This document shows, in pieces, positions 1 through 64,000 of a DNA stretch of 64,000 bases (position 1 is its first letter; the number at the start of each line of letters is the position of its first letter). The notes beneath the pieces were generated by a model that was not told the origin of the DNA, searched no databases, and was given only the letters and a program-made list of their open reading frames with translations. This DNA is from Campylobacterales bacterium (lineage in GTDB: Bacteria > Campylobacterota > Campylobacteria > Campylobacterales > Sulfurimonadaceae): positions 1 through 64,000 of the forward strand of contig JAFGVE010000028.1 of the NCBI GenBank assembly GCA_016938175.1. Direction: 5' to 3'. The position numbers and the translations under genes are program-made.

Positions 1-411
1 ACCTTTTTCTTTTTTTACGAGCTCTTTAAAAATAGGAGGATTTCCATACTCATCAAGTGTTGGAATGTCAATTGGAATCATACGAAAAGCACAAGCAATA
101 CCATATATAGTTCTATAGTAGTTAGCACGGAAACGACCGACATTTTTTATCTCTATAGAGAAGTCGAGTTCATTATGCTCTTCAAATTCCTTTTTCTGTT
201 TATCTTCAAGAAGTGAGTAAGCCATCTCTTCAACATCATTTGCACTTAGTACGGGAAGATTTAGAGCACGTAACTCTTTATCTATTCTAATCTGTGGTTC
301 ACTTCCTACCACGAGGTGTAGGTCTGATGATTTGAATGCCAAAACACTCTTTAACAGTTTTTGAATATCCAACTTTTTTGGTGCCGCCGTAGTTTGTTCT
401 ACTTCACTCAT
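1..411 (-). CDS. pilT: Type IV pilus twitching-motility ATPase PilT, N-terminal part (cut by window edge)
   Basis: The 137 codons from the ATG at 411 down to base 1 are open on the minus strand and continue past the left edge. The visible part is the N-terminal PAS-like domain of PilT-type secretion ATPases: it carries the family motif SSDLHLVVGSEPQIRI (about residues 28-43) and an FRMIPIDIPTL stretch before the missing RecA-like ATPase domain. PilT powers pilus retraction at the inner membrane. The start overlaps the stop of the upstream Spx-like gene as ATGA, so the two are translationally coupled. PilT and related PilB/PilU proteins share this fold; the SDLHL motif and short N-terminus favour PilT. 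Walker motifs lie outside the window. Confidence 0.88.
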   Translation of the reverse strand, partial: MSEVEQTTAAPKKLDIQKLLKSVLAFKSSDLHLVVGSEPQIRIDKELRALNLPVLSANDVEEMAYSLLEDKQKKEFEEHNELDFSIEIKNVGRFRANYYRTIYGIACAFRMIPIDIPTLDEYGNPPIFKELVKKEKG

Positions 412-749
412 AAAAAACTCCTTGTATAAATTTCTTCATTAAAACCGACTATAACTTCTCCATTGTACTCTACAACAGGTCTTTTAATCAGTAAGTTTTC
501 TTTACAAAGCCACTCTTGTTGAGCAGTTTCGTCAAGGTTTAACTCTTTTAAATTGAGTGCTCTATATGTTGTACTACGAGAGTTAAAGAGAGTTTTTATA
601 TCAACATTTTTGAGCCACTCTTCAACTTTTTGACAGGGAAGAGCCGCTGTTTTAAAATCGTGTAGTTGATAAGGCAAATCATGCTTTTTAAAAAATGTTA
701 TCGCTTTTTTTACACTGTCACAGTTTTTTATTCCGTAAACTTCAATCAT
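408..749 (-). CDS. Spx/ArsC-family thioredoxin-fold protein (YffB-like)
   Basis: A 113-residue protein starting MIEVYGIKNCDSVKKA, with a single cysteine at residue 10 in the GIKNCD motif typical of YffB-type ArsC/Spx-family proteins. The RPVVEYNG segment near residue 90 is the cis-proline region of the fold. Family members are glutathione- or thiol-dependent reductases or RNA-polymerase-binding regulators; which applies here cannot be told from sequence. The gene lies 4 bases after gatC and its stop overlaps the pilT start, so gatC, this gene and pilT form one minus-strand operon. It lacks the CxxC of classical Spx, which argues against an Spx-type redox switch. Confidence 0.85.
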   Translation of the reverse strand: MIEVYGIKNCDSVKKAITFFKKHDLPYQLHDFKTAALPCQKVEEWLKNVDIKTLFNSRSTTYRALNLKELNLDETAQQEWLCKENLLIKRPVVEYNGEVIVGFNEEIYTRSFL

Positions 750-753
750 ACGT

Positions 754-1044
754 TTACTCGATAATTTTTGGAACTATGAAAAAGTGTTCAGCACTATTTG
801 GAGCGTGTTTTAAAATGTCGTCATTAATTTGTGTGTTACATGAAGGTATGTCTTCACGTAGTGGTGTCTGTGCATCACTCATTGAAAATTTATCATCCAC
901 ACCTTCAGTATCAAGTTCTGCAAGATTATCTACGAATGTAACGATTTCTGAGAGTTGTTCAATAATCTCTTCACGTTTATCATCACTTACTTTTAAAAAA
1001 GAGAGTTTTTCTAGTTTTGTTAATAGTGCTTCATCCACTTGCAT
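754..1044 (-). CDS. gatC: Aspartyl/glutamyl-tRNA amidotransferase subunit C
   Basis: A 96-residue protein with the GatC pattern: an N-terminal helix MQVDEALLTKLEKLSFLKVS, then EEIIEQLSEIVTFVDNLAELDT, then the extended TPLREDIP segment and an AEHFFIVPKIIE tail. GatC stabilises the GatA-GatB contact in the GatCAB complex that converts mischarged Glu-tRNA(Gln) and Asp-tRNA(Asn) to Gln- and Asn-tRNA. Campylobacterota depend on GatCAB. gatA and gatB are not in the window, so the subunits are dispersed. It is the first gene of the gatC/Spx-like/pilT operon. Length is normal for the family. Confidence 0.93.
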   Translation of the reverse strand: MQVDEALLTKLEKLSFLKVSDDKREEIIEQLSEIVTFVDNLAELDTEGVDDKFSMSDAQTPLREDIPSCNTQINDDILKHAPNSAEHFFIVPKIIE

Positions 1045-1158
1045 ACGGTGTCCTATATAATATTTTATAATTTGATGATTGATTTTATCATATATTTGAT
1101 GAAACTTTAACTTACATGTAGGTAATATTGTGAACTTTTTAATTACAAGGAATGATTT

Positions 1159-1755
1159 TTGAGTTTAAAAAATGACATAAATATGGTGAAAGAGGAATTA
1201 AGTTCCGAAGAAAAGTTCTTTGAAAAAGCAGTAATCACTGAAAAGTTTGTAAAAAAATATAAAAATGTTTTAATTGGCTCTGTTGTTGCTGTGACGCTTT
1301 TTGTTGCAGGTAGTATTACATATACACAGATGGAAGAGAGCAGAGTTGCAGATGCTAATAGTGCACTTCATGAATTACAGTCTTCAAATAACAATACTGC
1401 TACTTTAGCACGTTTAGAATCACTGAGCCCTGTACTTTATGACGTATGGAAATACTCTCAGGCGATTGCTGAGAAAAACATGGATGAATTGGCAAAGTTA
1501 CAATCTTCAAAAGCTATGTTTATTGCAGATCTCTCTTCTTATGAAGTTGCCCAAGGAGAAGATACTCTAGATAAACTTGAAACTTATGCACAAAAACAAG
1601 GAGCAGTCTATGCTGACCTTGCAAATGTGGAAGCGGCTGTAATTTTAATGAGTAAGCAAGAGATAGATGCTGCACATGATAAATTGAAACTTATTAGTGT
1701 GGATTCGCCTTTAGCACAAGTGGCACAGGCACTTATGCATTATGGTGTGAAGTAA
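1159..1755 (+). CDS. YfgM-like single-span membrane protein with TPR-like periplasmic domain
   Basis: The start is TTG at 1159, preceded by AAGGAA at 1147-1152; the nearby ATG at 1152 opens only a 7-codon frame. The 198-residue product has a cytoplasmic N-terminus, one membrane span at about residues 37-56 and an alpha-helical C-terminal domain of TPR character ending in SPLAQVAQALMHYGVK. Size, topology and position directly before a BamB-like lipoprotein gene match E. coli YfgM, an ancillary SecYEG/periplasmic chaperone-network protein encoded just before bamB. Sequence identity to YfgM looks low, so the assignment rests on topology plus neighbourhood. The next gene starts 3 bases downstream. 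Confidence 0.7.
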   Translation: MSLKNDINMVKEELSSEEKFFEKAVITEKFVKKYKNVLIGSVVAVTLFVAGSITYTQMEESRVADANSALHELQSSNNNTATLARLESLSPVLYDVWKYSQAIAEKNMDELAKLQSSKAMFIADLSSYEVAQGEDTLDKLETYAQKQGAVYADLANVEAAVILMSKQEIDAAHDKLKLISVDSPLAQVAQALMHYGVK

Positions 1756-1758
1756 CTC

Positions 1759-2748
1759 TTGAAATATTATCTCGTATTTTTATTCTCTCTGCTTTTTTTG
1801 AGTGCGTGTAGTACAAAAGAAGTATACAAACCTAAAGTAGTTGGAGATGATTGGGAAAAGTATGCATCCCTTCCCGAAGAGATAGTGGATGTATCGTCTA
1901 ATATTGCGCTTCTTGAAGACAGAAGTGTTCTTTCTACAGAGAAACACATTGAGGTTGAAATACCTGAGTCTCAAAGAGTTATTTCAAAAAGTAAAGAGTG
2001 GATTATTAGTGCTGCAATAGATGGCAATATGACTCTTACTTCTATAAATGATAAAACTTTGCAAGAGCATTTTGATCTTAAAAAAACTGTTGCAAGTGCA
2101 AATGTAGAAGGAAATAATCTAGCAGTTTTATTTGCAGATAATGAGATGGCTCTTTATAATATTGAGAGTAAAGCGGCACTTTTTAAAGAGCAAGGTTCTT
2201 CAGCATCTGTTGCAGACAGTCGTGTTGTACCACCGCTTTTTATGAAAGGTTTGGTACTTTACGCAACACTTGATGGAAAAGTTGTCATTGTAAATATAGA
2301 GCAAAAGAAGAGATTGAGAACAGTTATAGTCTCTTCTGAAGATACATTTAACAACATTATATATGCAGATGTATTTGATAATAAAATTATTGCAGCAACT
2401 CCTTATAAATTACTCTCTATGTCTCAAAAAGAGATACGTGCAAAATATGAAGTACGCAATTTAGCATTTGGGAAAGAGCTGATTTATATAACCACAAAGC
2501 AGGGTGAACTTGTCTCTCTTACATCAGATTTACAAGTAGAGAGTAAAATTAAATTTCCTTTTGCTCATTTCTTAGGAATGGTAGCCTTAGATGATAAACT
2601 TTACATTCTCGAAAAAGAGGGTTACATGATAGTTGTTGATGCAAAGAGTTTTGACTACAGTGTGCATGAAGTAGATTTAGACGATGGATTCATCTTTATC
2701 GGTGATAAACTCTTTTATGTGAGTGATGAGAAGATTTTAATTGAGTAA
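1759..2748 (+). CDS. BamB-like PQQ-repeat (beta-propeller) lipoprotein
   Basis: The TTG start at 1759 gives a lipoprotein signal peptide with lipobox LSAC (lipidated Cys17). The rest of the 329 residues shows repeated short strands such as GKVVIVNIEQKKRLRT, KQGELVSLTSD and EGYMIVVDAKSFDY, typical of PQQ/WD-like propeller blades. BamB is the outer-membrane lipoprotein propeller of the BAM complex that inserts beta-barrel proteins. Placement after a YfgM-like gene mirrors the E. coli yfgM-bamB order. The repeats are weak, so a different propeller lipoprotein cannot be excluded. The stop TAA shares a base with the ATG of xerH, which indicates coupling. Confidence 0.7.
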   Translation: MKYYLVFLFSLLFLSACSTKEVYKPKVVGDDWEKYASLPEEIVDVSSNIALLEDRSVLSTEKHIEVEIPESQRVISKSKEWIISAAIDGNMTLTSINDKTLQEHFDLKKTVASANVEGNNLAVLFADNEMALYNIESKAALFKEQGSSASVADSRVVPPLFMKGLVLYATLDGKVVIVNIEQKKRLRTVIVSSEDTFNNIIYADVFDNKIIAATPYKLLSMSQKEIRAKYEVRNLAFGKELIYITTKQGELVSLTSDLQVESKIKFPFAHFLGMVALDDKLYILEKEGYMIVVDAKSFDYSVHEVDLDDGFIFIGDKLFYVSDEKILIE

Positions 2749-3575
2749 TGTCAAAAGAACTTGAGGCGTTTATTGAGTATATAACTGTTACCAGGGCACT
2801 AAGTTTAAAGAGTGTAAATGCCTATAAAAGTGATCTTTTGGCAATCGAAGAAGACCTTTCTAGAGAACTTGTAACACTCGACACAAGTTCTCTTCTACAA
2901 TATCTTTCTATGTACAACAACAAACGTACACTTAACAGAAAACTCTCCTCAGTCAATGCATTTTTCGAGTTTTGTCATAAGCAGTTGTTTACTCAAGAAG
3001 TGACAAAACTAAAATTTGCAAAAATTCCAAAATTACTTCCTAAGTTTTTAACGTATCAAGAGATTCTCAATGGATTAGAACTGATTGAACAAGAGACATG
3101 GATAGGAAAAAGAGATTATGCCTTATTGCTTTTTTTATATGCGAGTGGTGCTCGTATCAGTGAAGCTTTAGAACTCTCTTTAGGTGATATAGAAGGTGAG
3201 TGGTTACATATTCGTCATGCAAAAGGTCAAAAAGAGCGTATCGTTCCTTTGGCAAAAAGTGCTAGGAGTGCTATAAGTGAGTATTTAAGAGAGTCTCCTT
3301 TTGATAAAGAGTTTTTATGGTGTAACTATAAGGGTGGTAAACTGAGTCGAATTTCTGCTTATAAAATTGTGCAGAAGTATTTAAATGTTTCTCCTCATGT
3401 ATTAAGACACTCATATGCAACATCACTTATAACTGGAGGTGCTGATTTAAGAGTCGTTCAGGAACTCTTAGGACACGCATCTTTACTTACAACACAGATT
3501 TATACACATATTCAAAAGCAGGATTTAAAAGATACTGTTGATGTCTATCATCCTTTAGCGGGTAAAACACTCTAA
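2748..3575 (+). CDS. xerH: Tyrosine recombinase XerH-like (single Xer of Campylobacterota)
   Basis: A 275-residue tyrosine recombinase. The N-terminal SAM-like core-binding domain covers about residues 1-95 and the catalytic domain 100-262. The catalytic set is visible: Arg136 in SGARISEALEL, Lys159 in HAKGQKERIVPL, His217 and Arg220 in HVLRHSYATSL, His243 in LLGHASL and nucleophile Tyr252 in QIYTHI. XerH acts alone at difH to resolve chromosome dimers, unlike XerC/XerD pairs. The protein is somewhat short for XerH, and no second Xer is in the window. No phage or integron genes flank it, which supports a housekeeping role. Function as XerH rather than a generic integrase is inferred from lineage. 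Confidence 0.85.
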   Translation: MSKELEAFIEYITVTRALSLKSVNAYKSDLLAIEEDLSRELVTLDTSSLLQYLSMYNNKRTLNRKLSSVNAFFEFCHKQLFTQEVTKLKFAKIPKLLPKFLTYQEILNGLELIEQETWIGKRDYALLLFLYASGARISEALELSLGDIEGEWLHIRHAKGQKERIVPLAKSARSAISEYLRESPFDKEFLWCNYKGGKLSRISAYKIVQKYLNVSPHVLRHSYATSLITGGADLRVVQELLGHASLLTTQIYTHIQKQDLKDTVDVYHPLAGKTL

Positions 3576-3637
3576 TTATTTAAGTGAAAACTAGTTTTTC
3601 TCAGCTAAAATTGGCTTGAAGATTGTAAGGAATTAAG

Positions 3638-4120
3638 TTGCATAGTAGTAGTGATATACATAATAAAATTTTTTCAAAACCTTTTTTAAGTTCACTTTTT
3701 ATTGTACAAAATAAATGGCATCAACATGGTGTTTTTGTGCATACTTTACGTGTTATGTTCTGCATTGCAAAAGCTGGGGATTATCGTATGCTGGCAGCTG
3801 GTCTTCTACATGATTTCGGTAAGCCATCAACTGCTCTTAAAAAAGATGCTGAGGATTATGAGTTTCATGAATGGAGTTTTACTGATCATGAAGAACGTAG
3901 TTATGACATAATTAAAAATTGGCCTTTTGTAAGTGAGTACACAAAAAAGCTTGTTCGTTATCATTACCTTATACGAGACATTAGAAAGTCTAAAAAAGAG
4001 AATTTGGAACGTTATGCTAAAAAGCAGGCTATTTGGGAGACTTTAGATGATGAGTTTAAAGCAGACTTAGAGATATTTTTAGCTCATGATGATGCAGGTA
4101 AGGGTAAAAAAAGAAGATAG
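3638..4120 (+). CDS. HD-domain phosphohydrolase
   Basis: The start is TTG at 3638 with AAGGAA at 3627-3632. The 160-residue product is a compact HD domain with candidate metal ligands His35 (VHTLRV), the His58-Asp59 doublet (LLHDFGK), His84 (TDHEERSY) and a late Asp in AHDDAGKGKKRR. Soluble HD proteins of this size hydrolyse phosphomonoesters or phosphodiesters of nucleotides; the substrate is not evident. No HD-GYP signature is present, so it is not a typical c-di-GMP phosphodiesterase. It sits between xerH and the NosL-like gene, which has its own promoter-like hexamer, so it may be transcribed with xerH or alone. Confidence 0.82.
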   Translation: MHSSSDIHNKIFSKPFLSSLFIVQNKWHQHGVFVHTLRVMFCIAKAGDYRMLAAGLLHDFGKPSTALKKDAEDYEFHEWSFTDHEERSYDIIKNWPFVSEYTKKLVRYHYLIRDIRKSKKENLERYAKKQAIWETLDDEFKADLEIFLAHDDAGKGKKRR

Positions 4121-4123
4121 GGC

Positions 4124-4129
4124 TATAAT
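4124..4129 (+). promoter_or_regulatory. -10 element 6 nt before the NosL-like start (probably leaderless mRNA)
   Basis: A perfect TATAAT lies 6 bases before the ATG at 4136. Transcription would start at or next to the A of the ATG, and no Shine-Dalgarno sequence is present in between, so the transcript is predicted to be leaderless. Confidence 0.5.
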
Positions 4130-4135
4130 ACTGTA

Positions 4136-4651
4136 ATGAAAAAAATAGCTCCTTATTTAACTGTTGGCGTTATCGTACTTTTAATTGTTTTGCTTTTTTT
4201 ATCTTTGGGAAAAGCACAAAAAATGGTTGTCATTAAAGAAGACAATTTAGAAAAAATTCCGCTTCAAATCGTTTTACATAAGTATCAAGATAGTGATTGT
4301 GGTATGATTATTGAAGATTTGACATACGCTTCACAAGTCGTGGCACCTGATGGAAAAACTTGGTTTTTTCATGATCATGGTGGCTTTATTCATTGGTTAG
4401 ATACAAAGAGTTTTAAAGATGAGGCAGTGATTTGGGTTATGAGTCGTGATACTCATGAGTGGATAGATGCGAAAAAAGCATTTTATTCCGTCTCTGAAAT
4501 AACACCGATGGGTTATGGTTTTGGTGCTTATAAAAAGAAACAGGATGGTTTCATAGATTATGACACTATGCGTCTTCGCGCTCTTAGAGGGGAGACGATG
4601 AATAATCCAAAGATTCGTAAACAGCTCTTAGGTGAAACATGGAAACAGTAA
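4136..4651 (+). CDS. NosL-like membrane-anchored copper-binding protein
   Basis: A 171-residue protein with an N-terminal membrane anchor (about residues 7-25) and a periplasmic domain resembling NosL: the CGMIIEDLTYASQVV motif at residues 55-69, DGKTWFFHDHGGFIHWL, and the late TPMGYGFGAY motif near residue 123. NosL-family proteins bind copper(I) and hand it to nitrous oxide reductase, but relatives occur without nos genes. No nosZ is in the window; the gene overlaps the SafE-like gene by 13 bases. That suggests a role in copper delivery for a cytochrome oxidase or general copper handling. It has a membrane helix in place of the lipobox common in NosL. Confidence 0.68.
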   Translation: MKKIAPYLTVGVIVLLIVLLFLSLGKAQKMVVIKEDNLEKIPLQIVLHKYQDSDCGMIIEDLTYASQVVAPDGKTWFFHDHGGFIHWLDTKSFKDEAVIWVMSRDTHEWIDAKKAFYSVSEITPMGYGFGAYKKKQDGFIDYDTMRLRALRGETMNNPKIRKQLLGETWKQ

Positions 4652-5346
4652 ATTTACTCACTATTATCAGCATAGCATTTTTAGGTTCATTTGGTCACTG
4701 TATAGGTATGTGTGGTGGGATTGTGGTTGCTTATTCAACGATAAAGGTAAATCCAAAGAGTTCTAAGATATCACAAAGTGTTTCACACCTTCTGTATTCA
4801 CTTGGACGTGTATTAACTTACTCAATTCTTGGTGCTATGTTTGGTGCTCTTGGTGGTGTTGTAGTTTTTTCAAATAATGCAAATGGTGGTTTACTCATTT
4901 TTGCAGGTGTGTTAATGGTTTTAGCAGGTCTATCACTTATGGGAAAAATTAAATTCCTCACACTCATAGAACACTCATTTTCTTCTTCCCCTCTCTATCA
5001 AAAAGCTTTTAAAAGTGTTTTAAATTCTCGTTCAAACAGTAGCTTTTTTATTCTTGGAATGTTAAACGGATTACTTCCGTGTGGTTTTGTATATTTTTTC
5101 GCTATTACAGCTGCAAGTACAGCTGATCCGCTCTACGGCGCTTTGGTAATGGCTCTGTTTGGTTTAAGTACAATTCCTGCAATGTTTAGTATAGGATTTT
5201 TAGCATCTTTAGCCTCTGCAACAAGTTTTAGAAATATGATGATGAGTCTCTCTTCAGTTGCAGTTATTTTATATGGTGCATATACCATTTACAATGGTTA
5301 TGAGTACATTGCAAACCCACTTAAAACACTTAGAGATTGTCATTAA
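4639..5346 (+). CDS. SafE-type membrane protein (COG2836, copper/cytochrome oxidase maturation family)
   Basis: A 235-residue polytopic protein of the SafE/COG2836 family, related to the membrane core of DsbD. Paired metal or thiol motifs are visible: GHCIGMCGG at residues 19-27 at the end of the first helix and LLPCGF around Cys148 in the second half, which shows the internal duplication. About six membrane spans are predicted. In Campylobacterota and other proteobacteria these proteins are often linked to copper supply for cbb3 oxidase. The 13-base overlap with the NosL-like gene makes joint function likely. The TauE sulfite-exporter label used for some of this family is not supported by the context. 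Confidence 0.78.
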   Translation: METVNLLTIISIAFLGSFGHCIGMCGGIVVAYSTIKVNPKSSKISQSVSHLLYSLGRVLTYSILGAMFGALGGVVVFSNNANGGLLIFAGVLMVLAGLSLMGKIKFLTLIEHSFSSSPLYQKAFKSVLNSRSNSSFFILGMLNGLLPCGFVYFFAITAASTADPLYGALVMALFGLSTIPAMFSIGFLASLASATSFRNMMMSLSSVAVILYGAYTIYNGYEYIANPLKTLRDCH

Positions 5347-5368
5347 GTCTATTTATAAAACTCTTTGA

Positions 5369-5374
5369 TATAAT
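5369..5374 (+). promoter_or_regulatory. Extended -10 promoter element for the HDOD/polA operon
   Basis: TGATATAAT (extended TGn plus perfect TATAAT) lies 23 bases before the HDOD start at 5398, in the short gap after the SafE-like gene. Campylobacterota housekeeping promoters commonly lack a clear -35, as here. Confidence 0.55.
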
Positions 5375-5397
5375 TGAGCTAAAAAAAGGCTTCTATA

Positions 5398-6237
5398 ATG
5401 AAAAGCTCCATTATCGACAGCATTAAAGCGCTGCCACCTTTATCAAAAACCATCACTGACATCAACAGAATATATGCCGACGAAGAGGCTGGTATAAATG
5501 ATCTTGCAAAAGTTATTGAGCCAGATCCAATGATTGTGGCTAACTTGCTTAAAAGTGCCAATTCTCCTCTTTATGGATTTGGAAAAGAGATTCACTCTGT
5601 AGTACAAGCTGTTAGTCTTTTTGGTATGAGTATGACACGTTCAATTGCTCTTGGAAATTCTGTTCGTAAGCTTTTAAACGTAGATATGAAACCTTATGGT
5701 ATTACAAGTGATAAATTCGCTGAAATATCTTCTATGCAAGCAACACTTATTATGAAGTGGTACTCAAAAATAGACAGAGCAAAAGCAGAAAAGCTTTATC
5801 TTGCGGCATTCTTACAAGAGACGGGAAAGATTCTTATCTCTAGTGATATTATTCAAGAAGATGAAGATGTTTCATTTGCTTCAGAGATTGAATTGACAAA
5901 TAACATTGCACAGGTTGAGAAATCTTATGTTGACGTAACTAGTGGAGAGGTAACGGCTGAAGTTTTTTCTCACTGGGGATTTGACAAAGAGTTCGTTGAG
6001 ATGATTCGTTATGCGGACAATCCAAATGAAGCACCAGAAGAGGTAAGAGAGTTCTCTGCAGCGCTACACATAGTAAAAACAATTCTCCCTATGAATAAAC
6101 CTCTCTCAGAACAAGCTATAAACTTCGGTTTACGAAAAGCTAGAGATGCAGGGTATAACTATGAAATACTTGAAGATGTTGTTGATGATATGTTAGATGT
6201 TATTGAAGGACACACAGGTATTGAGGTATCTGAATGA
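5398..6237 (+). CDS. HDOD-domain signalling protein
   Basis: A 279-residue cytoplasmic protein with an HDOD domain over about residues 5-210: the opening LPPLSKTITDINRIYADEE, then the characteristic IEPDPMIVANLLKSANSPLYGF block and the VQAVSLFGMSMTRSIAL helix. HDOD proteins are catalytically silent relatives of HD phosphohydrolases that act in signalling, motility or stress regulation. There are no fused response-regulator, GGDEF or EAL domains. The stop overlaps the polA start (ATGA), so the two are translationally coupled, which is an unusual partner for a signalling protein. Confidence 0.88.
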   Translation: MKSSIIDSIKALPPLSKTITDINRIYADEEAGINDLAKVIEPDPMIVANLLKSANSPLYGFGKEIHSVVQAVSLFGMSMTRSIALGNSVRKLLNVDMKPYGITSDKFAEISSMQATLIMKWYSKIDRAKAEKLYLAAFLQETGKILISSDIIQEDEDVSFASEIELTNNIAQVEKSYVDVTSGEVTAEVFSHWGFDKEFVEMIRYADNPNEAPEEVREFSAALHIVKTILPMNKPLSEQAINFGLRKARDAGYNYEILEDVVDDMLDVIEGHTGIEVSE

Positions 6238-8966
6238 GTAAAACCGTTACGGTTATAGACACCTTTGGTTTTTTCTTTCGCAGTTTTTATGCGCTTCCAC
6301 AACACCTTAGTAATAAAGAGGGCTTTCCTACAGGGCTTTTAACGGGTTTTACCAACTTTATTGCTACACTTCAAAAAGAACACGACAGTGATTATCTTAT
6401 ATTTGCCATTGATACAAAAGGCAATACTTTCAGAAATGAGATAGACCCTAATTATAAAGCAAATCGTTCAGCACCTCCGCCAGAACTCTCACAACAGTTA
6501 CCAGTTGCTATAGAGTGGATAGACAAGATGGGTTATAAGACTCTTGGCATGCAAGGATATGAAGCTGATGATATGATTGCTACTGTTACACATCTCGCAA
6601 AACAAAAGGGCTATAAGGTTCGTGTTGTATCTCATGATAAAGACCTCTATCAGCTTATAGATGACGATAAAGTAACTATTGTTGATGCTATTAAACGTAA
6701 GAGTGTGAATGAGGCAATCTGTTTTGAGAAGTATGGTGTCACACCTAAGCAGTTTATAGATTATCAAGCTATACTTGGCGATAGCGCAGATAATGTTCCT
6801 GGTGTTAGAGGAATTGGAAAAGTCGGAGCTGAAAAACTTTTAAAAGAGTTTGGTTCACTTGATAATATTTATGCAAATATAGACTCTATTAAGGGGGCAA
6901 ACCAAAAAAAACTCATCGAGTCAAAAGAACAGGCATATATGTCAAAAGAGCTTGTAACACTTAGACATGATGTATTTGATTCTATAGATTTTGAAGAGTA
7001 TACAATGGATGTAGAACATCCTTTTTTAAATATCTATGATGAACTTGTAAAGTATGAACAAAATGCTATTTTACGTGTTTTACATGCAAAAAATATGGTG
7101 AGTGAAACACAACAGCAAGAGGCTCAGGCAAAAGCTATCCCATCACAGGATGAAAGTACTTGTGAACAGATAAGCGGACTTGATTTTAAAGCTACGCTTA
7201 TAACAGATGCAAAACAACTAGATGATATACTCTCAAAGATTCATGAGAACAGTGTTGTGGCTTTTGATACTGAGACAACAGGACTTGATTATGAAAAAGA
7301 CAAGCTTGTAGGTTTTAGTTTTTGTATAGATGAAGAAGAGGCTTTTTATGTTCCTTTTGCGCATTTTTATCTTGGCGTAGGGGAGCAGATAAGTGAAGAG
7401 AAAGTCAAGTCCGCAATACGCAAAATATTTACTGCTAATGTAATAGGACATAACATAAAGTTTGACCTTCATTTTGTTTCAAGATTTTTAGAAGATGACA
7501 ATCTGAAGATTTATGCTGATAGCATGATTTTAGCATGGTTGATAAATCCCGAATCAGCACTCTCTTTAGACAAGCTAAGTGAAAAACTTCTTGGACATAC
7601 TATGGTCTCTTTTAAAGATACTGTTAAAAAAGGAGATAACTTCGCTTCTGTCGCTTTAGAAGATGCTTGTGCATATGCCGCGGAAGATGCTTTTGTGACA
7701 GCTAAACTTTACAATCTTTTTTTGAGTAAGTTGGAACTTCAAGATGCTATGCATCTTATTGAAGAGGCAAAAGAGGTAGAGTTTCCTTTTATTGATACGC
7801 TTATGAGTATGGAGAGAGAAGGTATAGAAGTAGATGCTTCATTTTTAGAAGAATTTTTGGCAGAAGTACAGTCCACTTTAACAACGCTTACAAGTGAGAT
7901 TTATACCTTAGCAGGCGGAGAGTTTAACATTAACTCTACAAAACAACTTGGAGTTATCTTATTTGAGACCTTGGGACTTCCTGCTGGCAAGAAGACAAAG
8001 ACAGGTTACTCAACTGATGAGAAGGTACTTAGCTCATTAATAGATGCACATGAGATAATCCCTAAATTACTTGAATATAGAGAGGTATATAAGCTCTACT
8101 CTACATATATAGAGCCACTTCTTAAACTTTCAAAAGAGAGTGATGACTCTCGAATTCATACCTCTTTTGTACAAACAGGAACTGCAACTGGTCGTTTAAG
8201 TTCAAAAAATCCTAACTTGCAAAATATTCCAACAAGAACACCACTTGGTGCAAAGATTCGTCAGGCATTTGTGGCAGGAGATGGGAAAAAACTTATAGGA
8301 ATTGACTATTCTCAAATAGAGTTACGTTTACTTGCTCATTTTTCACAAGATAGTGTTTTAGTTGATGCCTTTAAACACGATAAAGATATCCACTTACAGA
8401 CTGCTATAGCACTCTTTGGAGAAGAAGAAGCGGCCGCAAAACGTTCAATAGCAAAAACCGTAAACTTTGGTCTTTTATATGGAATGGGACAGAAAAAACT
8501 CTCAGATACCCTCGGAATACCTACAAAAGAGGCAAAAGAGATTATAGAGAAGTATTTTGCTTCTTTTCCTACTGTCAAGAGTTACTTTAGAAGCATTGTA
8601 GATGGTTCAAAAGAGAGAGGATATATAGAGACTCTTTTAAAACGTCGTCGCTATTTTGACTATGAAAGTGCAACTCCAATGTTTAAGGCTGCTTATGAAC
8701 GCGAGAGTGTCAACTCTGTATTTCAAGGGAGTGCTTCGGATTTAATTAAACTCTCAATGAATAAAATTCATCAACTGATAAAGAGAGAAAAACTACCAGC
8801 TAAGATGCTTTTGCAAATTCATGATGAACTTATATTTGAAGTAGATGCAAAAGATGCTGAAAAACTTGCTGATAAGTTTAGAGATATAATGGAGTCCATT
8901 ATGGAGTTAAATATTCCCCTCAAGGCAAGTCTCAATATAGGTGATAATTGGGGAGAACTAAAATAG
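6234..8966 (+). CDS. polA: DNA polymerase I (5' nuclease, proofreading and polymerase domains)
   Basis: A 910-residue family A polymerase. The 5' nuclease domain (about 1-280) shows YEADDMIAT, SHDKDLYQL and GDSADNVPGVRGIG. The 3'-5' exonuclease domain (about 310-500) retains its catalytic motifs: FDTETTGLD, GHNIKFDLHF and the YxxxD of YAAEDAFV, so proofreading is probably active, unlike in several other lineages. The polymerase domain carries motif A (DYSQIELRLLAHFS), the O-helix (KRSIAKTVNFGLLYGMG) and motif C (QIHDELIFEV). It fills gaps, removes primers and works in repair. It overlaps the HDOD gene by 4 bases, and the next gene starts immediately after its stop. Confidence 0.97.
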   Translation: MSKTVTVIDTFGFFFRSFYALPQHLSNKEGFPTGLLTGFTNFIATLQKEHDSDYLIFAIDTKGNTFRNEIDPNYKANRSAPPPELSQQLPVAIEWIDKMGYKTLGMQGYEADDMIATVTHLAKQKGYKVRVVSHDKDLYQLIDDDKVTIVDAIKRKSVNEAICFEKYGVTPKQFIDYQAILGDSADNVPGVRGIGKVGAEKLLKEFGSLDNIYANIDSIKGANQKKLIESKEQAYMSKELVTLRHDVFDSIDFEEYTMDVEHPFLNIYDELVKYEQNAILRVLHAKNMVSETQQQEAQAKAIPSQDESTCEQISGLDFKATLITDAKQLDDILSKIHENSVVAFDTETTGLDYEKDKLVGFSFCIDEEEAFYVPFAHFYLGVGEQISEEKVKSAIRKIFTANVIGHNIKFDLHFVSRFLEDDNLKIYADSMILAWLINPESALSLDKLSEKLLGHTMVSFKDTVKKGDNFASVALEDACAYAAEDAFVTAKLYNLFLSKLELQDAMHLIEEAKEVEFPFIDTLMSMEREGIEVDASFLEEFLAEVQSTLTTLTSEIYTLAGGEFNINSTKQLGVILFETLGLPAGKKTKTGYSTDEKVLSSLIDAHEIIPKLLEYREVYKLYSTYIEPLLKLSKESDDSRIHTSFVQTGTATGRLSSKNPNLQNIPTRTPLGAKIRQAFVAGDGKKLIGIDYSQIELRLLAHFSQDSVLVDAFKHDKDIHLQTAIALFGEEEAAAKRSIAKTVNFGLLYGMGQKKLSDTLGIPTKEAKEIIEKYFASFPTVKSYFRSIVDGSKERGYIETLLKRRRYFDYESATPMFKAAYERESVNSVFQGSASDLIKLSMNKIHQLIKREKLPAKMLLQIHDELIFEVDAKDAEKLADKFRDIMESIMELNIPLKASLNIGDNWGELK

Positions 8967-9896
8967 GTGAAACACCTCTTAGTTCTTTTAATGACACTTC
9001 TTTGGCTCAAAGCAGAGCCAACAGTCCTCTCCACTCCAGCAGACATTGCTAAAGAGGCGCATCTAGCAAACATCAACGCGCTTTTAATTTTTACTTCACA
9101 AGATGGTCTTAATACTGGTCTTTTTCATTTTACAAAAGTAAATGTTGATATGCAGATATATAATCTTCCTTTTATCTATCATTTTGACTCACACGGTGAC
9201 TATAACTATTTTATAGTTGGAAATGTTGGGTATTCTCGTGTATTTACTTCTCAGGATTATGTTATTCCTCCAGGTACGAGATTAACTGCTGACTCACATT
9301 TACAAACCTATACAGCAGGTGTTGGAGTAGGGGTGAGATACCATCTTAAAGAGGAGCTAAAGCTTTTAAGCGGTGTTGAATTTATCTACTCTCGTTCAGG
9401 AGTAAATGTAGTTAAAAAAGATGGAACCATCATTGACCCTATAGAGGACTTTTTTAATAACAGTTACAATGATAACATAAGCTATAAACTCTTTTTTGAA
9501 GCTGAGTATGAGCCAAATATGCCATATATAGAGCCATATTTTAAACTCGGATATAAATTTTACGATACAAAATCAGACTTTTCCTTTGAAAAGCTTACTA
9601 ACTTCTCTACACAGTCAAATGTCTTTTGGGCGAGTATGGGGCTTGAGAGTAGAAAACTTTATGAAACTAAAGAGGGTTACATAACTATAGAGGGCTATTT
9701 GGGTGCGAACTATCTTGAGGGTGATGTTGTAAAGTCTGTAGGTTTTGACAACTATATAAAACTCGGTGGAGTAGGATACTTCTATTTAGAAGATGAAGAG
9801 TCATGGATAGAGCGTTTTTTTTTGGAGACAAATACAATTAAAGCAGTTGGTTTAGAGGCTTATAATATAGGAGTTGGGTTTACTATAAACTACTAA
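8967..9896 (+). CDS. Outer-membrane beta-barrel protein
   Basis: GTG start immediately after the polA stop. The 309-residue product has a short signal peptide (about residues 1-16, cleavage near LKAEP). The remainder is rich in alternating amphipathic strands with aromatic girdles, for example YNYFIVGNVGYSRVF, GVGVGVRYHL and LKLGGVGYFYL, and ends in VGFTINY, an aromatic C-terminus like a BAM signal. This fits a solitary autotransporter-type or OmpA-like barrel of roughly 10-14 strands. No passenger domain or substrate clue is visible. A promoter-like sequence and palindromes after its stop belong to the next operon. Confidence 0.72.
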   Translation: MKHLLVLLMTLLWLKAEPTVLSTPADIAKEAHLANINALLIFTSQDGLNTGLFHFTKVNVDMQIYNLPFIYHFDSHGDYNYFIVGNVGYSRVFTSQDYVIPPGTRLTADSHLQTYTAGVGVGVRYHLKEELKLLSGVEFIYSRSGVNVVKKDGTIIDPIEDFFNNSYNDNISYKLFFEAEYEPNMPYIEPYFKLGYKFYDTKSDFSFEKLTNFSTQSNVFWASMGLESRKLYETKEGYITIEGYLGANYLEGDVVKSVGFDNYIKLGGVGYFYLEDEESWIERFFLETNTIKAVGLEAYNIGVGFTINY

Positions 9897-9918
9897 TATC
9901 ACTTTAAGTTCTAGAATA

Positions 9919-9924
9919 TATAAT
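9919..9924 (+). promoter_or_regulatory. -10 element of the MoxR/ankyrin/VWA operon
   Basis: A perfect TATAAT sits 73 bases before the ATG at 9998, leaving a leader of about 67 bases that contains two palindromes. No clear -35 is seen. Confidence 0.45.
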
Positions 9925-9933
9925 TCATTAAAT

Positions 9934-9946
9934 GCAAATCATTTGC
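9934..9946. promoter_or_regulatory. Palindrome GCAAAT-C-ATTTGC in the MoxR operon leader
   Basis: A perfect 6-bp inverted repeat with a one-base centre, about 10 bases downstream of the -10 hexamer, at a position where a bound repressor would block transcription. No known regulator is recognised. Chance occurrence in AT-rich DNA is possible. Confidence 0.3.
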
Positions 9947-9956
9947 GTTTGTGTGG

Positions 9957-9970
9957 AATTACGAGTAATT
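9957..9970. promoter_or_regulatory. Palindrome AATTAC-GA-GTAATT in the MoxR operon leader
   Basis: A perfect 6-bp inverted repeat with a 2-base centre, 27 bases before the first codon of the MoxR-type ATPase. It could be an operator or a small leader hairpin. It has a different sequence from the palindrome at 9934-9946. Confidence 0.3.
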
Positions 9971-9997
9971 TGGAAAATAGAATTGAGAGGTTTTTAG

Positions 9998-11035
9998 ATG
10001 AATATCAGTTTTTTGGACTTAGATATCTATAAAGAGTCACAAATAGTTCCATACTTAGAGGGTGAATCTGGAATAGGAAAGACTTCCATCATCGAACAGT
10101 ACGCTAAAGAGCGTGAAATGGACTGTATCATCATGGGTGTCGCTTCTTTAGACCATATAGAGTTTTACGGAAGAACTGTTGCAACAGATGTTGTCGTTGG
10201 TGTTAATGATGAGAAGTTTACAGTCTTTAAAAAATCCTTACCAAGTTGGGTGGCTCGTATACTTGAAAATGACAAAAATAATAGAGAAACGCTTCTGTTT
10301 ATAGATGAGTTAAACCGTGCAGAACCGCAAAATCTTCAGAGTTTAATGAACTTAATTCTTAAAAAAGAGTTTGGTGCAGATAGTATACAGTTGCCGAACT
10401 CTTTATACATTGTTGCCGCTGGAAATCCAGTGGATGATGGAGAGTATCTTGTTGAGTCACTCGATAAAGCGATGCTAAGTAGAATGGCGATAGTAAAAGT
10501 CATTACGACTTTAGAATCATGGAAAAAGAACTACGCACTCAAGTATGACAAAAAGCACAATAGACAAAAAATACACCCGCTCATCATTACCTATCTTGAT
10601 GACAACCCTCATGATTTTGTACTAGCTAGCGCAGAAGATGATATGAGTGACCCTGGAATGGATCCAAGAAGATGGGACATGATTTCAAGACTGCTTTATA
10701 CTTACGAAAAAACTTCAAACAACTCTATAACTCTTGTGAATCTTCTCGCAACAGTCTCAAGCAAAGAGGTCGCTCCAAAACTTGCAAGCTATATTCACAA
10801 CGCAAATGTTTTGACATTTTCAAAAATACAAAAAAAGCTTGAAGCCTTTTTAACAGCCAACAGTGAAACAGATTTCAGAGCCTATTTACTTGAAGAGAAA
10901 AGTAGTTCAGACTATGTTGCACTTATAGACTCTATTGCATCAGAGTATAAAAGTGCACAACCTGTGACTCAGGTAAATATTTTGCGGCTGCTTTTTATGC
11001 CTTTGAAGCTCAAAGTATCACAGACGATATTTTAG
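9998..11035 (+). CDS. MoxR-type AAA+ ATPase (reading frame probably truncated by a frameshift)
   Basis: ATG at 9998 with GAGAGG at 9985-9990. The 345-residue frame has Walker A GESGIGKT (22-29), Walker B LLFIDE (99-104), sensor 1 AAGNP (140-144), an arginine-finger region DKAMLSRM (156-163) and a sensor 2 region MDPRRWDMISRL, the arrangement of MoxR/AAA_5 ATPases. Such ATPases remodel partner complexes and pair with VWA proteins, as in RavA-ViaA, CbbQ-CbbO and NorQ-NorD. Here the VWA partner is three genes downstream. The frame ends in an atypical QTIF tail, while the -1 frame stays open to 11223, just before the next gene, so the intact protein was probably 408 residues (see the tail entry). 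Confidence 0.85.
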   Translation: MNISFLDLDIYKESQIVPYLEGESGIGKTSIIEQYAKEREMDCIIMGVASLDHIEFYGRTVATDVVVGVNDEKFTVFKKSLPSWVARILENDKNNRETLLFIDELNRAEPQNLQSLMNLILKKEFGADSIQLPNSLYIVAAGNPVDDGEYLVESLDKAMLSRMAIVKVITTLESWKKNYALKYDKKHNRQKIHPLIITYLDDNPHDFVLASAEDDMSDPGMDPRRWDMISRLLYTYEKTSNNSITLVNLLATVSSKEVAPKLASYIHNANVLTFSKIQKKLEAFLTANSETDFRAYLLEEKSSSDYVALIDSIASEYKSAQPVTQVNILRLLFMPLKLKVSQTIF

Positions 11036-11223
11036 CTATTGTCTTAAAACTTAGCTCTTCTGAACACATTATGTCCATAAAAGTTGGACTTAATGGAGTT
11101 GATAAAGTAATAAATACTATTGATGAGAAATACAGCTTAGGTATTAGTAGTACAGTATCTGAGGGTTTAGTAGAACATATAGAGAAGACAAATCCTTTCA
11201 TTGCATCACTTATGAAACAATAG
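10978..11223 (+). pseudogene. Out-of-frame 3' tail of the MoxR-type ATPase gene
   Basis: The -1 frame relative to the ATPase is open for about 82 codons, reads KYFAAAFYAFEAQSITDDIL at its start and ends with TAG at 11221-11223, 9 bases before the next ATG. It has no start codon or ribosome site of its own and looks like normal helical protein. The frame must change between 10951, after the last upstream stop in this frame, and 11032. The A run at 10975-10977 and the five Ts at 10992-10996 are the likeliest sites. A sequencing or assembly error, a true mutation, or recoding would all give this picture; the T run is not a canonical -1 heptamer in the zero frame. Confidence 0.7.
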
Positions 11224-11232
11224 AGAGATACA

Positions 11233-12732
11233 ATGAGTGAAGCTTACTTGCATCAAAAATTGCTCCTTGCGTGTGGCAGTGGAAATATTGTAGCTGTCAA
11301 AGAAGCCTTAGATGCTGGAGCAAATCCAAACTTTAATATTAAAAAAGTGCTCAATCCTTTAGAAAAAGCTATTGAGCGTGATAATCATGAAATCATTACA
11401 CTTCTGTTAGAACATGGTGCTATTGTGAAAGCAAATGTTTTGCAAAAGGCGATAGAAAAAGATACAAAATATTTAGAATTTTTACTTCCAGACTTTTCAA
11501 ATTGTAGTGATAAAACACTGCTTATGGGAGTCTTACAAGCTGCTATAAATAGCTCCAATGTCTCACTCGCAAAAATGGTTTTAAACCAAGGAGCCAATCC
11601 AGCTTCATTACTCATTTATGATGTACGAAATATTGACTCTCCTGAGCTTTTGGAGTTGTTAATTCAAAATGGTTTAAACATACACGCTGAGAACAATATG
11701 CTTCTCTCTGAGTGGATGGGCTCTTCTTCTATGTCAGGAGGAGAGAAGTGGAAAGATACAAATGAGAAACTTTTAGCTTTTTTGTTTGAGTACTATATGC
11801 AAAGACCAGAGGCTATGAAAAAGTTTGAGTCTTTAAAATCCATAGATAAAAAACGACTCTTTCAAATAGGACTCTTCAGTAATAATCTGACAATGATGCA
11901 GTTTGCAATTCTTATAGGTGCAGATAAAAATGAAGCACTCAGTACAGTTTATTCGCAATACAATGCAAATAAAGATGGAAATATTGGAAGTATATATTCA
12001 ATTCTTTATACGAATAATGAAGCCGGAATTGTTAATGAAGACATAGTCAAGTACATACTAGACTCAGGAGTAGAGTTTAGTAAAACAACCATCGCAAGAG
12101 CAGTCCAGTTTAGCTACCAAGAAGTTTTAGATGCACTAAGTTGTATGGATGACTTAGAGTATGGGTATGAGATGGCCTACAGATTTGACAATACTGCCTT
12201 AGGTAATTACTTTGTAAAGAGAGGAGTTAGCCCTGAAGTCCAAAGTTATGTAGCTATGAAAGTCTCTGCTATTACAGGAGATATACAATCCTTACGTAAG
12301 GCTATACATGAGGGTGCAGATGTTCAAGCATTAGCTAGTAGTGTAATAGTAGAAATACTCAATAAAAATCAAAGAGAGACATTAGAGTATTTGTATGATT
12401 CAGGAGTAATTTTTGAAGAGAGTTTGAGTAAACACCTGCATGATGCTCTAAACTATCACAGTGCTTATGAGAGTGTTGCCTACTTTATTGAGTTAGGTTT
12501 TGACATTAGCGGTGTAAAAAACATTCCACCAAAGTTTAAAGAGCGTTACAGAGCATATAGTGATATGTGGGAGAGACGAGTACGTGATGTGTATGCGTAC
12601 ACAATTTACTTGGTAAAAGATATCTATCCAAAGTTAGAAGGAAAAGAGCAAGAGCGAGTTTTAAATACAATTGCCCAGTTATCATCTCTACCTTATGTGA
12701 TTCAAAAGTCTCAAGAGAGAGTAGAGCAGTGA
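11233..12732 (+). CDS. Ankyrin-repeat protein 1 of the MoxR/VWA operon
   Basis: A 499-residue cytoplasmic protein with no signal peptide. Ankyrin repeats are clear at the N-terminus: LLLACGSGNIVAVKEALDAG, AIERDNHEIITLLLEHGA and AKMVLNQGANPAS, followed by degenerate helical repeats including MQFAILIGADKNEAL and AVQFSYQEVLDALS. The C-terminal half contains DLEYGYEMAYRFD and ends with LSSLPYVIQKSQERVEQ. Both segments recur in the next gene, so the two are paralogues. Ankyrin repeats bind proteins, and I infer an adaptor or substrate-binding role for the neighbouring MoxR ATPase and VWA protein. Its TGA overlaps the GTG start of the second ankyrin gene. Confidence 0.8.
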   Translation: MSEAYLHQKLLLACGSGNIVAVKEALDAGANPNFNIKKVLNPLEKAIERDNHEIITLLLEHGAIVKANVLQKAIEKDTKYLEFLLPDFSNCSDKTLLMGVLQAAINSSNVSLAKMVLNQGANPASLLIYDVRNIDSPELLELLIQNGLNIHAENNMLLSEWMGSSSMSGGEKWKDTNEKLLAFLFEYYMQRPEAMKKFESLKSIDKKRLFQIGLFSNNLTMMQFAILIGADKNEALSTVYSQYNANKDGNIGSIYSILYTNNEAGIVNEDIVKYILDSGVEFSKTTIARAVQFSYQEVLDALSCMDDLEYGYEMAYRFDNTALGNYFVKRGVSPEVQSYVAMKVSAITGDIQSLRKAIHEGADVQALASSVIVEILNKNQRETLEYLYDSGVIFEESLSKHLHDALNYHSAYESVAYFIELGFDISGVKNIPPKFKERYRAYSDMWERRVRDVYAYTIYLVKDIYPKLEGKEQERVLNTIAQLSSLPYVIQKSQERVEQ

Positions 12733-13895
12733 CAGCAGAGTTAGTCTCGAAAGCTTTAATGCAAGCGTGTGAAGAGGGCGATGTCGTAGCTGTCAAAGAG
12801 TCTCTTGCAAAGGGTGCTAAAACCACATCGCTTTTTAAGTACACACTTTTTAACCTTGAGAGTACAGAGATACTACAATTACTTTTAGAGAGTGGTTTTA
12901 ACATCTATGCTGATGTAAATGAGATTGTGAGTCACTGGATGGGTGGATGGAGGGATAGTAGACCTACTAAACTTGTCTTACTTGATTTTTTCTGTAGCTA
13001 TTATTTGCAACAAGCAGATGCACTGGAGAGGTTTAGCACACTCATCCTTAACAAGTCTCTCTTGTTTAGACTCGGTTTAGATGATAATAACATCAACATA
13101 ATGAAGTTTGCGGTTTTAATAGGAATGCAAAAGAGTGTAGTCCTTTTCTCAGCCTTAAATAGATACTACACAAATAATAGTACTTATAAAAAAATTGACT
13201 ATGAGATAATTGAGTACTTACTGAGTTTAGAGATAGAGCTCAATGAAGAGAATATAGCAAGAGCCGTTTGTTTTGGGTATACAGAGATTATAGAGACTTT
13301 AAGTTCTATAGATGAGTTAGAGTATGGGTATGAGATGGCGTATCTGTACAATAAAGCAGATATGTGTCAGTACTTTATAGGGCGCGGTGTATCTAAAGAG
13401 GCACAGAATTTTACAAAAATGAAAATAGCTGCTATGAGAGGAGATGTAAAAATTTTACGTAAGGTTGTAAATGATGGAGCAGAGTTAGCAATGATTGATG
13501 AAAAAAGTCTTGTAGAAATTATAAGGCAAAACCGAGCTGAAGTACTTGAGTATCTTTACGAGTCTGGTTTTGTTTTTTCACACTCTTTGCAAGAGCATTT
13601 TTATGAGCTTATGCACAACTACACAGCCTATGATGCACTCTCTTATCTTTTCTCTATCGGTTTTGATATTACTACTCTTAAAAGTTTGCCAAGAGAGTAC
13701 AAAAAACACTCTCCTGCTTTTGCAGATATGTTTGAACGAGGTATAGGGGATGTTTTTGACTATACGCTTTACTTGGCAAAAGAGCTCTACCCAAATGTAG
13801 ACCAGAGCCAAAAAGAGTTACTGCTTCAAAGAGTGGCAGAACTTTCAACACTCCCTTACGTAAGAAAAAAGTCTGAGGAAAAATCACGTGAGTAG
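12729..13895 (+). CDS. Ankyrin-repeat protein 2 (paralogue of the preceding gene)
   Basis: GTG start at 12729 overlaps the previous stop (GTGA). The 388-residue product aligns with ankyrin protein 1 over nearly its whole length: LMQACEEGDVVAVKESLAKG at the N-terminus, ELEYGYEMAYLYN in the middle and LSTLPYVRKKSEEKSRE at the end. It lacks about 110 residues corresponding to the extra N-terminal repeats of the first copy. The pair arose by tandem duplication with later loss or gain of repeats. No enzymatic motif is visible. Its stop overlaps the GTG start of the VWA gene by 8 bases, so all three downstream genes are translationally linked. Confidence 0.78.
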   Translation: MTAELVSKALMQACEEGDVVAVKESLAKGAKTTSLFKYTLFNLESTEILQLLLESGFNIYADVNEIVSHWMGGWRDSRPTKLVLLDFFCSYYLQQADALERFSTLILNKSLLFRLGLDDNNINIMKFAVLIGMQKSVVLFSALNRYYTNNSTYKKIDYEIIEYLLSLEIELNEENIARAVCFGYTEIIETLSSIDELEYGYEMAYLYNKADMCQYFIGRGVSKEAQNFTKMKIAAMRGDVKILRKVVNDGAELAMIDEKSLVEIIRQNRAEVLEYLYESGFVFSHSLQEHFYELMHNYTAYDALSYLFSIGFDITTLKSLPREYKKHSPAFADMFERGIGDVFDYTLYLAKELYPNVDQSQKELLLQRVAELSTLPYVRKKSEEKSRE

Positions 13896-15483
13896 TGACA
13901 AAGAGTATATGTTTTCAAAAGAGAGTATCACTGCTGCTATAGAAAATCCACAAAGTAGTTTTCAAAAAGTTTTTAAAGAGAGTGTTATAGCTATGATAGC
14001 CTCTAACAAAAATGAGCTTCTCTGGTATGTAAACTTTTTGAGTAGATGTGAGTATGAGTTTCATTTTAATGAGAGCTTTGTTTCATCACTCTACTTTAAC
14101 GGTAAACACTTTGTTATAGCTATTAACCCCGCGATACTTAGCATACTGCACACAGATGAGGTCATAGCCATACTCAAACATAGTGCAGGGCACATCATAA
14201 ACCATCACTTACGAAGAGGACTTGCGTATAGCAGTGTAGACAAAGATGTTGTACAAACAGCAAAAGATATAGTCATAAACGGAAGTCAAGATGTCCCATA
14301 CATAAAAGACTTACCTCGTAGTGGAGTCTACAGAGACTCACCTGTTGGGACACTTTTTTATGAGACACTCAAAGAGAAGTACACCATTGAGAGTTATGAG
14401 GTTGGCAGAGAGTTTGAGTACTACATAGAGCTTATGTTAAATACCAAGCAAGAAGAAGCCTCTTCATGCAGTAATGATTTAGAGAGTGAAGAAGATGATG
14501 AATTAGACTTTCAGTCTGAGAGTTCAGATGAGCGAGATGAAAATAGTAAGCCCTCAGAAGATGAGGCAGATGAAGATGCACAGAATGAGGGGAGTGTAGA
14601 TTCTGAGAGCTTTGAAGAGGGTGGTGAACAGAGTGAGGCTTCTGATGAGGGAGAAGAGGATGACTCAGATGAAGAGAACACCGACATAGAGTCCCTAGCA
14701 CAAAGAACACTTGAGTCCTTACGTAAGGGTGAGTGTAGTTTAGATAGCCACGAGTTTGGAGAGCAACTTCAAGAGAGTGTTGGGTTGGATGATGCTACAT
14801 TGGAGTCTTTTATGGACACAACGCTTCAAGAGATGATGCAGAGCTCCACAGAGTTTGCCAGAGGATTTACTCCAAGTGAAGCAAGTGAGTCTCTTACTAA
14901 AATAGAAAAAAGAAAAGCGCATAAAGATTGGAGAAGGGTCTTTAACAAAAGAGTGCGTAACCACTTAACAAACTCCACACGCTACAGACATCCAAACAAA
15001 TCAAGACAGCATCCAATTTATCCAGATGACCTAGACCTCTACGGCTACAGCCCTGCTAAAAAACCAAAGATAGGCGTTGTGCTTGATATTTCAGGCTCAG
15101 TCGATGATGCACTACTTAGTGCTTTAATGTCTGAAGTCCAAGCTATCCAGAGAAAGTACGCCATAAAGAGTGTTACATTAGTGCAAGTTGATGCTGAGGT
15201 TAAAACCATAGAGAAGTTTGGTGTTCGTGATAAGTTTGTCGCAAGAGCTGGAAGTGGCGGAACAGTAATGGAGCCAGGTTTTAAAGCGCTTTTAAAACAG
15301 TCAAGCCGTAATATCCCAGAGATAATCATATGTGCAACAGATGGGGAGATAGAAGCAAGGTTTAGCGAAGTAAAACTACCAAGTAAACTCCAAGTCATCT
15401 GGTTACTTCCAAAAGGCAAAAAGCTTATGTTTGACACAAGTGCATACCCAAAACATCAGATGAGTGTTGTAGAGTTTTTTTAA
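13888..15483 (+). CDS. DUF2201-type VWA protein with degenerate metallopeptidase motif
   Basis: GTG start at 13888. The 531 residues contain three parts. The N-terminal DUF2201-like domain (about 1-180) has HSAGHIINHH at 98-107: the three zinc-ligand histidines of HExxHxxxxH are at 98, 102 and 107, but the catalytic Glu is Ser99. A strongly acidic Ser/Glu/Asp linker covers about 188-268. The C-terminal VWA domain (about 392-531) has an intact MIDAS motif DISGS (400-404) with Thr459 and Asp485. DUF2201 proteins pair with MoxR ATPases. The domain is probably a zinc-binding but non-proteolytic scaffold; the VWA domain should bind partners through Mg2+. Confidence 0.83.
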   Translation: MSSDKEYMFSKESITAAIENPQSSFQKVFKESVIAMIASNKNELLWYVNFLSRCEYEFHFNESFVSSLYFNGKHFVIAINPAILSILHTDEVIAILKHSAGHIINHHLRRGLAYSSVDKDVVQTAKDIVINGSQDVPYIKDLPRSGVYRDSPVGTLFYETLKEKYTIESYEVGREFEYYIELMLNTKQEEASSCSNDLESEEDDELDFQSESSDERDENSKPSEDEADEDAQNEGSVDSESFEEGGEQSEASDEGEEDDSDEENTDIESLAQRTLESLRKGECSLDSHEFGEQLQESVGLDDATLESFMDTTLQEMMQSSTEFARGFTPSEASESLTKIEKRKAHKDWRRVFNKRVRNHLTNSTRYRHPNKSRQHPIYPDDLDLYGYSPAKKPKIGVVLDISGSVDDALLSALMSEVQAIQRKYAIKSVTLVQVDAEVKTIEKFGVRDKFVARAGSGGTVMEPGFKALLKQSSRNIPEIIICATDGEIEARFSEVKLPSKLQVIWLLPKGKKLMFDTSAYPKHQMSVVEFF

Positions 15484-15546
15484 TGTAGATTATCAAAACT
15501 ACTCTTCTTAGTGTCATATAGTTTGGATATATCTAGTTGTCTTGTA

Positions 15547-15552
15547 TATAAT
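15547..15552 (+). promoter_or_regulatory. -10 element before the unknown membrane protein gene
   Basis: TATAAT lies 88 bases before the TTG start at 15641 in a 157-base intergenic gap. A perfect hairpin (15571-15605) follows in the predicted leader. Confidence 0.45.
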
Positions 15553-15570
15553 GTTCGTTGAATAAACAGA

Positions 15571-15605
15571 GAGAAATATTTGACTTTGTGGCTCAAATAT
15601 TTCTC
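15571..15605 (+). repeat. Perfect 13-bp inverted repeat (leader hairpin)
   Basis: GAGAAATATTTGA at 15571-15583 and its exact complement at 15593-15605 enclose a 9-base loop. It lies between the promoter-like hexamer and the gene at 15641. No T run follows, so it is not a standard terminator of the upstream operon. It could be a regulatory or mRNA-stabilising hairpin or a protein-binding site. Confidence 0.6.
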
Positions 15606-15640
15606 AATTTAAATGTTAATAAAAGAAAGGAAATTCAAAG

Positions 15641-16249
15641 TTGCCTGAATGGATATATGTAGCAATAACTATAGTTATTGGTGTAGGAATAATTAGTTGG
15701 TCACTAACTGTAGTCTTAGAAGACATTTTAAAATTGAATTCGATTAAAAAATTTTCTGAAGATTTTAAAGCTAGTGTTAAACATTCTCAACCGAGTTGGG
15801 AAGAAATTAAAGATATAGCTTCAACAAGGGGTTTAACACAATCTGACATTCAATTTACAATAAGAAAATTTCATCGAGAAATTTTAGCTGGTAGAGAAGC
15901 TACTCTTAGCGACTATAAAGAAAAAGTAAAAAGTTACATTGACTTGTATAAAGAAGAAGAACCTTTTGAAGGTTTACCTAATGAAGTTCGTATTCATCTC
16001 GAAAGATTAAGAGAACAAATCGATGGGAAAGAACACCTATTGGAGCCATTAACAAGTCAAATTAAAGATTTGCTAACAATTTATCAAAAAGAAAAGCGTT
16101 ATCAAAAATATTATACTACAGGTAGTTTTTTTATCGGTTTAATTGGATTAGGTTTTGCATTTTATACGTATTTTGGTTTACCGGCTTTAAATGAAAAAGA
16201 GCCCGTGAAGACAACAGTTAATGCTTTAGAAGTTAATGTGACTAAATAA
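15641..16249 (+). CDS. Unknown protein with N- and C-terminal membrane helices
   Basis: TTG start at 15641 with GAAAGGAAA at 15625-15633. The 202 residues have a membrane span near the N-terminus (about 5-27), a charged helical central region with predicted coiled-coil character (about 30-160) and a second span at about 163-183 (GSFFIGLIGLGFAFYTYFGL). I recognise no family. Both ends would be held in the membrane with the central domain on one side. It is isolated between the VWA operon and ldh, has its own promoter-like element and leader hairpin, and its codon choice looks more AT-rich than its neighbours, so recent acquisition is possible but unproven. Confidence 0.7.
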   Translation: MPEWIYVAITIVIGVGIISWSLTVVLEDILKLNSIKKFSEDFKASVKHSQPSWEEIKDIASTRGLTQSDIQFTIRKFHREILAGREATLSDYKEKVKSYIDLYKEEEPFEGLPNEVRIHLERLREQIDGKEHLLEPLTSQIKDLLTIYQKEKRYQKYYTTGSFFIGLIGLGFAFYTYFGLPALNEKEPVKTTVNALEVNVTK

Positions 16250-16321
16250 TTATATAGCTTTTGTTAACCAATCATTACATACTAATAAATACATGAGAGT
16301 TTATGTCAAAGGAGATAGCAG

Positions 16322-17263
16322 ATGAGCAGTGTAGGTGTCATAGGTGCTGGAAATGTTGGTGTAGGTGTTGTTGATGCACTTGCTATGCTTGGTATTGCTA
16401 AAGAGATTTACCTCTACAACAGAACAAAGTCACTCGCAGAGGCTCAGGCTTGGGACATAAACGATGCCGTACCTCTTTTAAATGGAAACACAAATGTTAC
16501 ACCTACAGATGATTTAGAAGATTTACGTGGGTGTGAGATTATTGCTATTACAAGCGGAGCAAAACAAGAAGCAGGAGAGAGTAGGCTTGCACTTGTCAAG
16601 AAAAATACTACTATCATTATTGAATTGATGCAGAAACTAGATGTTATCAATCCTGATGCTATTATAATCATAGTCACCAATCCTGTAGATATTATGACAC
16701 GTATTGCAAGAGAATATTCTACTAGAGAAGCTAAAAAACTATTTGGAAGTGGAACAGTACTTGATACACTACGTTTACGAGAAGAGTTAGGTTTACGTTT
16801 GAATATTAACAGAAAAAATATTCATGCTTTTATTGTTGGGGAACATGGAGATAGTGAGTTTGCTTTATGGTCTGTCGCAACAATTGGACCTGTACTATTA
16901 GAGAATTTTGGCATAGATAAGCTAGAAACAATGAAAGTGGAAATTCTTCAAAAAGTACGTGAGAGAGCATATAGAATTATTGAGAGAAAAGGGTATACAA
17001 AACAGGCGATTGGTGTGGCGGTTGCAAAACTTATTAAGAGTATATTACAGGATGAGAAACGTATATTTACACTCTCAACAAAACTTTCAGAGAAGTGTAG
17101 AAAGGTACAGAGCGATGTTGTACTCTCACAGCCTTGTGTACTTGGAAAAGAGGGAATTGAAAAAGTCCTGATACTAGAGTGTAATATAGCTGAGTATGAT
17201 AGTCTGAAAAATTCTATAGAAGTACTAGATAAAACGTATAAGTCAATTAAAAAGGAGAGTTAA
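16322..17263 (+). CDS. ldh: L-lactate dehydrogenase (LDH/MDH superfamily)
   Basis: A 313-residue NAD-dependent 2-hydroxyacid dehydrogenase. The Rossmann motif is GAGNVG (8-13), the catalytic pair is Asp148 and His175 (GSGTVLDT and GEHGDSEF), and Arg88 and Arg151 bind substrate. At the specificity position the loop reads GAKQEAGESR: Gln82 corresponds to Gln102 of L-lactate dehydrogenases, where malate dehydrogenases have Arg. This favours lactate/pyruvate over malate/oxaloacetate. AAAGGAGA precedes the ATG. Its stop overlaps the start of the aldo/keto reductase gene, so the two redox enzymes are coupled. Confidence 0.85.
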   Translation: MSSVGVIGAGNVGVGVVDALAMLGIAKEIYLYNRTKSLAEAQAWDINDAVPLLNGNTNVTPTDDLEDLRGCEIIAITSGAKQEAGESRLALVKKNTTIIIELMQKLDVINPDAIIIIVTNPVDIMTRIAREYSTREAKKLFGSGTVLDTLRLREELGLRLNINRKNIHAFIVGEHGDSEFALWSVATIGPVLLENFGIDKLETMKVEILQKVRERAYRIIERKGYTKQAIGVAVAKLIKSILQDEKRIFTLSTKLSEKCRKVQSDVVLSQPCVLGKEGIEKVLILECNIAEYDSLKNSIEVLDKTYKSIKKES

Positions 17264-18282
17264 TGAAGTATAGATATATTGGTAAAACAGGTTTAAGAGT
17301 GAGTCCTATATGTATGGGTACTATGACGTTTGGAACACAAACACCTGATGAAAAAGTGGCATTTAAAATTATGGATAAAGCATATGAAACAGGTGTCAAT
17401 TTTTACGATACAGCCGAACTATATCCTGTACCTCCATCGGGTGAATTAGCAGGCTTAACTGAGGAGATAGTTGGTCGCTGGATGAAGACAAAACCACGTG
17501 AGAGTATTATACTTGCTTCAAAAGTAGCCGGAGCTGCAAATGGATGGTTTGTTCCACCTATACGTCAGGGGATGACGGCTATAGATAGCTTTCACATTGA
17601 AAGGGCCGTTGAGGGAAGTTTGAAAAGACTGCAAACAGATTATATTGATTTATACCAGATGCATTGGCCAGATACCGTTGTTCCCATAGAAGAGAGTTTA
17701 AAGGCTTTTGACAGGCTTGTTCAAAGTGGAAAAGTACGTTACATCGGAACATCCAACGACACAGCTTATGGTACTACTAAAGCAACCATGACAAGTGAAT
17801 TTCAAGGGTATGCTCGTTTTGAGTCTATACAAAACAATTTCTCACTTCTTAATCGTCGTTTTTTAGATGAATTAGCTACTGTTTGTAAAAAAGAGCAAAT
17901 TTCTCTTCTGCCATACTCTCCATTGGCAGGAGGAGTTCTCAGTGGAAAGTATAATCAAGCAGGAAATACACAGGGACGTTTTGCTACATATTTAAACTCG
18001 ACAAATAAACGTCAACGTCTCATGGCACAACGATTTGCAAACGAAAAGACACTTGCCTCTACACAGAAATATCTCAAAATAGCAAAAGATTTTGGATTAC
18101 ATCCTGTGACTATGGCTACAGCATGGTCAAAACAGTTTGATTTTGTTGCTTCAACTATTATAGGTGCGACTACACCAGAACAACTCGATGCTACACTTGA
18201 AGCAATGAATTTAGAGCTAAGTGATGAAGTTCTTAAGGCTTGTGATAAAGTTCATCAAGAGATTTTATATCCTATGGGATAG
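17263..18282 (+). CDS. Aldo/keto reductase (Tas-like)
   Basis: A 339-residue TIM-barrel oxidoreductase of the AKR superfamily. The catalytic tetrad is visible as Asp49 and Tyr54 (FYDTAELYP), Lys87 (ILASKVAG) and His134 (YQMHWPD). NADPH-binding segments appear late (LPYSPLAGGVLSGKY and STIIGATTPEQLDAT). The ELYPVPP stretch and overall length resemble the Tas/YajO subgroup, whose natural substrates are poorly known. The ATG overlaps the ldh stop by one base. It converges with the FhlB-like gene three bases downstream. Confidence 0.88.
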   Translation: MKYRYIGKTGLRVSPICMGTMTFGTQTPDEKVAFKIMDKAYETGVNFYDTAELYPVPPSGELAGLTEEIVGRWMKTKPRESIILASKVAGAANGWFVPPIRQGMTAIDSFHIERAVEGSLKRLQTDYIDLYQMHWPDTVVPIEESLKAFDRLVQSGKVRYIGTSNDTAYGTTKATMTSEFQGYARFESIQNNFSLLNRRFLDELATVCKKEQISLLPYSPLAGGVLSGKYNQAGNTQGRFATYLNSTNKRQRLMAQRFANEKTLASTQKYLKIAKDFGLHPVTMATAWSKQFDFVASTIIGATTPEQLDATLEAMNLELSDEVLKACDKVHQEILYPMG

Positions 18283-18285
18283 AGA

Positions 18286-18537
18286 CTATTTTTTTGTGAT
18301 TTTGTAAAGAAAACTGAAGACTTCTGCTACTGCTTTGTACATTTGGGAAGGAACTTCTTGGTCGAGTTCGACTTTGGAGAGTAATTCTACTAAGTCCTCA
18401 TCTTGTTTGAGCGGTACACCATGTTCTTGGGCGAGTTTTATAATATTTTTTGCACTCTCTCCTTCTCCTTTTGCAACTACTTTTGGGGCAGCATTTTTTT
18501 GTGCTTCATATTTAAGTGCAACAGCTTTTTGTCTCAT
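18286..18537 (-). CDS. fhlB: FhlB-like stand-alone FlhB C-terminal domain protein
   Basis: An 83-residue protein matching the cytoplasmic C-terminal domain of flagellar export protein FlhB: ALKYEAQKNAAPKVVAKGEG, then SAKNIIKLAQEHGVPLKQDE and LVELLSKVELDQEVPSQMYK, ending AEVFSFLYKITKK. It lacks the membrane part and the NPTH autocleavage site, and corresponds to the part after cleavage. In Campylobacter and Helicobacter such FhlB proteins can partly replace the FlhB C-terminal part in flagellar export. It overlaps the stop of the FliK-like gene by 4 bases, which supports a flagellar role. Confidence 0.87.
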   Translation of the reverse strand: MRQKAVALKYEAQKNAAPKVVAKGEGESAKNIIKLAQEHGVPLKQDEDLVELLSKVELDQEVPSQMYKAVAEVFSFLYKITKK

Positions 18538-19469
18538 ACTTTTACCTCAAAACCTGCTTGTAGGTTTGTATCTGTAGTTGCATAGCTATTTGAATTGTTT
18601 GTATCTTCTATAAAACGAATTTCTCCAGGGGTTATACCAACATCGAAAAGTGCTTTTTTGAGTTCACTTAGCTGCTCAGTAATTTTTTCTTTTAACAACT
18701 TACTCTGCGTTTGTATATTTATATTTAATAGTTTTTGCTCAAAAAGACCTAAACGGAGTTTGAGCTCTCCATGCTCTTTTAGTTTTAAGTCAATATCGCA
18801 AAAATAAGCTTTCTCTTTGAACTGTTTTATAGTGATAACACCTTCTTCTAAAGCATCCCAAGAGTAGGGAACATAAAAAGCAGAACCATTACTCAGATGA
18901 GAACTGAGTTGGTAGTAGTCCAGTTGTAAGATAACTCGCTCCAATGCTCTCATAAGCTCTTGCTTATTTGGTGTGTTACCATTACTTATCTCTTCATATG
19001 TTTGTAAAAGCAGGGCTTTTAAGTCATTTTGAAGTAGAGCTTTTGTCTCTTGGGGTGTATTTGTTTGGAGTAGTTTAGATTCTAAAAATACTCCTGAGTT
19101 TTCTATTTTAGTTTTTAACTCTTTGGGGTTTATTTGATTGAGTTCTCCAAGAAAATTTTTTATATTTTTTTCTAACTCAAGAGGTGGTTCTTGTTTTGTA
19201 AGAAGTGTTTGAAGAGTTTTGAGTGAGCTTGTGAAATTCGCTAATTCTTTGAGTGTTGGATTACTTTTTAACAGTGTAAGCAGAGTCGCATTTTGTTCTG
19301 GGGAGTCAATACTTTTTTGCAGTATTCCCACTAAAAGTGAATTTAAATCTTTTGAGTTGGTAAGCTGTAAAAGCTGTGTAGGTGTTGCATCTTTAAGTAC
19401 TTGGGCAAGTGCCTTGTTCTGATTTGGCAGTATTAACTGGAGCTTTTTTTCTAAAGAAAAATTAATCAT
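18534..19469 (-). CDS. FliK-like flagellar hook-length control protein
   Basis: I place the start at the ATG at 19469 (MINFSLEKK); an in-frame upstream ATG at 19502 would add 11 residues with no better ribosome site. The roughly 311-residue product is Leu/Gln/Asn-rich and helical up to about residue 200. It is followed by a domain resembling the FliK C-terminal globular domain (Flg_hook): VITIKQFKEKAYFCDIDLKLKEHGELKLRLGLFEQKL. FliK measures hook length and switches export specificity through FlhB, so coupling to an FlhB-like gene is telling. It is shorter than classical FliK and may be a second paralogue. Confidence 0.65.
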   Translation of the reverse strand: MINFSLEKKLQLILPNQNKALAQVLKDATPTQLLQLTNSKDLNSLLVGILQKSIDSPEQNATLLTLLKSNPTLKELANFTSSLKTLQTLLTKQEPPLELEKNIKNFLGELNQINPKELKTKIENSGVFLESKLLQTNTPQETKALLQNDLKALLLQTYEEISNGNTPNKQELMRALERVILQLDYYQLSSHLSNGSAFYVPYSWDALEEGVITIKQFKEKAYFCDIDLKLKEHGELKLRLGLFEQKLLNINIQTQSKLLKEKITEQLSELKKALFDVGITPGEIRFIEDTNNSNSYATTDTNLQAGFEVKV

Positions 19470-19542
19470 TTTTGAGTATATCATACAATAGCTAAAGTAC
19501 ATTTTGTGTATAATCTTAAAATTAAGGAGCGGAGGGCATATT

Positions 19543-19953
19543 ATGATCAGTATTTATAATGTTGGCGAAAAACGTCACTCCGTTATTGACGATATTCATT
19601 CACAAAATAATCTTCCTGTTCCCTTTAATATTCCAAATGTTTTAAACAACTTACTTTTTGAAGAGATTGGTATTGAGTTTAATAGAATGCAAAAAGATAT
19701 GCTTGAAACTTTGCGTTTTTCCTATAATGCACTGATGAAAATGCAGAGTTCTTATATTGCAAAAACAGAAGAGTTTACGTCTAAATTGATTAAGAATCCA
19801 GATGATGAACAACTAAGAAAAGAGCATCAAGAGTTACAACTAGATATGCTTCAAGCACAGGCACAGTTTAAAGATATAGTTGTCGCAATGTCTGAACTTT
19901 TACAACGTGAGCAGTATGAAAAGCTCTTAGAATTTAGTAATATTCCCTCGTAA
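19543..19953 (+). CDS. Unknown helical protein beside the FliK-like gene
   Basis: The likely start is ATG at 19543 (MISIYNVGEKRHSV), preceded by AAGGAGCGGAGG at 19524-19535; an upstream in-frame ATG at 19504 gives an unlikely extension. The 137 residues are mostly alpha-helical with coiled-coil potential from about residue 45 (EIGIEFNRMQKDMLETLRF onward) to the end, and no signal peptide or cysteine motif. I recognise no family. It is divergent from the fliK-like/fhlB pair and its stop is followed directly by the thiE-like start. A flagellar chaperone-like role is possible but only suggested by position. Confidence 0.65.
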   Translation: MISIYNVGEKRHSVIDDIHSQNNLPVPFNIPNVLNNLLFEEIGIEFNRMQKDMLETLRFSYNALMKMQSSYIAKTEEFTSKLIKNPDDEQLRKEHQELQLDMLQAQAQFKDIVVAMSELLQREQYEKLLEFSNIPS

Positions 19954-20505
19954 ATGCACTCTTACCTTATAACTTCACAAAGTTTTTACAGCGACACTCC
20001 TCGTATTTTTGCACAGCGTTTAGAAGAACAGATTATTAAACATAAGCCAGACTTTATGCTGCTTCGGGATAAAGAGACGCAAAATTATGAAGCATTGGCA
20101 GAGGAGTTTCTTACTATTTCAAAGCGTTATCCTACTATAAAAGCTTTTTTACACAGAGAGATTGAGTTGGCATTTAGATTGGGTGCTTACGGTGTTCATT
20201 TAAGTTCAGATATGCTAAAAGAGATAGAAAAAGCGAAGGCTTTAGGACTGGAAGTCGTTGTGAGCACCCATACAATTGAAGAGGTTCTTTTTGCACAAGA
20301 TGCAGGAGCAGACTATGTAACCTATAGTCCAATTTTTGCGTCTCCTGGAAAAGGAGAACCAAAGGGTATAAATGCTTTAAGAGAACTATTAAAGCGGGTA
20401 AGCATTAAAGTGTTTGCACTTGGTGGGATAGTCACTCAAGAACAGATAGAGAGTATAAAATCTACTGGAACCTATGGTTTTGCTTCTATCCGTTATTTTT
20501 ACTAA
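19954..20505 (+). CDS. Thiamine phosphate synthase/TenI-family protein
   Basis: A 183-residue short TIM barrel of the ThiE/TenI family. DFMLLRDKE corresponds to the family start (LR(D/E)K), AYGVHLSSDM to the GVHL strand, and DYVTYSPIFASPGKGEPKG to the phosphate-binding loop region, with VFALGGIV at the end. ThiE joins the thiazole and pyrimidine moieties of thiamine; TenI is a thiazole tautomerase. The length and the absence of the GxGQxD-type segment of full ThiE leave both open. The ATG follows the upstream stop directly. Confidence 0.78.
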   Translation: MHSYLITSQSFYSDTPRIFAQRLEEQIIKHKPDFMLLRDKETQNYEALAEEFLTISKRYPTIKAFLHREIELAFRLGAYGVHLSSDMLKEIEKAKALGLEVVVSTHTIEEVLFAQDAGADYVTYSPIFASPGKGEPKGINALRELLKRVSIKVFALGGIVTQEQIESIKSTGTYGFASIRYFY

Positions 20506-20508
20506 AGA

Positions 20509-21747
20509 CTAGAGAAGTTGACCTGCAAGATATCCACTGGCAAAGCTCCATTGTAGATTGTATCCTCCGCAGGGACCGTCAAGATTCATAACTTCGCCGC
20601 AAAAATAGAGTCCTTTGATAAGTCTGCTTTGCATTGTTTTTGGGTCTATCTCTTTGAGACTTATACCACCACGTGTAATCATCGCCATACGAAAGCCATC
20701 ATGACCTGTAACATGTAGTGGTGTCCATGCCAGTAAAGAGATAAGTTTTGCTCTTTTAGCCCCCTCAATTTTTCCAAGTTTTTCCTCTCCGCTTAGTTCT
20801 GCAAGCTTACAAAGTTCTTGTGAAAGTGCTTGAGGAAGAAGAGTCTCTACAAGTTCTAAAATAGTTTTATCTGGTGAGAGAACTTGTTGGGTTTTTAGGT
20901 GCTGTAAAATTTCCTCTTCATTTTTTCCCTTTGTGAGGTTTAAAAGGAGTGGTACTTCAGAGTATTTTTTTAGTAGAGGAGTAACTTCTCGGGCAAAGTC
21001 TAAAACTACAGGCCCTCTGATTCCATTGTTTGTAAATATTAAATCTCCTTTGGCACGGAGTTTTTTATACTTTTTAATATCTACTCTAAGTTCTACTTTT
21101 GCTATCGTATCTGCTCGGCAGTTCTTGACCCACTCTTCTTTTGTTTTTAAAGGCATCATGGCAGGAGAGAGATCTGTTACTGTATGTCCATGTGAACTTG
21201 CCAGTTTATAACCATCGCCCTCAGCACCTAAAACCGGATAGCCTAAGCCTCCTGTAGCTACAATGAGATTCTCACAGTAAAATATATTATCAGCAGTTTT
21301 TGCGCCTATAATAGCACCGTTTTCAACGAGCAACTCTTCTACTCTCTGTTTACATAGCACCTCAATCCCAACTCTTTGCATCTCCTCGGAAAAAGCAGCG
21401 ATTATTGTTGCAGAAGAGTGAGAGGTAGGAAATATACGAAAGCCATCAGGTGCATGGGTGTCAACTCCTAGTTCTTGCATAAAATCTATAAGAGCATGGT
21501 GGTCAAAAAGAGCAATTGCATCTTGCATAAAACGTCCATCTCTTCCAAAACGGGACATAAAATCTTCATTACTGAGTGTGTTTGTAAGATTGCATCTACC
21601 TCCACCAGTAGCTTTTAACTTTGAGGCAATGTTTGAGAGCTTTTCTAAGAGAAGTACACTTTTACCTTCTCTTGCAGCTACAATGGCACTTATCATACCT
21701 GCTGCACCGCTTCCTATAACTATAAGGTCGTACTTCTCTTTTTTCAT
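20509..21747 (-). CDS. BaiN/HI0933-family FAD-dependent oxidoreductase
   Basis: A 412-residue flavoprotein with an N-terminal dinucleotide motif VIGSGAAGMISAIVAAREG (about 9-27), the ATGGGRCNLTN motif near residue 46 that defines the HI0933/YhiN family, a second LIVATGGLGYPVLGAEGDG segment and a C-terminal FAD loop FCGEVMNLDGPCGGYNLQW. Family members are poorly characterised; BaiN is linked to bile-acid dehydroxylation in clostridia but that role does not apply here. It converges with the thiE-like gene and diverges from the DTW gene over a 26-base gap. Confidence 0.88.
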   Translation of the reverse strand: MKKEKYDLIVIGSGAAGMISAIVAAREGKSVLLLEKLSNIASKLKATGGGRCNLTNTLSNEDFMSRFGRDGRFMQDAIALFDHHALIDFMQELGVDTHAPDGFRIFPTSHSSATIIAAFSEEMQRVGIEVLCKQRVEELLVENGAIIGAKTADNIFYCENLIVATGGLGYPVLGAEGDGYKLASSHGHTVTDLSPAMMPLKTKEEWVKNCRADTIAKVELRVDIKKYKKLRAKGDLIFTNNGIRGPVVLDFAREVTPLLKKYSEVPLLLNLTKGKNEEEILQHLKTQQVLSPDKTILELVETLLPQALSQELCKLAELSGEEKLGKIEGAKRAKLISLLAWTPLHVTGHDGFRMAMITRGGISLKEIDPKTMQSRLIKGLYFCGEVMNLDGPCGGYNLQWSFASGYLAGQLL

Positions 21748-21760
21748 GGCGTGATTTTAG

Positions 21761-21766
21761 TATAAT
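21761..21766 (+). promoter_or_regulatory. -10 element 7 nt before the DTW gene (probably leaderless)
   Basis: A perfect TATAAT ends 7 bases before the ATG at 21774, with no Shine-Dalgarno sequence possible between them. A leaderless mRNA is predicted. Confidence 0.5.
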
Positions 21767-21773
21767 TTCGTTT

Positions 21774-22436
21774 ATGAAAACATATTACGGCGATCGTGAA
21801 AAGTGTTATGAGTGTTACAGACCTAAAAGTTCGTGTATGTGCTCTTATATAGATACTTTAGATACAAATACCAAATTCGTTATTTTAATGCATCCAAAAG
21901 AGTTTAAAAAAGTAAAAAATAATACAGGGCACTTTACACATAAAAGTTTGCGTAATTCTGAACTTTTTATAGGTATAGACTTTTCCAATCATAAACGTAT
22001 TAATGAGATAATAGCAACACATGAGAGCTACATTCTCTTTCCTTCTCAAAATGCACTCTCTTTAAATGAAAAGAGTCTCTCAGTATCAAAAAAGCATATG
22101 GCTATTTTTCTTATAGATTCTACTTGGGGATGTACGAAAAAGATGTTCACTCTGAGTAAAAACTTGCAAGAGCTAAAGCATATGAGTTTTCAAACGAAAC
22201 GAAAATCATTGTATGAAATCAAAATACAGCCTGAGGAAAATTATCTCTCAACTATAGAGTCTACGCATGTCGTTTTAGAGCTTTTAAACCAGAGAAATGT
22301 GGAGAGTCTTTCCAAAAAAGAGTTAGAGGGTTTTTTAAACCCTTTTAAGGCTATGATAGCCTATCAAAAAGAGTTAATTGCTAATCCAAAAAGTCATGCA
22401 GTTCGTTTTAAACGTGATAGAAAAAGAGTTCTATAA
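21774..22436 (+). CDS. DTW-domain protein (tRNA-uridine aminocarboxypropyltransferase family)
   Basis: A 220-residue protein with an N-terminal zinc-site-like cysteine set (Cys11, Cys14, Cys21, Cys23 in CYECYRPKSSCMC) and the family-defining DSTW at 115-118 (FLIDSTWGCTKK). DTW proteins such as TapT/TuaA install acp3U on tRNA using SAM. A C-terminal tail of basic residues (RFKRDRKRVL) would favour RNA binding. The gene seems to be transcribed from its own leaderless promoter, divergent from the flavoprotein gene. Confidence 0.87.
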   Translation: MKTYYGDREKCYECYRPKSSCMCSYIDTLDTNTKFVILMHPKEFKKVKNNTGHFTHKSLRNSELFIGIDFSNHKRINEIIATHESYILFPSQNALSLNEKSLSVSKKHMAIFLIDSTWGCTKKMFTLSKNLQELKHMSFQTKRKSLYEIKIQPEENYLSTIESTHVVLELLNQRNVESLSKKELEGFLNPFKAMIAYQKELIANPKSHAVRFKRDRKRVL

Positions 22437-22447
22437 ATTTATTATGT

Positions 22448-22453
22448 TACACT
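22448..22453 (+). promoter_or_regulatory. Extended -10 element 6 nt before the OmpA-like lipoprotein start
   Basis: TGTTACACT (TGn plus TACACT) ends 6 bases before the ATG at 22460 and no ribosome site is present, the same arrangement as at 4124 and 21761. Confidence 0.4.
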
Positions 22454-22459
22454 AACCGT

Positions 22460-23587
22460 ATGAAAAAAATTATGTTAAAAAATAGTCTTTTATTCCTTTC
22501 ACTTTTTCTGTTGGGTGCTTGTCAGGACCCTGTACCACAACTCCAAGAGAGTTCGTCGCAACCGTATATAGAACCTGCTCCAAGTATAGAAAAAGAAGAA
22601 GTAAAAACTGTAGAGTATTTGAGCGAAAATTTTGTAGAAAATGATGATTCAAATAGAGTTTTTCTGGAGTGTTTTGCAACAGGTGAAATCGCTTTACAGG
22701 CAAAATGTAAAAAAGAGATAGATGCATTTTTAGCACAAGCACCTCTACGTTCTAAACGAGAAATTTTTATTCAAGTGCATACAGATATGGGAAGCTCAAA
22801 TACGGCAAATTTAACCATTTCACAAAAGAGAGCGCAGAAGGTGGCTGCATCACTTTTTCATAAAGAGTATATCCACTCAAAAGTATTTTTTCAGGGATTT
22901 GGTGAAGAGAAGCCACTCTATTTAGAACGCTCTTTAAAAGCTGACAAAGAGAACAGAAGAGTTGTTGTCAATATAAGAGAAAAAGAGAATAACTTTGTAA
23001 AAAAAGGGTATACGCTTTATAAAAAAAGCAGTGTTACAGCACAAAAGAAAGTAAAGAAAAAAACAGAAGCTAGAGTAAAAAAAGAGCCTTTACAAATCAA
23101 AAAGTTTACGGGAGAGGCAGATACGGGATGGATATATTTTGGAGCCCCTTCTTTAAAGAAAAAGTTTGATATTAGTTGTGCGCAAGATAAACCAAGAACA
23201 GCTAAATCAAGAGCAGTAGATGGACATAATGCTTCTGCTTTTCTCTCTGGAATAAATAAAAAAGTGCTACAGGCAAAAATGGGTAAAGAGACGCTATTAC
23301 TCGCTCCTGTAACAGTCTTTGAAGATGGTGCTATAGATACAAACAGACCAAACCTCGTAGTGACGCAAAAAAACAATAAAAAAACTGTATTGGCTACAAA
23401 AATTAACACGTACAATGGTAAAAAAGGGATGCTTTACAGAGTTTTTGTTGATAAGAAAAATAGTCCCAAACACTCTTTAGAGTGTGTAGACATAGTGTTT
23501 GATTATGTAAAAGGGGATGTTAAATACGGAGTGGCTTATTTTCGTATAAATGGCAAGAGTATGAGTAAAAAACTCACAGGTTTCTAG
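22460..23587 (+). CDS. OmpA-like lipoprotein with an extra C-terminal domain
   Basis: The 375-residue product starts with a lipoprotein signal peptide and lipobox LGAC (Cys21). An OmpA C-terminal peptidoglycan-binding domain covers about residues 70-175 (IFIQVHTDMGSSNTANLTIS, SQKRAQKVAASL, KVFFQGFGEEKP and KENRRVVVNI). A Lys-rich linker follows (about 180-215), then an unrecognised beta-rich domain of about 155 residues (WIYFGAPSLKKKFDISC to the end). The first part tethers the outer membrane to peptidoglycan in Pal/OmpA fashion. The C-terminal domain may be specific to this lineage. Confidence 0.8.
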   Translation: MKKIMLKNSLLFLSLFLLGACQDPVPQLQESSSQPYIEPAPSIEKEEVKTVEYLSENFVENDDSNRVFLECFATGEIALQAKCKKEIDAFLAQAPLRSKREIFIQVHTDMGSSNTANLTISQKRAQKVAASLFHKEYIHSKVFFQGFGEEKPLYLERSLKADKENRRVVVNIREKENNFVKKGYTLYKKSSVTAQKKVKKKTEARVKKEPLQIKKFTGEADTGWIYFGAPSLKKKFDISCAQDKPRTAKSRAVDGHNASAFLSGINKKVLQAKMGKETLLLAPVTVFEDGAIDTNRPNLVVTQKNNKKTVLATKINTYNGKKGMLYRVFVDKKNSPKHSLECVDIVFDYVKGDVKYGVAYFRINGKSMSKKLTGF

Positions 23588-23589
23588 CC

Positions 23590-24264
23590 TTATTTATTAA
23601 ACATTATAGAGCCAAGTCTTACCATATTTGAACCGCATTCTATAGCTAATTCAAAATCTTGACTCATTCCCATAGAGCAGATAGTAGCGTTTGGAAGCGT
23701 TTTATATATTTCATAAGTAGTTTCAAAACTCTTTTTTATCAGTTCTTTATCTTCGCTATGTGCACCAATACTCATAACTCCTTTAAGACGTATATTTGGA
23801 CACTGAGTCATTATCTGTTCATACGCTGCTTTTGCTTCTTCGGGTAAGAAACCGTGCTTTGACTCTTCATATGCAGAGTTAATTTGTATAAGACAATCAA
23901 GTGTCATCTCTTTAGCAGCAAGTTTTTTTTGTAATTCTTGAGCTAGTTCTATAGAGTCAAGAGAGTGAAAGAGAGTAGGGTTAATGTCTAGGAGATTGTT
24001 AATTTTATTTTTTTGTAGGTTACCTATAAAGTGCCACTCTAAAGGTAATTCTTCAAGTGTATGAGATTTTTTTTTCAGGTCTTGTACCTTATTTTCCCCA
24101 AAGGCACGTTGTCCAATGCTATAAAGCCTTGCGATTTCATCACTAGTAGAGTATTTGCTTACAGCTACTATTTTTACTATGTGGTGTCCGCTTACTTTAA
24201 GGCGTGCTGTTTCAACACGGCGAATAACATCGTCTATATATATTTTATATTCTATTTCTGTCAT
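23590..24264 (-). CDS. YggS/PROSC-family pyridoxal-phosphate homeostasis protein
   Basis: A 224-residue PLP-binding barrel protein. The PLP lysine lies in IVKIVAVSKYSTSDEIA, followed by FGENKVQDLKKK and LEWHFIGNLQKNK, and the C-terminal SMGMSQDFELAIECGSNMVRLG phosphate-binding segment, all hallmarks of YggS/PLPBP. The family buffers free PLP and affects amino-acid homeostasis rather than acting as a racemase. Length is typical. It converges with the OmpA-like gene and lies downstream of the secretion operon on the same strand. Confidence 0.93.
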   Translation of the reverse strand: MTEIEYKIYIDDVIRRVETARLKVSGHHIVKIVAVSKYSTSDEIARLYSIGQRAFGENKVQDLKKKSHTLEELPLEWHFIGNLQKNKINNLLDINPTLFHSLDSIELAQELQKKLAAKEMTLDCLIQINSAYEESKHGFLPEEAKAAYEQIMTQCPNIRLKGVMSIGAHSEDKELIKKSFETTYEIYKTLPNATICSMGMSQDFELAIECGSNMVRLGSIMFNK

Positions 24265-24308
24265 AAAAAGTCCCTTTTTGTTTGCAAAATTATAACTAAA
24301 AGATGATT

Positions 24309-25667
24309 TTAACTCTCTAAAGTATGCATACTTATGATACGTTTATAAGACTCGTAGAGAAGTTGATACTCTAGTTTATACTGTAGTATTTTTTTCTCCG
24401 CTTGTACTGTTGCAATCTCTCTTTGGTTGAGAAGAAAAAGTGTACTTGAACCAAGAGAGTATTTTCGTCTCTCAGCAGATTCTAGTGCTTGTAAAAGTTC
24501 TCTCTCTTCTTTTGCATTGGAGATATTTTCTTCAAGGGTGTTTAGTGTGAACATGATTCTTTGTAAGTCTGCTTTGAGTTCACGAAGACGAATCTCTTTA
24601 TCACTATTTATAATTTTTATACTCTCTTGAATTTGAGCATTTTTTCCATCGTAACGGTTCTGCTCAATTGGAAAACTCATATTCAATGATAGTTTAAATC
24701 CTGTTTCATCATTGACATCATAAACACCATAGAGACCTATATCTAGTTTTGGATATTTCTTAAGCTCGTTATTTTTTTGTTCTAGCATAAGCTTTTCAAT
24801 CTCTGTATCAAATATTTTAAAATCACTTCGCATAGTAAGTGCTTTACTCATTGCCTCTTCTTCACTTAAGACAAGTGGCGTTGGTTCAGGAAGAGTTGGA
24901 AGCGTATATTGTGCGTAAAAGCTCTCTTTTGAGAGATCCATATATTTTAAAAACTCTATAAAATTGCTCTCATATGCTCGCTGTATGTTGGTAAAATCTT
25001 GTTGTGCGTGAATGAGTTGTTGTTTTGCTTCATATAATGATATTTGAGGAAGAGTGCCTTCTTTTACTCTCTTTTCTAAAAACTCTTTACGTTTTTCAAC
25101 TTTTAGATACATTGCTTTTGCAACTTCAAGGAGTGCATTATTATACAAAAGACGATAGTACTCACTCATAATTGTAAAATAGAGACTTCGCATAGACTCT
25201 TTGTATGCGTAGTCTGCATTTTTTATATCCATTTGTGCTAGATAAAGCTGAAGGCGACGCTCATCAATTCTATTTAAAACAGAAAGCAGGGGTACTTTTG
25301 CTCCAAGTAAAAACTCTCCATTTTTTCCTGTTTTAATATTGTTATACTCTTGAGTTCCTTCAGCATATCGATAACCTCCACTAAATTCTACACCAGATTC
25401 TGTGGCTTTTTCCAAACCTGCTGAGTAGTAGTTTCCATCAGTATAAGGGTAATCTTTTTCATCATATTTGGCAACTAGGTTAGTATCATAAGCCCCTTGT
25501 GCGTAAATAAGTTTCTGCTCATTTACAAACTTTTTTCCAAGGGAAGAGTAAATATATGGATTTTCAGGTGTCAGATAAGTTCGCATCTCATCTATAGTAA
25601 ACTCTTCAGTAGCTTCCAGACTACAAAGTAGTAGAGAGAGTATAAAAGAGACTCTAAAAGCTCGCAT
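24309..25667 (-). CDS. TolC-family outer-membrane efflux protein
   Basis: A 452-residue protein with a signal peptide (cleavage near CSLEA) and the duplicated helical-hairpin layout of TolC: long coiled-coil helices around residues 150-225 and 345-440, and strand segments such as KLDIGLYGVYDVNDETGFKLSLNM. It forms the outer-membrane exit duct. It is the last of three tightly packed minus-strand genes (ABC membrane domain, HlyD-type adaptor, TolC), starting 1 base after the adaptor gene. It presumably serves that exporter. Confidence 0.88.
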   Translation of the reverse strand: MRAFRVSFILSLLLCSLEATEEFTIDEMRTYLTPENPYIYSSLGKKFVNEQKLIYAQGAYDTNLVAKYDEKDYPYTDGNYYSAGLEKATESGVEFSGGYRYAEGTQEYNNIKTGKNGEFLLGAKVPLLSVLNRIDERRLQLYLAQMDIKNADYAYKESMRSLYFTIMSEYYRLLYNNALLEVAKAMYLKVEKRKEFLEKRVKEGTLPQISLYEAKQQLIHAQQDFTNIQRAYESNFIEFLKYMDLSKESFYAQYTLPTLPEPTPLVLSEEEAMSKALTMRSDFKIFDTEIEKLMLEQKNNELKKYPKLDIGLYGVYDVNDETGFKLSLNMSFPIEQNRYDGKNAQIQESIKIINSDKEIRLRELKADLQRIMFTLNTLEENISNAKEERELLQALESAERRKYSLGSSTLFLLNQREIATVQAEKKILQYKLEYQLLYESYKRIISMHTLES

Positions 25668-25668
25668 A

Positions 25669-26934
25669 TTATTTCTCTACTTTTGGTGTAACCATTTTGA
25701 TTGGAAGTGCATTATGAAGTCTCCAGATTTCATACCAGATTTGTACTGTTGAGAGACGTATCCATGCTGAAGCACGAGTTCCTACTTTTAAAACTTCAAT
25801 ATCTGGCCATGGCTCTTGAGGCGTTTCTGTAATATATGCATAAAAGACTCCTTCTTCATGTGCTATAGGGTCTATTTTATCTACTACACCTGCAAAAGTT
25901 CCATAGGTTATTGTAGGCCAACCCGATACCTGTAGTGATGGCCAACCATAAAACTGAATACGCGTCTTAAGACCTTTCTTAATCAGTGGCATATCTATGG
26001 CACGTACTTTTACCAAAAGAGCTCTTTTGGTGATTTTTGGAGAGAAATGAATGAGTGGGTCTCCTTGTTTTACATATCTGTCTTTATCGTTTTTAAGTAT
26101 GCGAATAGGGTAGCCATCTTTAGTCGCGTAGACTTTCGCATTTTGATTTCTAGATATGTTGATAGAAGCATTTGTAAACTCTCTATCTAATGACTTTAAC
26201 TTGTTTTGTGCAGATATGATTTGATTTTCCAAGCTTTTTATAAGATTTTCTTGATTTTTTATAAAAGCATCTTTCTCTTTTTTCTGTATCTCTAGCGCTT
26301 TTTTCTCTTTTTCTATATTGATATTTGTCGTATCAAGAAGAGCAGTGAGTTTTATAAACTCATTATGTGCAAGCTCATAAGTTCTTTGTGATTCTATACC
26401 TTCAGAGTAGAGAGTTTTTATACGTTCGTAGTTACTCTGTGTAATTTCAAAGTTATTTTTTACTTCAGTGAGTTTGTTAAGTAGAGTCTGTAACGAATCT
26501 TCAATCTGTGCAATTTTTCTTTTATGGATTTCTACTCCAGTATTTAAATTGGCTTCGAGGTTTCTTTTTTGTTCTTGAAGCAGTTTCAGTCCATTTTGTG
26601 CATTACTTTGTTGTGTATTAATATCACTGCCTATGTTGTGTAGTTTTTCAAGATAGTCCGCATCTAAATCATGCATCTCAAGGAGTAAATCTCCCTCTTG
26701 TACAAATTTATCCTCTTCAACTTTATATGATTGTATAAATCCAGATATTGGTGCGTGAATAGTATAGTCACGTTCACTTGGATTATATGCAATGAGCTTT
26801 CCTTCAGACTTCGTTGTTTGTTCCCAAGGAAGCATCAGCATAACAAAAACACCGAAAATAAACATGAGGGTAATTGTTTTTGCTTTTGTAACTATAGTAC
26901 CTAGTTCTATTTTTTCAAAAGAAGTTTTACCCAT
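25669..26934 (-). CDS. HlyD-family periplasmic adaptor (membrane fusion protein)
   Basis: I place the start at the ATG at 26934 (MGKTSFEKIELG), which overlaps the upstream stop and has GAGG about 8 bases before it; an in-frame ATG at 26955 lies inside the upstream gene. The roughly 421-residue product has one N-terminal membrane span, a lipoyl half-motif (TIHAPISGFIQSYKVEEDKF), a long coiled-coil hairpin (about 110-260) and a C-terminal beta-barrel region (PLIHFSPKITKRALLVKVRA). It bridges an inner-membrane transporter to TolC, as in type I secretion. Confidence 0.88.
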   Translation of the reverse strand: MGKTSFEKIELGTIVTKAKTITLMFIFGVFVMLMLPWEQTTKSEGKLIAYNPSERDYTIHAPISGFIQSYKVEEDKFVQEGDLLLEMHDLDADYLEKLHNIGSDINTQQSNAQNGLKLLQEQKRNLEANLNTGVEIHKRKIAQIEDSLQTLLNKLTEVKNNFEITQSNYERIKTLYSEGIESQRTYELAHNEFIKLTALLDTTNINIEKEKKALEIQKKEKDAFIKNQENLIKSLENQIISAQNKLKSLDREFTNASINISRNQNAKVYATKDGYPIRILKNDKDRYVKQGDPLIHFSPKITKRALLVKVRAIDMPLIKKGLKTRIQFYGWPSLQVSGWPTITYGTFAGVVDKIDPIAHEEGVFYAYITETPQEPWPDIEVLKVGTRASAWIRLSTVQIWYEIWRLHNALPIKMVTPKVEK

Positions 26935-27901
26935 GGTGTACCTCGTGTGTTTCATCTGTATCTAAAGATGTAGAGAGTTTTTCTATTTTGTAAAAACCTT
27001 CTATTCCGTCATATATATAATCTAATTGTTTCGCAAATCCGTTTATTGCATAAATGAGAGTAACGACTATAATTTCTGAGGCAACAAACTCACCTACTGG
27101 GAGTGAACCATTAATAACGAGAAAACCTCCTAAAAGGAAGAAACCTGAAATAATGACTCCCTGAAAAAAGAAGCTGGTTATGAGTTGTCTGATACGAACT
27201 TTGTATTGACTCTCTCTTGCGTCAACATAGGCACTCATTTTCTCTTCAATTCCACGAAGCATCTCTTCTCTTGTAGTATTTAAAGAAGGGATTTTTTGTA
27301 AAAAATGTATCGCATTATGTTTGGTATCTGAGCGCTCAATCGCATATTTAATCCCATTATTTCCCATTACAATGATAAAAAAGAGATAAAGTAGTAAAAC
27401 GATACTTGCTGCAGCAAAGAGAGTGACATCAAATAAAAGTAAAAGAAGTAAGGTCATAATAGTTTGAATAATAAGTCCTGCACCATTGAGTACTAAAATT
27501 GGAAATATTTTTTGAATAGTCGTAATATCAAAAAAGTAGTTCATTAGTTTATCAATAGGGTCATGAGTGGTTTTATGCTCTTCATTAAGTTTATATGCTT
27601 TATGTGCTACTTCATACCCCTCAGTTACGAAAACCCTCTGCTCAAACTTCTCTATAATATACTCTTGTAGAACTCTTACAATGATGATAAAAAGAAAAAC
27701 TACTGATATTATGACTCCTAAAGTGATAAGAGAAATATATGAGTGTGCTATAAGTGAGTTAATGACAAAAGAGGATGTAAGGGGAATACTCAAAACAAGA
27801 ACTCCCTCTAAAAGTGTATAGTATAAAACGTAGTAGATGCTGCGTTTGTCTGTTTTGAGTGTCTCTACAAATCCATGAAAGACCTTCTCTTTAATGTGCA
27901 T
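26927..27901 (-). CDS. ABC exporter transmembrane domain without an ATPase domain
   Basis: The 324-residue product covers a type I ABC exporter membrane domain: spans at about 25-50, 55-78, 137-160, 162-182, 245-265 and 272-292, with the intracellular loop FFDITTIQKIFPILVLNGAG. The reading frame stops at DETHEVHHG where the linker to the nucleotide-binding domain would begin. No Walker A, ABC signature or Walker B occurs here or in adjacent genes; upstream is rseP and downstream the HlyD and TolC genes. Either an ATPase is supplied in trans or the protein works without ATP hydrolysis. The 8-base overlap with the adaptor gene shows it is part of the operon. Confidence 0.8.
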   Translation of the reverse strand: MHIKEKVFHGFVETLKTDKRSIYYVLYYTLLEGVLVLSIPLTSSFVINSLIAHSYISLITLGVIISVVFLFIIIVRVLQEYIIEKFEQRVFVTEGYEVAHKAYKLNEEHKTTHDPIDKLMNYFFDITTIQKIFPILVLNGAGLIIQTIMTLLLLLLFDVTLFAAASIVLLLYLFFIIVMGNNGIKYAIERSDTKHNAIHFLQKIPSLNTTREEMLRGIEEKMSAYVDARESQYKVRIRQLITSFFFQGVIISGFFLLGGFLVINGSLPVGEFVASEIIVVTLIYAINGFAKQLDYIYDGIEGFYKIEKLSTSLDTDETHEVHHG

Positions 27902-27950
27902 CTTGCGTCCTTAGTTTTTTGAGCAGATTATATCACTCTAAATACAACCA

Positions 27951-29003
27951 TTACTCTACAAGACGATTTATATCATTATAAAGACCGAGTCCCATCAGAC
28001 CAAATAAGATAACCCATCCTGCTATTGTAAAGTTTACCATAACGGCTTCACTTGCTTCACGTCTAAATATAAGTTCGTAAAGGTTAAACATGATGTGACC
28101 ACCATCTAGGGCAGGGATTGGAAGTAAATTTAAAACACCGAGGTTCACGCTAATAAGTGCTGCAAAGAAAAGAACGCTTATCCAGCCTGTATCTGTAGCA
28201 TCAGATGTAAGTTTAACAATACTGATAACACCGCCTAACTCCTTTGCAGGGACCTCTCCAAATAGAAGTTTTTTCACACCTGTAAAGATCATAGTAGATG
28301 CAAAAATAGTTTGTTCTGTCGCATATGAGAGTGTTTGTGAAGGTGAGAGTTCTAGTTTATGTGTTACACCTGCAGCACCAATACCTATCATCTTTTTTTG
28401 TATCTTCTCTCCAAACATATTTGTTGATTCTGAATATCTCGGAGTGAGTGTTTTATACTCCATAAATCCATCTCTCTGTATAACAAGTTCTAAACTGCCT
28501 TCACTACTAGAAATCATATCAGCCATCTCATTCCAGCTCTCTACAGAAACACCATTTATAGACTTTATAGTATCGTTTACATCAAGACCTGCTTCATAAG
28601 CTGGAGAGTCTTTTACAACTGTTCCGATAACAGGAGAGAGAACATTTGGAGAGCCAAGTGCAATAATAAAATAGAGGAAAAACGCAAGAATAAAGTTAAA
28701 TGCAGGACCTGCAAATAGGATGAAAATCTTTTGTGTGGGTGTTTTTGTCGTATAACTGTCTGCATCGTAGTTCTTCTTTGAAGGATCAGAATCATCCTGA
28801 CCTTTCATTCGGACATATCCACCAAGAGGAATAGCACTTATACTCCACTCAGTACTCCATTTTTTAAATGTATACAAACGTTTTCCAAAACCTATAGAGA
28901 ACACCTCTACATGTACACCCATAAAACGTGCTGCCAAATAGTGTCCAAGCTCATGAAAAAATATAAGTGCGCTTAAAACTAAAAGTGAGACGAGAATACC
29001 CAT
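27951..29003 (-). CDS. rseP: RseP-type site-2 metalloprotease
   Basis: A 350-residue intramembrane zinc protease. The HExxH motif is HELGH at 17-21 in the first span, a PDZ domain lies at about 115-190 (GTVVKDSPAYEAGLDVNDTI) and the second catalytic element is LPIPALDGGHIMFNLYE. It cleaves anti-sigma factors or remnant signal peptides in the inner membrane. One PDZ domain, rather than the two of E. coli RseP, matches shorter family members. It follows pgsA with a one-base stop/start overlap. No anti-sigma gene is nearby. Confidence 0.93.
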   Translation of the reverse strand: MGILVSLLVLSALIFFHELGHYLAARFMGVHVEVFSIGFGKRLYTFKKWSTEWSISAIPLGGYVRMKGQDDSDPSKKNYDADSYTTKTPTQKIFILFAGPAFNFILAFFLYFIIALGSPNVLSPVIGTVVKDSPAYEAGLDVNDTIKSINGVSVESWNEMADMISSSEGSLELVIQRDGFMEYKTLTPRYSESTNMFGEKIQKKMIGIGAAGVTHKLELSPSQTLSYATEQTIFASTMIFTGVKKLLFGEVPAKELGGVISIVKLTSDATDTGWISVLFFAALISVNLGVLNLLPIPALDGGHIMFNLYELIFRREASEAVMVNFTIAGWVILFGLMGLGLYNDINRLVE

Positions 29004-29554
29004 TATTTTTTATCCTTTATAAAAGCTGTTCTAAATCCCCAAAGATATTCAAAACCTGAGTAGAGTGTAAGAGCGACTGCAAACCATAAAAGTTCACTTC
29101 CAAATGGCCAGTGCATAAGTAAAAAACCAATAGCAACCATTTGTGCAACTGTTTTTACCTTTCCTGCCCATGAAGCTTTTATATCTAAGCCCTCAGAGAC
29201 AGCTACAGTACGTAGTCCAGTTATGAATAACTCGCGAATTATAATTATATATATTGCCCAAGCAGAAGCTTCTCCTATGAGCATTAAGCCTAAAAAAGCC
29301 GCTATAGTTATCATCTTGTCTGCCAGAGGGTCTATAATAGCTCCAAGTTTTGTTTGTTGATTCCATTCTCTTGCAATGTAACCATCAAAAAAGTCTGTTA
29401 CAGAGGCTATGACAAATATAAACGTAGCAAAATAGTACGCCCAAGTTATATGATAACCACTATCCGTAAAGAAACTCTCATTAAGTATAGTCCAAAAAAG
29501 AAGAGGTGCTAGGAGTATACGAATAAAAGCAAGTGTATTTGGCAGGTTTAGCAA
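29003..29554 (-). CDS. pgsA: CDP-diacylglycerol-glycerol-3-phosphate 3-phosphatidyltransferase
   Basis: A 183-residue membrane enzyme with the complete CDP-alcohol phosphotransferase signature: Asp54, Asp57, Gly58, Ala61, Arg62, Gly71, Asp75 and Asp79 within TDFFDGYIAREWNQQTKLGA and the following IIDPLADK. It makes phosphatidylglycerophosphate, the precursor of phosphatidylglycerol and cardiolipin. The opening MLNLPNTLAFIRILLAPLL is typical of PgsA rather than PssA. It forms an operon with rseP and diverges from the NifX-like gene across a 143-base gap. Confidence 0.93.
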   Translation of the reverse strand: MLNLPNTLAFIRILLAPLLFWTILNESFFTDSGYHITWAYYFATFIFVIASVTDFFDGYIAREWNQQTKLGAIIDPLADKMITIAAFLGLMLIGEASAWAIYIIIIRELFITGLRTVAVSEGLDIKASWAGKVKTVAQMVAIGFLLMHWPFGSELLWFAVALTLYSGFEYLWGFRTAFIKDKK

Positions 29555-29655
29555 AATATATCCTCAGATGTATAGTTGTGAGATTTTACCTGCTTAATGC
29601 TTACTTGGGTATAAACCAGCTAGAGGATATTTTCCAATTAATAATAAGTTTATAG

Positions 29656-29661
29656 TATAAT
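29656..29661 (+). promoter_or_regulatory. -10 element of the NifX-like gene
   Basis: TATAAT at 29656-29661, with a second copy at 29665-29670, lies about 30-40 bases before the ATG at 29698 in an AT-rich gap; AAGG at 29687-29690 is the ribosome site. Confidence 0.45.
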
Positions 29662-29697
29662 AAATATAATTTTTAATGAAATATATAAGGATTTTAG

Positions 29698-30075
29698 ATG
29701 AAAATAGTCGTAGCAGTAGGTGAAGATAAAAAAACTATAGTAAAAAGAACTGGACAGTGTGCTTATTTTGCCATATATGAAGATGCAAATCTTGTAGAGT
29801 ATATAAAAAATTCTCATCATGGAGGAGGGCATCATTCGCATACACATAAGCATGAACATGATGCATCAGAAGAAGAACATGAAAATCACACAAATGAACA
29901 TAAAAAAGATGTCGCTCAACTTCGAGGAAACGATGTTATCTTAGTACAGGCGATAGGTGAGAATATGCGTGAAGCTTTAGAGTCTGTAGGCTTAAAAATA
30001 AAAAAAGTAAGACAAAAAGACGGAGTGTTTGCCCAAGAGCTTGTTGAGAACTTTTTGAAAGCAAATTTGGCTTAA
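29698..30075 (+). CDS. NifX/NifB-C-like cofactor-binding domain protein with His-rich loop
   Basis: A 125-residue protein with the dinitrogenase iron-molybdenum cofactor biosynthesis fold: MKIVVAVGEDKKTIVKRTGQ, FAIYED, then DVILVQAIGENMREALESVG and LKIKKVRQ. A metal-chelating insert at residues 40-68 holds eleven histidines among acidic residues. NifX-like proteins carry Fe-Mo cofactor precursors; non-nif relatives are widespread with unknown roles. No nif genes occur in the window. The His-rich loop suggests nickel, zinc or other metal storage or delivery. A flavin reductase-like gene follows after 35 bases. Confidence 0.78.
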   Translation: MKIVVAVGEDKKTIVKRTGQCAYFAIYEDANLVEYIKNSHHGGGHHSHTHKHEHDASEEEHENHTNEHKKDVAQLRGNDVILVQAIGENMREALESVGLKIKKVRQKDGVFAQELVENFLKANLA

Positions 30076-30110
30076 TCTTGCGTTTATCTTCTTTGTTGTA
30101 GGATTGAAGC

Positions 30111-30704
30111 ATGATATTTGATTTAGAGCAAAAAACGACAAATGAAAAGTACAAATTAATGGCACAAACCATTATTCCTCGTCCAATTGCATGGGTTGTG
30201 ACAGAGGATGATGGAGTTCTAAATATCGCTCCATTTAGTTATTTTATGGCGCTCTCTTCTACACCTGCAACTGTTATGATTTCTGTAGGCCATAAGAGTG
30301 ATGCAACTCCCAAAGATACACTCTTTAACATTCGTAAAAACAAAAAATGTACTATTTGTATAGTAGATGAAGAACATTTAGAGCAGATGCACTTTAGCTC
30401 TAAAGAGCTTCCAAAGTCTCTTAGTGAAGTTGAAGAGTTCAATATAGAAACAACAACAGTTTTAGAGGATTTTCCTCCGATGGTAAAAGGTGTTCCTGCA
30501 GCTTATTTTTGTGATTTTAATCAAGAGATAGATTTGGGTGGAGGCAATACAATTCCACTTATCTTAAACGTAAAAAACATATATGTAAAAGATGAAGCTA
30601 TAACAAACCCGGAGCGTTTAACGATAGACTTTGCACCTATTACTCGTATTGGGAAGAGTTATGCACGTGTAGGCGATGGCATAGAGCCACCGAAGATTCC
30701 TTAA
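30111..30704 (+). CDS. Flavin reductase-like (FMN-binding split barrel) protein
   Basis: A 197-residue protein of the flavoredoxin/flavin reductase family: PRPIAWVVTEDDGVLNIAPF, SYFMALSSTPATVMISVGHK, DTLFNIRKNKKCTICIV and PLILNVKNIYV. The fold binds FMN and reduces flavin or acts as an NAD(P)H:flavin oxidoreductase; no partner monooxygenase is seen nearby. It converges with fabL, leaving 3 bases between the two genes. Possible co-transcription with the NifX-like gene. Confidence 0.87.
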   Translation: MIFDLEQKTTNEKYKLMAQTIIPRPIAWVVTEDDGVLNIAPFSYFMALSSTPATVMISVGHKSDATPKDTLFNIRKNKKCTICIVDEEHLEQMHFSSKELPKSLSEVEEFNIETTTVLEDFPPMVKGVPAAYFCDFNQEIDLGGGNTIPLILNVKNIYVKDEAITNPERLTIDFAPITRIGKSYARVGDGIEPPKIP

Positions 30705-30707
30705 GGT

Positions 30708-31490
30708 TTATTGGAAAGAAGTTCCACCATCAACCACAATTACTTGACCAGTTAGCCAAGATGCTCCCTCTGAACAAAGAAATGCACATGCACCAGTAAG
30801 ATCAGTCGCGTCACCCATACGTGAGAGTGGAGAACGTTTAACAACTTCTGCTTTTACCTCTTCATAGTTAGGGAAAGCTTTGAGTGCATCTGTATCAATT
30901 GGACCGCCACTTACAGCGTTTACACGGATATTTTTCTCACCAAGTTCAGTTGCAGCGTAACGAACCATTGTTTCAACAGCTGCTTTATTTGTACCGTGAC
31001 CTGCATAGTTTGGAGTATAAACAAGATTACCAGTTGAACTCATAGAGATGATTGAACCTCCTCCAACTTTCTCCATTCTTTTTGCAGCCTCTTGAGCACC
31101 TACAACAAAAGCTTCAACAGTTGCTGTGTAGATGTTTCCTAAACCTTTTGGTTTGAGTCTCATAAACGGTGCAAAACCACCAACAACTGCACGACCAGAA
31201 ATGATTGCATTTGAGATAAAGTAGTCAAGTCTATCAAAATCAGTATCGAATTCTTTATAAACATCTTTATACGTTTCAGGCTCTAAAATATTGAGTTTGT
31301 ACGCTTTTGCTTTAATCCCGTATTTTGTTTCTACATCAGCTATTATTTCATTTGCAGCATCCGCACTTGAAGCATAAGTAAATGCTACATCACACCCTTT
31401 AGATGCAAAATCATAAACGATTGCTTTACCAATACCGCGAGTACCGCCAGATATAAAGAGTGTTTTGCCTTTCATTGTCTGTTCTGCCAT
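30708..31490 (-). CDS. fabL: FabL-type enoyl-[acyl-carrier-protein] reductase (SDR)
   Basis: A 260-residue short-chain dehydrogenase. The cofactor loop is SGGTRGIG (14-21). The catalytic Tyr162 and Lys169 are spaced Y-x6-K (NYAGHGTNK), as in FabL and FabI, instead of the classical YxxxK, and the segment VNAVSGGPIDTDALKAFPN closely matches B. subtilis FabL. It reduces the enoyl double bond in type II fatty-acid synthesis. It lies 3 bases downstream of dapA, an arrangement also recalled from C. jejuni and H. pylori, where the homologue is often annotated as a generic steroid dehydrogenase. Confidence 0.85.
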   Translation of the reverse strand: MAEQTMKGKTLFISGGTRGIGKAIVYDFASKGCDVAFTYASSADAANEIIADVETKYGIKAKAYKLNILEPETYKDVYKEFDTDFDRLDYFISNAIISGRAVVGGFAPFMRLKPKGLGNIYTATVEAFVVGAQEAAKRMEKVGGGSIISMSSTGNLVYTPNYAGHGTNKAAVETMVRYAATELGEKNIRVNAVSGGPIDTDALKAFPNYEEVKAEVVKRSPLSRMGDATDLTGACAFLCSEGASWLTGQVIVVDGGTSFQ

Positions 31491-31493
31491 TTT

Positions 31494-32387
31494 TTATAAT
31501 CCTTTTATGTCGTAGTTTTTCATTACTTCTTCGATTTTTTTCATGTTCTCTAAACTCGGAGCAACAAGTGGAAGTCTATACTCTAATGTTTCAATGAGTC
31601 CTGCTATATACATCGCAGCTTTTATCGGCATAGGATTTGCCTCACAAAACATTACTGAGTTGAGCGGATAAAGTTTGTCATTTATAGCTTTTGCACCCGC
31701 AAAATCACCAGCTTGAGCAAGACGAACAAGTTCTGATTTCATATCTGGCATAAGGTTAGAAGTTACAGAAGTAATTCCTGCACCACCATTTGCTAAAATT
31801 GGAAAGTCTATTGCATCGTCTCCAGAAAATACTTTTAAGTCAGGTCTTCTTGAAAGCAGTTCAACTGTACGTTCTAGTGAACCTGTCGCTTCTTTAATAC
31901 CGTAAATATTTTCTACATCATCAAAGAGTCTAATTACTGTATCTGCAGAGATGTCTACAACTGTACGTCCCGGAACATTGTAGAGCATAAATGGAAGTTC
32001 CGGTACAGACTGGGCAATTGTTTTATAGTGTTGGTAAAGACCTTCTTGTGAAGGTTTTACATAGTATGGAGCAACTGAGAAAATTGCATCTACACCACAC
32101 TCTTGTGCATTTTTAGCGGCTAAAATTGCTTCAGATGTAGAGTTGCTTCCGGCACCTGCAAGTACCTTTGTAGCTGTTCCTTTACAAACTTCTACTGCAA
32201 TTTCCATACATCTTTTATCTTCATCAGCAGAGAGTGTTGCACTCTCTCCTGTTGTCCCAACTGGACATACAGCATTCATGCCGTTTTTAATTTGACGTCT
32301 TATAAGAGCCGCATATGCTGCTTCGTCAAGTTTACCGTTTTTAAATGGGGTAATAAGTGCGGTTGAAGAACCTGTAACTAAATCCAT
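31494..32387 (-). CDS. dapA: 4-hydroxy-tetrahydrodipicolinate synthase
   Basis: A 297-residue TIM-barrel lyase. Key motifs are TALITPFKNGKLDE, CPVGTTGESATLS, LYNVPGRT (Tyr of the catalytic triad) and IYGIKEATGSLER with the Schiff-base lysine. It condenses pyruvate with aspartate semialdehyde in lysine and meso-diaminopimelate synthesis, feeding the peptidoglycan genes elsewhere in the window. A promoter-like TATAAT lies at 32426-32421 on the minus strand. In C. jejuni an M16 peptidase gene precedes it; here a diguanylate cyclase gene intervenes. Confidence 0.96.
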   Translation of the reverse strand: MDLVTGSSTALITPFKNGKLDEAAYAALIRRQIKNGMNAVCPVGTTGESATLSADEDKRCMEIAVEVCKGTATKVLAGAGSNSTSEAILAAKNAQECGVDAIFSVAPYYVKPSQEGLYQHYKTIAQSVPELPFMLYNVPGRTVVDISADTVIRLFDDVENIYGIKEATGSLERTVELLSRRPDLKVFSGDDAIDFPILANGGAGITSVTSNLMPDMKSELVRLAQAGDFAGAKAINDKLYPLNSVMFCEANPMPIKAAMYIAGLIETLEYRLPLVAPSLENMKKIEEVMKNYDIKGL

Positions 32388-32420
32388 ATCTAGCCTTTAA
32401 ACTTTATAAATAGTGACGGA

Positions 32421-32426
32421 ATTATA
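32421..32426 (-). promoter_or_regulatory. -10 element for dapA/fabL
   Basis: TATAAT on the minus strand, 34 bases before the dapA ATG, in the 159-base gap shared with the divergent GGDEF gene. Confidence 0.45.
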
Positions 32427-32546
32427 CCTTAATTAATTTAATACTAATTGATGTAAGGAAGGCAGGAGGTGTTTAAGTTTATATAGTATGCTATTTCGCT
32501 ATTATATTGCCTTTTACAAATAAGTAAAAATTATAGTGGAGAGTTT

Positions 32547-33620
32547 ATGAAGAGAGTAGATTTTTTATATAGCGGATTTGACTTTTCATCTACACAGGAG
32601 TTGTTGAAGTTTCAAGTCTTTATGCTCAATATGATGGGTTTAATCATCATTGTATTTAGTGCACTATTTGGCTTTATGAGCGATTTTGGCATTAATTACT
32701 TGGGTCCTATTCACTCGAAGGTAAATTATGTCTACTCTTTTTCTTCATTTTGTATTTTACTCTATTTAAGAGCTTCAAAAGAGCACTATGCAAAAGCGGC
32801 ACATCTTCTTTTGCTTATCTCTTATTTGACTTTTATATCTGCACTTGTTAATGTTCCTCAGGATGAGTTTCGCATTATTTGGTTCTATCTTTTGGTCTAT
32901 GTTGCATATATGCTGCTTGGGACAAAAATTGGTATGGCATATACCTTTGCATCTGTTTTAACTATTATAGTTGCGAACTATTTTATAGATTTACAGCTCT
33001 CGCAAGTTGCCATAAATTCTGGGTTTTTAGGTTTAATTATAGGGAGTCTTTTGTCAAAAGTATATACAGATAAAATTACTCAGTATGAATTAGCATTACA
33101 AGAAAAAAATAAATCTTTGGAAGATTTGGCTTCATTAGATGGACTCACAGGTCTTGTCAATAAAAGAAAATTCAATGAGCTTGCAGATGAGGCATTTAAA
33201 GAGTTTAAAAATAATAAAAAAACTTTTTCCGTATTGGTGTTGGATATAGATAATTTTAAAGAGATAAATGATGAACATGGACATGTAGTTGGGGACAAAA
33301 TACTGCAGTTTTATGTCAAAACGCTCACGCCTCTTTTAAGAAAATCAGATATATTTGCACGTTTTGGAGGAGATGAGTTTACGATACTGCTTCGTGATAC
33401 AAATAGTAATGATGCTACTTATGTAGCTCGTAAAATCTGTACACATATAGCCAACAAGTCTGCACTGTGTGAGGAGTGTGAAAACTCTTTTACAACGAGT
33501 GTAGGATATACGGAGGTTAAAGCTAGTGATAGGTACTTTTCGGAAGTTTTTGAAAGAGCAGATAAAGCACTTTATCAGGCTAAATCACAGGGAAGAAATA
33601 GAGCCGAGCAAATGCTCTAG
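32547..33620 (+). CDS. Membrane-bound diguanylate cyclase (GGDEF)
   Basis: A 357-residue protein with about six N-terminal membrane spans (residues 25-175) and a C-terminal GGDEF domain (about 193-357). The active-site motif FARFGGDEFTILL is intact, and RKSD five residues upstream is a canonical I-site, so the enzyme should make c-di-GMP and be product-inhibited. The membrane part resembles MASE-type sensors but I cannot name the class. It stands on the opposite strand between dapA and the M16 peptidase gene, splitting a gene order that is otherwise contiguous in C. jejuni. GGAGAG precedes the ATG. Confidence 0.92.
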   Translation: MKRVDFLYSGFDFSSTQELLKFQVFMLNMMGLIIIVFSALFGFMSDFGINYLGPIHSKVNYVYSFSSFCILLYLRASKEHYAKAAHLLLLISYLTFISALVNVPQDEFRIIWFYLLVYVAYMLLGTKIGMAYTFASVLTIIVANYFIDLQLSQVAINSGFLGLIIGSLLSKVYTDKITQYELALQEKNKSLEDLASLDGLTGLVNKRKFNELADEAFKEFKNNKKTFSVLVLDIDNFKEINDEHGHVVGDKILQFYVKTLTPLLRKSDIFARFGGDEFTILLRDTNSNDATYVARKICTHIANKSALCEECENSFTTSVGYTEVKASDRYFSEVFERADKALYQAKSQGRNRAEQML

Positions 33621-33623
33621 ACA

Positions 33624-34916
33624 CTATTTTTTTAAAATTACAGTTGTTGACTTTGTAAAATCAAAATATTTTTTTGCAATCTCTTGGACGTCTTTGGCAG
33701 TCACTTTGTTAATATCGTCTTCATATGTTAGAAGTGGTGTAATATCACCTCTTACTAGATAGCTTCCATAGAGGTTTGCTACAGATGAGGAGCTTTCAAG
33801 AGAGTAGATGAAGTCTGATTTTGTATTTATTTTAACTTTATCTAGTTCTTCTTGAGTTACTAGTGAGCTTTTCATAAGTTCAATCTGTTCAATAAGAGCG
33901 CTCTCAACATCTTCAGCTTTTACTCCAGGGTTACAGGTTGCCATAAATATAAAAAGACCTGGATCGCTATTTTCCATGTTGTACGCATAAATAGAGTTTA
34001 CAAGACGTTTTTTATCTACTAGCTCTTTATATAAACGTGAACTTTTTCCAGAATAGAGAATTTGTGAGATAACGCTGAGTGTAATTTGGTCAGGGTCTTT
34101 ATAGTCTGGAATATGAAAAGTAATAGCAAGCAGTTCTACTTCACTCTCTTTGTGAAGCGTTACACGTTTTGCACCATCTTGTTTTGGTTCAATGAACTTC
34201 ACTACAGGAACTTCTGTTGTATTTTCAATCTTTCCAAAAGCTTTTTCTGCTTTTTCAAAAACTTCTTTTGGATTAATATCTCCAGTTACCATTAAAATAG
34301 CATTATTTGGCTGGTAGTAAGTTTTGTGGAAATCTTTTATATCATCAATAGTCCACGTTTGAATGTCATTCATAAAACCAATTGGCGTCCAGTGGTATGG
34401 ATGATATATGTATGCATTGTTAAAAAGTCTAAAGTAGAGATATCCAAGAGGATTGTTGTCTGTTCTCCAACGTCTCTCTTCTGCAACTACATCACGTTCA
34501 GGTTGAAACTCTTCATCTTTGAGGTTAAGGTTTTCCATGAGCTCTGCATAAAGCTCTATAGATTTGTTGAGATTATCACTGCTTGACTTGATGTAGTAGT
34601 GAGTATAATCAAAACTTGTAGAGGCATTATTAACTCCTCCGACACTTTTAACTTCTTTATCAAACTCACCTGCTGGAAGGTTTTTTGTACTTTTAAAATT
34701 CATATGTTCAAGCATATGAGCAATTCCTGTTTTGCCCATTACTTCATTACGACTTCCAACCTTATAAAAAATATCAGTGCTGATTACGTTTGTGTTGTTA
34801 TGAAGTGGAATAACTACGACTTGTAGTCCATTTTTGAGTGTTTGTGTTTCATACTTTGGGAGTGATGATGCCATTAATGTTCCTATGAGTAGTGTAAAAG
34901 ATAAAAAAAGTTTCAT
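33624..34916 (-). CDS. M16-family zinc peptidase (PqqL/pitrilysin type), exported
   Basis: I place the start at 34916 (MKLFLSFTLLIGTLMASS), which gives a signal peptide; an upstream in-frame ATG at 34964 lies inside pyrD. The roughly 430-residue product has the inverted zinc motif HMLEH at 67-71, with the downstream Glu in the ERDVVAEERR region, so it should be active. Single-length M16 proteins act as homodimers or with an inactive partner, degrading peptides in the periplasm. It begins 1 base after the pyrD stop, the pyrD-M16-dapA order known in Campylobacterota. Confidence 0.9.
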   Translation of the reverse strand: MKLFLSFTLLIGTLMASSLPKYETQTLKNGLQVVVIPLHNNTNVISTDIFYKVGSRNEVMGKTGIAHMLEHMNFKSTKNLPAGEFDKEVKSVGGVNNASTSFDYTHYYIKSSSDNLNKSIELYAELMENLNLKDEEFQPERDVVAEERRWRTDNNPLGYLYFRLFNNAYIYHPYHWTPIGFMNDIQTWTIDDIKDFHKTYYQPNNAILMVTGDINPKEVFEKAEKAFGKIENTTEVPVVKFIEPKQDGAKRVTLHKESEVELLAITFHIPDYKDPDQITLSVISQILYSGKSSRLYKELVDKKRLVNSIYAYNMENSDPGLFIFMATCNPGVKAEDVESALIEQIELMKSSLVTQEELDKVKINTKSDFIYSLESSSSVANLYGSYLVRGDITPLLTYEDDINKVTAKDVQEIAKKYFDFTKSTTVILKK

Positions 34917-34917
34917 A

Positions 34918-35976
34918 CTATTTTCTATCGGCTCCGATAGCTTGCGTAATGTTAGTGTAGCCATCTGCTTTTAAGAGTTCTATAAGTCCTTTGTTAATAT
35001 TCATAACAAGATCTGGACCGTGAAATACGAGAGCACTGTATATTTGTACAAGTGAAGCACCAGCTTTAATACGTCTGTATGCTTCTTCAGCTGAATCAAT
35101 TCCGCCTACAGAGATAAGAGTTGTTTTGCCGTAAAGCTCTTGTGCAATTGCTTCAAAAATTTTAAAACTCTTCTCTTTAAGTACTTTTCCGCTGAGTCCA
35201 CCAATCTCTTTAGGCTCTTTTACAAGTGAATAGTCTATGGTAGTATTTGTTGCAATAATTCCATCTGCACCTTTTTCAACGGCCATTTTTGTAAGTGTTA
35301 CAGCATCTTCAATCTCCATATCTGGAGCAATTTTGAGAAGAATAGGCATTTTTGTTAATGCTTTTGCTTCTTTAAAAAGTTCTGCAATAAAAGATTCGTT
35401 TTGCAGGTCACGGAGTCCTGGAGTATTTGGAGAGGAGATATTTATAACAAAGTAGTCTCCAAGGGCATCAAATGCTTTAATAAGATGTGTATAATCATTT
35501 ATAGCTTCAGACTCAGGAGTAACTTTATTTTTACCAATGTTGATTCCAATTGGAGTTGTGAAAGGAAAACGTTTTTTGAGACGTTTGAGTACTTTGTATG
35601 CACCTTCGTTATTGAATCCCATTGCATTTTGTAGTGTCTCTTCTTCTATGTGTCGAAACATTCTTGGTTTTGGATTTCCAGGCTGTGGTTTTGGTGTGAC
35701 AGTACCTATCTCGGTAAAACCAAATCCAAGTGTTTGAATTCCGCGAATCATCGTTGCGTTTTTATCAAATCCTGCCCCAAGTCCAACAGGGTTTAAAAAA
35801 GTGCGCCCAAAAAGCTCTTGATTGAGTATTTCATCATCAATAAAGTGTGACTCTAAAAATGCGTTAAAAGGGAGTTGACAAATATTTGGCAGTTGCAACA
35901 CAGATGCCGCAACGTGGTGTGCATTCTCAGGTTCAAGCTTGAAGAGTAGGGGTTTTATAGAGTTATAGCTAATCAT
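34918..35976 (-). CDS. pyrD: Dihydroorotate dehydrogenase (quinone), class 2
   Basis: The start is probably ATG at 35976 (MISYNSIKP), with GGAT upstream; an ATG two codons earlier is possible. The roughly 352-residue length and the N-terminal membrane-associating helices (LLFKLEPENAHHVAASVLQ) mark class 2. FMN-site motifs are visible: GLGAGFDKN, TPKPQPGNPKPRMFR, NISSPNTPGLRDLQ and GIIATNTT. The enzyme oxidises dihydroorotate with electrons to quinone in pyrimidine synthesis. It heads a minus-strand operon with the M16 peptidase gene. Confidence 0.95.
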   Translation of the reverse strand: MISYNSIKPLLFKLEPENAHHVAASVLQLPNICQLPFNAFLESHFIDDEILNQELFGRTFLNPVGLGAGFDKNATMIRGIQTLGFGFTEIGTVTPKPQPGNPKPRMFRHIEEETLQNAMGFNNEGAYKVLKRLKKRFPFTTPIGINIGKNKVTPESEAINDYTHLIKAFDALGDYFVINISSPNTPGLRDLQNESFIAELFKEAKALTKMPILLKIAPDMEIEDAVTLTKMAVEKGADGIIATNTTIDYSLVKEPKEIGGLSGKVLKEKSFKIFEAIAQELYGKTTLISVGGIDSAEEAYRRIKAGASLVQIYSALVFHGPDLVMNINKGLIELLKADGYTNITQAIGADRK

Positions 35977-36032
35977 GTACAATCCATATCTAAAATTATG
36001 TGGATTATACTAAAAGAAAGGTAATAGATTCA

Positions 36033-38024
36033 TTAGAGGTACTCTTGTGTTTGTAAGAGAACCTCAAACTCTTTTGATGGAAGTGGCTTTGAGCAGAGGT
36101 AACCTTGGTAGGTATCACATTCTATAGAAGTAAGGTACTCCTCTTGTTCAATAGTCTCAACTCCTTCGGCAACAACTTCTAAATTTAAAATTTTTGCTAT
36201 TTTAACAATCATTTTAACAAAGGCTTGACCATTACTTGTACCTAAATCATCTATAAAGGCTTTGTCAATTTTAATTGTGTTAAATGGAATGTTTTTTAGA
36301 TAAGATAAAGAAGAATAACCAGTACCAAAATCATCTAATGAAAGAGAAAATCCAAGGGTCTTAATTTGGTGAATTATCTCTTGCTGATGCTCTATGCTGT
36401 TTACAAATACTGACTCTGTCAGTTCTATATCTAATGATGCTCTATTTATATCTTGTGTAAACTCACTTAGCTTTTTAATGAGATTTGGATCTTCAAACTG
36501 TTTCACTGAAAGATTTATAGAGATTTTAATGTGTTCAAAAGGAGTATGTATCCACGATTTAACCTGTCTAACACTCTCTTTTATAATCCAGTATCCAAGT
36601 TCAATTATAAAGTTATTCTCTTCTGCAATACTGATAAATTCATGAGGAGAGATAAGTCCTTTTTTTGGATGTCGTAAACGAATAAGAGCTTCACATGCAT
36701 ACACTTTTTGTGTACGTATATCGATTTTTGGTTGGTAGTGGAGTTCAAAAAAGTTGTGCTCAAGTGCTTCAATAAGCATGTTTTGCATAGTTACTTTATA
36801 CTGGATTTCATTATTAAGACTCTCTGTAAAAAAATGGTAGTTGTTTTTGCCAAGTTCTTTAGATTTATACATTGCAATGTCGGCATTTTTTAAGAGTTCA
36901 TTTACATCTTTACCATCTTTTGGAAAAAGTGCTACACCAACGCTAGCTGTAATTGTATACTTGACGCTTTGGAGAATGAGAGGGTACTGAATGTTTTTTT
37001 TTACCTTGTCAAGTATTTCGATTATCTGCATATCACTCTCAATATTTGGTAAAACAATTACAAACTCATCACCACCTATACGAGCTGCGATGTCATTTTT
37101 TGAGATAGCGTTTACTAGGAGTTGAGAGGTCTCTTGGAGTACTTTGTCACCAATATTGTGTCCCATGGAGTCATTAACTGTTTTAAAATTGTCAAGGTCT
37201 AAAAATATAATCGCAAAATTCTCTTTAGTACGCTTTTTTTCAATACATAACCACTCTATTTTTTCTATAAGAGTACGTTTATTATAGAGTCCTGAGAGTT
37301 GATCACGCGTTGAAAGATTATAGAGCTCTTTTTGTTCTTGATGGAGTCTTTTAAAGGTCATTTCCAAAGAGTGTCTAATGCTTTCTATCTCTTGAATGAA
37401 AAACCTATGAGGGATTTTACTCTCATAGTATGCAAACTGTCTTAATCTCTCCAGTGGGTTTTTGATTATTTGTGAGAATGTTAACCATGTGAGAAAAAGT
37501 AGGATAAAAATAGTTGCGAAATACTCTAAAAAAAGTTTTTGCGTTTGATTATGCAATAGAGAATTGAGATACTTTTGTGAGATAATTATATATGTTGTAT
37601 AGTAAAAAGGAGTCAGACCCCTGTAGAGCTTTGTATGGATAGTATAACAACTATTAGAAAAAACATTAGTTTGGGATATTTCAAAAATGGGAACACACTC
37701 TTTTTTATCAAAGTTTTTCAGTGTTCTACTGTGTAAGTAAAGGGTTTCATGCTTTTCATTGTCAATTTTAATATTGGCAATAATAGAGTTAACAGAGGTA
37801 ATCGTGTCTAAATGTGAAACGATGTCGCTAACATTATCTACTTTAACGTTCTTATCTAGGTAGTGTTTTAAATTTAAAACGCTCGTTTGAATATGGGATT
37901 CTAAGAGCTCTTCTATATTTTTCTTCGATGTAGTATGAAAGTTGAAAAACACGAAAGAGAGTGCAATAAGAAGAAGAAAAACAATAGAAATAGAAAAAAC
38001 TTTTATAGAGATAGAGTACTTCAT
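36033..38024 (-). CDS. Membrane GGDEF-EAL protein paired with an NMT1-like lipoprotein
   Basis: A 663-residue protein with spans at about 8-30 and 163-185 enclosing a periplasmic sensor of about 130 residues, then a HAMP-like linker, a GGDEF domain (about 235-400, AARIGGDEFVIVL) and an EAL domain (about 415-655, CEALIRLRHPKKG). Both signature motifs are intact, so it may make and hydrolyse c-di-GMP or use one domain for regulation. Its ATG overlaps the stop of the upstream substrate-binding-like lipoprotein (ATGA), which suggests the lipoprotein delivers a ligand signal to the periplasmic domain. The latter is inference. Confidence 0.9.
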   Translation of the reverse strand: MKYSISIKVFSISIVFLLLIALSFVFFNFHTTSKKNIEELLESHIQTSVLNLKHYLDKNVKVDNVSDIVSHLDTITSVNSIIANIKIDNEKHETLYLHSRTLKNFDKKECVPIFEISQTNVFSNSCYTIHTKLYRGLTPFYYTTYIIISQKYLNSLLHNQTQKLFLEYFATIFILLFLTWLTFSQIIKNPLERLRQFAYYESKIPHRFFIQEIESIRHSLEMTFKRLHQEQKELYNLSTRDQLSGLYNKRTLIEKIEWLCIEKKRTKENFAIIFLDLDNFKTVNDSMGHNIGDKVLQETSQLLVNAISKNDIAARIGGDEFVIVLPNIESDMQIIEILDKVKKNIQYPLILQSVKYTITASVGVALFPKDGKDVNELLKNADIAMYKSKELGKNNYHFFTESLNNEIQYKVTMQNMLIEALEHNFFELHYQPKIDIRTQKVYACEALIRLRHPKKGLISPHEFISIAEENNFIIELGYWIIKESVRQVKSWIHTPFEHIKISINLSVKQFEDPNLIKKLSEFTQDINRASLDIELTESVFVNSIEHQQEIIHQIKTLGFSLSLDDFGTGYSSLSYLKNIPFNTIKIDKAFIDDLGTSNGQAFVKMIVKIAKILNLEVVAEGVETIEQEEYLTSIECDTYQGYLCSKPLPSKEFEVLLQTQEYL

Positions 38025-38896
38025 AACAGTGTTCCTGTAGGATAACTAGAGGCGTTGATAGTGTCGAGTAATTCTTCAGAAGGCTTATTAATCCATTTAA
38101 TAGTATTAAGCAGTTCATTAAACTCCTTATAACTAATATCATTGAGATATTTTTGCGTTAATTTATGTGCTGTGGCTTTATCTTGCATAATCTCTTTGAT
38201 GGATTTTTCAAGAATAATTTGTAGTCGTTTTAATCGTTCTTGATGTTCATAAAGAAGCTCTTTTCTTGTAAAAAGAGCATCTATAACAAGTATGGCTTTA
38301 GGATTTTTTGTTGAAGCAAGTTCTTTAAAACCAGTATTTTCAAGTTCTATATTGTGTGGTGCGTAAGTTACTATGAGTATATCTTTTTTTGTAGAGTATT
38401 TGAGGTTTTGAATCTGTGCTTGATCTTTGTTGATAAACGTCATATGCTCAGAATCGAGTTTGCTATATGCAATGAAGTTTTCTATAATCTCTTTATTTAT
38501 TGAGTCAACTTCAAGATAAACTTCAATATGTTCACTTTTTTTAAGTTCTTCAAGAGTTTTGTTAGAGAGTATCATATCTCCCCCATCTGATCTATCAAGA
38601 AGCATTATAGGAACTACAGAGTGCATCTCTTTATTTAAAAGGTTATACTCATGTTGTGTTCCTGTGAGCATATCGGCTTTAGAGACGAGAAAAATATTTA
38701 CAGATTCTCCGAGAGAGACAGTAGTGATAAGTTTTATGTTTAGCTCGTCTAAATATCCCTTTTCATTGGCATAAAATAGAGGGGTATAGCCAATCCAAGA
38801 GTTTGTAGTTAAGACAAGTTGCTTGTCTGTTGGAGATGAACATGCACTAAGCAGTATAGCTATAAGTAATAGTAATCTTTTTCTCATGACTACCAT
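38021..38896 (-). CDS. NMT1/THI5-like substrate-binding lipoprotein
   Basis: A 291-residue lipoprotein with lipobox LSAC; the start may instead be ATG at 38887 (MRKRLLLLIA). The body resembles NMT1/SsuA-type binding proteins: LTTNSWIGYTPLFYANEKGY, LNIKLITTVSLGESVNIFL and ADMLTGTQHEYNLL. These bind small organics such as pyrimidine or sulfonate compounds, usually for ABC import, but no transporter genes are adjacent. The overlap with a GGDEF-EAL gene suggests a sensory role. A related NMT1 domain is fused to a GGDEF protein at 41076. Confidence 0.82.
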   Translation of the reverse strand: MVVMRKRLLLLIAILLSACSSPTDKQLVLTTNSWIGYTPLFYANEKGYLDELNIKLITTVSLGESVNIFLVSKADMLTGTQHEYNLLNKEMHSVVPIMLLDRSDGGDMILSNKTLEELKKSEHIEVYLEVDSINKEIIENFIAYSKLDSEHMTFINKDQAQIQNLKYSTKKDILIVTYAPHNIELENTGFKELASTKNPKAILVIDALFTRKELLYEHQERLKRLQIILEKSIKEIMQDKATAHKLTQKYLNDISYKEFNELLNTIKWINKPSEELLDTINASSYPTGTLL

Positions 38897-38933
38897 TTTA
38901 TAGCTACTTTTTTAAGTATTGGCTGAAATAATG

Positions 38934-38939
38934 TATAAT
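38934..38939 (+). promoter_or_regulatory. -10 element of the DJ-1-family gene
   Basis: TATAAT lies 28 bases before the ATG at 38968, with AAGGAAG as the ribosome site, in the gap shared with the divergent NMT1-like gene. Confidence 0.5.
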
Positions 38940-38967
38940 CTGCACATATTGATACCAAGGAAGAACG

Positions 38968-39525
38968 ATGCGCAGAGTTTTGGTTCCTTTAGCAAAAGGT
39001 TTTGAAGAGATAGAAGCAGTAACTATTATAGATGTTTTACGAAGAGCGGAGATAGAAGTGCTAGTAGTATCTTTAAACAGAGAAAAATTTGTTGAAGGTG
39101 CACATGGAATAACAGTAGAAACACCTTCGGATATCGCAAATATTTTATCTGATGAAATAGACATGATTATACTTCCTGGTGGATGGGGTGGAACTTATAC
39201 TCTTGCTGATGATGCAAACGTACAGAGACTTTTAAAAGAGATGGATAGTAAAAATAAGCAAATCGCGGCAATTTGTGCAGCACCTTATGCACTCAATAAA
39301 GCGGGAGTATTAAAAGAGAAGTATACTTGTTATCCTTCTGTAGAAGAAAAAATAGAAAAAGAGGGCTATCAAGGTGATGTTAGTATGGTAGTTGAATCGC
39401 AAAATGTATTGACATCGCGAGGTCCTGCGACAGCAATATGTTTCGCTTTAGAAATTGTAAAAAAATTAGAAGGAAAAGAGAAGTATGAAGCTTTGAAATC
39501 AGGGCTTTTAGCGACTTTTTGCTAG
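38968..39525 (+). CDS. DJ-1/PfpI-family protein (YajL/ThiJ-like)
   Basis: A 185-residue class I glutamine-amidotransferase-like protein. The nucleophile elbow AAICAAPYAL places the reactive cysteine at 103, and Glu13/Glu14 in KGFEEIEAV is the conserved partner glutamate. LILPGGWGGTYTLADDANVQ and LTSRGPATAICFALE complete the DJ-1 pattern. Members act as chaperones, glyoxalase-type enzymes or oxidative-stress proteins; the exact activity is unsettled. It is followed after 10 bases by a DUF4136 lipoprotein gene. Confidence 0.92.
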   Translation: MRRVLVPLAKGFEEIEAVTIIDVLRRAEIEVLVVSLNREKFVEGAHGITVETPSDIANILSDEIDMIILPGGWGGTYTLADDANVQRLLKEMDSKNKQIAAICAAPYALNKAGVLKEKYTCYPSVEEKIEKEGYQGDVSMVVESQNVLTSRGPATAICFALEIVKKLEGKEKYEALKSGLLATFC

Positions 39526-39535
39526 GTGATTTATA

Positions 39536-40081
39536 ATGTTGAGATTATTAATAATAGCAGTTTTTGCCATTTTCTTTACGGCTTGTTCACAACTTGATAT
39601 CAAAATAGACTATGACACTGAATATGAGTTTAGTAAAGAGATAAAGTATACTGTCGTTCACAGCAGTAGAGTTGGTGATGATACATTAACAAACGATAGA
39701 ATTAAAAAAGCACTGCAAAATACTCTTGATCTGAAAGGCTACACAATGGTAGAACAAAAAGATGCAGATGTACTTTTTGTGTTTCATGCGGATGTAAAAG
39801 ATAAAACAGATATTCAAACAGATTATCAGATGGTTGGTTTTGGTGGTTATGGCTTTGCGAGAGGCTTTGGCGGTGGTATGGTTGCTACGACTAGCGCATA
39901 TAACTATACTGAAGGAACACTTGTTGTTGATGCACTCAATCCAGACACACAAAAAATATTATGGAGAGGTATTGCAACAGATGAACTTAGTAAAAAAGAT
40001 GCAACACCAGAAGAAAAAAGTGCTTATATAAACGTAGTAGTTAGCAAGTTAATTAATAACTTTCCAAGAGAGGCGAAATAA
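39536..40081 (+). CDS. DUF4136-family lipoprotein
   Basis: A 181-residue lipoprotein with lipobox FTAC (Cys17). The body matches the DUF4136 pattern: a beta-alpha domain with RIKKALQNTLDLKGYTMVEQ, DADVLFVFHADVKDKTD and TLVVDALNPDTQKILWRGIA, and a glycine-rich loop (about 101-113). No function is established. Its 3' end overlaps the convergent methyltransferase gene by 29 bases. It follows the DJ-1 gene closely and may share its promoter. Confidence 0.85.
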   Translation: MLRLLIIAVFAIFFTACSQLDIKIDYDTEYEFSKEIKYTVVHSSRVGDDTLTNDRIKKALQNTLDLKGYTMVEQKDADVLFVFHADVKDKTDIQTDYQMVGFGGYGFARGFGGGMVATTSAYNYTEGTLVVDALNPDTQKILWRGIATDELSKKDATPEEKSAYINVVVSKLINNFPREAK

Positions 40082-40988
40082 CCCCTCTTGTAAAAACGAG
40101 GTTTTTTAAACTTCTCTCTTCATCTATACTTGCAAACTCTGGAAGGTTTGGAATTTTATCTATGTATTTAAATTCAGGTGCAAACTCTTGCATGAGCTCT
40201 ATGAGAAATTCACTTGTCAGGTCTGGAGAGTTTAAACAAGAGAGTAAAATAGCATCTGGAGCTGCAAGTTCTGTCAATTTTTTTATAATTTTTTGATAGT
40301 CTTTAGTCGCTTCAAAACTTCCACGTTGAAAAGTTGGTGGATCAATAATAATTAGATCATATGGACCTTTTCTTTTAAGACTAGAGAAAGATTTTAAAAT
40401 GTTATATGGTAAAAAACTTATTCCTCTTTGATCAATTTGATTGAGTGTATGGTTTGCTTTACCGGTTGAAAGGGCACCTTTACTCATATCGACGTTCACA
40501 ATTTCTGATGCACCTCCGAGTTTTGCAGCTAAAGAAAATGCACAAGTGTATGAGAAGAGGTTAAGAACTTTTTTATCTTTAGCATTGTTTTTAACAAAAC
40601 TTCTTCCATTTTTCATATCTGGAAAGTATCCGGAGTTTCTATTACTTAAGAGATTGAGTTTTATTTTCATACCGTTTTCAAGTACATAAAGATTTTCTTT
40701 TAGTTCTCCAATGAGCACTTCACTTGGTGAACCTTTTAAATAACGTCTTTGAACAACTAAAGTCTCATAATGGCTCGAATTTACAAATGAGCTCAGCATT
40801 TCAAGTACAGCTTTCTCATTCGTTTCTTCAAAATAGAGTGCTACACTTAAAAGAGTGTTGATAGAGTCGATGGTTATATGTTTAAAACCCTCATAAAGAC
40901 CGCCTCTACCATGAAAAAGTCTTATAAACTCTTCTGGTTTATTCTGTGATTTTTCTACAAGATGAGTTTGTAATTTTTGAATATCCAC
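40053..40988 (-). CDS. SAM-dependent methyltransferase, RlmI/RlmK-like (COG1092)
   Basis: GTG start at 40988 with AAGGAA upstream. The 311-residue product has a Rossmann methyltransferase domain: motif I VLNLFSYTCAFSLAAKLGGA, acidic VNVDMS in motif II and LIIIDPPTF (DPP motif IV). The QRRYLKG segment upstream matches the RlmI/RlmK(L) family of 23S rRNA methyltransferases. It lacks the N-terminal PUA domain of RlmI. Substrate is probably rRNA, but which base is not known. Divergent promoter-like elements lie between it and the GGDEF receptor gene. Confidence 0.85.
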   Translation of the reverse strand: MDIQKLQTHLVEKSQNKPEEFIRLFHGRGGLYEGFKHITIDSINTLLSVALYFEETNEKAVLEMLSSFVNSSHYETLVVQRRYLKGSPSEVLIGELKENLYVLENGMKIKLNLLSNRNSGYFPDMKNGRSFVKNNAKDKKVLNLFSYTCAFSLAAKLGGASEIVNVDMSKGALSTGKANHTLNQIDQRGISFLPYNILKSFSSLKRKGPYDLIIIDPPTFQRGSFEATKDYQKIIKKLTELAAPDAILLSCLNSPDLTSEFLIELMQEFAPEFKYIDKIPNLPEFASIDEERSLKNLVFTRGVISPLLESY

Positions 40989-41018
40989 TAAAAAAATTCC
41001 TTCTTAAATACTCTTAAC

Positions 41019-41024
41019 ATTATA
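41019..41024 (-). promoter_or_regulatory. -10 element of the methyltransferase gene
   Basis: TATAAT on the minus strand, about 31 bases before the GTG start at 40988. Confidence 0.4.
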
Positions 41025-41075
41025 TCTAACTCAACTGTGATACAATATAAGATATTAATTCGTGAAAGAGAGTGT

Positions 41076-43742
41076 ATGCATCTGAGATTTTTACATCTTT
41101 TTTTTCTTCTTTTTTGTGCTGTTGTCCTTGCTGATAGCAACATTCCGCAAAAAATATCTGTCCAACTCAACTGGAAACATCAATTTCAATTTGCTGGTTT
41201 TTACATAGCTAAAGAGAGAGGTCTGTACGCGCAAGCTGGCTTTGATGTGACACTCTTGGAGTTTCAACCAAAAGATGACATTGTCCAAAAAGTTCTTGAT
41301 GGAAAAGTAACTTATGGCGTGGGATATCCTGGTATTATTTACGATAAATTGCAACAAAAAAAGATTGTTCTTTTAGCAGCCTTATTGCAACGTTCTCCAC
41401 ATGTTCTTGTGAGTATGAAGTCCTCTGATATCCGCTCTGTTAAAGACTTTAAAAATAAAAAAATCATGATTTCAAAGCATGGTGCTGAGACTATAGCTTT
41501 TTTAACCATGCTTAAATCACAAGGTGTCAGTATGTCTGACATGCAGAGGATTGAGGCAAGCTTTAATATTGATGATTTGATTAATGGCAAGGTAGACCTT
41601 TTTGGAGCGTATCAGAGTAATGAACCATATGAACTGGAGTTAAAAGGACAAAAGTATGATATATGGGATCCAAAAGATTACGGTTTTACTTTTTATGAAG
41701 ATTTACTCTTTACATCACAAAAGGAATTAAATGAACATCCTGAAAGAGTTGAAGAGTTTTTACTCGCAACACTTGAGGGTTTTGAGTATGCGTATGCACA
41801 CCCTGAAGAGACAGCAGAACTTATTTTAAAAAAGTACAATACACAGCATAGAACGAAAGAGGCTTTGCTATTTGAAGCAAAAAAGTTAAAAGAGCTTGCC
41901 TATATGTCAGGTGTTGCGTTTGGCGATATAGATGCATCGAAAATACAAAGAATAGTTGATATATATAACATTTTAGGTTACGGAAAAGAGAAACTTAAAA
42001 TAGAAGAGTTAGTTTATAAACGTAAGCAGTATCTTGCACTTACCCGAGAAGAAAAAAGATATCTTTACAAGAAAAAAACTATTACTATGTGTGTGGACCC
42101 GTCATGGATGCCTTTTGAAAAGATTCAGGATGGAAAACATATAGGAATGAGTGCGGACTATTTTGCACTATTACAAAAAATGTTACCTGTTCCTTTTAAA
42201 TTGCTTCCTTCTAAGAACTGGGAAGAGTCAATCGTATTGGCTAAAGAGAGAAAGTGTGACATTATGTCTCTTGTTATGTCAACACCTGAGAGAGAAAAAT
42301 ATCTTAATTTTACAGACTCTTATTTGCAAATACCACTTGTTTTAGCGACTAAGACAGATGCTCCATTTGTTGCTGAAATATCATCCTTAGAAGGAAAAAG
42401 AGTAGGTATAGCTAAAGGGTATGCTTTTTTAGAATTGCTTCGTAATGAGTACCCAAATTTAGACATCATTGAAGTTGAAAGTCTCCAGGATGGATTAGGA
42501 AAGGTTACTAAGGGTGAGATATATGGCTATATAGGAACTTTGGCAACTATAGGATATGCATTTCAAAAAAACTTTACAGGTGAGCTTAAAATTGCCGGTA
42601 AGTTTGATGGTAGTTGGAATCTTGGAATAGGGGTAAGGAATGATAGCCCGATACTCTTTAATATTTTACAAAAAGCTGTACGTGCTGTAGATGAAAAACA
42701 AAAGACTAAGATTATTAATGACTGGTTAGCTATAAAATATGATAAAAGTGTGGATTACAGATCTGTAGGAATGGTTATAGGTATTTCTATGATTATTGTT
42801 ATGCTTATATCGATGTTTTACTTACGTGAAAGAAAACATAAAAAAGTGCTTCAAGTAAATAAGACTTTACTCGAATCTATAGTAGATAATATACCAGACC
42901 CAATGTTTTTTAAATCAAAGACTGGTATTTTAGAAAATGTTAATACTGCTTTCGCACAAACTATTTTACATATGAGTAAAGAACAGATAATAGGGAAAAA
43001 GCTAGAGGATTTTTCAGAGTTTTTACCAAAAGAGTTTATTGAACTTGAGATAGAGCATGATAAGCTTATTTTTAAAGGCGATGAAGCACAAGAGTATGAT
43101 ATTGAACTCAAGCTTATTGATGGGAATACAAAAGAGTTTAGAGTTAGTAAAAATATGCTCTCATTTAATAGTTCCGATTCATTAGGCTATATTGCGATTA
43201 TGCATGACATTACGGTGCAAAAGCTAAAAGAGAGAAAGCTAGAAGAACTTGCTTATTTAGACCCTCTTACAAAACTTCATAATAGACGTTACTTTTTTAC
43301 TATGGCAAAACAGCTGTTTTCAATTGCAAAACGTAATAATGAGAGTATGAGCGTACTTAGTTTAGATATTGACAATTTTAAGCGTATTAATGACACATAT
43401 GGACATGATGTAGGAGACAAGGTTCTTGTAGCTGTTGCAGACTTATTCAAGGGTTGTAGTCGTACAAGTGATTTAGTTGCACGTTTTGGCGGGGAAGAGT
43501 TTGTTGCACTAATGCCAAAAACGGATGTATATGGTATAGAGATAGTGGCTGAAAAAATCCGCATTGCTATTGAGAACTTTTATATAACTGAAAATAATGA
43601 GTTGATTCATTTTACTGTAAGTATTGGTGTAAGTGAAATTAAAATCACAGAAGAAGAGGACTTGAATCTTGCGCTTAAACGAGCTGACATTGCTCTTTAT
43701 AGAGCAAAATCTAAGGGAAAAAATAGAGTAGAAGTTTTTTAA
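41076..43742 (+). CDS. Fused NMT1 / SBP3 / PAS / GGDEF transmembrane receptor
   Basis: I place the start at ATG 41076 (MHLRFLHLFFLLFCAVVLA, a signal peptide) with GAAAGAGAG upstream; an upstream GTG at 41037 is less likely. The roughly 888-residue protein reads, in order: NMT1 domain (about 22-310, ISVQLNWKHQFQFAGFYIAK), a bacterial extracellular solute-binding family 3 domain (about 330-555, ITMCVDPSWMPFE), a membrane span (about 565-582), PAS (about 595-715) and GGDEF (about 725-888, ARFGGEEFVALMP intact). It should turn one or two periplasmic ligands into c-di-GMP. The first domain is related to the lipoprotein at 38021. Confidence 0.9.
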   Translation: MHLRFLHLFFLLFCAVVLADSNIPQKISVQLNWKHQFQFAGFYIAKERGLYAQAGFDVTLLEFQPKDDIVQKVLDGKVTYGVGYPGIIYDKLQQKKIVLLAALLQRSPHVLVSMKSSDIRSVKDFKNKKIMISKHGAETIAFLTMLKSQGVSMSDMQRIEASFNIDDLINGKVDLFGAYQSNEPYELELKGQKYDIWDPKDYGFTFYEDLLFTSQKELNEHPERVEEFLLATLEGFEYAYAHPEETAELILKKYNTQHRTKEALLFEAKKLKELAYMSGVAFGDIDASKIQRIVDIYNILGYGKEKLKIEELVYKRKQYLALTREEKRYLYKKKTITMCVDPSWMPFEKIQDGKHIGMSADYFALLQKMLPVPFKLLPSKNWEESIVLAKERKCDIMSLVMSTPEREKYLNFTDSYLQIPLVLATKTDAPFVAEISSLEGKRVGIAKGYAFLELLRNEYPNLDIIEVESLQDGLGKVTKGEIYGYIGTLATIGYAFQKNFTGELKIAGKFDGSWNLGIGVRNDSPILFNILQKAVRAVDEKQKTKIINDWLAIKYDKSVDYRSVGMVIGISMIIVMLISMFYLRERKHKKVLQVNKTLLESIVDNIPDPMFFKSKTGILENVNTAFAQTILHMSKEQIIGKKLEDFSEFLPKEFIELEIEHDKLIFKGDEAQEYDIELKLIDGNTKEFRVSKNMLSFNSSDSLGYIAIMHDITVQKLKERKLEELAYLDPLTKLHNRRYFFTMAKQLFSIAKRNNESMSVLSLDIDNFKRINDTYGHDVGDKVLVAVADLFKGCSRTSDLVARFGGEEFVALMPKTDVYGIEIVAEKIRIAIENFYITENNELIHFTVSIGVSEIKITEEEDLNLALKRADIALYRAKSKGKNRVEVF

Positions 43743-45139
43743 ATTTTTTCCCAAAAAGTTCCATTTGGTGTATCCATCAGTGATACTCCAAAGGCTAGGA
43801 TTTCGTCTCGAATTGCATCAGACTTTGTAAAATCTTTCTCTTTTTTTGCCTCATTACGCAGTTCAATAAGTTGAGCAATTTTCTCTTTTGTCTCTTCATC
43901 AACACCAATTTGGAAATATTCAAAAGGATTTTTTACACCAAATCCTAAAATGCTTTCTATAAACGTAAGGTTTGAAACACTCTCTTTTTTGAGTTGTTTA
44001 TGTTTCCCTACAGTATCAAGTGTTTCATTGGCTGTAGCTATCATATCATCTATGAGTGCAAGTGCAGAAGATACATTCATATCATCACTGAGAACTTCTA
44101 ATAGTTGAGCTTGAAAAGCTGTTTTCTCACTATTTACAGGTATATCAAAGAGTCTCTTTTTTAGTCTATAGATCTTATCTAAACGTTTTTTTGCAATAGT
44201 AAGGTCCTGTGTGTTGAAATTGAAATTACTTCTATAATGTGTACTGAGAAGATAAAAACGCAGTATTTCTCCATCATACTCTCTTAGAGCATCTTTGAGG
44301 AAAAAACTGTTCCCCAAAGATTTTGACATTTTTTCCCCATCAATATTTACAAAACCATTATGTACCCAATAGTTTGCAAGGGCATGGTTCGCACTACAGC
44401 GTGTTTGTGCCGCTTCATTTTCATGGTGTGGAAAGAGTAAATCTGCTCCTCCACCGTGAATATCTACTGCAAAGGGCAGATTTGGTTTTGCTAGATGCTT
44501 TTCAATCATTGCAGAACACTCTAAATGCCATCCAGGACGTCCTTGACCGTAAGGAGAAGTAAAGCTTGTTGTAGTGTCTTTAACAGATTTCCAAAGCGCA
44601 AAGTCAGCTTGGTTTTTCTTAAAGGATGAGGATGTAACACGCTCTTGCTTGTCATCATCATCTTGATGACGCTTTGATAGACTGAGATACTCAGAGTCAC
44701 TCGCCGTATCAAAATAGACATCGCCATCTTTTGTAGTATATGCATGTCCTTTTGCAATAAGTTTATTTATCATCTCAAACATAGCATCAAGAGACTCTGT
44801 TGCTTTTGGCTCAATATCTGGACGTTTTACACCTATAGCTTCCATCTCTTTATGAAACGCAGCAGTATAATAGTCCGTAATCTCTTTAATACTTTTATTT
44901 TGTTCAGCAGCTTTTTTAATTATTTTGTCATCTATATCTGTAATATTTCGTGCATATGTTACTTCATAGCCATTTGCTCTGAGTACACGAGAAAGCAAAT
45001 CAAAAACAAGTGCGGATTTAGCGTGTCCTAAATGTGCATCATCATAGACTGTTGGACCACAAACATAAAGGGAAACTTTATTCTCCTCTATAGGTATAAA
45101 TTCACGTTTTGTTTTTTGTACAGAGTCATATAAAAGCAC
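43739..45139 (-). CDS. cysS: Cysteinyl-tRNA synthetase
   Basis: A 466-residue class I synthetase. HLGH of the HIGH motif is in VYDDAHLGHAKSALVF, zinc-site residues lie in CGPTVYD and HLECSAMIEKHL, and the KMSKS loop is intact (GEKMSKSLGNS). Length is normal. It converges with the GGDEF receptor gene, overlapping it by 4 bases, and its start overlaps the end of murJ by 14 bases, so murJ and cysS are coupled, an order also recalled from C. jejuni. Confidence 0.97.
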   Translation of the reverse strand: MLLYDSVQKTKREFIPIEENKVSLYVCGPTVYDDAHLGHAKSALVFDLLSRVLRANGYEVTYARNITDIDDKIIKKAAEQNKSIKEITDYYTAAFHKEMEAIGVKRPDIEPKATESLDAMFEMINKLIAKGHAYTTKDGDVYFDTASDSEYLSLSKRHQDDDDKQERVTSSSFKKNQADFALWKSVKDTTTSFTSPYGQGRPGWHLECSAMIEKHLAKPNLPFAVDIHGGGADLLFPHHENEAAQTRCSANHALANYWVHNGFVNIDGEKMSKSLGNSFFLKDALREYDGEILRFYLLSTHYRSNFNFNTQDLTIAKKRLDKIYRLKKRLFDIPVNSEKTAFQAQLLEVLSDDMNVSSALALIDDMIATANETLDTVGKHKQLKKESVSNLTFIESILGFGVKNPFEYFQIGVDEETKEKIAQLIELRNEAKKEKDFTKSDAIRDEILAFGVSLMDTPNGTFWEKI

Positions 45140-46532
45140 GTATAAATTCCTTGAAATAGAGTAAAATCAGTGTCATTATTGATGCACCGACTAGTAGATA
45201 GATGGCATTTTTTGAACGAATAATAGCAAAAAACTCACTCAGACCAAATACTCTTAGTGTTAGAAGAAGACTTATAAAGCCGCCAGTAGTACTTGCAAGG
45301 GCTAAACCTGCTGCTCCTAGAGGAGTTATCAGTGAAAGTGCAAAAACTGTATATGTAAGAAGAGAAAATGTTGCAATTTTAGCGGCCTGCATCTGCATCT
45401 CTTTTGCATAGAGCCATAAAATAAAAAGTTTTTGAATTCCAAATGGGAGTAGTCCAAGTATATACATTTGTAGTACAAACATTGTGTTTTGTGTATCTGT
45501 CGCTCCAAATGCACCACGTTGGAAAAGTAACCAGATAATCTCTTCTGAAAGTATAACGCCTCCAATAGTGCTTGCAGTAAGTAAAAATGTTAAAAACCAG
45601 AAGGCTTTTTTCATATATTCCTTCGCTTCATTTTCATCTTTATTACGAATATAGCGTGCAACTTTTGGAAAAATTGCAATAGATGTTGCTATGGCAAAAA
45701 GTGCTAGTGGAAGTTGAAAAATTCTGTTTGCATAGTAAAGGTAAGAGATACTTCCAGAAACTAAAAATGAGGCTAAAAAAGTGTCTAAAAAAGCTGAAAC
45801 CTGTGCAGTAGAATTTCCCCATATTGCAGGAAAAAAGTTGTTTTTAAATTTTTTAGTTTCAGTTTTAATTTTTTGTTTTTTAATTTTGTGATATTTAAAA
45901 CCACCATATAAAAATTTAAAAAGACCGAGCCTCTGTAGTGCTACTAAGTGTGCTCCTAACTGTAAAACTCCTCCTATAACGACTCCAAAACTTAAATAAT
46001 AAACAATTTCACTCTCTGCCTTACTTTGAGAAAGAAGTAGGGCAACAATCAGTGAGAGATTGAGTAGTGCTGTACTAAAAGCGGTTGTTGCAAAATGGTG
46101 TCTGTATTGTAGGATTCCACTTAAAAAAGTCATGGCAAAAATAAGAGGAAGATACCAAAAATTGATCGCTACATAAGGAGCAGCAACTGAGAGGGTATCG
46201 TCACTAAAACCAACTGCTATGGCTTTTGTAAATAGCTCTGGTACAAGATTTACAAGAAGTGTAATGAATAAAATAATAGATAAAAAAACTAAAAAGATAT
46301 GGGCTGAAAAAACTGCCTTGTGAACACTCTTTGCAAAAGCGGGAATAAAGACTTGAGTAAAAGCACCTTCAGCAAAAATTCTACGAAAAAGATTGGGTAG
46401 TTTAAAGGCAATAAAAAAGATGTCACTATATATATTAGCACCGAGTGCAGATGCTGTAAGAAGGTCTCGTATAAAGCCTAAAATCCTGGAGATTAAAATT
46501 CCAAAACTGTTAGTAAATATGGCTTTAAACAT
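45126..46532 (-). CDS. murJ: Lipid II flippase MurJ
   Basis: A 468-residue polytopic protein of the MOP superfamily with about 13-14 spans. The opening NSFGILISRILGFIRDLLTA and FFIAFKLPNLFRRIFAEGAF are the MurJ/MviN signature with the conserved arginines, and EGAFTQVFIPAF follows. It moves lipid-linked peptidoglycan precursors across the inner membrane. It leads a minus-strand pair with cysS and diverges from the FapA-like gene, facing a cell-wall block (ddl, murF) on the other strand. Confidence 0.96.
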   Translation of the reverse strand: MFKAIFTNSFGILISRILGFIRDLLTASALGANIYSDIFFIAFKLPNLFRRIFAEGAFTQVFIPAFAKSVHKAVFSAHIFLVFLSIILFITLLVNLVPELFTKAIAVGFSDDTLSVAAPYVAINFWYLPLIFAMTFLSGILQYRHHFATTAFSTALLNLSLIVALLLSQSKAESEIVYYLSFGVVIGGVLQLGAHLVALQRLGLFKFLYGGFKYHKIKKQKIKTETKKFKNNFFPAIWGNSTAQVSAFLDTFLASFLVSGSISYLYYANRIFQLPLALFAIATSIAIFPKVARYIRNKDENEAKEYMKKAFWFLTFLLTASTIGGVILSEEIIWLLFQRGAFGATDTQNTMFVLQMYILGLLPFGIQKLFILWLYAKEMQMQAAKIATFSLLTYTVFALSLITPLGAAGLALASTTGGFISLLLTLRVFGLSEFFAIIRSKNAIYLLVGASIMTLILLYFKEFIRAFI

Positions 46533-46633
46533 TAGACTTCTTTATATGTAATTTTCAGTTTTACAAGATTTTAACAAATCTTTGGTTAAAATCAAGCTCA
46601 TAAAGATTTTTATTGAGATTTAGCAGGTAGAGT

Positions 46634-48535
46634 ATGGGATTATTTGGATCAAAGACGAAAAGCGTATCATCTAAAACTGTAAGACCTACAGTAGTAAGAA
46701 CGCAAAATGTGGCAAAAGAGCTCTTTAGCATTGCCAAGTCTTATGATATCCAGCCTGAAACCTTAGATTTTAATATTTTAGACGTTCAGTCATATACTAG
46801 AGATGTTGAAAGAGACAGTGAGTGGGCTCTTGTCTCAAATGAAGATCTCTATGAACTCGATGATGAAAAACAACTTTTAAACCCCAACTTCCAAATTAAG
46901 CAGACCTATGAGGTAGAAGTTTTTTCTAAAAATATAGAGCATCAAATGCTCTGTAAAGATATGCGTATAGCTGTAGGTGCAAACGCGTCTAAATGTAAAG
47001 TTTACCTAAGTATAGCCGAAGGTTCTTCGGTTAATTATAATCCGGGTCTTGAAGAAGGGTTACTCACAGAAATTAAAAAACGTAAAATTCGTGCAGGTAT
47101 TCTTATTAATATTTTTGATGAAATGGTTGCAAGTGTTGCATCGAGAATAGTGGCAAGAATACAAGTTTCAGAGAGTTTGGTATTTGATAAAAATGAAACT
47201 CTTTTAATCGCTGAAGCTTATGAGCCTACGGCGACAACAAATGATGCTCTTATATTTCATTATCAAAACGATGAAAGTGTAAGTGAAAATCAAAAAGTAG
47301 ACTACTCATCAAGGGATTTTATACAGAGTGTTAAAGAGGGTGAGCTGCTTATTGAGTATATCAAACCAAAAAATGGTAAGCCGGGGCGTAACTGTCGTGG
47401 TGAATATATGCAACCTGAAGAACCAATCGTGCAAAATGAAGTTACATTCAACGTCGATGATACGATTCGCGTTGAAGATACACCTGATTCTATACGCTAT
47501 ATAGCTGCTCTTAATGGTTATATAGCACTAGAAGAGAACACATATACCATTAAAAAAGATGTTGGTGTTGGAGAAATAAGTTTTAAAACAACAGGTTCAA
47601 TATCTAGTGGTGTTGATTCAGATGTAACTATAAGTGTTTCGGAAACTGATGCGGTTAAGGATGCTGTAGGTACTGGAATGCATGTAGAGGTAACGGAAAT
47701 TGACATAGATGGAAATGTTGGTTCTAATGCGTTTGTAAAAGCGAAAAAGGCAACAATTGGTGGACAAACGCATGCAAGTGCCTACGTAGAAGCTGAAAAA
47801 GTAGATATAAATGTACATAAAGGAAAAGCAGTAGGGCGAAATGTACACGTCACGCGTCTTGAACATGGACACATTGAAGCACAAGAGGCTGAAGTGACAC
47901 AGGCTGTTGGCGGTACTATAAGAGCACAAGAGGCAGTTATAGAACTCTGTGCATCTCACGTTAAAGTAACAGCAACAAGGCGAATAGAGATTAAAAAACT
48001 TCAAGGGAGTGAAAATATTTTCACCATTGACCCTCTTTTAAATGAAAAAATTCAGAGTGGACTTGAAGAGAATCAAGAAGAAATTGAGAAGTTAGAAAAA
48101 GAGATTAAAGAACTTCGAGAGAATATTGCTAAATATACTGCTTTAGTTAAAAGTGGAATGCCCGCTTTTTTAGACATTAAAAAACGTCTTATCCATTACA
48201 AAAAAAATGGTGTGAAAATGCCAGAAAGTTTTGTAAAAAAATATAAAGAGTTTCAAGCTATGCAAGAGGAACTTAAAGGTTTCACACAAACACTTGATAA
48301 AAAGCAGGATTTACTTACTTTACAAACGACAAGAACAGCTTCATTTCAAGATAATATTTTTGACGCACGAATTATTAACCATGATAGATGGATAGGATAC
48401 AATGAAATTAAATTTAAACTTGTTGATCCTCCGATAGAGTTGGTATATAAACCAAAAGAGGGTAGTAAAGAGAAGATTTTTGGTCTTGTCGATTTAGGTG
48501 ATGGACAGTATGAAATTCAGTCTATGGACGAATAA
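46634..48535 (+). CDS. FapA/DUF342-family protein
   Basis: A 633-residue cytoplasmic protein of the flagellar assembly protein A (DUF342) family. The N-terminal FapA domain includes GELLIEYIKPKNGKPGRNCR, followed by a central parallel beta-helix with regular repeats (about 320-460, such as VDINVHKGKAVGRNVHVTR and EAEVTQAVGGTIRAQEAVI) and a C-terminal coiled coil (about 475-575). In Vibrio, FapA affects polar flagellar assembly. Here it precedes ruvA by 21 bases, as I recall for C. jejuni Cj0800c. Confidence 0.85.
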   Translation: MGLFGSKTKSVSSKTVRPTVVRTQNVAKELFSIAKSYDIQPETLDFNILDVQSYTRDVERDSEWALVSNEDLYELDDEKQLLNPNFQIKQTYEVEVFSKNIEHQMLCKDMRIAVGANASKCKVYLSIAEGSSVNYNPGLEEGLLTEIKKRKIRAGILINIFDEMVASVASRIVARIQVSESLVFDKNETLLIAEAYEPTATTNDALIFHYQNDESVSENQKVDYSSRDFIQSVKEGELLIEYIKPKNGKPGRNCRGEYMQPEEPIVQNEVTFNVDDTIRVEDTPDSIRYIAALNGYIALEENTYTIKKDVGVGEISFKTTGSISSGVDSDVTISVSETDAVKDAVGTGMHVEVTEIDIDGNVGSNAFVKAKKATIGGQTHASAYVEAEKVDINVHKGKAVGRNVHVTRLEHGHIEAQEAEVTQAVGGTIRAQEAVIELCASHVKVTATRRIEIKKLQGSENIFTIDPLLNEKIQSGLEENQEEIEKLEKEIKELRENIAKYTALVKSGMPAFLDIKKRLIHYKKNGVKMPESFVKKYKEFQAMQEELKGFTQTLDKKQDLLTLQTTRTASFQDNIFDARIINHDRWIGYNEIKFKLVDPPIELVYKPKEGSKEKIFGLVDLGDGQYEIQSMDE

Positions 48536-48556
48536 GAAAGGAAGTACAGTAGATAA

Positions 48557-49129
48557 ATGATAGTTGGTTTAAAAGGTAATATTGTTCATAAGGAACCGAG
48601 TCTAGTACACATTGACGTACGCGATATTATATATGAGGTTTTTATCTCTTTACAAACATTTTCAGCAATTGGAAAAGAGGGTGTTTCACTCTTTATATCG
48701 CAAATTATCCGTGAAGATGCTTCTTTACTTTTTGGTTTTTTACAGATGAGTGAAAAAAGGCTTTTTGAGCGTCTTATAAAAATTAACGGTGTAGGTCCAA
48801 AAGTTGCAATGGCTATTTGTTCTACATACACTCCAGAGCAATTTGCAACCGTTATAAACAATAAAGACGTTAATGGTGTAAAAAAAGTTCCAGGAATTGG
48901 ACCAAAGAGTGCTGGAAGAATCCTTGTTGAGCTCAATGGCTTTTCAGAGGAGCTTCTTGGAGATACAAGTTCTGAAGGCTCTCATTCTTTAGCATACAGT
49001 GAAGCGTCACAAGCTTTAGAAGCCTTAGGATTTAAAAAAGAGAGCATAAGTAAAGCGCTAAGTGCATGTGAAGGTGATGATACTGCATCCCTTGTTAAAG
49101 GCGCACTCAAATTATTACAGAAACTTTAA
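48557..49129 (+). CDS. ruvA: Holliday junction DNA helicase subunit RuvA
   Basis: A 190-residue protein with the three RuvA domains: an N-terminal OB fold (MIVGLKGNIVHKEPSLVHID), two helix-hairpin-helix motifs (LIKINGVGPKVAMAI and VKKVPGIGPKSAGRILVEL) and a C-terminal UBA-like helix bundle (SQALEALGFKKESISKALS). RuvA binds Holliday junctions and loads the RuvB motor. ruvB is not in the window. It is followed by ddl after 13 bases. Confidence 0.96.
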   Translation: MIVGLKGNIVHKEPSLVHIDVRDIIYEVFISLQTFSAIGKEGVSLFISQIIREDASLLFGFLQMSEKRLFERLIKINGVGPKVAMAICSTYTPEQFATVINNKDVNGVKKVPGIGPKSAGRILVELNGFSEELLGDTSSEGSHSLAYSEASQALEALGFKKESISKALSACEGDDTASLVKGALKLLQKL

Positions 49130-49142
49130 AAGGAAATATATA

Positions 49143-50180
49143 TTGAAATTAACTATTTTATTTGGTGGGGCTAGTTTTGAACATGAAATTAGCATAGTAA
49201 GTGCAATAACACTTAAAGAAAAACTACATGATTTTGATCTTAGTTTTGTATTTTGTGATAGTGAACATATTTTTTACTCAATTGATAAAAAAAAGATGAA
49301 AGCGAATACATTTTCAAAAGGTGAGTATAAAAAAATGCCACAACTGCACTTGGCACAAGGTGGCTTTACACAAAAAAGTATGTTTAGCTCTATGCATCAT
49401 ACAGGAACTGTACTGAACCTTATTCACGGTGCAGATGGAGAAGATGGTACTATCGCTTCACTGTTAGATTTTTTCTCTATCAAATATATTGGTCCACGTA
49501 TTGATGCTTCTGTTTTCTCTTTTGATAAACGTTATACAAAATATCTTGCAAATGCAGTTGGCGTCAAGAGTGTAAAATATGAAGTACTTTATGCAGACAG
49601 ACACACAGATATTAAAATGCCTTTTCCAATAATCGTAAAACCTTCACGTTTGGGAAGTTCTATAGGTGTGAGTATTGTCAAGGAAGAGAGCGAGCTTGAT
49701 TACGCTTTAGATACTGCATTTGAATTTGACAAGAGCGTTATTGTAGAACCTTTTTTAGAGGGTGTAAAGGAGTACAATCTAGCGGGTTATAAAGCAAACG
49801 GAGAGATGTTTTACTCTATAGTTGAAGAGCCTCAAAAAGAGGAGTTTTTAAACTTTGAAAAAAAATATATGGATTTTTCACGTTCAGAACAGGTTTTAAA
49901 AGCAGATATTTCTGAAGAGCTGATAGCAAAATTGCAAGCAAGTTTTGAAAAAATTTATGATGGACTTTTTGAAGGTGCCCTTATCCGTTGTGATTTTTTC
50001 GTAGTTGATGGCGATGTGTTATTAAATGAGATAAATCCTATTCCAGGTTCTATGGCGAATTATCTTTTTGAAGATTTTAAACAGGCTATTGAAGATCTTT
50101 CAGAGTCTTTACCTCACTCAAAAAGAGTGAAGTCTACTTATGAGTATATTCATTCTATTTCAGCAGCTAAAGGGAAGTAA
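49143..50180 (+). CDS. ddl: D-alanine-D-alanine ligase
   Basis: The start is TTG at 49143 (MKLTILFGGASFEHEISIVS) with AAGGAAA at 49130-49136; an upstream in-frame ATG would extend into ruvA and is unlikely. The 345-residue ATP-grasp enzyme shows HGADGEDGTIASLLDF, FPIIVKPSRLGSSIGVSIV, EGVKEYNLAG and the metal-binding end LLNEINPIPGSM. It makes the D-Ala-D-Ala dipeptide used by MurF, encoded two genes downstream. Confidence 0.95.
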   Translation: MKLTILFGGASFEHEISIVSAITLKEKLHDFDLSFVFCDSEHIFYSIDKKKMKANTFSKGEYKKMPQLHLAQGGFTQKSMFSSMHHTGTVLNLIHGADGEDGTIASLLDFFSIKYIGPRIDASVFSFDKRYTKYLANAVGVKSVKYEVLYADRHTDIKMPFPIIVKPSRLGSSIGVSIVKEESELDYALDTAFEFDKSVIVEPFLEGVKEYNLAGYKANGEMFYSIVEEPQKEEFLNFEKKYMDFSRSEQVLKADISEELIAKLQASFEKIYDGLFEGALIRCDFFVVDGDVLLNEINPIPGSMANYLFEDFKQAIEDLSESLPHSKRVKSTYEYIHSISAAKGK

Positions 50181-50915
50181 ATGGCTGTTAAGTCTATACA
50201 GTACAAACAGCACACTTTTGATATAAGCTATGAAATTATAAATCCTCATGAAAAAGTTGATTTAATTGTTCTGCATGGATGGGGAAGTAACAAAGGACTT
50301 ATGAAAAGGTCTTTTGAACCTTATATGAGTGGATTTAGACACATTTACATCGATTTACCGGGTTTTGGAAACTCAACTTGCTCCATAGCTCTTGATAGTT
50401 ATGATGTCGCAAGAGTTATAGAGCTTTTTATGATCCATATTAATGCCTCTAAAGATATTATACTTGGACACTCTTTTGGTGGAAAAGTAGCACTTATACT
50501 CGATCCTAAAATGCTTATTCTTGTCGCGAGTGCAGGTATATATATACCAAAGTCTCTTTTAGTGCAACTCAAGATAAAGGCAACAAAGGTATTTAACTTT
50601 TTTGGACTCAGTAAGTTTCGTTCTTTATTTGTGGCCGAGGATGCAAAAGCACTCTCCAAGCCTATGTATGAAACTTTTAAAACAGTCGTAAACGAAGATA
50701 TGAGTAGAGAGTTTTCTGAGTATAAAGGAAAGGCACTGCTTTTTTGGGGAGATGGAGATAGTGCTACACCTTTGAGTTCGGCAGAGAAAATAAAGAGACT
50801 GGTTAAAGACTCTATTTTAGAGATTTATGAAGGTGATCATTACTTTTTCATGCAAAATGCTCAAAATATTTCTCAGAAAATTGAATCAACATTTTTATCA
50901 AGCTTGGAGCATTAA
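50181..50915 (+). CDS. Alpha/beta hydrolase
   Basis: A 244-residue alpha/beta-hydrolase starting directly after the ddl stop. The oxyanion-hole region is IVLHGWGSN, the nucleophile elbow GHSFGG contains the serine, and a late GDHYFFMQN supplies the histidine. It has no signal peptide. Placement between ddl and murF is recalled from C. jejuni (Cj0796c), which suggests a conserved but unassigned role linked to the cell wall. Substrate unknown. Confidence 0.88.
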   Translation: MAVKSIQYKQHTFDISYEIINPHEKVDLIVLHGWGSNKGLMKRSFEPYMSGFRHIYIDLPGFGNSTCSIALDSYDVARVIELFMIHINASKDIILGHSFGGKVALILDPKMLILVASAGIYIPKSLLVQLKIKATKVFNFFGLSKFRSLFVAEDAKALSKPMYETFKTVVNEDMSREFSEYKGKALLFWGDGDSATPLSSAEKIKRLVKDSILEIYEGDHYFFMQNAQNISQKIESTFLSSLEH

Positions 50916-50918
50916 ATT

Positions 50919-52364
50919 ATGGAATCTTATGAAACACTTATAGCCTTTGTTGTCAATGTATCCTTTGTAACTCTTTTAGGATGGTATCTTATAACAAATT
51001 TACAGTGGTATGATTATAGACTCTCACGTGTTGTCTTAAAACATCATAAGCCACAATGGCATCTTTTATATTTTATAATTCCTTTTATAGCTTACTATAC
51101 GACAGGCAAGTTTTTTACTATCTTTTTTCTTTTTGCATATCTTCCAGCAATGATTATTTGGCACAAAAAACTTGACAAAAAACTTGTTCTTACTTGGAGA
51201 GTAAAACGTTTTTTAATTTTGCTTATATCGTTGACTCTGTTCCAAGATATTTTATGTACACTCAAAGACGCTTGTGCTGTATATGGTGTTTTTATGCCTC
51301 TTGCAGTAGCATATGTAGGTTCTTACATAATAGAAAAATTTCTTTTTAATGTTTTTAAAAAAGAGGCAAAACAGAAGCTGGCTTCTATGAAAGAGTTACA
51401 GGTGATTGCTATTACCGGTAGTTATGGAAAGACAAGTATAAAAAACTTTGTAGCTCAAATTTTAGCAAGTAAATATAAAGTATATGCCACACCAAGAAGT
51501 GTTAATACTTTAGGTGGAATTATGGCAGATGTTAATAATGCACTCCCTGAAGATACAGAAGTATATGTATGTGAAGCAGGGGCAAGAGAGAATGGTGATA
51601 TATATGCCATCACAAACTTTGTTGAACCCCAAACAGTTGTTGTAGGACGTGTTGGTGAAGCTCATATAGAGTATTTTAAAACGATTGAGAACATTAAAAG
51701 AACAAAGTTAGAAATTATTCAATCTCCTCGTCTTCAAAGAGCATATATTCATAACTCTGTAACAGATGAACCACACGAAAAAGTAACTTTTTTTGGGGAT
51801 GAGATAAGCAATGTAAATGCTAGCTTGAATGGTACAGATTTTACACTTACTATTGAAGATGAAGTTTATAATTTGCATACTGATGTTCTTGGTGCATTTC
51901 AAACTATGAACATTGCTGTTGCTGTCCGAATTGCAAAAGGCTTTGGACTTAGCAAAGATGAGATAGAAAAAGCTGTTGCAAACTTAGAACCAGTAGAGCA
52001 TAGGCTTCAACTGATTAAAGCAGGTGGAAAGCTGATTTTAGATGATGGTTATAATGGAAACATAGACGGTATGCTTGAAGGAGTCAGATTGTGTTCACTC
52101 CATCAAGGTGATAAAGTGATAGTAACTCCAGGTTTAGTTGAAAGTACAAAAGAGTTAAATCTTCAACTTATAGAAGCTATCAATGAGGTTTTTGATACAG
52201 TCATTGTTACTGGTTCTTTGAATGCTGAACTTTTTAACAAACATCTCAAAGTTAAAAATAAGACAATCCTTGCTGATAAATCACAGTTAACACAGCTTTT
52301 GGCTAAACAGACAAAAGAGGGTGATGTGATTCTTTTTGCAAATGACGCGCCCAACTTTATTTAG
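50919..52364 (+). CDS. murF: UDP-N-acetylmuramoyl-tripeptide-D-alanyl-D-alanine ligase (MurF)
   Basis: A 481-residue Mur ligase. The first 150 residues contain several hydrophobic spans, an N-terminal extension seen in Campylobacterota MurF. The ATP P-loop is AITGSYGKTSIKNF, followed by PRSVNTLGGIMADVN, EAGARENGDIYAITN, and the C-terminal domain with LEPVEHRLQLI and LDDGYNGNIDGML. It adds D-Ala-D-Ala to the UDP-MurNAc-tripeptide at the membrane. The membrane extension may hold the enzyme near MraY; that is inference. Confidence 0.92.
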   Translation: MESYETLIAFVVNVSFVTLLGWYLITNLQWYDYRLSRVVLKHHKPQWHLLYFIIPFIAYYTTGKFFTIFFLFAYLPAMIIWHKKLDKKLVLTWRVKRFLILLISLTLFQDILCTLKDACAVYGVFMPLAVAYVGSYIIEKFLFNVFKKEAKQKLASMKELQVIAITGSYGKTSIKNFVAQILASKYKVYATPRSVNTLGGIMADVNNALPEDTEVYVCEAGARENGDIYAITNFVEPQTVVVGRVGEAHIEYFKTIENIKRTKLEIIQSPRLQRAYIHNSVTDEPHEKVTFFGDEISNVNASLNGTDFTLTIEDEVYNLHTDVLGAFQTMNIAVAVRIAKGFGLSKDEIEKAVANLEPVEHRLQLIKAGGKLILDDGYNGNIDGMLEGVRLCSLHQGDKVIVTPGLVESTKELNLQLIEAINEVFDTVIVTGSLNAELFNKHLKVKNKTILADKSQLTQLLAKQTKEGDVILFANDAPNFI

Positions 52365-52370
52365 GAAGAT

Positions 52371-52853
52371 ATGATGATAGATAAAAGCATGCAACTTCTT
52401 TCTTATTTTACTGCCTTTATCTTAGTTGCATTGGTGGGTATTGTTTTTTATGATGCACTTGTACGCTACTTCTTTTCAGAAGGTTCTATTGCACTTCAGG
52501 AGTTGGAGTGGCACTTTTTTGATGTAGTCATTTTACTGAGTATAGCCTATGCATTAAAACATGATGCACATGTACGTGTTGACATTTTTTATGATGGGTT
52601 TTCTGAGAAAACAAAGGCACTTATAGATATATTCTCACTTCTTGTTTTCGTTCTTCCTTTTTCTTTTTTGATTATTTACATTGGAGTTGGTTTTGTAGAG
52701 ATGAGTTATGTGCAACATGAAGCATCATCTAATCCTGGGGGCTTAAGCCATCGTTGGATTGTGAAGTCTCTTATGCCTCTTGCTTTTATATTTGTGGCTT
52801 TAAGTGCTGTGGAGAGAGTCATAATTACATTTAAAAAGTTGAAAGCATTATGA
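52371..52853 (+). CDS. TRAP transporter small membrane subunit (DctQ type)
   Basis: A 160-residue protein with four spans and the DctQ pattern (QELEWHFFDVVILLSIAYAL, then HVRVDIFYDGFSEKTKALID). It assists the large subunit in sodium-driven uptake of organic acids. The first ATG is at 52371, with another one codon later. It overlaps the DctM gene by 4 bases. No DctP binding protein is encoded before or after, so its substrate-binding partner must lie elsewhere. Confidence 0.92.
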   Translation: MMIDKSMQLLSYFTAFILVALVGIVFYDALVRYFFSEGSIALQELEWHFFDVVILLSIAYALKHDAHVRVDIFYDGFSEKTKALIDIFSLLVFVLPFSFLIIYIGVGFVEMSYVQHEASSNPGGLSHRWIVKSLMPLAFIFVALSAVERVIITFKKLKAL

Positions 52854-54133
52854 TAGCACTATTTATATTTTTGGTTGCACTCTCTTTACTACTACTTGGT
52901 GTACCTGTCGCTTTTGCATTTGGTGGAGTAGCTATATTTTTTGCATTTTTGATACCTGAACTTGGTATGGATGTATTTAATGTTTTGCCGTTTCGAATTT
53001 ATGGCATTATGAGCAATACAACACTCATGGCAGTCCCTCTTTTTATCATGATGGGACTTATACTTGAAAAGTCTGGCATGGCGGAGAGATTACTTATAAC
53101 AATGAGTAGTGCTTTTAGAGGAATAAGAGGTGGTCTTGGTGTAAGCGTAGTTGTCGTTGGTGCAATTTTAGCTGCTTCTACAGGAGTTGTTTCCGCTTCT
53201 GTGGTCATGATGAGTGTTATAGCACTTCCTTTAATGTTAAAAGCAGGCTATGACAGTTCCCTTGCCTCAGGTACCATTGCCTCAAGTGGTACCTTAGGTC
53301 AAATTATTCCACCATCCATCATCCTTATTATTCTTGGTGATGTAATGAATGTAAGTGTTGGAGAGCTTTTTATAGCGGCTCTTATACCGGGACTGGTTTT
53401 GGTTGGGCTCTATATTACATATATTTTTATTCGTGCATATATAAATCCCAAAGTTGCACCAGCACTTCCAACACAAGAGAAACTCTCTTTTAAAGAGTTG
53501 TTTGGTGCTATAGTACCTCCTATACTCCTTATGGTGAGTGTTTTAGGAACTATTTTTGCAGGACTCGCATCTCCGACTGAGTCTGCTGCTTTTGGTGTAG
53601 TTGGTGGGTTACTGCTTTCACTTTTTAACAAAACACTTAATAAAGAGATGTTTTTATATTCACTGTATGAAACGATGAAGCTCTCTGGAATGATTTTTAT
53701 GATTCTTATCGGAGCAACTGCCTTTAGCTTAGTCTTTAATGAGTTGGGTGGGAGTGATATAGTTTTAGAATTCTTTAGTGAAGATATTGGGGATGTCTGG
53801 ATATTTATAGCTGTTGCTATGTTCGCTATTTTTATTTTAGGTTTCTTTATAGATTTTATTGAAATCAGTTTTATTATCGTACCTATTTTAATCCCAGTCA
53901 TGCAGGCATTTGGAATTGATCCATTATGGTTTGCAATTTTAATTGCTATGAACCTTCAGGCATCGTTTTTAACACCTCCTTTTGGACTCTCTCTTTTCTT
54001 TTTAAAAGGGGCTGCAAAAGAGAGTGTGACAACTCTGCAAATTTATAAAGGTGTGACTCCTTTTATACTTTTGCAATTACTGGCATTGACTTTAGTAGTT
54101 ATTTTTCCAGACCTTGTTTTTGCTTTTTTTTAA
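52850..54133 (+). CDS. TRAP transporter large membrane subunit (DctM type)
   Basis: A 427-residue protein with about 12 spans and DctM landmarks: PLFIMMGLILEKSGMAERLL, SGTLGQIIPPSIILIILGD, GLASPTESAAFGVVGGLL and NLQASFLTPPFGLSLFFL. It carries the transport path of the TRAP system together with the DctQ subunit. The substrate cannot be read from sequence. It converges with the NDH-2-like gene, overlapping by 4 bases. Confidence 0.95.
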   Translation: MIALFIFLVALSLLLLGVPVAFAFGGVAIFFAFLIPELGMDVFNVLPFRIYGIMSNTTLMAVPLFIMMGLILEKSGMAERLLITMSSAFRGIRGGLGVSVVVVGAILAASTGVVSASVVMMSVIALPLMLKAGYDSSLASGTIASSGTLGQIIPPSIILIILGDVMNVSVGELFIAALIPGLVLVGLYITYIFIRAYINPKVAPALPTQEKLSFKELFGAIVPPILLMVSVLGTIFAGLASPTESAAFGVVGGLLLSLFNKTLNKEMFLYSLYETMKLSGMIFMILIGATAFSLVFNELGGSDIVLEFFSEDIGDVWIFIAVAMFAIFILGFFIDFIEISFIIVPILIPVMQAFGIDPLWFAILIAMNLQASFLTPPFGLSLFFLKGAAKESVTTLQIYKGVTPFILLQLLALTLVVIFPDLVFAFF

Positions 54134-55335
54134 AGAGTGTCGCAAAAGAGCTTTTTATGCCCTTTATGCGATCTTCGATCAAGTGAGTAAAAATATGTTT
54201 TTTCGACAATTTTTTTCATTATAAAAGCAAAGTAACCGCCTATATAGACCCCAAAAATTCTACCGACTGCGTAACGTCTACCAAGTGCTATTAATATACC
54301 ACGAGATTTGATGTTATGTGCTATCAATGCTTTATCTTGTTTAAATAGCTCAAGGTTTTTTGCACATAACTCACCCATCTGTTCTGCAACATCTGCGGTA
54401 GGTGCTATTACTTTATCTTCATTATATATAGTTGTACAATCTCCAATCGCAAAGGCATTACCATATGATGCAAGCTGGAGATATTCATTTGTTTTCAGGT
54501 AGCCTTTTTCATTTTTTTCTATGTTTAGTTTTGGAATAAGCGCATTTGGTTCTATTCCTCCGGCAAATATCATAAAATCTATTGGAAGTATCTCTTTTGA
54601 ACTAAGTGTTACATTATTGTCTGTAATCTCTACGACTTTTGTATTGTTATAAACTTTGATACCTAATGAGAGAAGTTTTTCTTCTGATTTTTGTACTAGT
54701 TTTTCGTCAATTCCAGAGAGAATACGCGAAGTAGAATTAATCAAAATAATATTTAAAGCTCTACATATAAAGTTGTTACGTTTATAAAACTCTTTTGCAT
54801 AGGATGCCATCTGTGCGGCAATTTCTACACCACTTAGTCCACCACCAGTTACTACTATATTAATTGGCTCACAGACTGTACCACTCAGTTGTACTTTGGT
54901 GTAAAGAGCCATTTCAAATTTCTGTTTAAAAAACATAGCCCTGTGGAGAACTTTTATTCCATGTGCATGTGTGCGCAAACCTTTAACACTCTCCACAAAC
55001 TTAGTACGTGCTCCCACAGCTATAACAAGGTAATCATAAGAGAAGCGTTGTGTTTGGGTTAAGACTCGATTTTGTTCAAAATGAACACCTTCCACTTCCT
55101 CTTTTATAAATCTAACATTTCCATCAAAACCCAGACAAAACGTAAAAAGATCAACACTGACTTGTGCAAAATCTTCTTCATTTGCTATGAAGTCATAAAC
55201 GTCTGTTTGCAAAAAATGGTAGGACTCCTTGTCAAAAAGAGTAATCTCATTTTGTGGATTTTTCGCAAGTTTTTCAATTACACGCAGACCAGCATAACCG
55301 CCGCCGATAACAACTATTTTATTTTTACTTTGCAT
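54130..55335 (-). CDS. NDH-2-like NAD(P)H:quinone oxidoreductase
   Basis: The best start is ATG at 55335 (MQSKNKIVVIGGGYAGL) with AGAGG about 8 bases upstream; a longer frame to 55374 is unlikely. The roughly 401-residue flavoprotein has an FAD motif VIGGGYAGLRVIEKL, an NAD motif IVVTGGGLSGVEIAAQMASY and a second FAD loop NAFAIGDCT. The C-terminal region resembles the membrane-associating part of type II NADH dehydrogenases. It would pass electrons from NADH to quinone without pumping protons. A sulfide:quinone oxidoreductase is less likely because no paired cysteines are seen. Confidence 0.82.
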   Translation of the reverse strand: MQSKNKIVVIGGGYAGLRVIEKLAKNPQNEITLFDKESYHFLQTDVYDFIANEEDFAQVSVDLFTFCLGFDGNVRFIKEEVEGVHFEQNRVLTQTQRFSYDYLVIAVGARTKFVESVKGLRTHAHGIKVLHRAMFFKQKFEMALYTKVQLSGTVCEPINIVVTGGGLSGVEIAAQMASYAKEFYKRNNFICRALNIILINSTSRILSGIDEKLVQKSEEKLLSLGIKVYNNTKVVEITDNNVTLSSKEILPIDFMIFAGGIEPNALIPKLNIEKNEKGYLKTNEYLQLASYGNAFAIGDCTTIYNEDKVIAPTADVAEQMGELCAKNLELFKQDKALIAHNIKSRGILIALGRRYAVGRIFGVYIGGYFAFIMKKIVEKTYFYSLDRRSHKGHKKLFCDTL

Positions 55336-55357
55336 GTCATACCTCTTAATGGGAAGT

Positions 55358-55363
55358 ATTATA
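55358..55363 (-). promoter_or_regulatory. -10 element of the NDH-2-like gene
   Basis: TATAAT on the minus strand, about 22 bases before the ATG at 55335. Confidence 0.45.
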
Positions 55364-55464
55364 ACATCTCCCAAAAAACTTGGATAAATTTTTAACTACT
55401 TTAAAAATGTGGAGTCTTTTTTAGTTATTCTTGATAAAATTTAAATAAAAATTGAGGAAAAGTT

Positions 55465-55791
55465 ATGTTAAGTGTTTTAGTAGAGTTTAGTATGTTTCCA
55501 ACATCAAGTGATGGACGTGAAGGCGCATCAGTTTCAAAAAAAGTTTCAAAAATTATAGATGCTATCGATAAGTCAGGAGTACCGTATCAGTTAACTCCTA
55601 TGGGAACAGTATTTGAAGCTCCAAGTATGAGAGAAGCTTTAGATGTAATTGCTATGGCGTATGAGCAGGTTGGGGACTGTGAAAGAGTCTACTCTTCATT
55701 GAAATTTGATATTCGTCAGAATTGTGACAATAGACTCAAAACAAAAATAGAATCAGTCGAAAAAGTATTAGGTCGAGAGGTTAAACACTAA
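55465..55791 (+). CDS. MTH1187-family thiamine-binding protein
   Basis: A 108-residue protein of the MTH1187/YkoF-like family: MLSVLVEFSMFPTSSDGREG, ASVSKKVSKIIDAIDKSGVP and LTPMGTVFEAPSMREALDV, the ferredoxin-like fold that binds thiamine or its pyrimidine part. Length matches. GAGGAAAAG precedes the ATG. A HIT-family gene follows after 17 bases. Confidence 0.9.
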   Translation: MLSVLVEFSMFPTSSDGREGASVSKKVSKIIDAIDKSGVPYQLTPMGTVFEAPSMREALDVIAMAYEQVGDCERVYSSLKFDIRQNCDNRLKTKIESVEKVLGREVKH

Positions 55792-55808
55792 AAAGTAAGG
55801 AGTACACT

Positions 55809-56300
55809 ATGCAAGATATTCTTTATGCCCCTTGGCGAGATGAGTATGTAACAAGTCAGAAAATTGAAGGGTGCGTTTTTTGTCATATTAGTAAGCATGA
55901 TGAAGAAGATTTGCATATTTTGTACAAAGATGAGCACTGTTTCATGGTGATGAATAAATACCCGTATACACCTGGTCATTTTATGATAATTCCGCATTTT
56001 CATACTGATAAACTTGAAGAGCTAGACCCAAAAGTATGGTTACATATGTCAGGGCTTGCACAAAAAGGTGTGAAGCTTTTAAAAGAGGGTATGAACGCAA
56101 GAGGTGTTAATATCGGTATGAATCTTGGAGCAGCTGCAGGTGCAGGAATTGCTGAACATATTCATCTCCATTTGGTTCCACGTTGGGAACGTGATACAAA
56201 CTTTATTACTTCTATTGGACAGACACGTGTTTACTCCACAGATTTTGAAAAAATTTATAAAAAAATTAAAGATTTAGTCTCTGAGTATATAGAGTGTTAA
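55809..56300 (+). CDS. HIT-family nucleotide hydrolase/phosphorylase
   Basis: A 163-residue histidine-triad protein with HIHLHLVPRW as the active-site triad and the companion segment YPYTPGHFMIIPHFHTDKLE. CVFCHISKHDEED near the start may bind a metal. The YAPWR opening is typical of the AP4A-phosphorylase-like branch of HIT proteins. It overlaps the M23 peptidase start by a few bases. Confidence 0.92.
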   Translation: MQDILYAPWRDEYVTSQKIEGCVFCHISKHDEEDLHILYKDEHCFMVMNKYPYTPGHFMIIPHFHTDKLEELDPKVWLHMSGLAQKGVKLLKEGMNARGVNIGMNLGAAAGAGIAEHIHLHLVPRWERDTNFITSIGQTRVYSTDFEKIYKKIKDLVSEYIEC

Positions 56301-57598
56301 TAAGAGTTTTTGCATATATTTTACTAATATGTACAACGCTTTTTGCTGAGTATCCAAAAGCATACTCGCAGCTTGGAACACCTCTTTTTGAGTCCTCAAA
56401 AAAACTTGCCTCTTTCAAAGATATGGATACCTTAACTCCAGAGATAGAAAAATTTCAACAATCTATACTTCTTGTTCAAGAGAGTGGAAAACAAGCTGAT
56501 ACAACTCAAGAAAAAGAGGCTATGAAAGCATACTTAGGGGAGTTAAGAAGCCTACAGAAGAGTTATGATTTTTTACTTCACCTTATCCATAAAGAGATTG
56601 TTAAATCGATTGAAAAAGAGGAGTACAAAAAATTTATACGTTTAACTTCAACAGAACTGCAAGGACTACTAGAAAAAAAGGTCATTAAAAATCGTGCATT
56701 AGAGTTTTATAAAAAGCATAGAGAAGAACAAAAGTGTACTTTTTTAGAAAAAAAGATAGATGAAGACACGCTTTTTGAAGCTACAACAGAAGAGTTCTAT
56801 AATGAAATTGTTGCTTCCACTTATGACCCGAGTAAAGTTAAAGGAAAGGGTAAAAAAAGTGTTTCTATCTATACAACACGTGTTAAAAATCAGATAGAAG
56901 TTTATTTTTTAAATACGAATGTTTATGATGTTACAGTTGGTGTTGTACCACGTTATAAAAATATAAAAGCTCTTAATGTTATTGGAGACGAGTTTGTCCT
57001 AAAAGCAAAAGCAAGTCTACATTATGCGACGCTAAACTTACAAGGCTCAAGCTCTTATGGGTATTCATATTTTTGGATTATAGGCAATAAAGATGCTGTG
57101 CATAATGATGAATATTTTTATCGACTGCCTTATGCTAGAGGGAGTGCTCAACGTGTCTCTCAAGGCTATAACGGAGCTTATACTCATAAAGGGAGTTCAC
57201 GGTATGCAATTGACTTTGCTATGCCAGAGGGAACAAAGGTATATGCTGCTAGAGAGGGAGTGGTAATCAGAACAAAATCAGACTCTAATACAGGAGGATA
57301 CGACAAAAAATTTGCAAAAGATGGTAACTTTGTAACTATAGCACATGATGATGCTACCATAGCTACATATTACCATCTTAAGCAGGGTGGAGTGGTCGTA
57401 AATGTTGGACAAAAAATAAGCAGAGGAGAACACATCGGATATTCTGGAAATACAGGTTATTCAAGTGGTCCACACCTTCACTTTGCAGTCTTTACAGCCA
57501 AAAGTGCAAAGGCTACAAGAACTATAGCAGTACGTTTTAAAAGTGAGGAAGGAGAGATAGAAGAGTTACTTCAAGGACATGCGTATACAGCAAAATAG
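56294..57598 (+). CDS. M23 (LytM-type) peptidoglycan endopeptidase, exported
   Basis: GTG start at 56294, overlapping the HIT gene by 7 bases. The 434-residue product has a signal peptide (about 1-18), a helical region (about 20-200), a beta domain (about 200-280) and a C-terminal M23 domain (about 290-410): THKGSSRYAIDFAMPEGTKV, GNFVTIAHDD and GPHLHFAVF. The HxxxxxxxxD and HLH motifs provide the zinc site, so it should cut peptide cross-links. The long N-terminal part suggests regulated activity in cell shape or division. Confidence 0.9.
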   Translation: MLIRVFAYILLICTTLFAEYPKAYSQLGTPLFESSKKLASFKDMDTLTPEIEKFQQSILLVQESGKQADTTQEKEAMKAYLGELRSLQKSYDFLLHLIHKEIVKSIEKEEYKKFIRLTSTELQGLLEKKVIKNRALEFYKKHREEQKCTFLEKKIDEDTLFEATTEEFYNEIVASTYDPSKVKGKGKKSVSIYTTRVKNQIEVYFLNTNVYDVTVGVVPRYKNIKALNVIGDEFVLKAKASLHYATLNLQGSSSYGYSYFWIIGNKDAVHNDEYFYRLPYARGSAQRVSQGYNGAYTHKGSSRYAIDFAMPEGTKVYAAREGVVIRTKSDSNTGGYDKKFAKDGNFVTIAHDDATIATYYHLKQGGVVVNVGQKISRGEHIGYSGNTGYSSGPHLHFAVFTAKSAKATRTIAVRFKSEEGEIEELLQGHAYTAK

Positions 57599-57618
57599 TT
57601 TTTTTCTTTTTAGGTTTA

Positions 57619-57636
57619 CTTTCATTTAAATGAAAG
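57619..57636. promoter_or_regulatory. 18-bp perfect palindrome at the -35 region of sorAB
   Basis: CTTTCATTTAAATGAAAG is a perfect palindrome ending 4 bases before the TATAAT at 57641, so it spans the place where sigma-70 would contact -35. This fits a dimeric regulator site. The regulator is not known. Confidence 0.5.
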
Positions 57637-57640
57637 AGGC

Positions 57641-57646
57641 TATAAT
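57641..57646 (+). promoter_or_regulatory. -10 element of sorAB
   Basis: A perfect TATAAT lies 32 bases before the sorA ATG at 57679, immediately after an 18-bp palindrome; AAGGAACGA is the ribosome site. Confidence 0.55.
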
Positions 57647-57678
57647 CGTAAGATTAATAATTATGATAAGGAACGACT

Positions 57679-58875
57679 ATGAAAAGAAGAGATTTTTTTA
57701 AAACTTCACTAGTAGCATCTGCAGCTGTATTAGGCACAAATTTAGCTGCTGGGCAAACAACGCAACCTAGAGACGACAGACAAGTTTCAGCAATGGCTTT
57801 TCCTGAAAAACGTCCTCTAATTACTTACTCTGATAGACCACCTCTTTTAGAATCTCCAAGAAGCACTTTTACAAAAGGAATTACTCCAAATGATGAGTTC
57901 TTTGTAAGATGGCATCTTCCAGATATTCCAACACACATTGATCCGGATGCTTATACTATTAAGATTGATGGTCTTGTAAAAAATGAGCTCACACTTTCAC
58001 TCAAAGAGTTAAAGACTCAATTTGAGCAGGTAGAAGTGACAGCAGTTCTTCAATGTGGTGGAAATAGCCGTTCTGCATTTCATCCTGTAGCGGGTGGTAT
58101 TCAATGGGGTAGCGGTGCAATGGGTTGTGCTAAGTGGAAAGGTGTTCGTCTCTCTGACGTACTTAACCGTGCGGGTCTTTCAAAGGATGCGAAATTCATT
58201 GGTTTTAATGGAAAAGATAATGCAGCTTACTATGAAACACCTAACTTTGTAAGAGAGCTTGAAGTAGAAGAGTTAAATGATCACGTAATACTTGCGTATG
58301 AGATGAATGGAGAAGATTTGCCATATCTTAACGGGTATCCTCTACGTCTTGTTATCCCTGGATACTACTCTGACAGTTGGGTAAAAATGCTTAGTAATAT
58401 TACAGTAACCAATAAATATAAGTCTCTTTTCTTTATGGATGTTGCTTATCGTATACCAGATAATGAAACAGAGAGTGAATCACCTGATAAACACTTTAAA
58501 CCTACAAAGCCAATTACGTTTATGAATGTAAAATCTATTATTGGCTATCCTGAAAACAATATGAAGATTTATCATAACTCACATATCGTGATTCGTGGTG
58601 TGGCGTTTGATGATGGTCATGGAATCTCTAAAGTTCTTGTCTCTACAGACGAAGGAAAAACTTGGAATGAGGCTATTTTAAAGCAAGGGAATGGACGTTA
58701 CGCATTTACAGAGTTTAGATATGCATATAAACCAACAGAGTATGGAAAAGTAAAACTTATGGCAAAAGCTGTAAACAGACTTGGTGATGAACAACCTCTT
58801 GCAAAAGATGTAGGATGGAATCACGGTGGATATAAATTCAACGGTATTGATGTCGTAACGGTAGAAGTGGTTTAA
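57679..58875 (+). CDS. sorA: Sulfite:cytochrome c oxidoreductase, molybdopterin subunit (SorA-like)
   Basis: A 398-residue periplasmic molybdoenzyme with a Tat signal (RRDFFK at 3-8). The sulfite-oxidase fold is shown by FFVRWHLPDIPTHIDPD, the molybdenum-ligand Cys126 in VLQCGGNSRSAF, GGIQWGSGAMGCAKWKGVRL and GYPLRLVIPGYYSDSWVK, followed by a dimerisation domain (KPITFMNVKSIIG to the end). It oxidises sulfite to sulfate and passes electrons to the cytochrome encoded next. The gene pair resembles C. jejuni Cj0005c/Cj0004c. It lacks the haem domain of eukaryotic sulfite oxidase. Confidence 0.93.
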   Translation: MKRRDFFKTSLVASAAVLGTNLAAGQTTQPRDDRQVSAMAFPEKRPLITYSDRPPLLESPRSTFTKGITPNDEFFVRWHLPDIPTHIDPDAYTIKIDGLVKNELTLSLKELKTQFEQVEVTAVLQCGGNSRSAFHPVAGGIQWGSGAMGCAKWKGVRLSDVLNRAGLSKDAKFIGFNGKDNAAYYETPNFVRELEVEELNDHVILAYEMNGEDLPYLNGYPLRLVIPGYYSDSWVKMLSNITVTNKYKSLFFMDVAYRIPDNETESESPDKHFKPTKPITFMNVKSIIGYPENNMKIYHNSHIVIRGVAFDDGHGISKVLVSTDEGKTWNEAILKQGNGRYAFTEFRYAYKPTEYGKVKLMAKAVNRLGDEQPLAKDVGWNHGGYKFNGIDVVTVEVV

Positions 58876-58882
58876 GGAGAAG

Positions 58883-59194
58883 ATGATGAAAAAAATATTA
58901 TTATTAAGTGTTTTAACGTTTGGTTCACTTTTTGCACAGGTCAATAGTGAAGTTGAAGTTCCATATATTGCTTATGAAATCAAAATGGGAAAAGGCTTTG
59001 ATGCTGTTCAGGCGAACTGTCTCATGTGTCACTCTTTTGGTTATATTATTAACCAAGGACCACAATCTAAAGAGTTCTGGGCAAAAAAAGTTGAAAAGAT
59101 GATTGTGCATTTTAAAGCACCTATGACAAAAGAAGATATTGTAACTGTTACAGATTATCTTTTTGAACATTATGGGAATGGAAAGTTAAAATAG
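58883..59194 (+). CDS. sorB: Monohaem cytochrome c subunit of sulfite dehydrogenase (SorB-like)
   Basis: A 103-residue periplasmic cytochrome with signal peptide (cleavage near LFAQV) and one CxxCH site (Cys46, Cys49, His50 in ANCLMCHS). A probable axial Met is Met81 in HFKAPMTKED. It follows sorA after 7 bases with AAGGAGAAG as ribosome site. It accepts electrons from SorA and feeds the cbb3-type respiratory chain; this is known for the family and inferred here. Confidence 0.92.
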   Translation: MMKKILLLSVLTFGSLFAQVNSEVEVPYIAYEIKMGKGFDAVQANCLMCHSFGYIINQGPQSKEFWAKKVEKMIVHFKAPMTKEDIVTVTDYLFEHYGNGKLK

Positions 59195-59223
59195 AATTTT
59201 AAGACTACTAAAAAGGGGAAAAT

Positions 59224-61350
59224 ATGGTAGATTTAAAATCTGTATCTATAAGTAAGAAGATTCATATTCCGTTGATTCTTTCAATAATAATTGGCTTTAT
59301 AATTATTTTGGCCAATTATTTTTATTCAATTGAAGAGTTGAAGTCTGATGTATATAAAACAGAACAGAGTGCTTTAACAAGTTCTTATGCAGAGGCTATA
59401 GAGGTTAAAAATAGTATAGGACTTACGAACGCTATTAATATCTCTAAAAACTATGATGTAGTTAGAGCGCTTAAAGAAGACAATAGAAGTTTTGCGATAA
59501 AAGGACTTAACACTATCTCTAAAGAGTTTAAGGCATATACTGAGTATCAGAATGTAAAGGTACACATTCACGATGCAAATGTACACAGTTTTTTACGTGC
59601 ATGGGCACCTGAGAAATTTGGTGATGATCTTGCAGGTTTTAGAAAAACTATTGTAGATGTAAAAAATACACAAAAGCCTTTAGTTGCTATAGAACTTGGT
59701 CGTGTAGGTTTAGTTCTTAGGGGAATAGCACCGGTAGTGAATGATGGAGAGTACCTAGGTTCGGTAGAGTTTATGCAAGGACTTAACTCTATTGTTGTTG
59801 AAGCAAAGAAAAATAGTGGTTACGATATCGCTATATTGATGAAAGATACTTATCTTTCAACTGCTACATCCCTTAAAGATGCTCCATCTGTTTCGAGTTA
59901 TAAACTTGCCGTTAAAGAGAGCAATGTCAATAAAGAATTTTTTAATGACTTAGCAAATATTGACATTGCAAATACAGATGCGTATCAGATGAGTGCAAAG
60001 TATTTTGTTGTTTCAAAGCCAATTGTAGATTTTTCAAATGAAGTTGTTGGTTACGCTCTCATTGGTGAGCCGCTTGCTAAAGTCAATAATGTAGTCGATA
60101 AGTCAGAAGATTCACTGTTAAGACAAGTTTATATTATGGCAGGTCTTGATTTGTTTATTCTACTCTTTTTAATGATAATCATTAAGAAAAGTATTTCTGA
60201 TCCTATTGTAAATCTTGCAGAGGTTGCAGATGAACTTGCACAGGGTGATGCTGACTTGACAAAACGTCTTCCTATAAAATCAGGTGATGAAATAGGGCAT
60301 GCAAGTAAAAGCTTTAATACCTTTATAGATAAGGTAGAAGCAATTGCAAAAGATGCGCAAGAACATGCGAAAAAGGCCGAACAGGCAAATGTGAAAATTT
60401 ATGAAGAGGCAGAAAAAAATAGACTCAATATCGTCCTTTCTGAGGAGATGCTTCATGGAGCTATCGCAAATGCGGACAATTTGCGAGCAGGTATGGCTGA
60501 GAATGTTGAGAAAGTGAATATCATCAATAAATTAAATGCTAAAACAAGTGAGGTTATTCACGATGTGACGAGCTCAACAGAAAATATGAAAAGAGCTATC
60601 GGTAGCATTACTGAGATGGTTGGTGATTCAAGACACTCGGCCGAAGAGCTTAATTCAAATGTTCAAGAGATATTTAGTGTTATAAACCTCATTAAAGATA
60701 TCTCTGATCAGACAAATCTTCTTGCACTCAACGCTGCTATAGAAGCGGCACGTGCTGGTGAGCATGGTCGTGGATTTGCTGTTGTTGCTGATGAAGTTAG
60801 AAAACTGGCAGAACGTACACAAAAAGCGACGAGCGAAGTTGAAGCAAATATTAGTATACTCAAACAGAACTCTGTAAATATGAGTGAGAACAGTGAGAAG
60901 ATAGAAGAGTATGCACTTGAGTCTCAAGATAAATTAGATGAATTTATTCATATTTTACAGATTCTTATTGATAATGCACAAGAGATTTCAAGAGATAATG
61001 AATTCACAGGTCATGAACTCTTTGCTAATATGGCAAAACTTGATCATATGGTGTATAAAAATAGAGCTTACTCCTCAGTCTTTAAAGGTAAGTTAGATAT
61101 TGAATTAACCTCACATACTGAGTGTCGCTTTGGAAAATGGTACGATACTGAAGGAAAAGCGGTTTTTGGAAAAAATCCTAATTTTCAACAGATGGTTATA
61201 CCGCATAAAGAGGTACATGAGTATATTAAAGAGGCTATGTCTCTTATTGAATCTAATGAGTTTGATAAAATTATTGAACTTTTCAGAAAAGTGGAACATG
61301 CATCACACACACTTTTCGATGGACTCGACAATATGTCTAAAGAGAGATAA
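59224..61350 (+). CDS. Methyl-accepting chemotaxis protein with Cache sensor and CZB zinc domain
   Basis: A 708-residue chemoreceptor. Spans at about 16-40 and 296-317 enclose a periplasmic sensor of about 255 residues of Cache type ([37 protein letters not shown]). HAMP is at about 320-375. The signalling hairpin is clear ([37 protein letters not shown]). The C-terminus is a chemoreceptor zinc-binding domain: [22 protein letters not shown] and IPHKEVHEY supply the His/Cys ligands. It may sense zinc, hypochlorous acid or redox state. It starts 29 bases after sorB. Confidence 0.92.
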
Positions 61351-61361
61351 GCTCTCTTTAG
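61337..61361 (+). terminator. Hairpin terminator after the chemoreceptor gene
   Basis: A perfect 10-bp stem CTAAAGAGAG/CTCTCTTTAG with loop ATAAG overlaps the stop of the chemoreceptor gene and is followed by a T-rich stretch at 61366-61378 with a TTTTTT run at its end. The T run is offset by about 8 bases, so the terminator may be weak. It may also end transcripts of the small minus-strand gene at 61362. Confidence 0.5.
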
Positions 61362-61466
61362 TTACTTCTCTTTTTTCTGCTTTAAAATAACGAAAAAAAT
61401 CCCCGCAATAATTAAAAATATTAACATTCTGATTGTTAGTGTTGTTATATCAGTTGTATCATTCAT
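61362..61466 (-). CDS. Small single-span membrane protein (34 residues)
   Basis: A minus-strand frame from ATG at 61466 to TAA at 61364-61362. The peptide reads MNDTTDITTLTIRM, then a hydrophobic helix LIFLIIAGIFFVIL and a positively charged end KQKKEK, with the positive-inside arrangement of an N-out, C-in single span. AAGGAAA lies about 4-10 bases upstream of the ATG. It occupies the gap between the chemoreceptor and ABC-F genes. I recognise no family; such small proteins often modulate a larger membrane complex. Confidence 0.5.
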   Translation of the reverse strand: MNDTTDITTLTIRMLIFLIIAGIFFVILKQKKEK

Positions 61467-61523
61467 CTGGTTTCCTTATTCTTTCACTACAAGTATAGCA
61501 AAATCCCTTCAAAAGGACTGTGA

Positions 61524-61529
61524 TATAAT
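61524..61529 (+). promoter_or_regulatory. Extended -10 element of the ABC-F gene
   Basis: TGATATAAT, an extended -10, lies 25 bases before the ATG at 61555; GAAAGAG is the ribosome site. Confidence 0.55.
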
Positions 61530-61554
61530 GTCAAAATTTTTTTGAAAGAGTCAT

Positions 61555-63402
61555 ATGATACAGCTACAAAATATCTCTAAAAATTTTGCTTCTCAAGAAC
61601 TTTTTTCCAATCTTTCCTTTAAAATAAACAAAGGAGAAAGAGTTGGCTTAGTTGGCAGAAATGGAAGTGGTAAATCTACACTTTTTAAAATAGTTTTGGG
61701 AGAAGAGCACCCAGATAGTGGAGAGGTGATAATTCCAAAAAATTATAAAATCGGTACATTAAAACAGTATCTTGTTTTTAGTGAAAAAACACTCAGGGAA
61801 GAGGCTGCATTGGCTTTGAGTGATGAGATGAAATATGATGTGTATCGTGTTGAAAAAATACTATTTGGTCTTGGATTTACTCAAGAAGATTTAGAAAAAG
61901 ATCCTTTGTCTTTTTCTGGCGGTTATCAGATACGTATTAACCTTGCTAAGCTTCTCGTAACTGAGCCAAACTTGCTTTTACTTGATGAGCCGACGAACTA
62001 CCTTGATATTGTTTCCCTGCGATGGTTAAAAGCTTTTTTACGTGCTTTTGAGGGAGAGGTTATTCTTATTACTCACGATAGAGACTTTATGGATGCTGTT
62101 TGTACACATACAATGGGAATTGTACGTAAGGGTGTAGAGCTTGTACAGGGTTCAACTGAGAAATTTTATGAACTTTTGGCTTTAAATGATGAACTTTATA
62201 TGAAGCAAAAAGTAAATCAAGATAAGAAAGTCAAAGAGCTTGAAGAGTTTATTGCAAAAAATAAAACAAGAGCTTCTACCGCATCACGAGCACAGTCAAA
62301 AGTGAAACAACTTGAAAAGATGGAACTTCTTGAAGATTTATCACATGAGAGTTCCTTGGCATTCTCTTTTAATTTTAAAGATTCACCTGCAAAGGTAATG
62401 CTTGAAGCTCAAGAGTTGTCCTTTGGTTATTCCCCTGAAAAGGTACTTTTTAAAGATATATCTTTTCATATTAAACGTGGAGAGGTTTTAGGGATTATAG
62501 GTAAGAACGGTAAAGGAAAGTCGACTTTATTGAATGTTTTAGCAAAAGAACTTACACCTTTAACAGGAACTATTGATTCACATCCTGCTGTCGAGTTTGC
62601 TCATTTTGGACAGACAAATATTGCCCGTTTACATCCAGATGTTACTGTTGAAGATGAAATTCATTCAGCAAATAAAAAACTCCCTACACAAACTATACGC
62701 TCGATTTGTGGTGCTATGATGTTTAGTGGCGATAGTGTAGAGAAAAAAATATCATTACTTTCAGGTGGTGAAAAATCTCGTGTTATGCTTGGACAAATTT
62801 TGGCAAGAGAGGTAAACTTACTGTTTTTGGATGAACCAACAAACCACCTTGATATGTACTCAATTGAAGCACTCATAGAGGCCATAGAATCTTTTGAAGG
62901 CGCAGTAATAATTGTTACACACTCTGAAGAGCTATTGCGTCGTGTGTGCACAAGACTTATTGTGTTTAGAAAAGATGGAGCTGAGTATTTTGATGGTACT
63001 TATGATTCTTTCTTGGAGAAAATAGGCTGGGAAGAGGAAGAGGTAAATACAAACGTAGAAATAGACAAAGATGTATCAACTTCAAAATCAAACTCAAAAG
63101 AGAATAAAAAGCTCAGAGCAGAACTTATACGACAACGAAATAAGGAGAGTGCTCCTTTAAGAAAAGAGGTTGAAGCTTTAGAGACTTTAATTATGAGCCT
63201 AGAAGCGCAGTTAGATATTCAGCACAAGGCACTCATTGAGGCTTCAAACAATGGAGATAGTGCAACTGTTATGGAACTTTCAAAAAAAGTATCAACTATG
63301 GAAGAAAATATAGAGGAGAATTTTAATGCTCTTGAGTCTGCACAAACAAAACTTGATGAAATAAATGACACATTCGATAAAAAAATAGAGGAGTTAGAGT
63401 GA
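61555..63402 (+). CDS. ABC-F family ATPase (Uup/YbiT-like)
   Basis: A 615-residue soluble protein with two ABC ATPase domains and no membrane part. Domain 1 (about 1-220) has Walker A GRNGSGKST, signature LSFSGGYQIR and Walker B LLLLDEPTNYLD. The ABC-F linker (about 220-280) contains RASTASRAQSKVKQLEK. Domain 2 (about 285-500) has GKNGKGKST, LLSGGEKSRVML and LLFLDEPTNHLD. A C-terminal coiled coil (about 520-615) resembles that of Uup. ABC-F proteins act on ribosomes in translation or antibiotic resistance; a housekeeping role is likelier here. It overlaps the GNAT gene by 4 bases. Confidence 0.93.
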   Translation: MIQLQNISKNFASQELFSNLSFKINKGERVGLVGRNGSGKSTLFKIVLGEEHPDSGEVIIPKNYKIGTLKQYLVFSEKTLREEAALALSDEMKYDVYRVEKILFGLGFTQEDLEKDPLSFSGGYQIRINLAKLLVTEPNLLLLDEPTNYLDIVSLRWLKAFLRAFEGEVILITHDRDFMDAVCTHTMGIVRKGVELVQGSTEKFYELLALNDELYMKQKVNQDKKVKELEEFIAKNKTRASTASRAQSKVKQLEKMELLEDLSHESSLAFSFNFKDSPAKVMLEAQELSFGYSPEKVLFKDISFHIKRGEVLGIIGKNGKGKSTLLNVLAKELTPLTGTIDSHPAVEFAHFGQTNIARLHPDVTVEDEIHSANKKLPTQTIRSICGAMMFSGDSVEKKISLLSGGEKSRVMLGQILAREVNLLFLDEPTNHLDMYSIEALIEAIESFEGAVIIVTHSEELLRRVCTRLIVFRKDGAEYFDGTYDSFLEKIGWEEEEVNTNVEIDKDVSTSKSNSKENKKLRAELIRQRNKESAPLRKEVEALETLIMSLEAQLDIQHKALIEASNNGDSATVMELSKKVSTMEENIEENFNALESAQTKLDEINDTFDKKIEELE

Positions 63403-63866
63403 ATAAAGAGCTGTATTTTTTACGTTCAAGTGAGCAAAAAATTGTAACGGATTTATTTGCTCATGCACATCCAAATCAAGAAGAATTACGAGAACAATAC
63501 ACAGGGTTTTATGGCTTAACACGAAAAGATTTAGGTCTATATGCAATGGTTGATGGCAGAATTGCAGGAGCTATCTGGTCAAGAAGATTTGATGGAGATG
63601 GGGTTGCGACATTGAGTGTAGCTATATTACCTGAGTTTAAAAAAGAGGGTATTGGCTCTTTTATGATGGAACAGTTTTTACAAGAGGCTGCTACGCATTT
63701 AGATGAACTGCGTATAGATATATCTGCAAAGCCTATGTCAAGGAAGTTTTATGAAAACTTTGGTTTTTACGCAGATGGTGATGAAACTCTGTTGACAAAG
63801 CATTTAGAGAGGCAGGAGATAGTTCGACCAACTGATGGATATGATGCAAGCAGGTGGATGGATTAA
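63399..63866 (+). CDS. GNAT-family N-acetyltransferase
   Basis: GTG start at 63399 overlapping the ABC-F stop (GTGA). The 155-residue product has the GNAT fold: MVDGRIAGAIWSRRF, then VAILPEFKKEGIGSFMMEQF with the acetyl-CoA loop (R/Q-x-x-G-x-G/A type, here KKEGIGS), and SRKFYENFGFYADGDET. The substrate, a small molecule or protein amine, is not evident. Coupling to ABC-F raises the possibility of a ribosome-linked role, but it is only positional. Confidence 0.87.
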   Translation: MNKELYFLRSSEQKIVTDLFAHAHPNQEELREQYTGFYGLTRKDLGLYAMVDGRIAGAIWSRRFDGDGVATLSVAILPEFKKEGIGSFMMEQFLQEAATHLDELRIDISAKPMSRKFYENFGFYADGDETLLTKHLERQEIVRPTDGYDASRWMD

Positions 63867-63973
63867 GCTATTGTGCTAGCCTATTTTTTTATGCTTAGGC
63901 TCAATTAAAATCGAGTATTATACGCGCAATTATGAGTATGATGAAGAGAAAACAGGATTAAAGAGTAGAGATA

Positions 63974-64000
63974 ATGACAGAAACAGAAGCAGCGGTAAAG
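63974..64000 (+). CDS. Start of an unidentified gene cut by the right window edge
   Basis: ATG at 63974 opens a frame MTETEAAVK that runs to the last base. GAGTAGAG upstream can serve as ribosome site and TATTATA at 63916-63922 as -10. Nine codons are too few to identify the product. Confidence 0.35.

Follow-up and report, generated by a model that had tools for sequence, protein, structure and literature searches.

An ankyrin-containing MoxR–VWA gene cassette with a patchy and mobile distribution in Sulfurovum

Genes and features of the locus

The stretch of DNA analysed here, referred to below as the window, comprises 64,000 nucleotides from the 2.26 Mb draft genome of a Campylobacterales bacterium. 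Four consecutive plus-strand open reading frames (ORFs) within it form an operon (Table 1), and the ORF coordinates agree with the first-pass annotation of this DNA both in the placement of the four ORFs and in the exact overlaps of 4 and 8 bases between the last three. Pfam assigns an AAA_5 domain to the first product, Ank_2 to the second and third, which we refer to as Ank1 and Ank2, and DUF2201_N together with the VWA-like DUF2201 domain to the fourth. Among named relatives, those closest to the operon are in metagenome-assembled genomes (MAGs) of uncultured Sulfurovum. The four genes had been read as a coupled four-gene operon; their linkage in one operon stands, but that reading missed both the three-gene norm of the relatives and a break in the ATPase ORF. 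Directly after the operon, at 15641-16249, lies a gene for a 202-aa protein of membrane- or coiled-coil-like sequence; a search of 59 other genomes found no match to it.

Table 1. Coordinates of the operon genes and of the features within them, numbered from the first base of the window.
Feature	Position	Strand	Basis
MoxR-type AAA+ ATPase, shortened ORF, 345 aa	9998..11035	+	Pfam, motifs, alignment to relatives
One-base deletion breaking the ATPase frame (compared with six intact relatives)	10986..10992	+	Nucleotide alignment
ATPase C-terminal tail in shifted frame, stop-free, protein-like	10993..11223	+	53-59% identity to relatives
Ank1, full-length ankyrin solenoid (predicted), 499 aa	11233..12732	+	Pfam; AlphaFold2 mean pLDDT 88, pTM 0.71
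Ank2, 388 aa; shorter ankyrin paralogue without the first ~92 residues	12729..13895	+	Pfam, alignment
DUF2201 protein, 531 aa: zincin-like N-domain, acidic linker, C-terminal VWA	13888..15483	+	Pfam, alignment
Zincin-like N-domain, residues approx. 30-185; H[SN]AGH replaces HExxH at residues 98-102	13975..14442	+	
Acidic low-complexity linker, residues approx. 186-270; length differs among relatives	14443..14697	+	
VWA domain with complete MIDAS: D400-x-S-x-S, T459, D485	15055..15480	+	

By its domain and motif content, the product of the first ORF can be assigned to the MoxR AAA+ ATPases. AAA_5 scores 33.9 bits (cut-off 22), with AAA_3 under its own cut-off (20-22 bits versus 27), and the protein carries Walker A (GESGIGKT), Walker B (LLFIDE) and sensor 1 (GN) motifs along with an Arg-finger region (LSRM) and a sensor 2 region (DPRRW). 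The Walker, sensor and Arg-finger motifs are invariant in six intact relatives. Intact ATPases of this type are 409-410 aa long (L007, L008, L040-L043 and L117-L119), and the window protein matches them in frame only as far as residue 330 or so. The conserved C-terminal tail (AAAFYAFEAQSITDDILAIVLKLSSSEHIMSIKV...) then resumes in another frame and runs to a TAG (11221-11223) that precedes the Ank1 start by 9 bases; nucleotide alignment with the relatives shows a single base to be missing at ~10986-10992. The complete C-terminal part that relatives possess is absent from the window ORF, and the 197-base gap that follows this ORF is not intergenic, since the conserved tail reads there in the shifted frame. 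We considered programmed frameshifting at the lesion and set it aside, as no good slippery heptamer was seen by eye and the relatives need none.

The loss of a conserved tail through a one-base deletion, together with the long branch of the window in the cassette tree described below, could mean that the window copy is a decaying remnant whose ATPase was inactivated by the frameshift and whose ankyrin and VWA genes are drifting. We regard this as unlikely: the ankyrin and VWA frames are open, and the shifted tail keeps a dN/dS of about 0.11-0.22 relative to its relatives, with synonymous sites near saturation, which points to a frame break that is either recent or a sequence or assembly error. 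Decay of this kind would concern the window copy and is compatible with the other explanations considered below, which address the intact cassette.

The second and third genes encode two paralogous ankyrin proteins, as had been proposed, and share 39% identity. This value disfavours Ank2 as a recent tandem copy of Ank1, though the tree is compatible with either view (AU p 0.14). Ankyrin repeats are protein-binding modules, and the AlphaFold2 model of Ank1 (nine relatives) is a confident all-helical solenoid; in Foldseek it matched ankyrin and DARPin structures, with low TM-scores. Over long distances the ankyrin protein is the most divergent of the operon products: between the window and L007, identity is 78% for the ATPase, 61% for the VWA protein and 54% for the ankyrin protein. 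Among close relatives its dN/dS is 0.19-0.36, indicating purifying selection with no sign of diversifying selection.

In the fourth protein, DUF2201 (PF09967) scores 48.1 bits against a cut-off of 26.4, and the MIDAS pattern DxSxS-T-D is invariant in nine VWA sequences. The active zincin motif HExxH was not found in the aligned cassette proteins, which have H[SN]AGH without the catalytic Glu; judged from the alignment, the zincin-like N-domain has lost this residue and carries a dead zincin motif, which the first-pass annotation did not note. The AlphaFold2 model of this protein was poor, with a mean pLDDT of 39.

A linked three-gene unit that moves between species

In full-genome profile searches, orthologues of the ATPase, ankyrin and VWA genes were found each time in the identical 9 of 135 genomes of the genus, and no genome among the 135 had one or two of the three. 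Relatives are also present in three uncultured Sulfurovum MAGs, two of which have complete loci (L007 and L008). The third, MAG_03, has two VWA genes at the ends of two contigs (L006, 160-1788; L009, 27-1532) that are 98% identical, and reflects either two cassettes or mixed strains. The order ATPase–ankyrin–VWA holds in every complete locus, with 1 to 10 bases between ATPase and ankyrin genes and an overlap between ankyrin and VWA genes. Only in the window do two ankyrin genes follow the ATPase; the other complete loci have a single one there, and in L008 a further short ankyrin gene lies upstream of the ATPase.

The first-pass annotation would have taken the association of ankyrin with MoxR and VWA genes as accidental had ankyrin homologues usually lain far from those genes, and this is not the case; given that the three occur in the same 9 of 135 genomes and never singly, they are linked rather than together by chance. 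Its observation that no enzyme lies nearby for the pair to activate also extends beyond the window, as no enzyme is constantly adjacent in the 10 further loci sampled. More distant ankyrin proteins of Campylobacterota match part of the profile only (E about 1e-9 or weaker), and those whose surroundings were checked had neither MoxR nor VWA genes within 1.5 kb; they were taken as generic rather than as members of the cassette. G516 and G517 are close by RpoB (96%), yet their VWA proteins are only 71% identical.

Outside the three genes, the flanks are mostly unrelated from locus to locus. Recurring flanks are confined to the sister loci L043 and L118, a rhodanese gene near a few loci and a thioredoxin gene downstream of three. 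DNA homology usually reaches at most about 190 bp beyond the ATPase start on the upstream side and 31-57 bp past the VWA stop on the other. Across seven species of the genus, cassette dS is 0.06-0.43, far under that of PolA (0.68-2.6) and RpoB (0.38-0.92) for the same pairs, which shows horizontal movement, and the concatenated cassette tree conflicts with the RpoB+PolA tree. Holding the window genome with its marker-tree relatives was rejected (AU p 2e-56), as was holding it with G009 alone (7.7e-10). The window PolA shares 85% identity with its G009 counterpart and 56% with that of G515; for the ATPase, the corresponding values are 75% and 78%. For the window's own copy, ancient duplication followed by differential loss could stand in place of transfer, but it leaves the low dS among the other species unexplained. 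The unit is thus a mobile accessory cassette by its patchy presence, its unrelated insertion sites and a divergence far under that of core genes. No integrase or transposase belonging to the cassette was found, and an IS256-like transposase near L042 is not common to the other loci.

Some loci vary on this arrangement. The thioredoxin gene, with about 95% DNA identity, lies 3' of the cassette in L041 (13455-13817) and L119 (6005-6367) and directly after the VWA gene in L042; these three loci are otherwise unrelated apart from the cassette, and the gene may be an optional fourth member travelling with it. In L042 (G009), a second VWA gene fragment of about 93 C-terminal residues (7553-7846) lies beside the intact cassette, which is adjoined by the transposase (6108-7310), suggesting repeated insertion or loss. 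Between L043 (G010) and L040 (G003), the ankyrins are 97% identical and the ATPases only 94%, a reversal of the usual order that suggests recombination inside the cassette. On the 3' side, homology ends at a short conserved segment in the 31-57 bp past the VWA stop (L040-L043 and L119), which contains a small inverted repeat (GCGTA..TACGC in L119) and may be a terminator or an insertion end.

Comparison with known MoxR–VWA systems

For NorQD and CbbQO, the genes of the client are adjacent to those of the machine. NorQ-NorD, RavA-ViaA and CbbQ-CbbO all combine an AAA+ ring with a VWA protein, as the cassette does, but unlike it they are two-component systems with a known endogenous client. NorD consists of an N-domain, a disordered linker and a VWA domain with MIDAS (PMC9976466), a layout that matches that of the cassette VWA protein. 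The cassette would work in the manner of a MoxR-VWA pair and falls within the MoxR and DUF2201 families. No description of its arrangement of MoxR together with ankyrin was found in the open-access literature searched, which is weak as evidence of absence.

A second point of comparison is the chromosomal MoxR-DUF2201 pairs of Campylobacterota (e.g. L044). Like the cassette, they encode MoxR directly followed by a DUF2201 protein with a VWA MIDAS, and they have no HExxH in the copies checked. In contrast to the cassette, they have no ankyrin gene, are much more widespread, encode a shorter ATPase (about 333 aa) and a shorter VWA protein (about 360-400 aa), and form a separate clade. Uniting the cassette with this clade was rejected for the VWA protein (AU p 0.005) and for the ATPase (p 0.042), and on these sequence comparisons the cassette VWA protein is not derived from the phylum's own pairs, a point that the earlier reading missed. 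The genome of the window (G000) itself has two more MoxR-DUF2201 pairs free of ankyrin, at C13:81527-83589 (L044) and C13:107977-110044 (L045), one of which lies a few kb from nifHDK-like genes.

The best-scoring homologues found for the cassette VWA protein and ATPase are MoxR and zincin/vWA pairs of phages (Bacillus phages AR9 and BpSp, Alteromonas phage AD45), which resemble the cassette in having adjacent genes and ATPases of similar length (399-435 aa), and differ in keeping HExxH and in having no ankyrin gene found nearby. The cassette VWA profile gives phage proteins 103, 96, 81 and 74 bits, compared with 45 or less for chromosomal pairs. A careful VWA tree groups the cassette with phages (support 100/99), and a wider tree with 24 viral-contig proteins places it on the phage side (SH-aLRT 93). 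Taken with the rejected chromosomal clade and the adjacent pair in AR9 and BpSp, these results would fit a phage-type MoxR/zincin-VWA pair that was captured with an ankyrin gene and is used against related phages or kept as cargo. We nonetheless hold such a capture to be very doubtful. The cassette branch is very long, an ankyrin gene lies beside the pair in 0 of 80 viral contig loci, and placement of the cassette on the non-phage side, with plasmid and other bacterial copies, is compatible with the data (p 0.45) under thin sampling of bacterial relatives from other phyla. Because that placement fits, we do not claim direct descent from phages. Searching viral contigs with the cassette's own ATPase and VWA alignments found no relative. 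Matches to phrog_1297 and phrog_1314 were dropped as proof of phage kinship, as chromosomal pairs score even higher.

In MoxR-vWA ternary conflict systems, too, a third component shares an operon with MoxR and vWA, and the VMAP, iSTAND and TERNS3 systems among them have been described mainly from multicellular bacteria (PMC7159879, PMC8195603). Despite this common logic, it is extremely improbable that the cassette belongs to these systems: effector and EAD domains are theirs, whereas the third component of the cassette is a pure ankyrin solenoid. Pfam and NCBIfam detected no VMAP, iSTAND, effector, EAD or peptidase-effector domain in the operon proteins, and nothing follows the VWA domain in the VWA protein, which is a DUF2201 one.

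Candidate function of the cassette

The most natural reading of this gene set is an AAA+ remodeller with the ankyrin protein as its putative adaptor. The MoxR AAA+ ring, the DUF2201 VWA partner and the ankyrin solenoid would form a single machine, in which the VWA domain would sit on the ring and grip the client by its MIDAS, by analogy with NorQ-NorD (PMC9976466), and ATP hydrolysis would remodel the client. Recognition of that client would be provided or broadened by the ankyrin protein. The client itself is probably a protein that the host meets intermittently, for example one from a phage or some other invader, and not a fixed enzyme of metabolism; a foreign or conditional client is the likelier of the two because the unit is self-contained, patchy, recently transferred and placed among unrelated genes.

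Our preferred explanation, held tentatively, is that the operon is a copy, with a damaged ATPase, of a mobile cassette for one such machine, with ankyrin-aided recognition and a client that is probably met intermittently, such as a phage or invader protein. Strict co-occurrence and the fixed order of genes that are close, abutting or overlapping argue for a single unit, as homology limited to the three genes, low dS and conflict between cassette and marker trees do for its movement. The invariant Walker A/B and MIDAS residues, the confident ankyrin model, the divergence of the ankyrin protein over long distances and the NorQ-NorD mechanism are all consistent with this explanation. Weighing against it are the poor VWA model, the want of an effector domain or a good anti-phage profile match, loci that are not defence islands, purifying rather than diversifying selection on the ankyrin gene and the frameshifted ATPase of the window.

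Movement of the block between Sulfurovum species suggests that it is an accessory system, perhaps one of defence, in which recognition would fall to the ankyrin protein. Defence is a plausible role for the cassette and our leading guess if the client is foreign or conditional. A role in stress or defence had been proposed for the operon from the outset, and its recent horizontal spread supports this indirectly, but the flanks are mostly housekeeping and no defence profile matches well. Known anti-phage profiles (PADLOC) gave only weak partial matches, to VakA (E 1.6e-4 over 28 residues) and to the ankyrin region of PDC-M72A (E 8e-7). A location in defence islands was rejected, since only a few of the 75 flanking proteins look defence-related (methyltransferase or restriction-type matches). 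It is quite unlikely, in our estimate, that the cassette is an immune-like mobile system of three components, with a MoxR/pseudo-zincin-VWA engine that is related to the phage pairs and directed by an exchangeable ankyrin subunit, whose duplication, as in the window and L008, would broaden its range.

The mostly housekeeping nature of the flanks, and the thioredoxin gene that accompanies the cassette in three loci, fit a chaperone, for stress or for maturation, that serves an endogenous complex with genes elsewhere (compare RavA-ViaA and respiratory complexes), and MoxR-VWA pairs of known function do act on endogenous enzymes (PMC3893208, PMC10585395, PMC9976466). The ankyrin protein would then be a client-specific adaptor, and the cassette would be exchanged for a condition-specific benefit. 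Such a chaperone nevertheless seems rather unlikely for a self-contained block found in just 9 of 135 genomes, with no constant neighbour save thioredoxin in those three loci and a rapid horizontal turnover that is unusual for a core maturation factor.

MoxR-VWA machines are widespread and their clients are known for few. The cassette presents a machine of this kind with a dedicated ankyrin third subunit, moving among species as an almost bare three-gene block, and it should therefore be possible to transfer its function to a laboratory host and test it there. If defensive, it would be a new architecture among AAA+-based bacterial conflict systems; if it is a chaperone, its spread as an accessory cassette would be unusual for one.

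A minor observation concerns the annotation of phage homologues. DUF2201 zincin/VWA proteins are labelled 'HNH endonuclease' in the phage records H27, H30, H31, H34 and H38 and in the PHROG family phrog_1314. Pfam finds VWA and metallopeptidase-like domains in relatives of the proteins so labelled, and the label is apparently a propagated misannotation.
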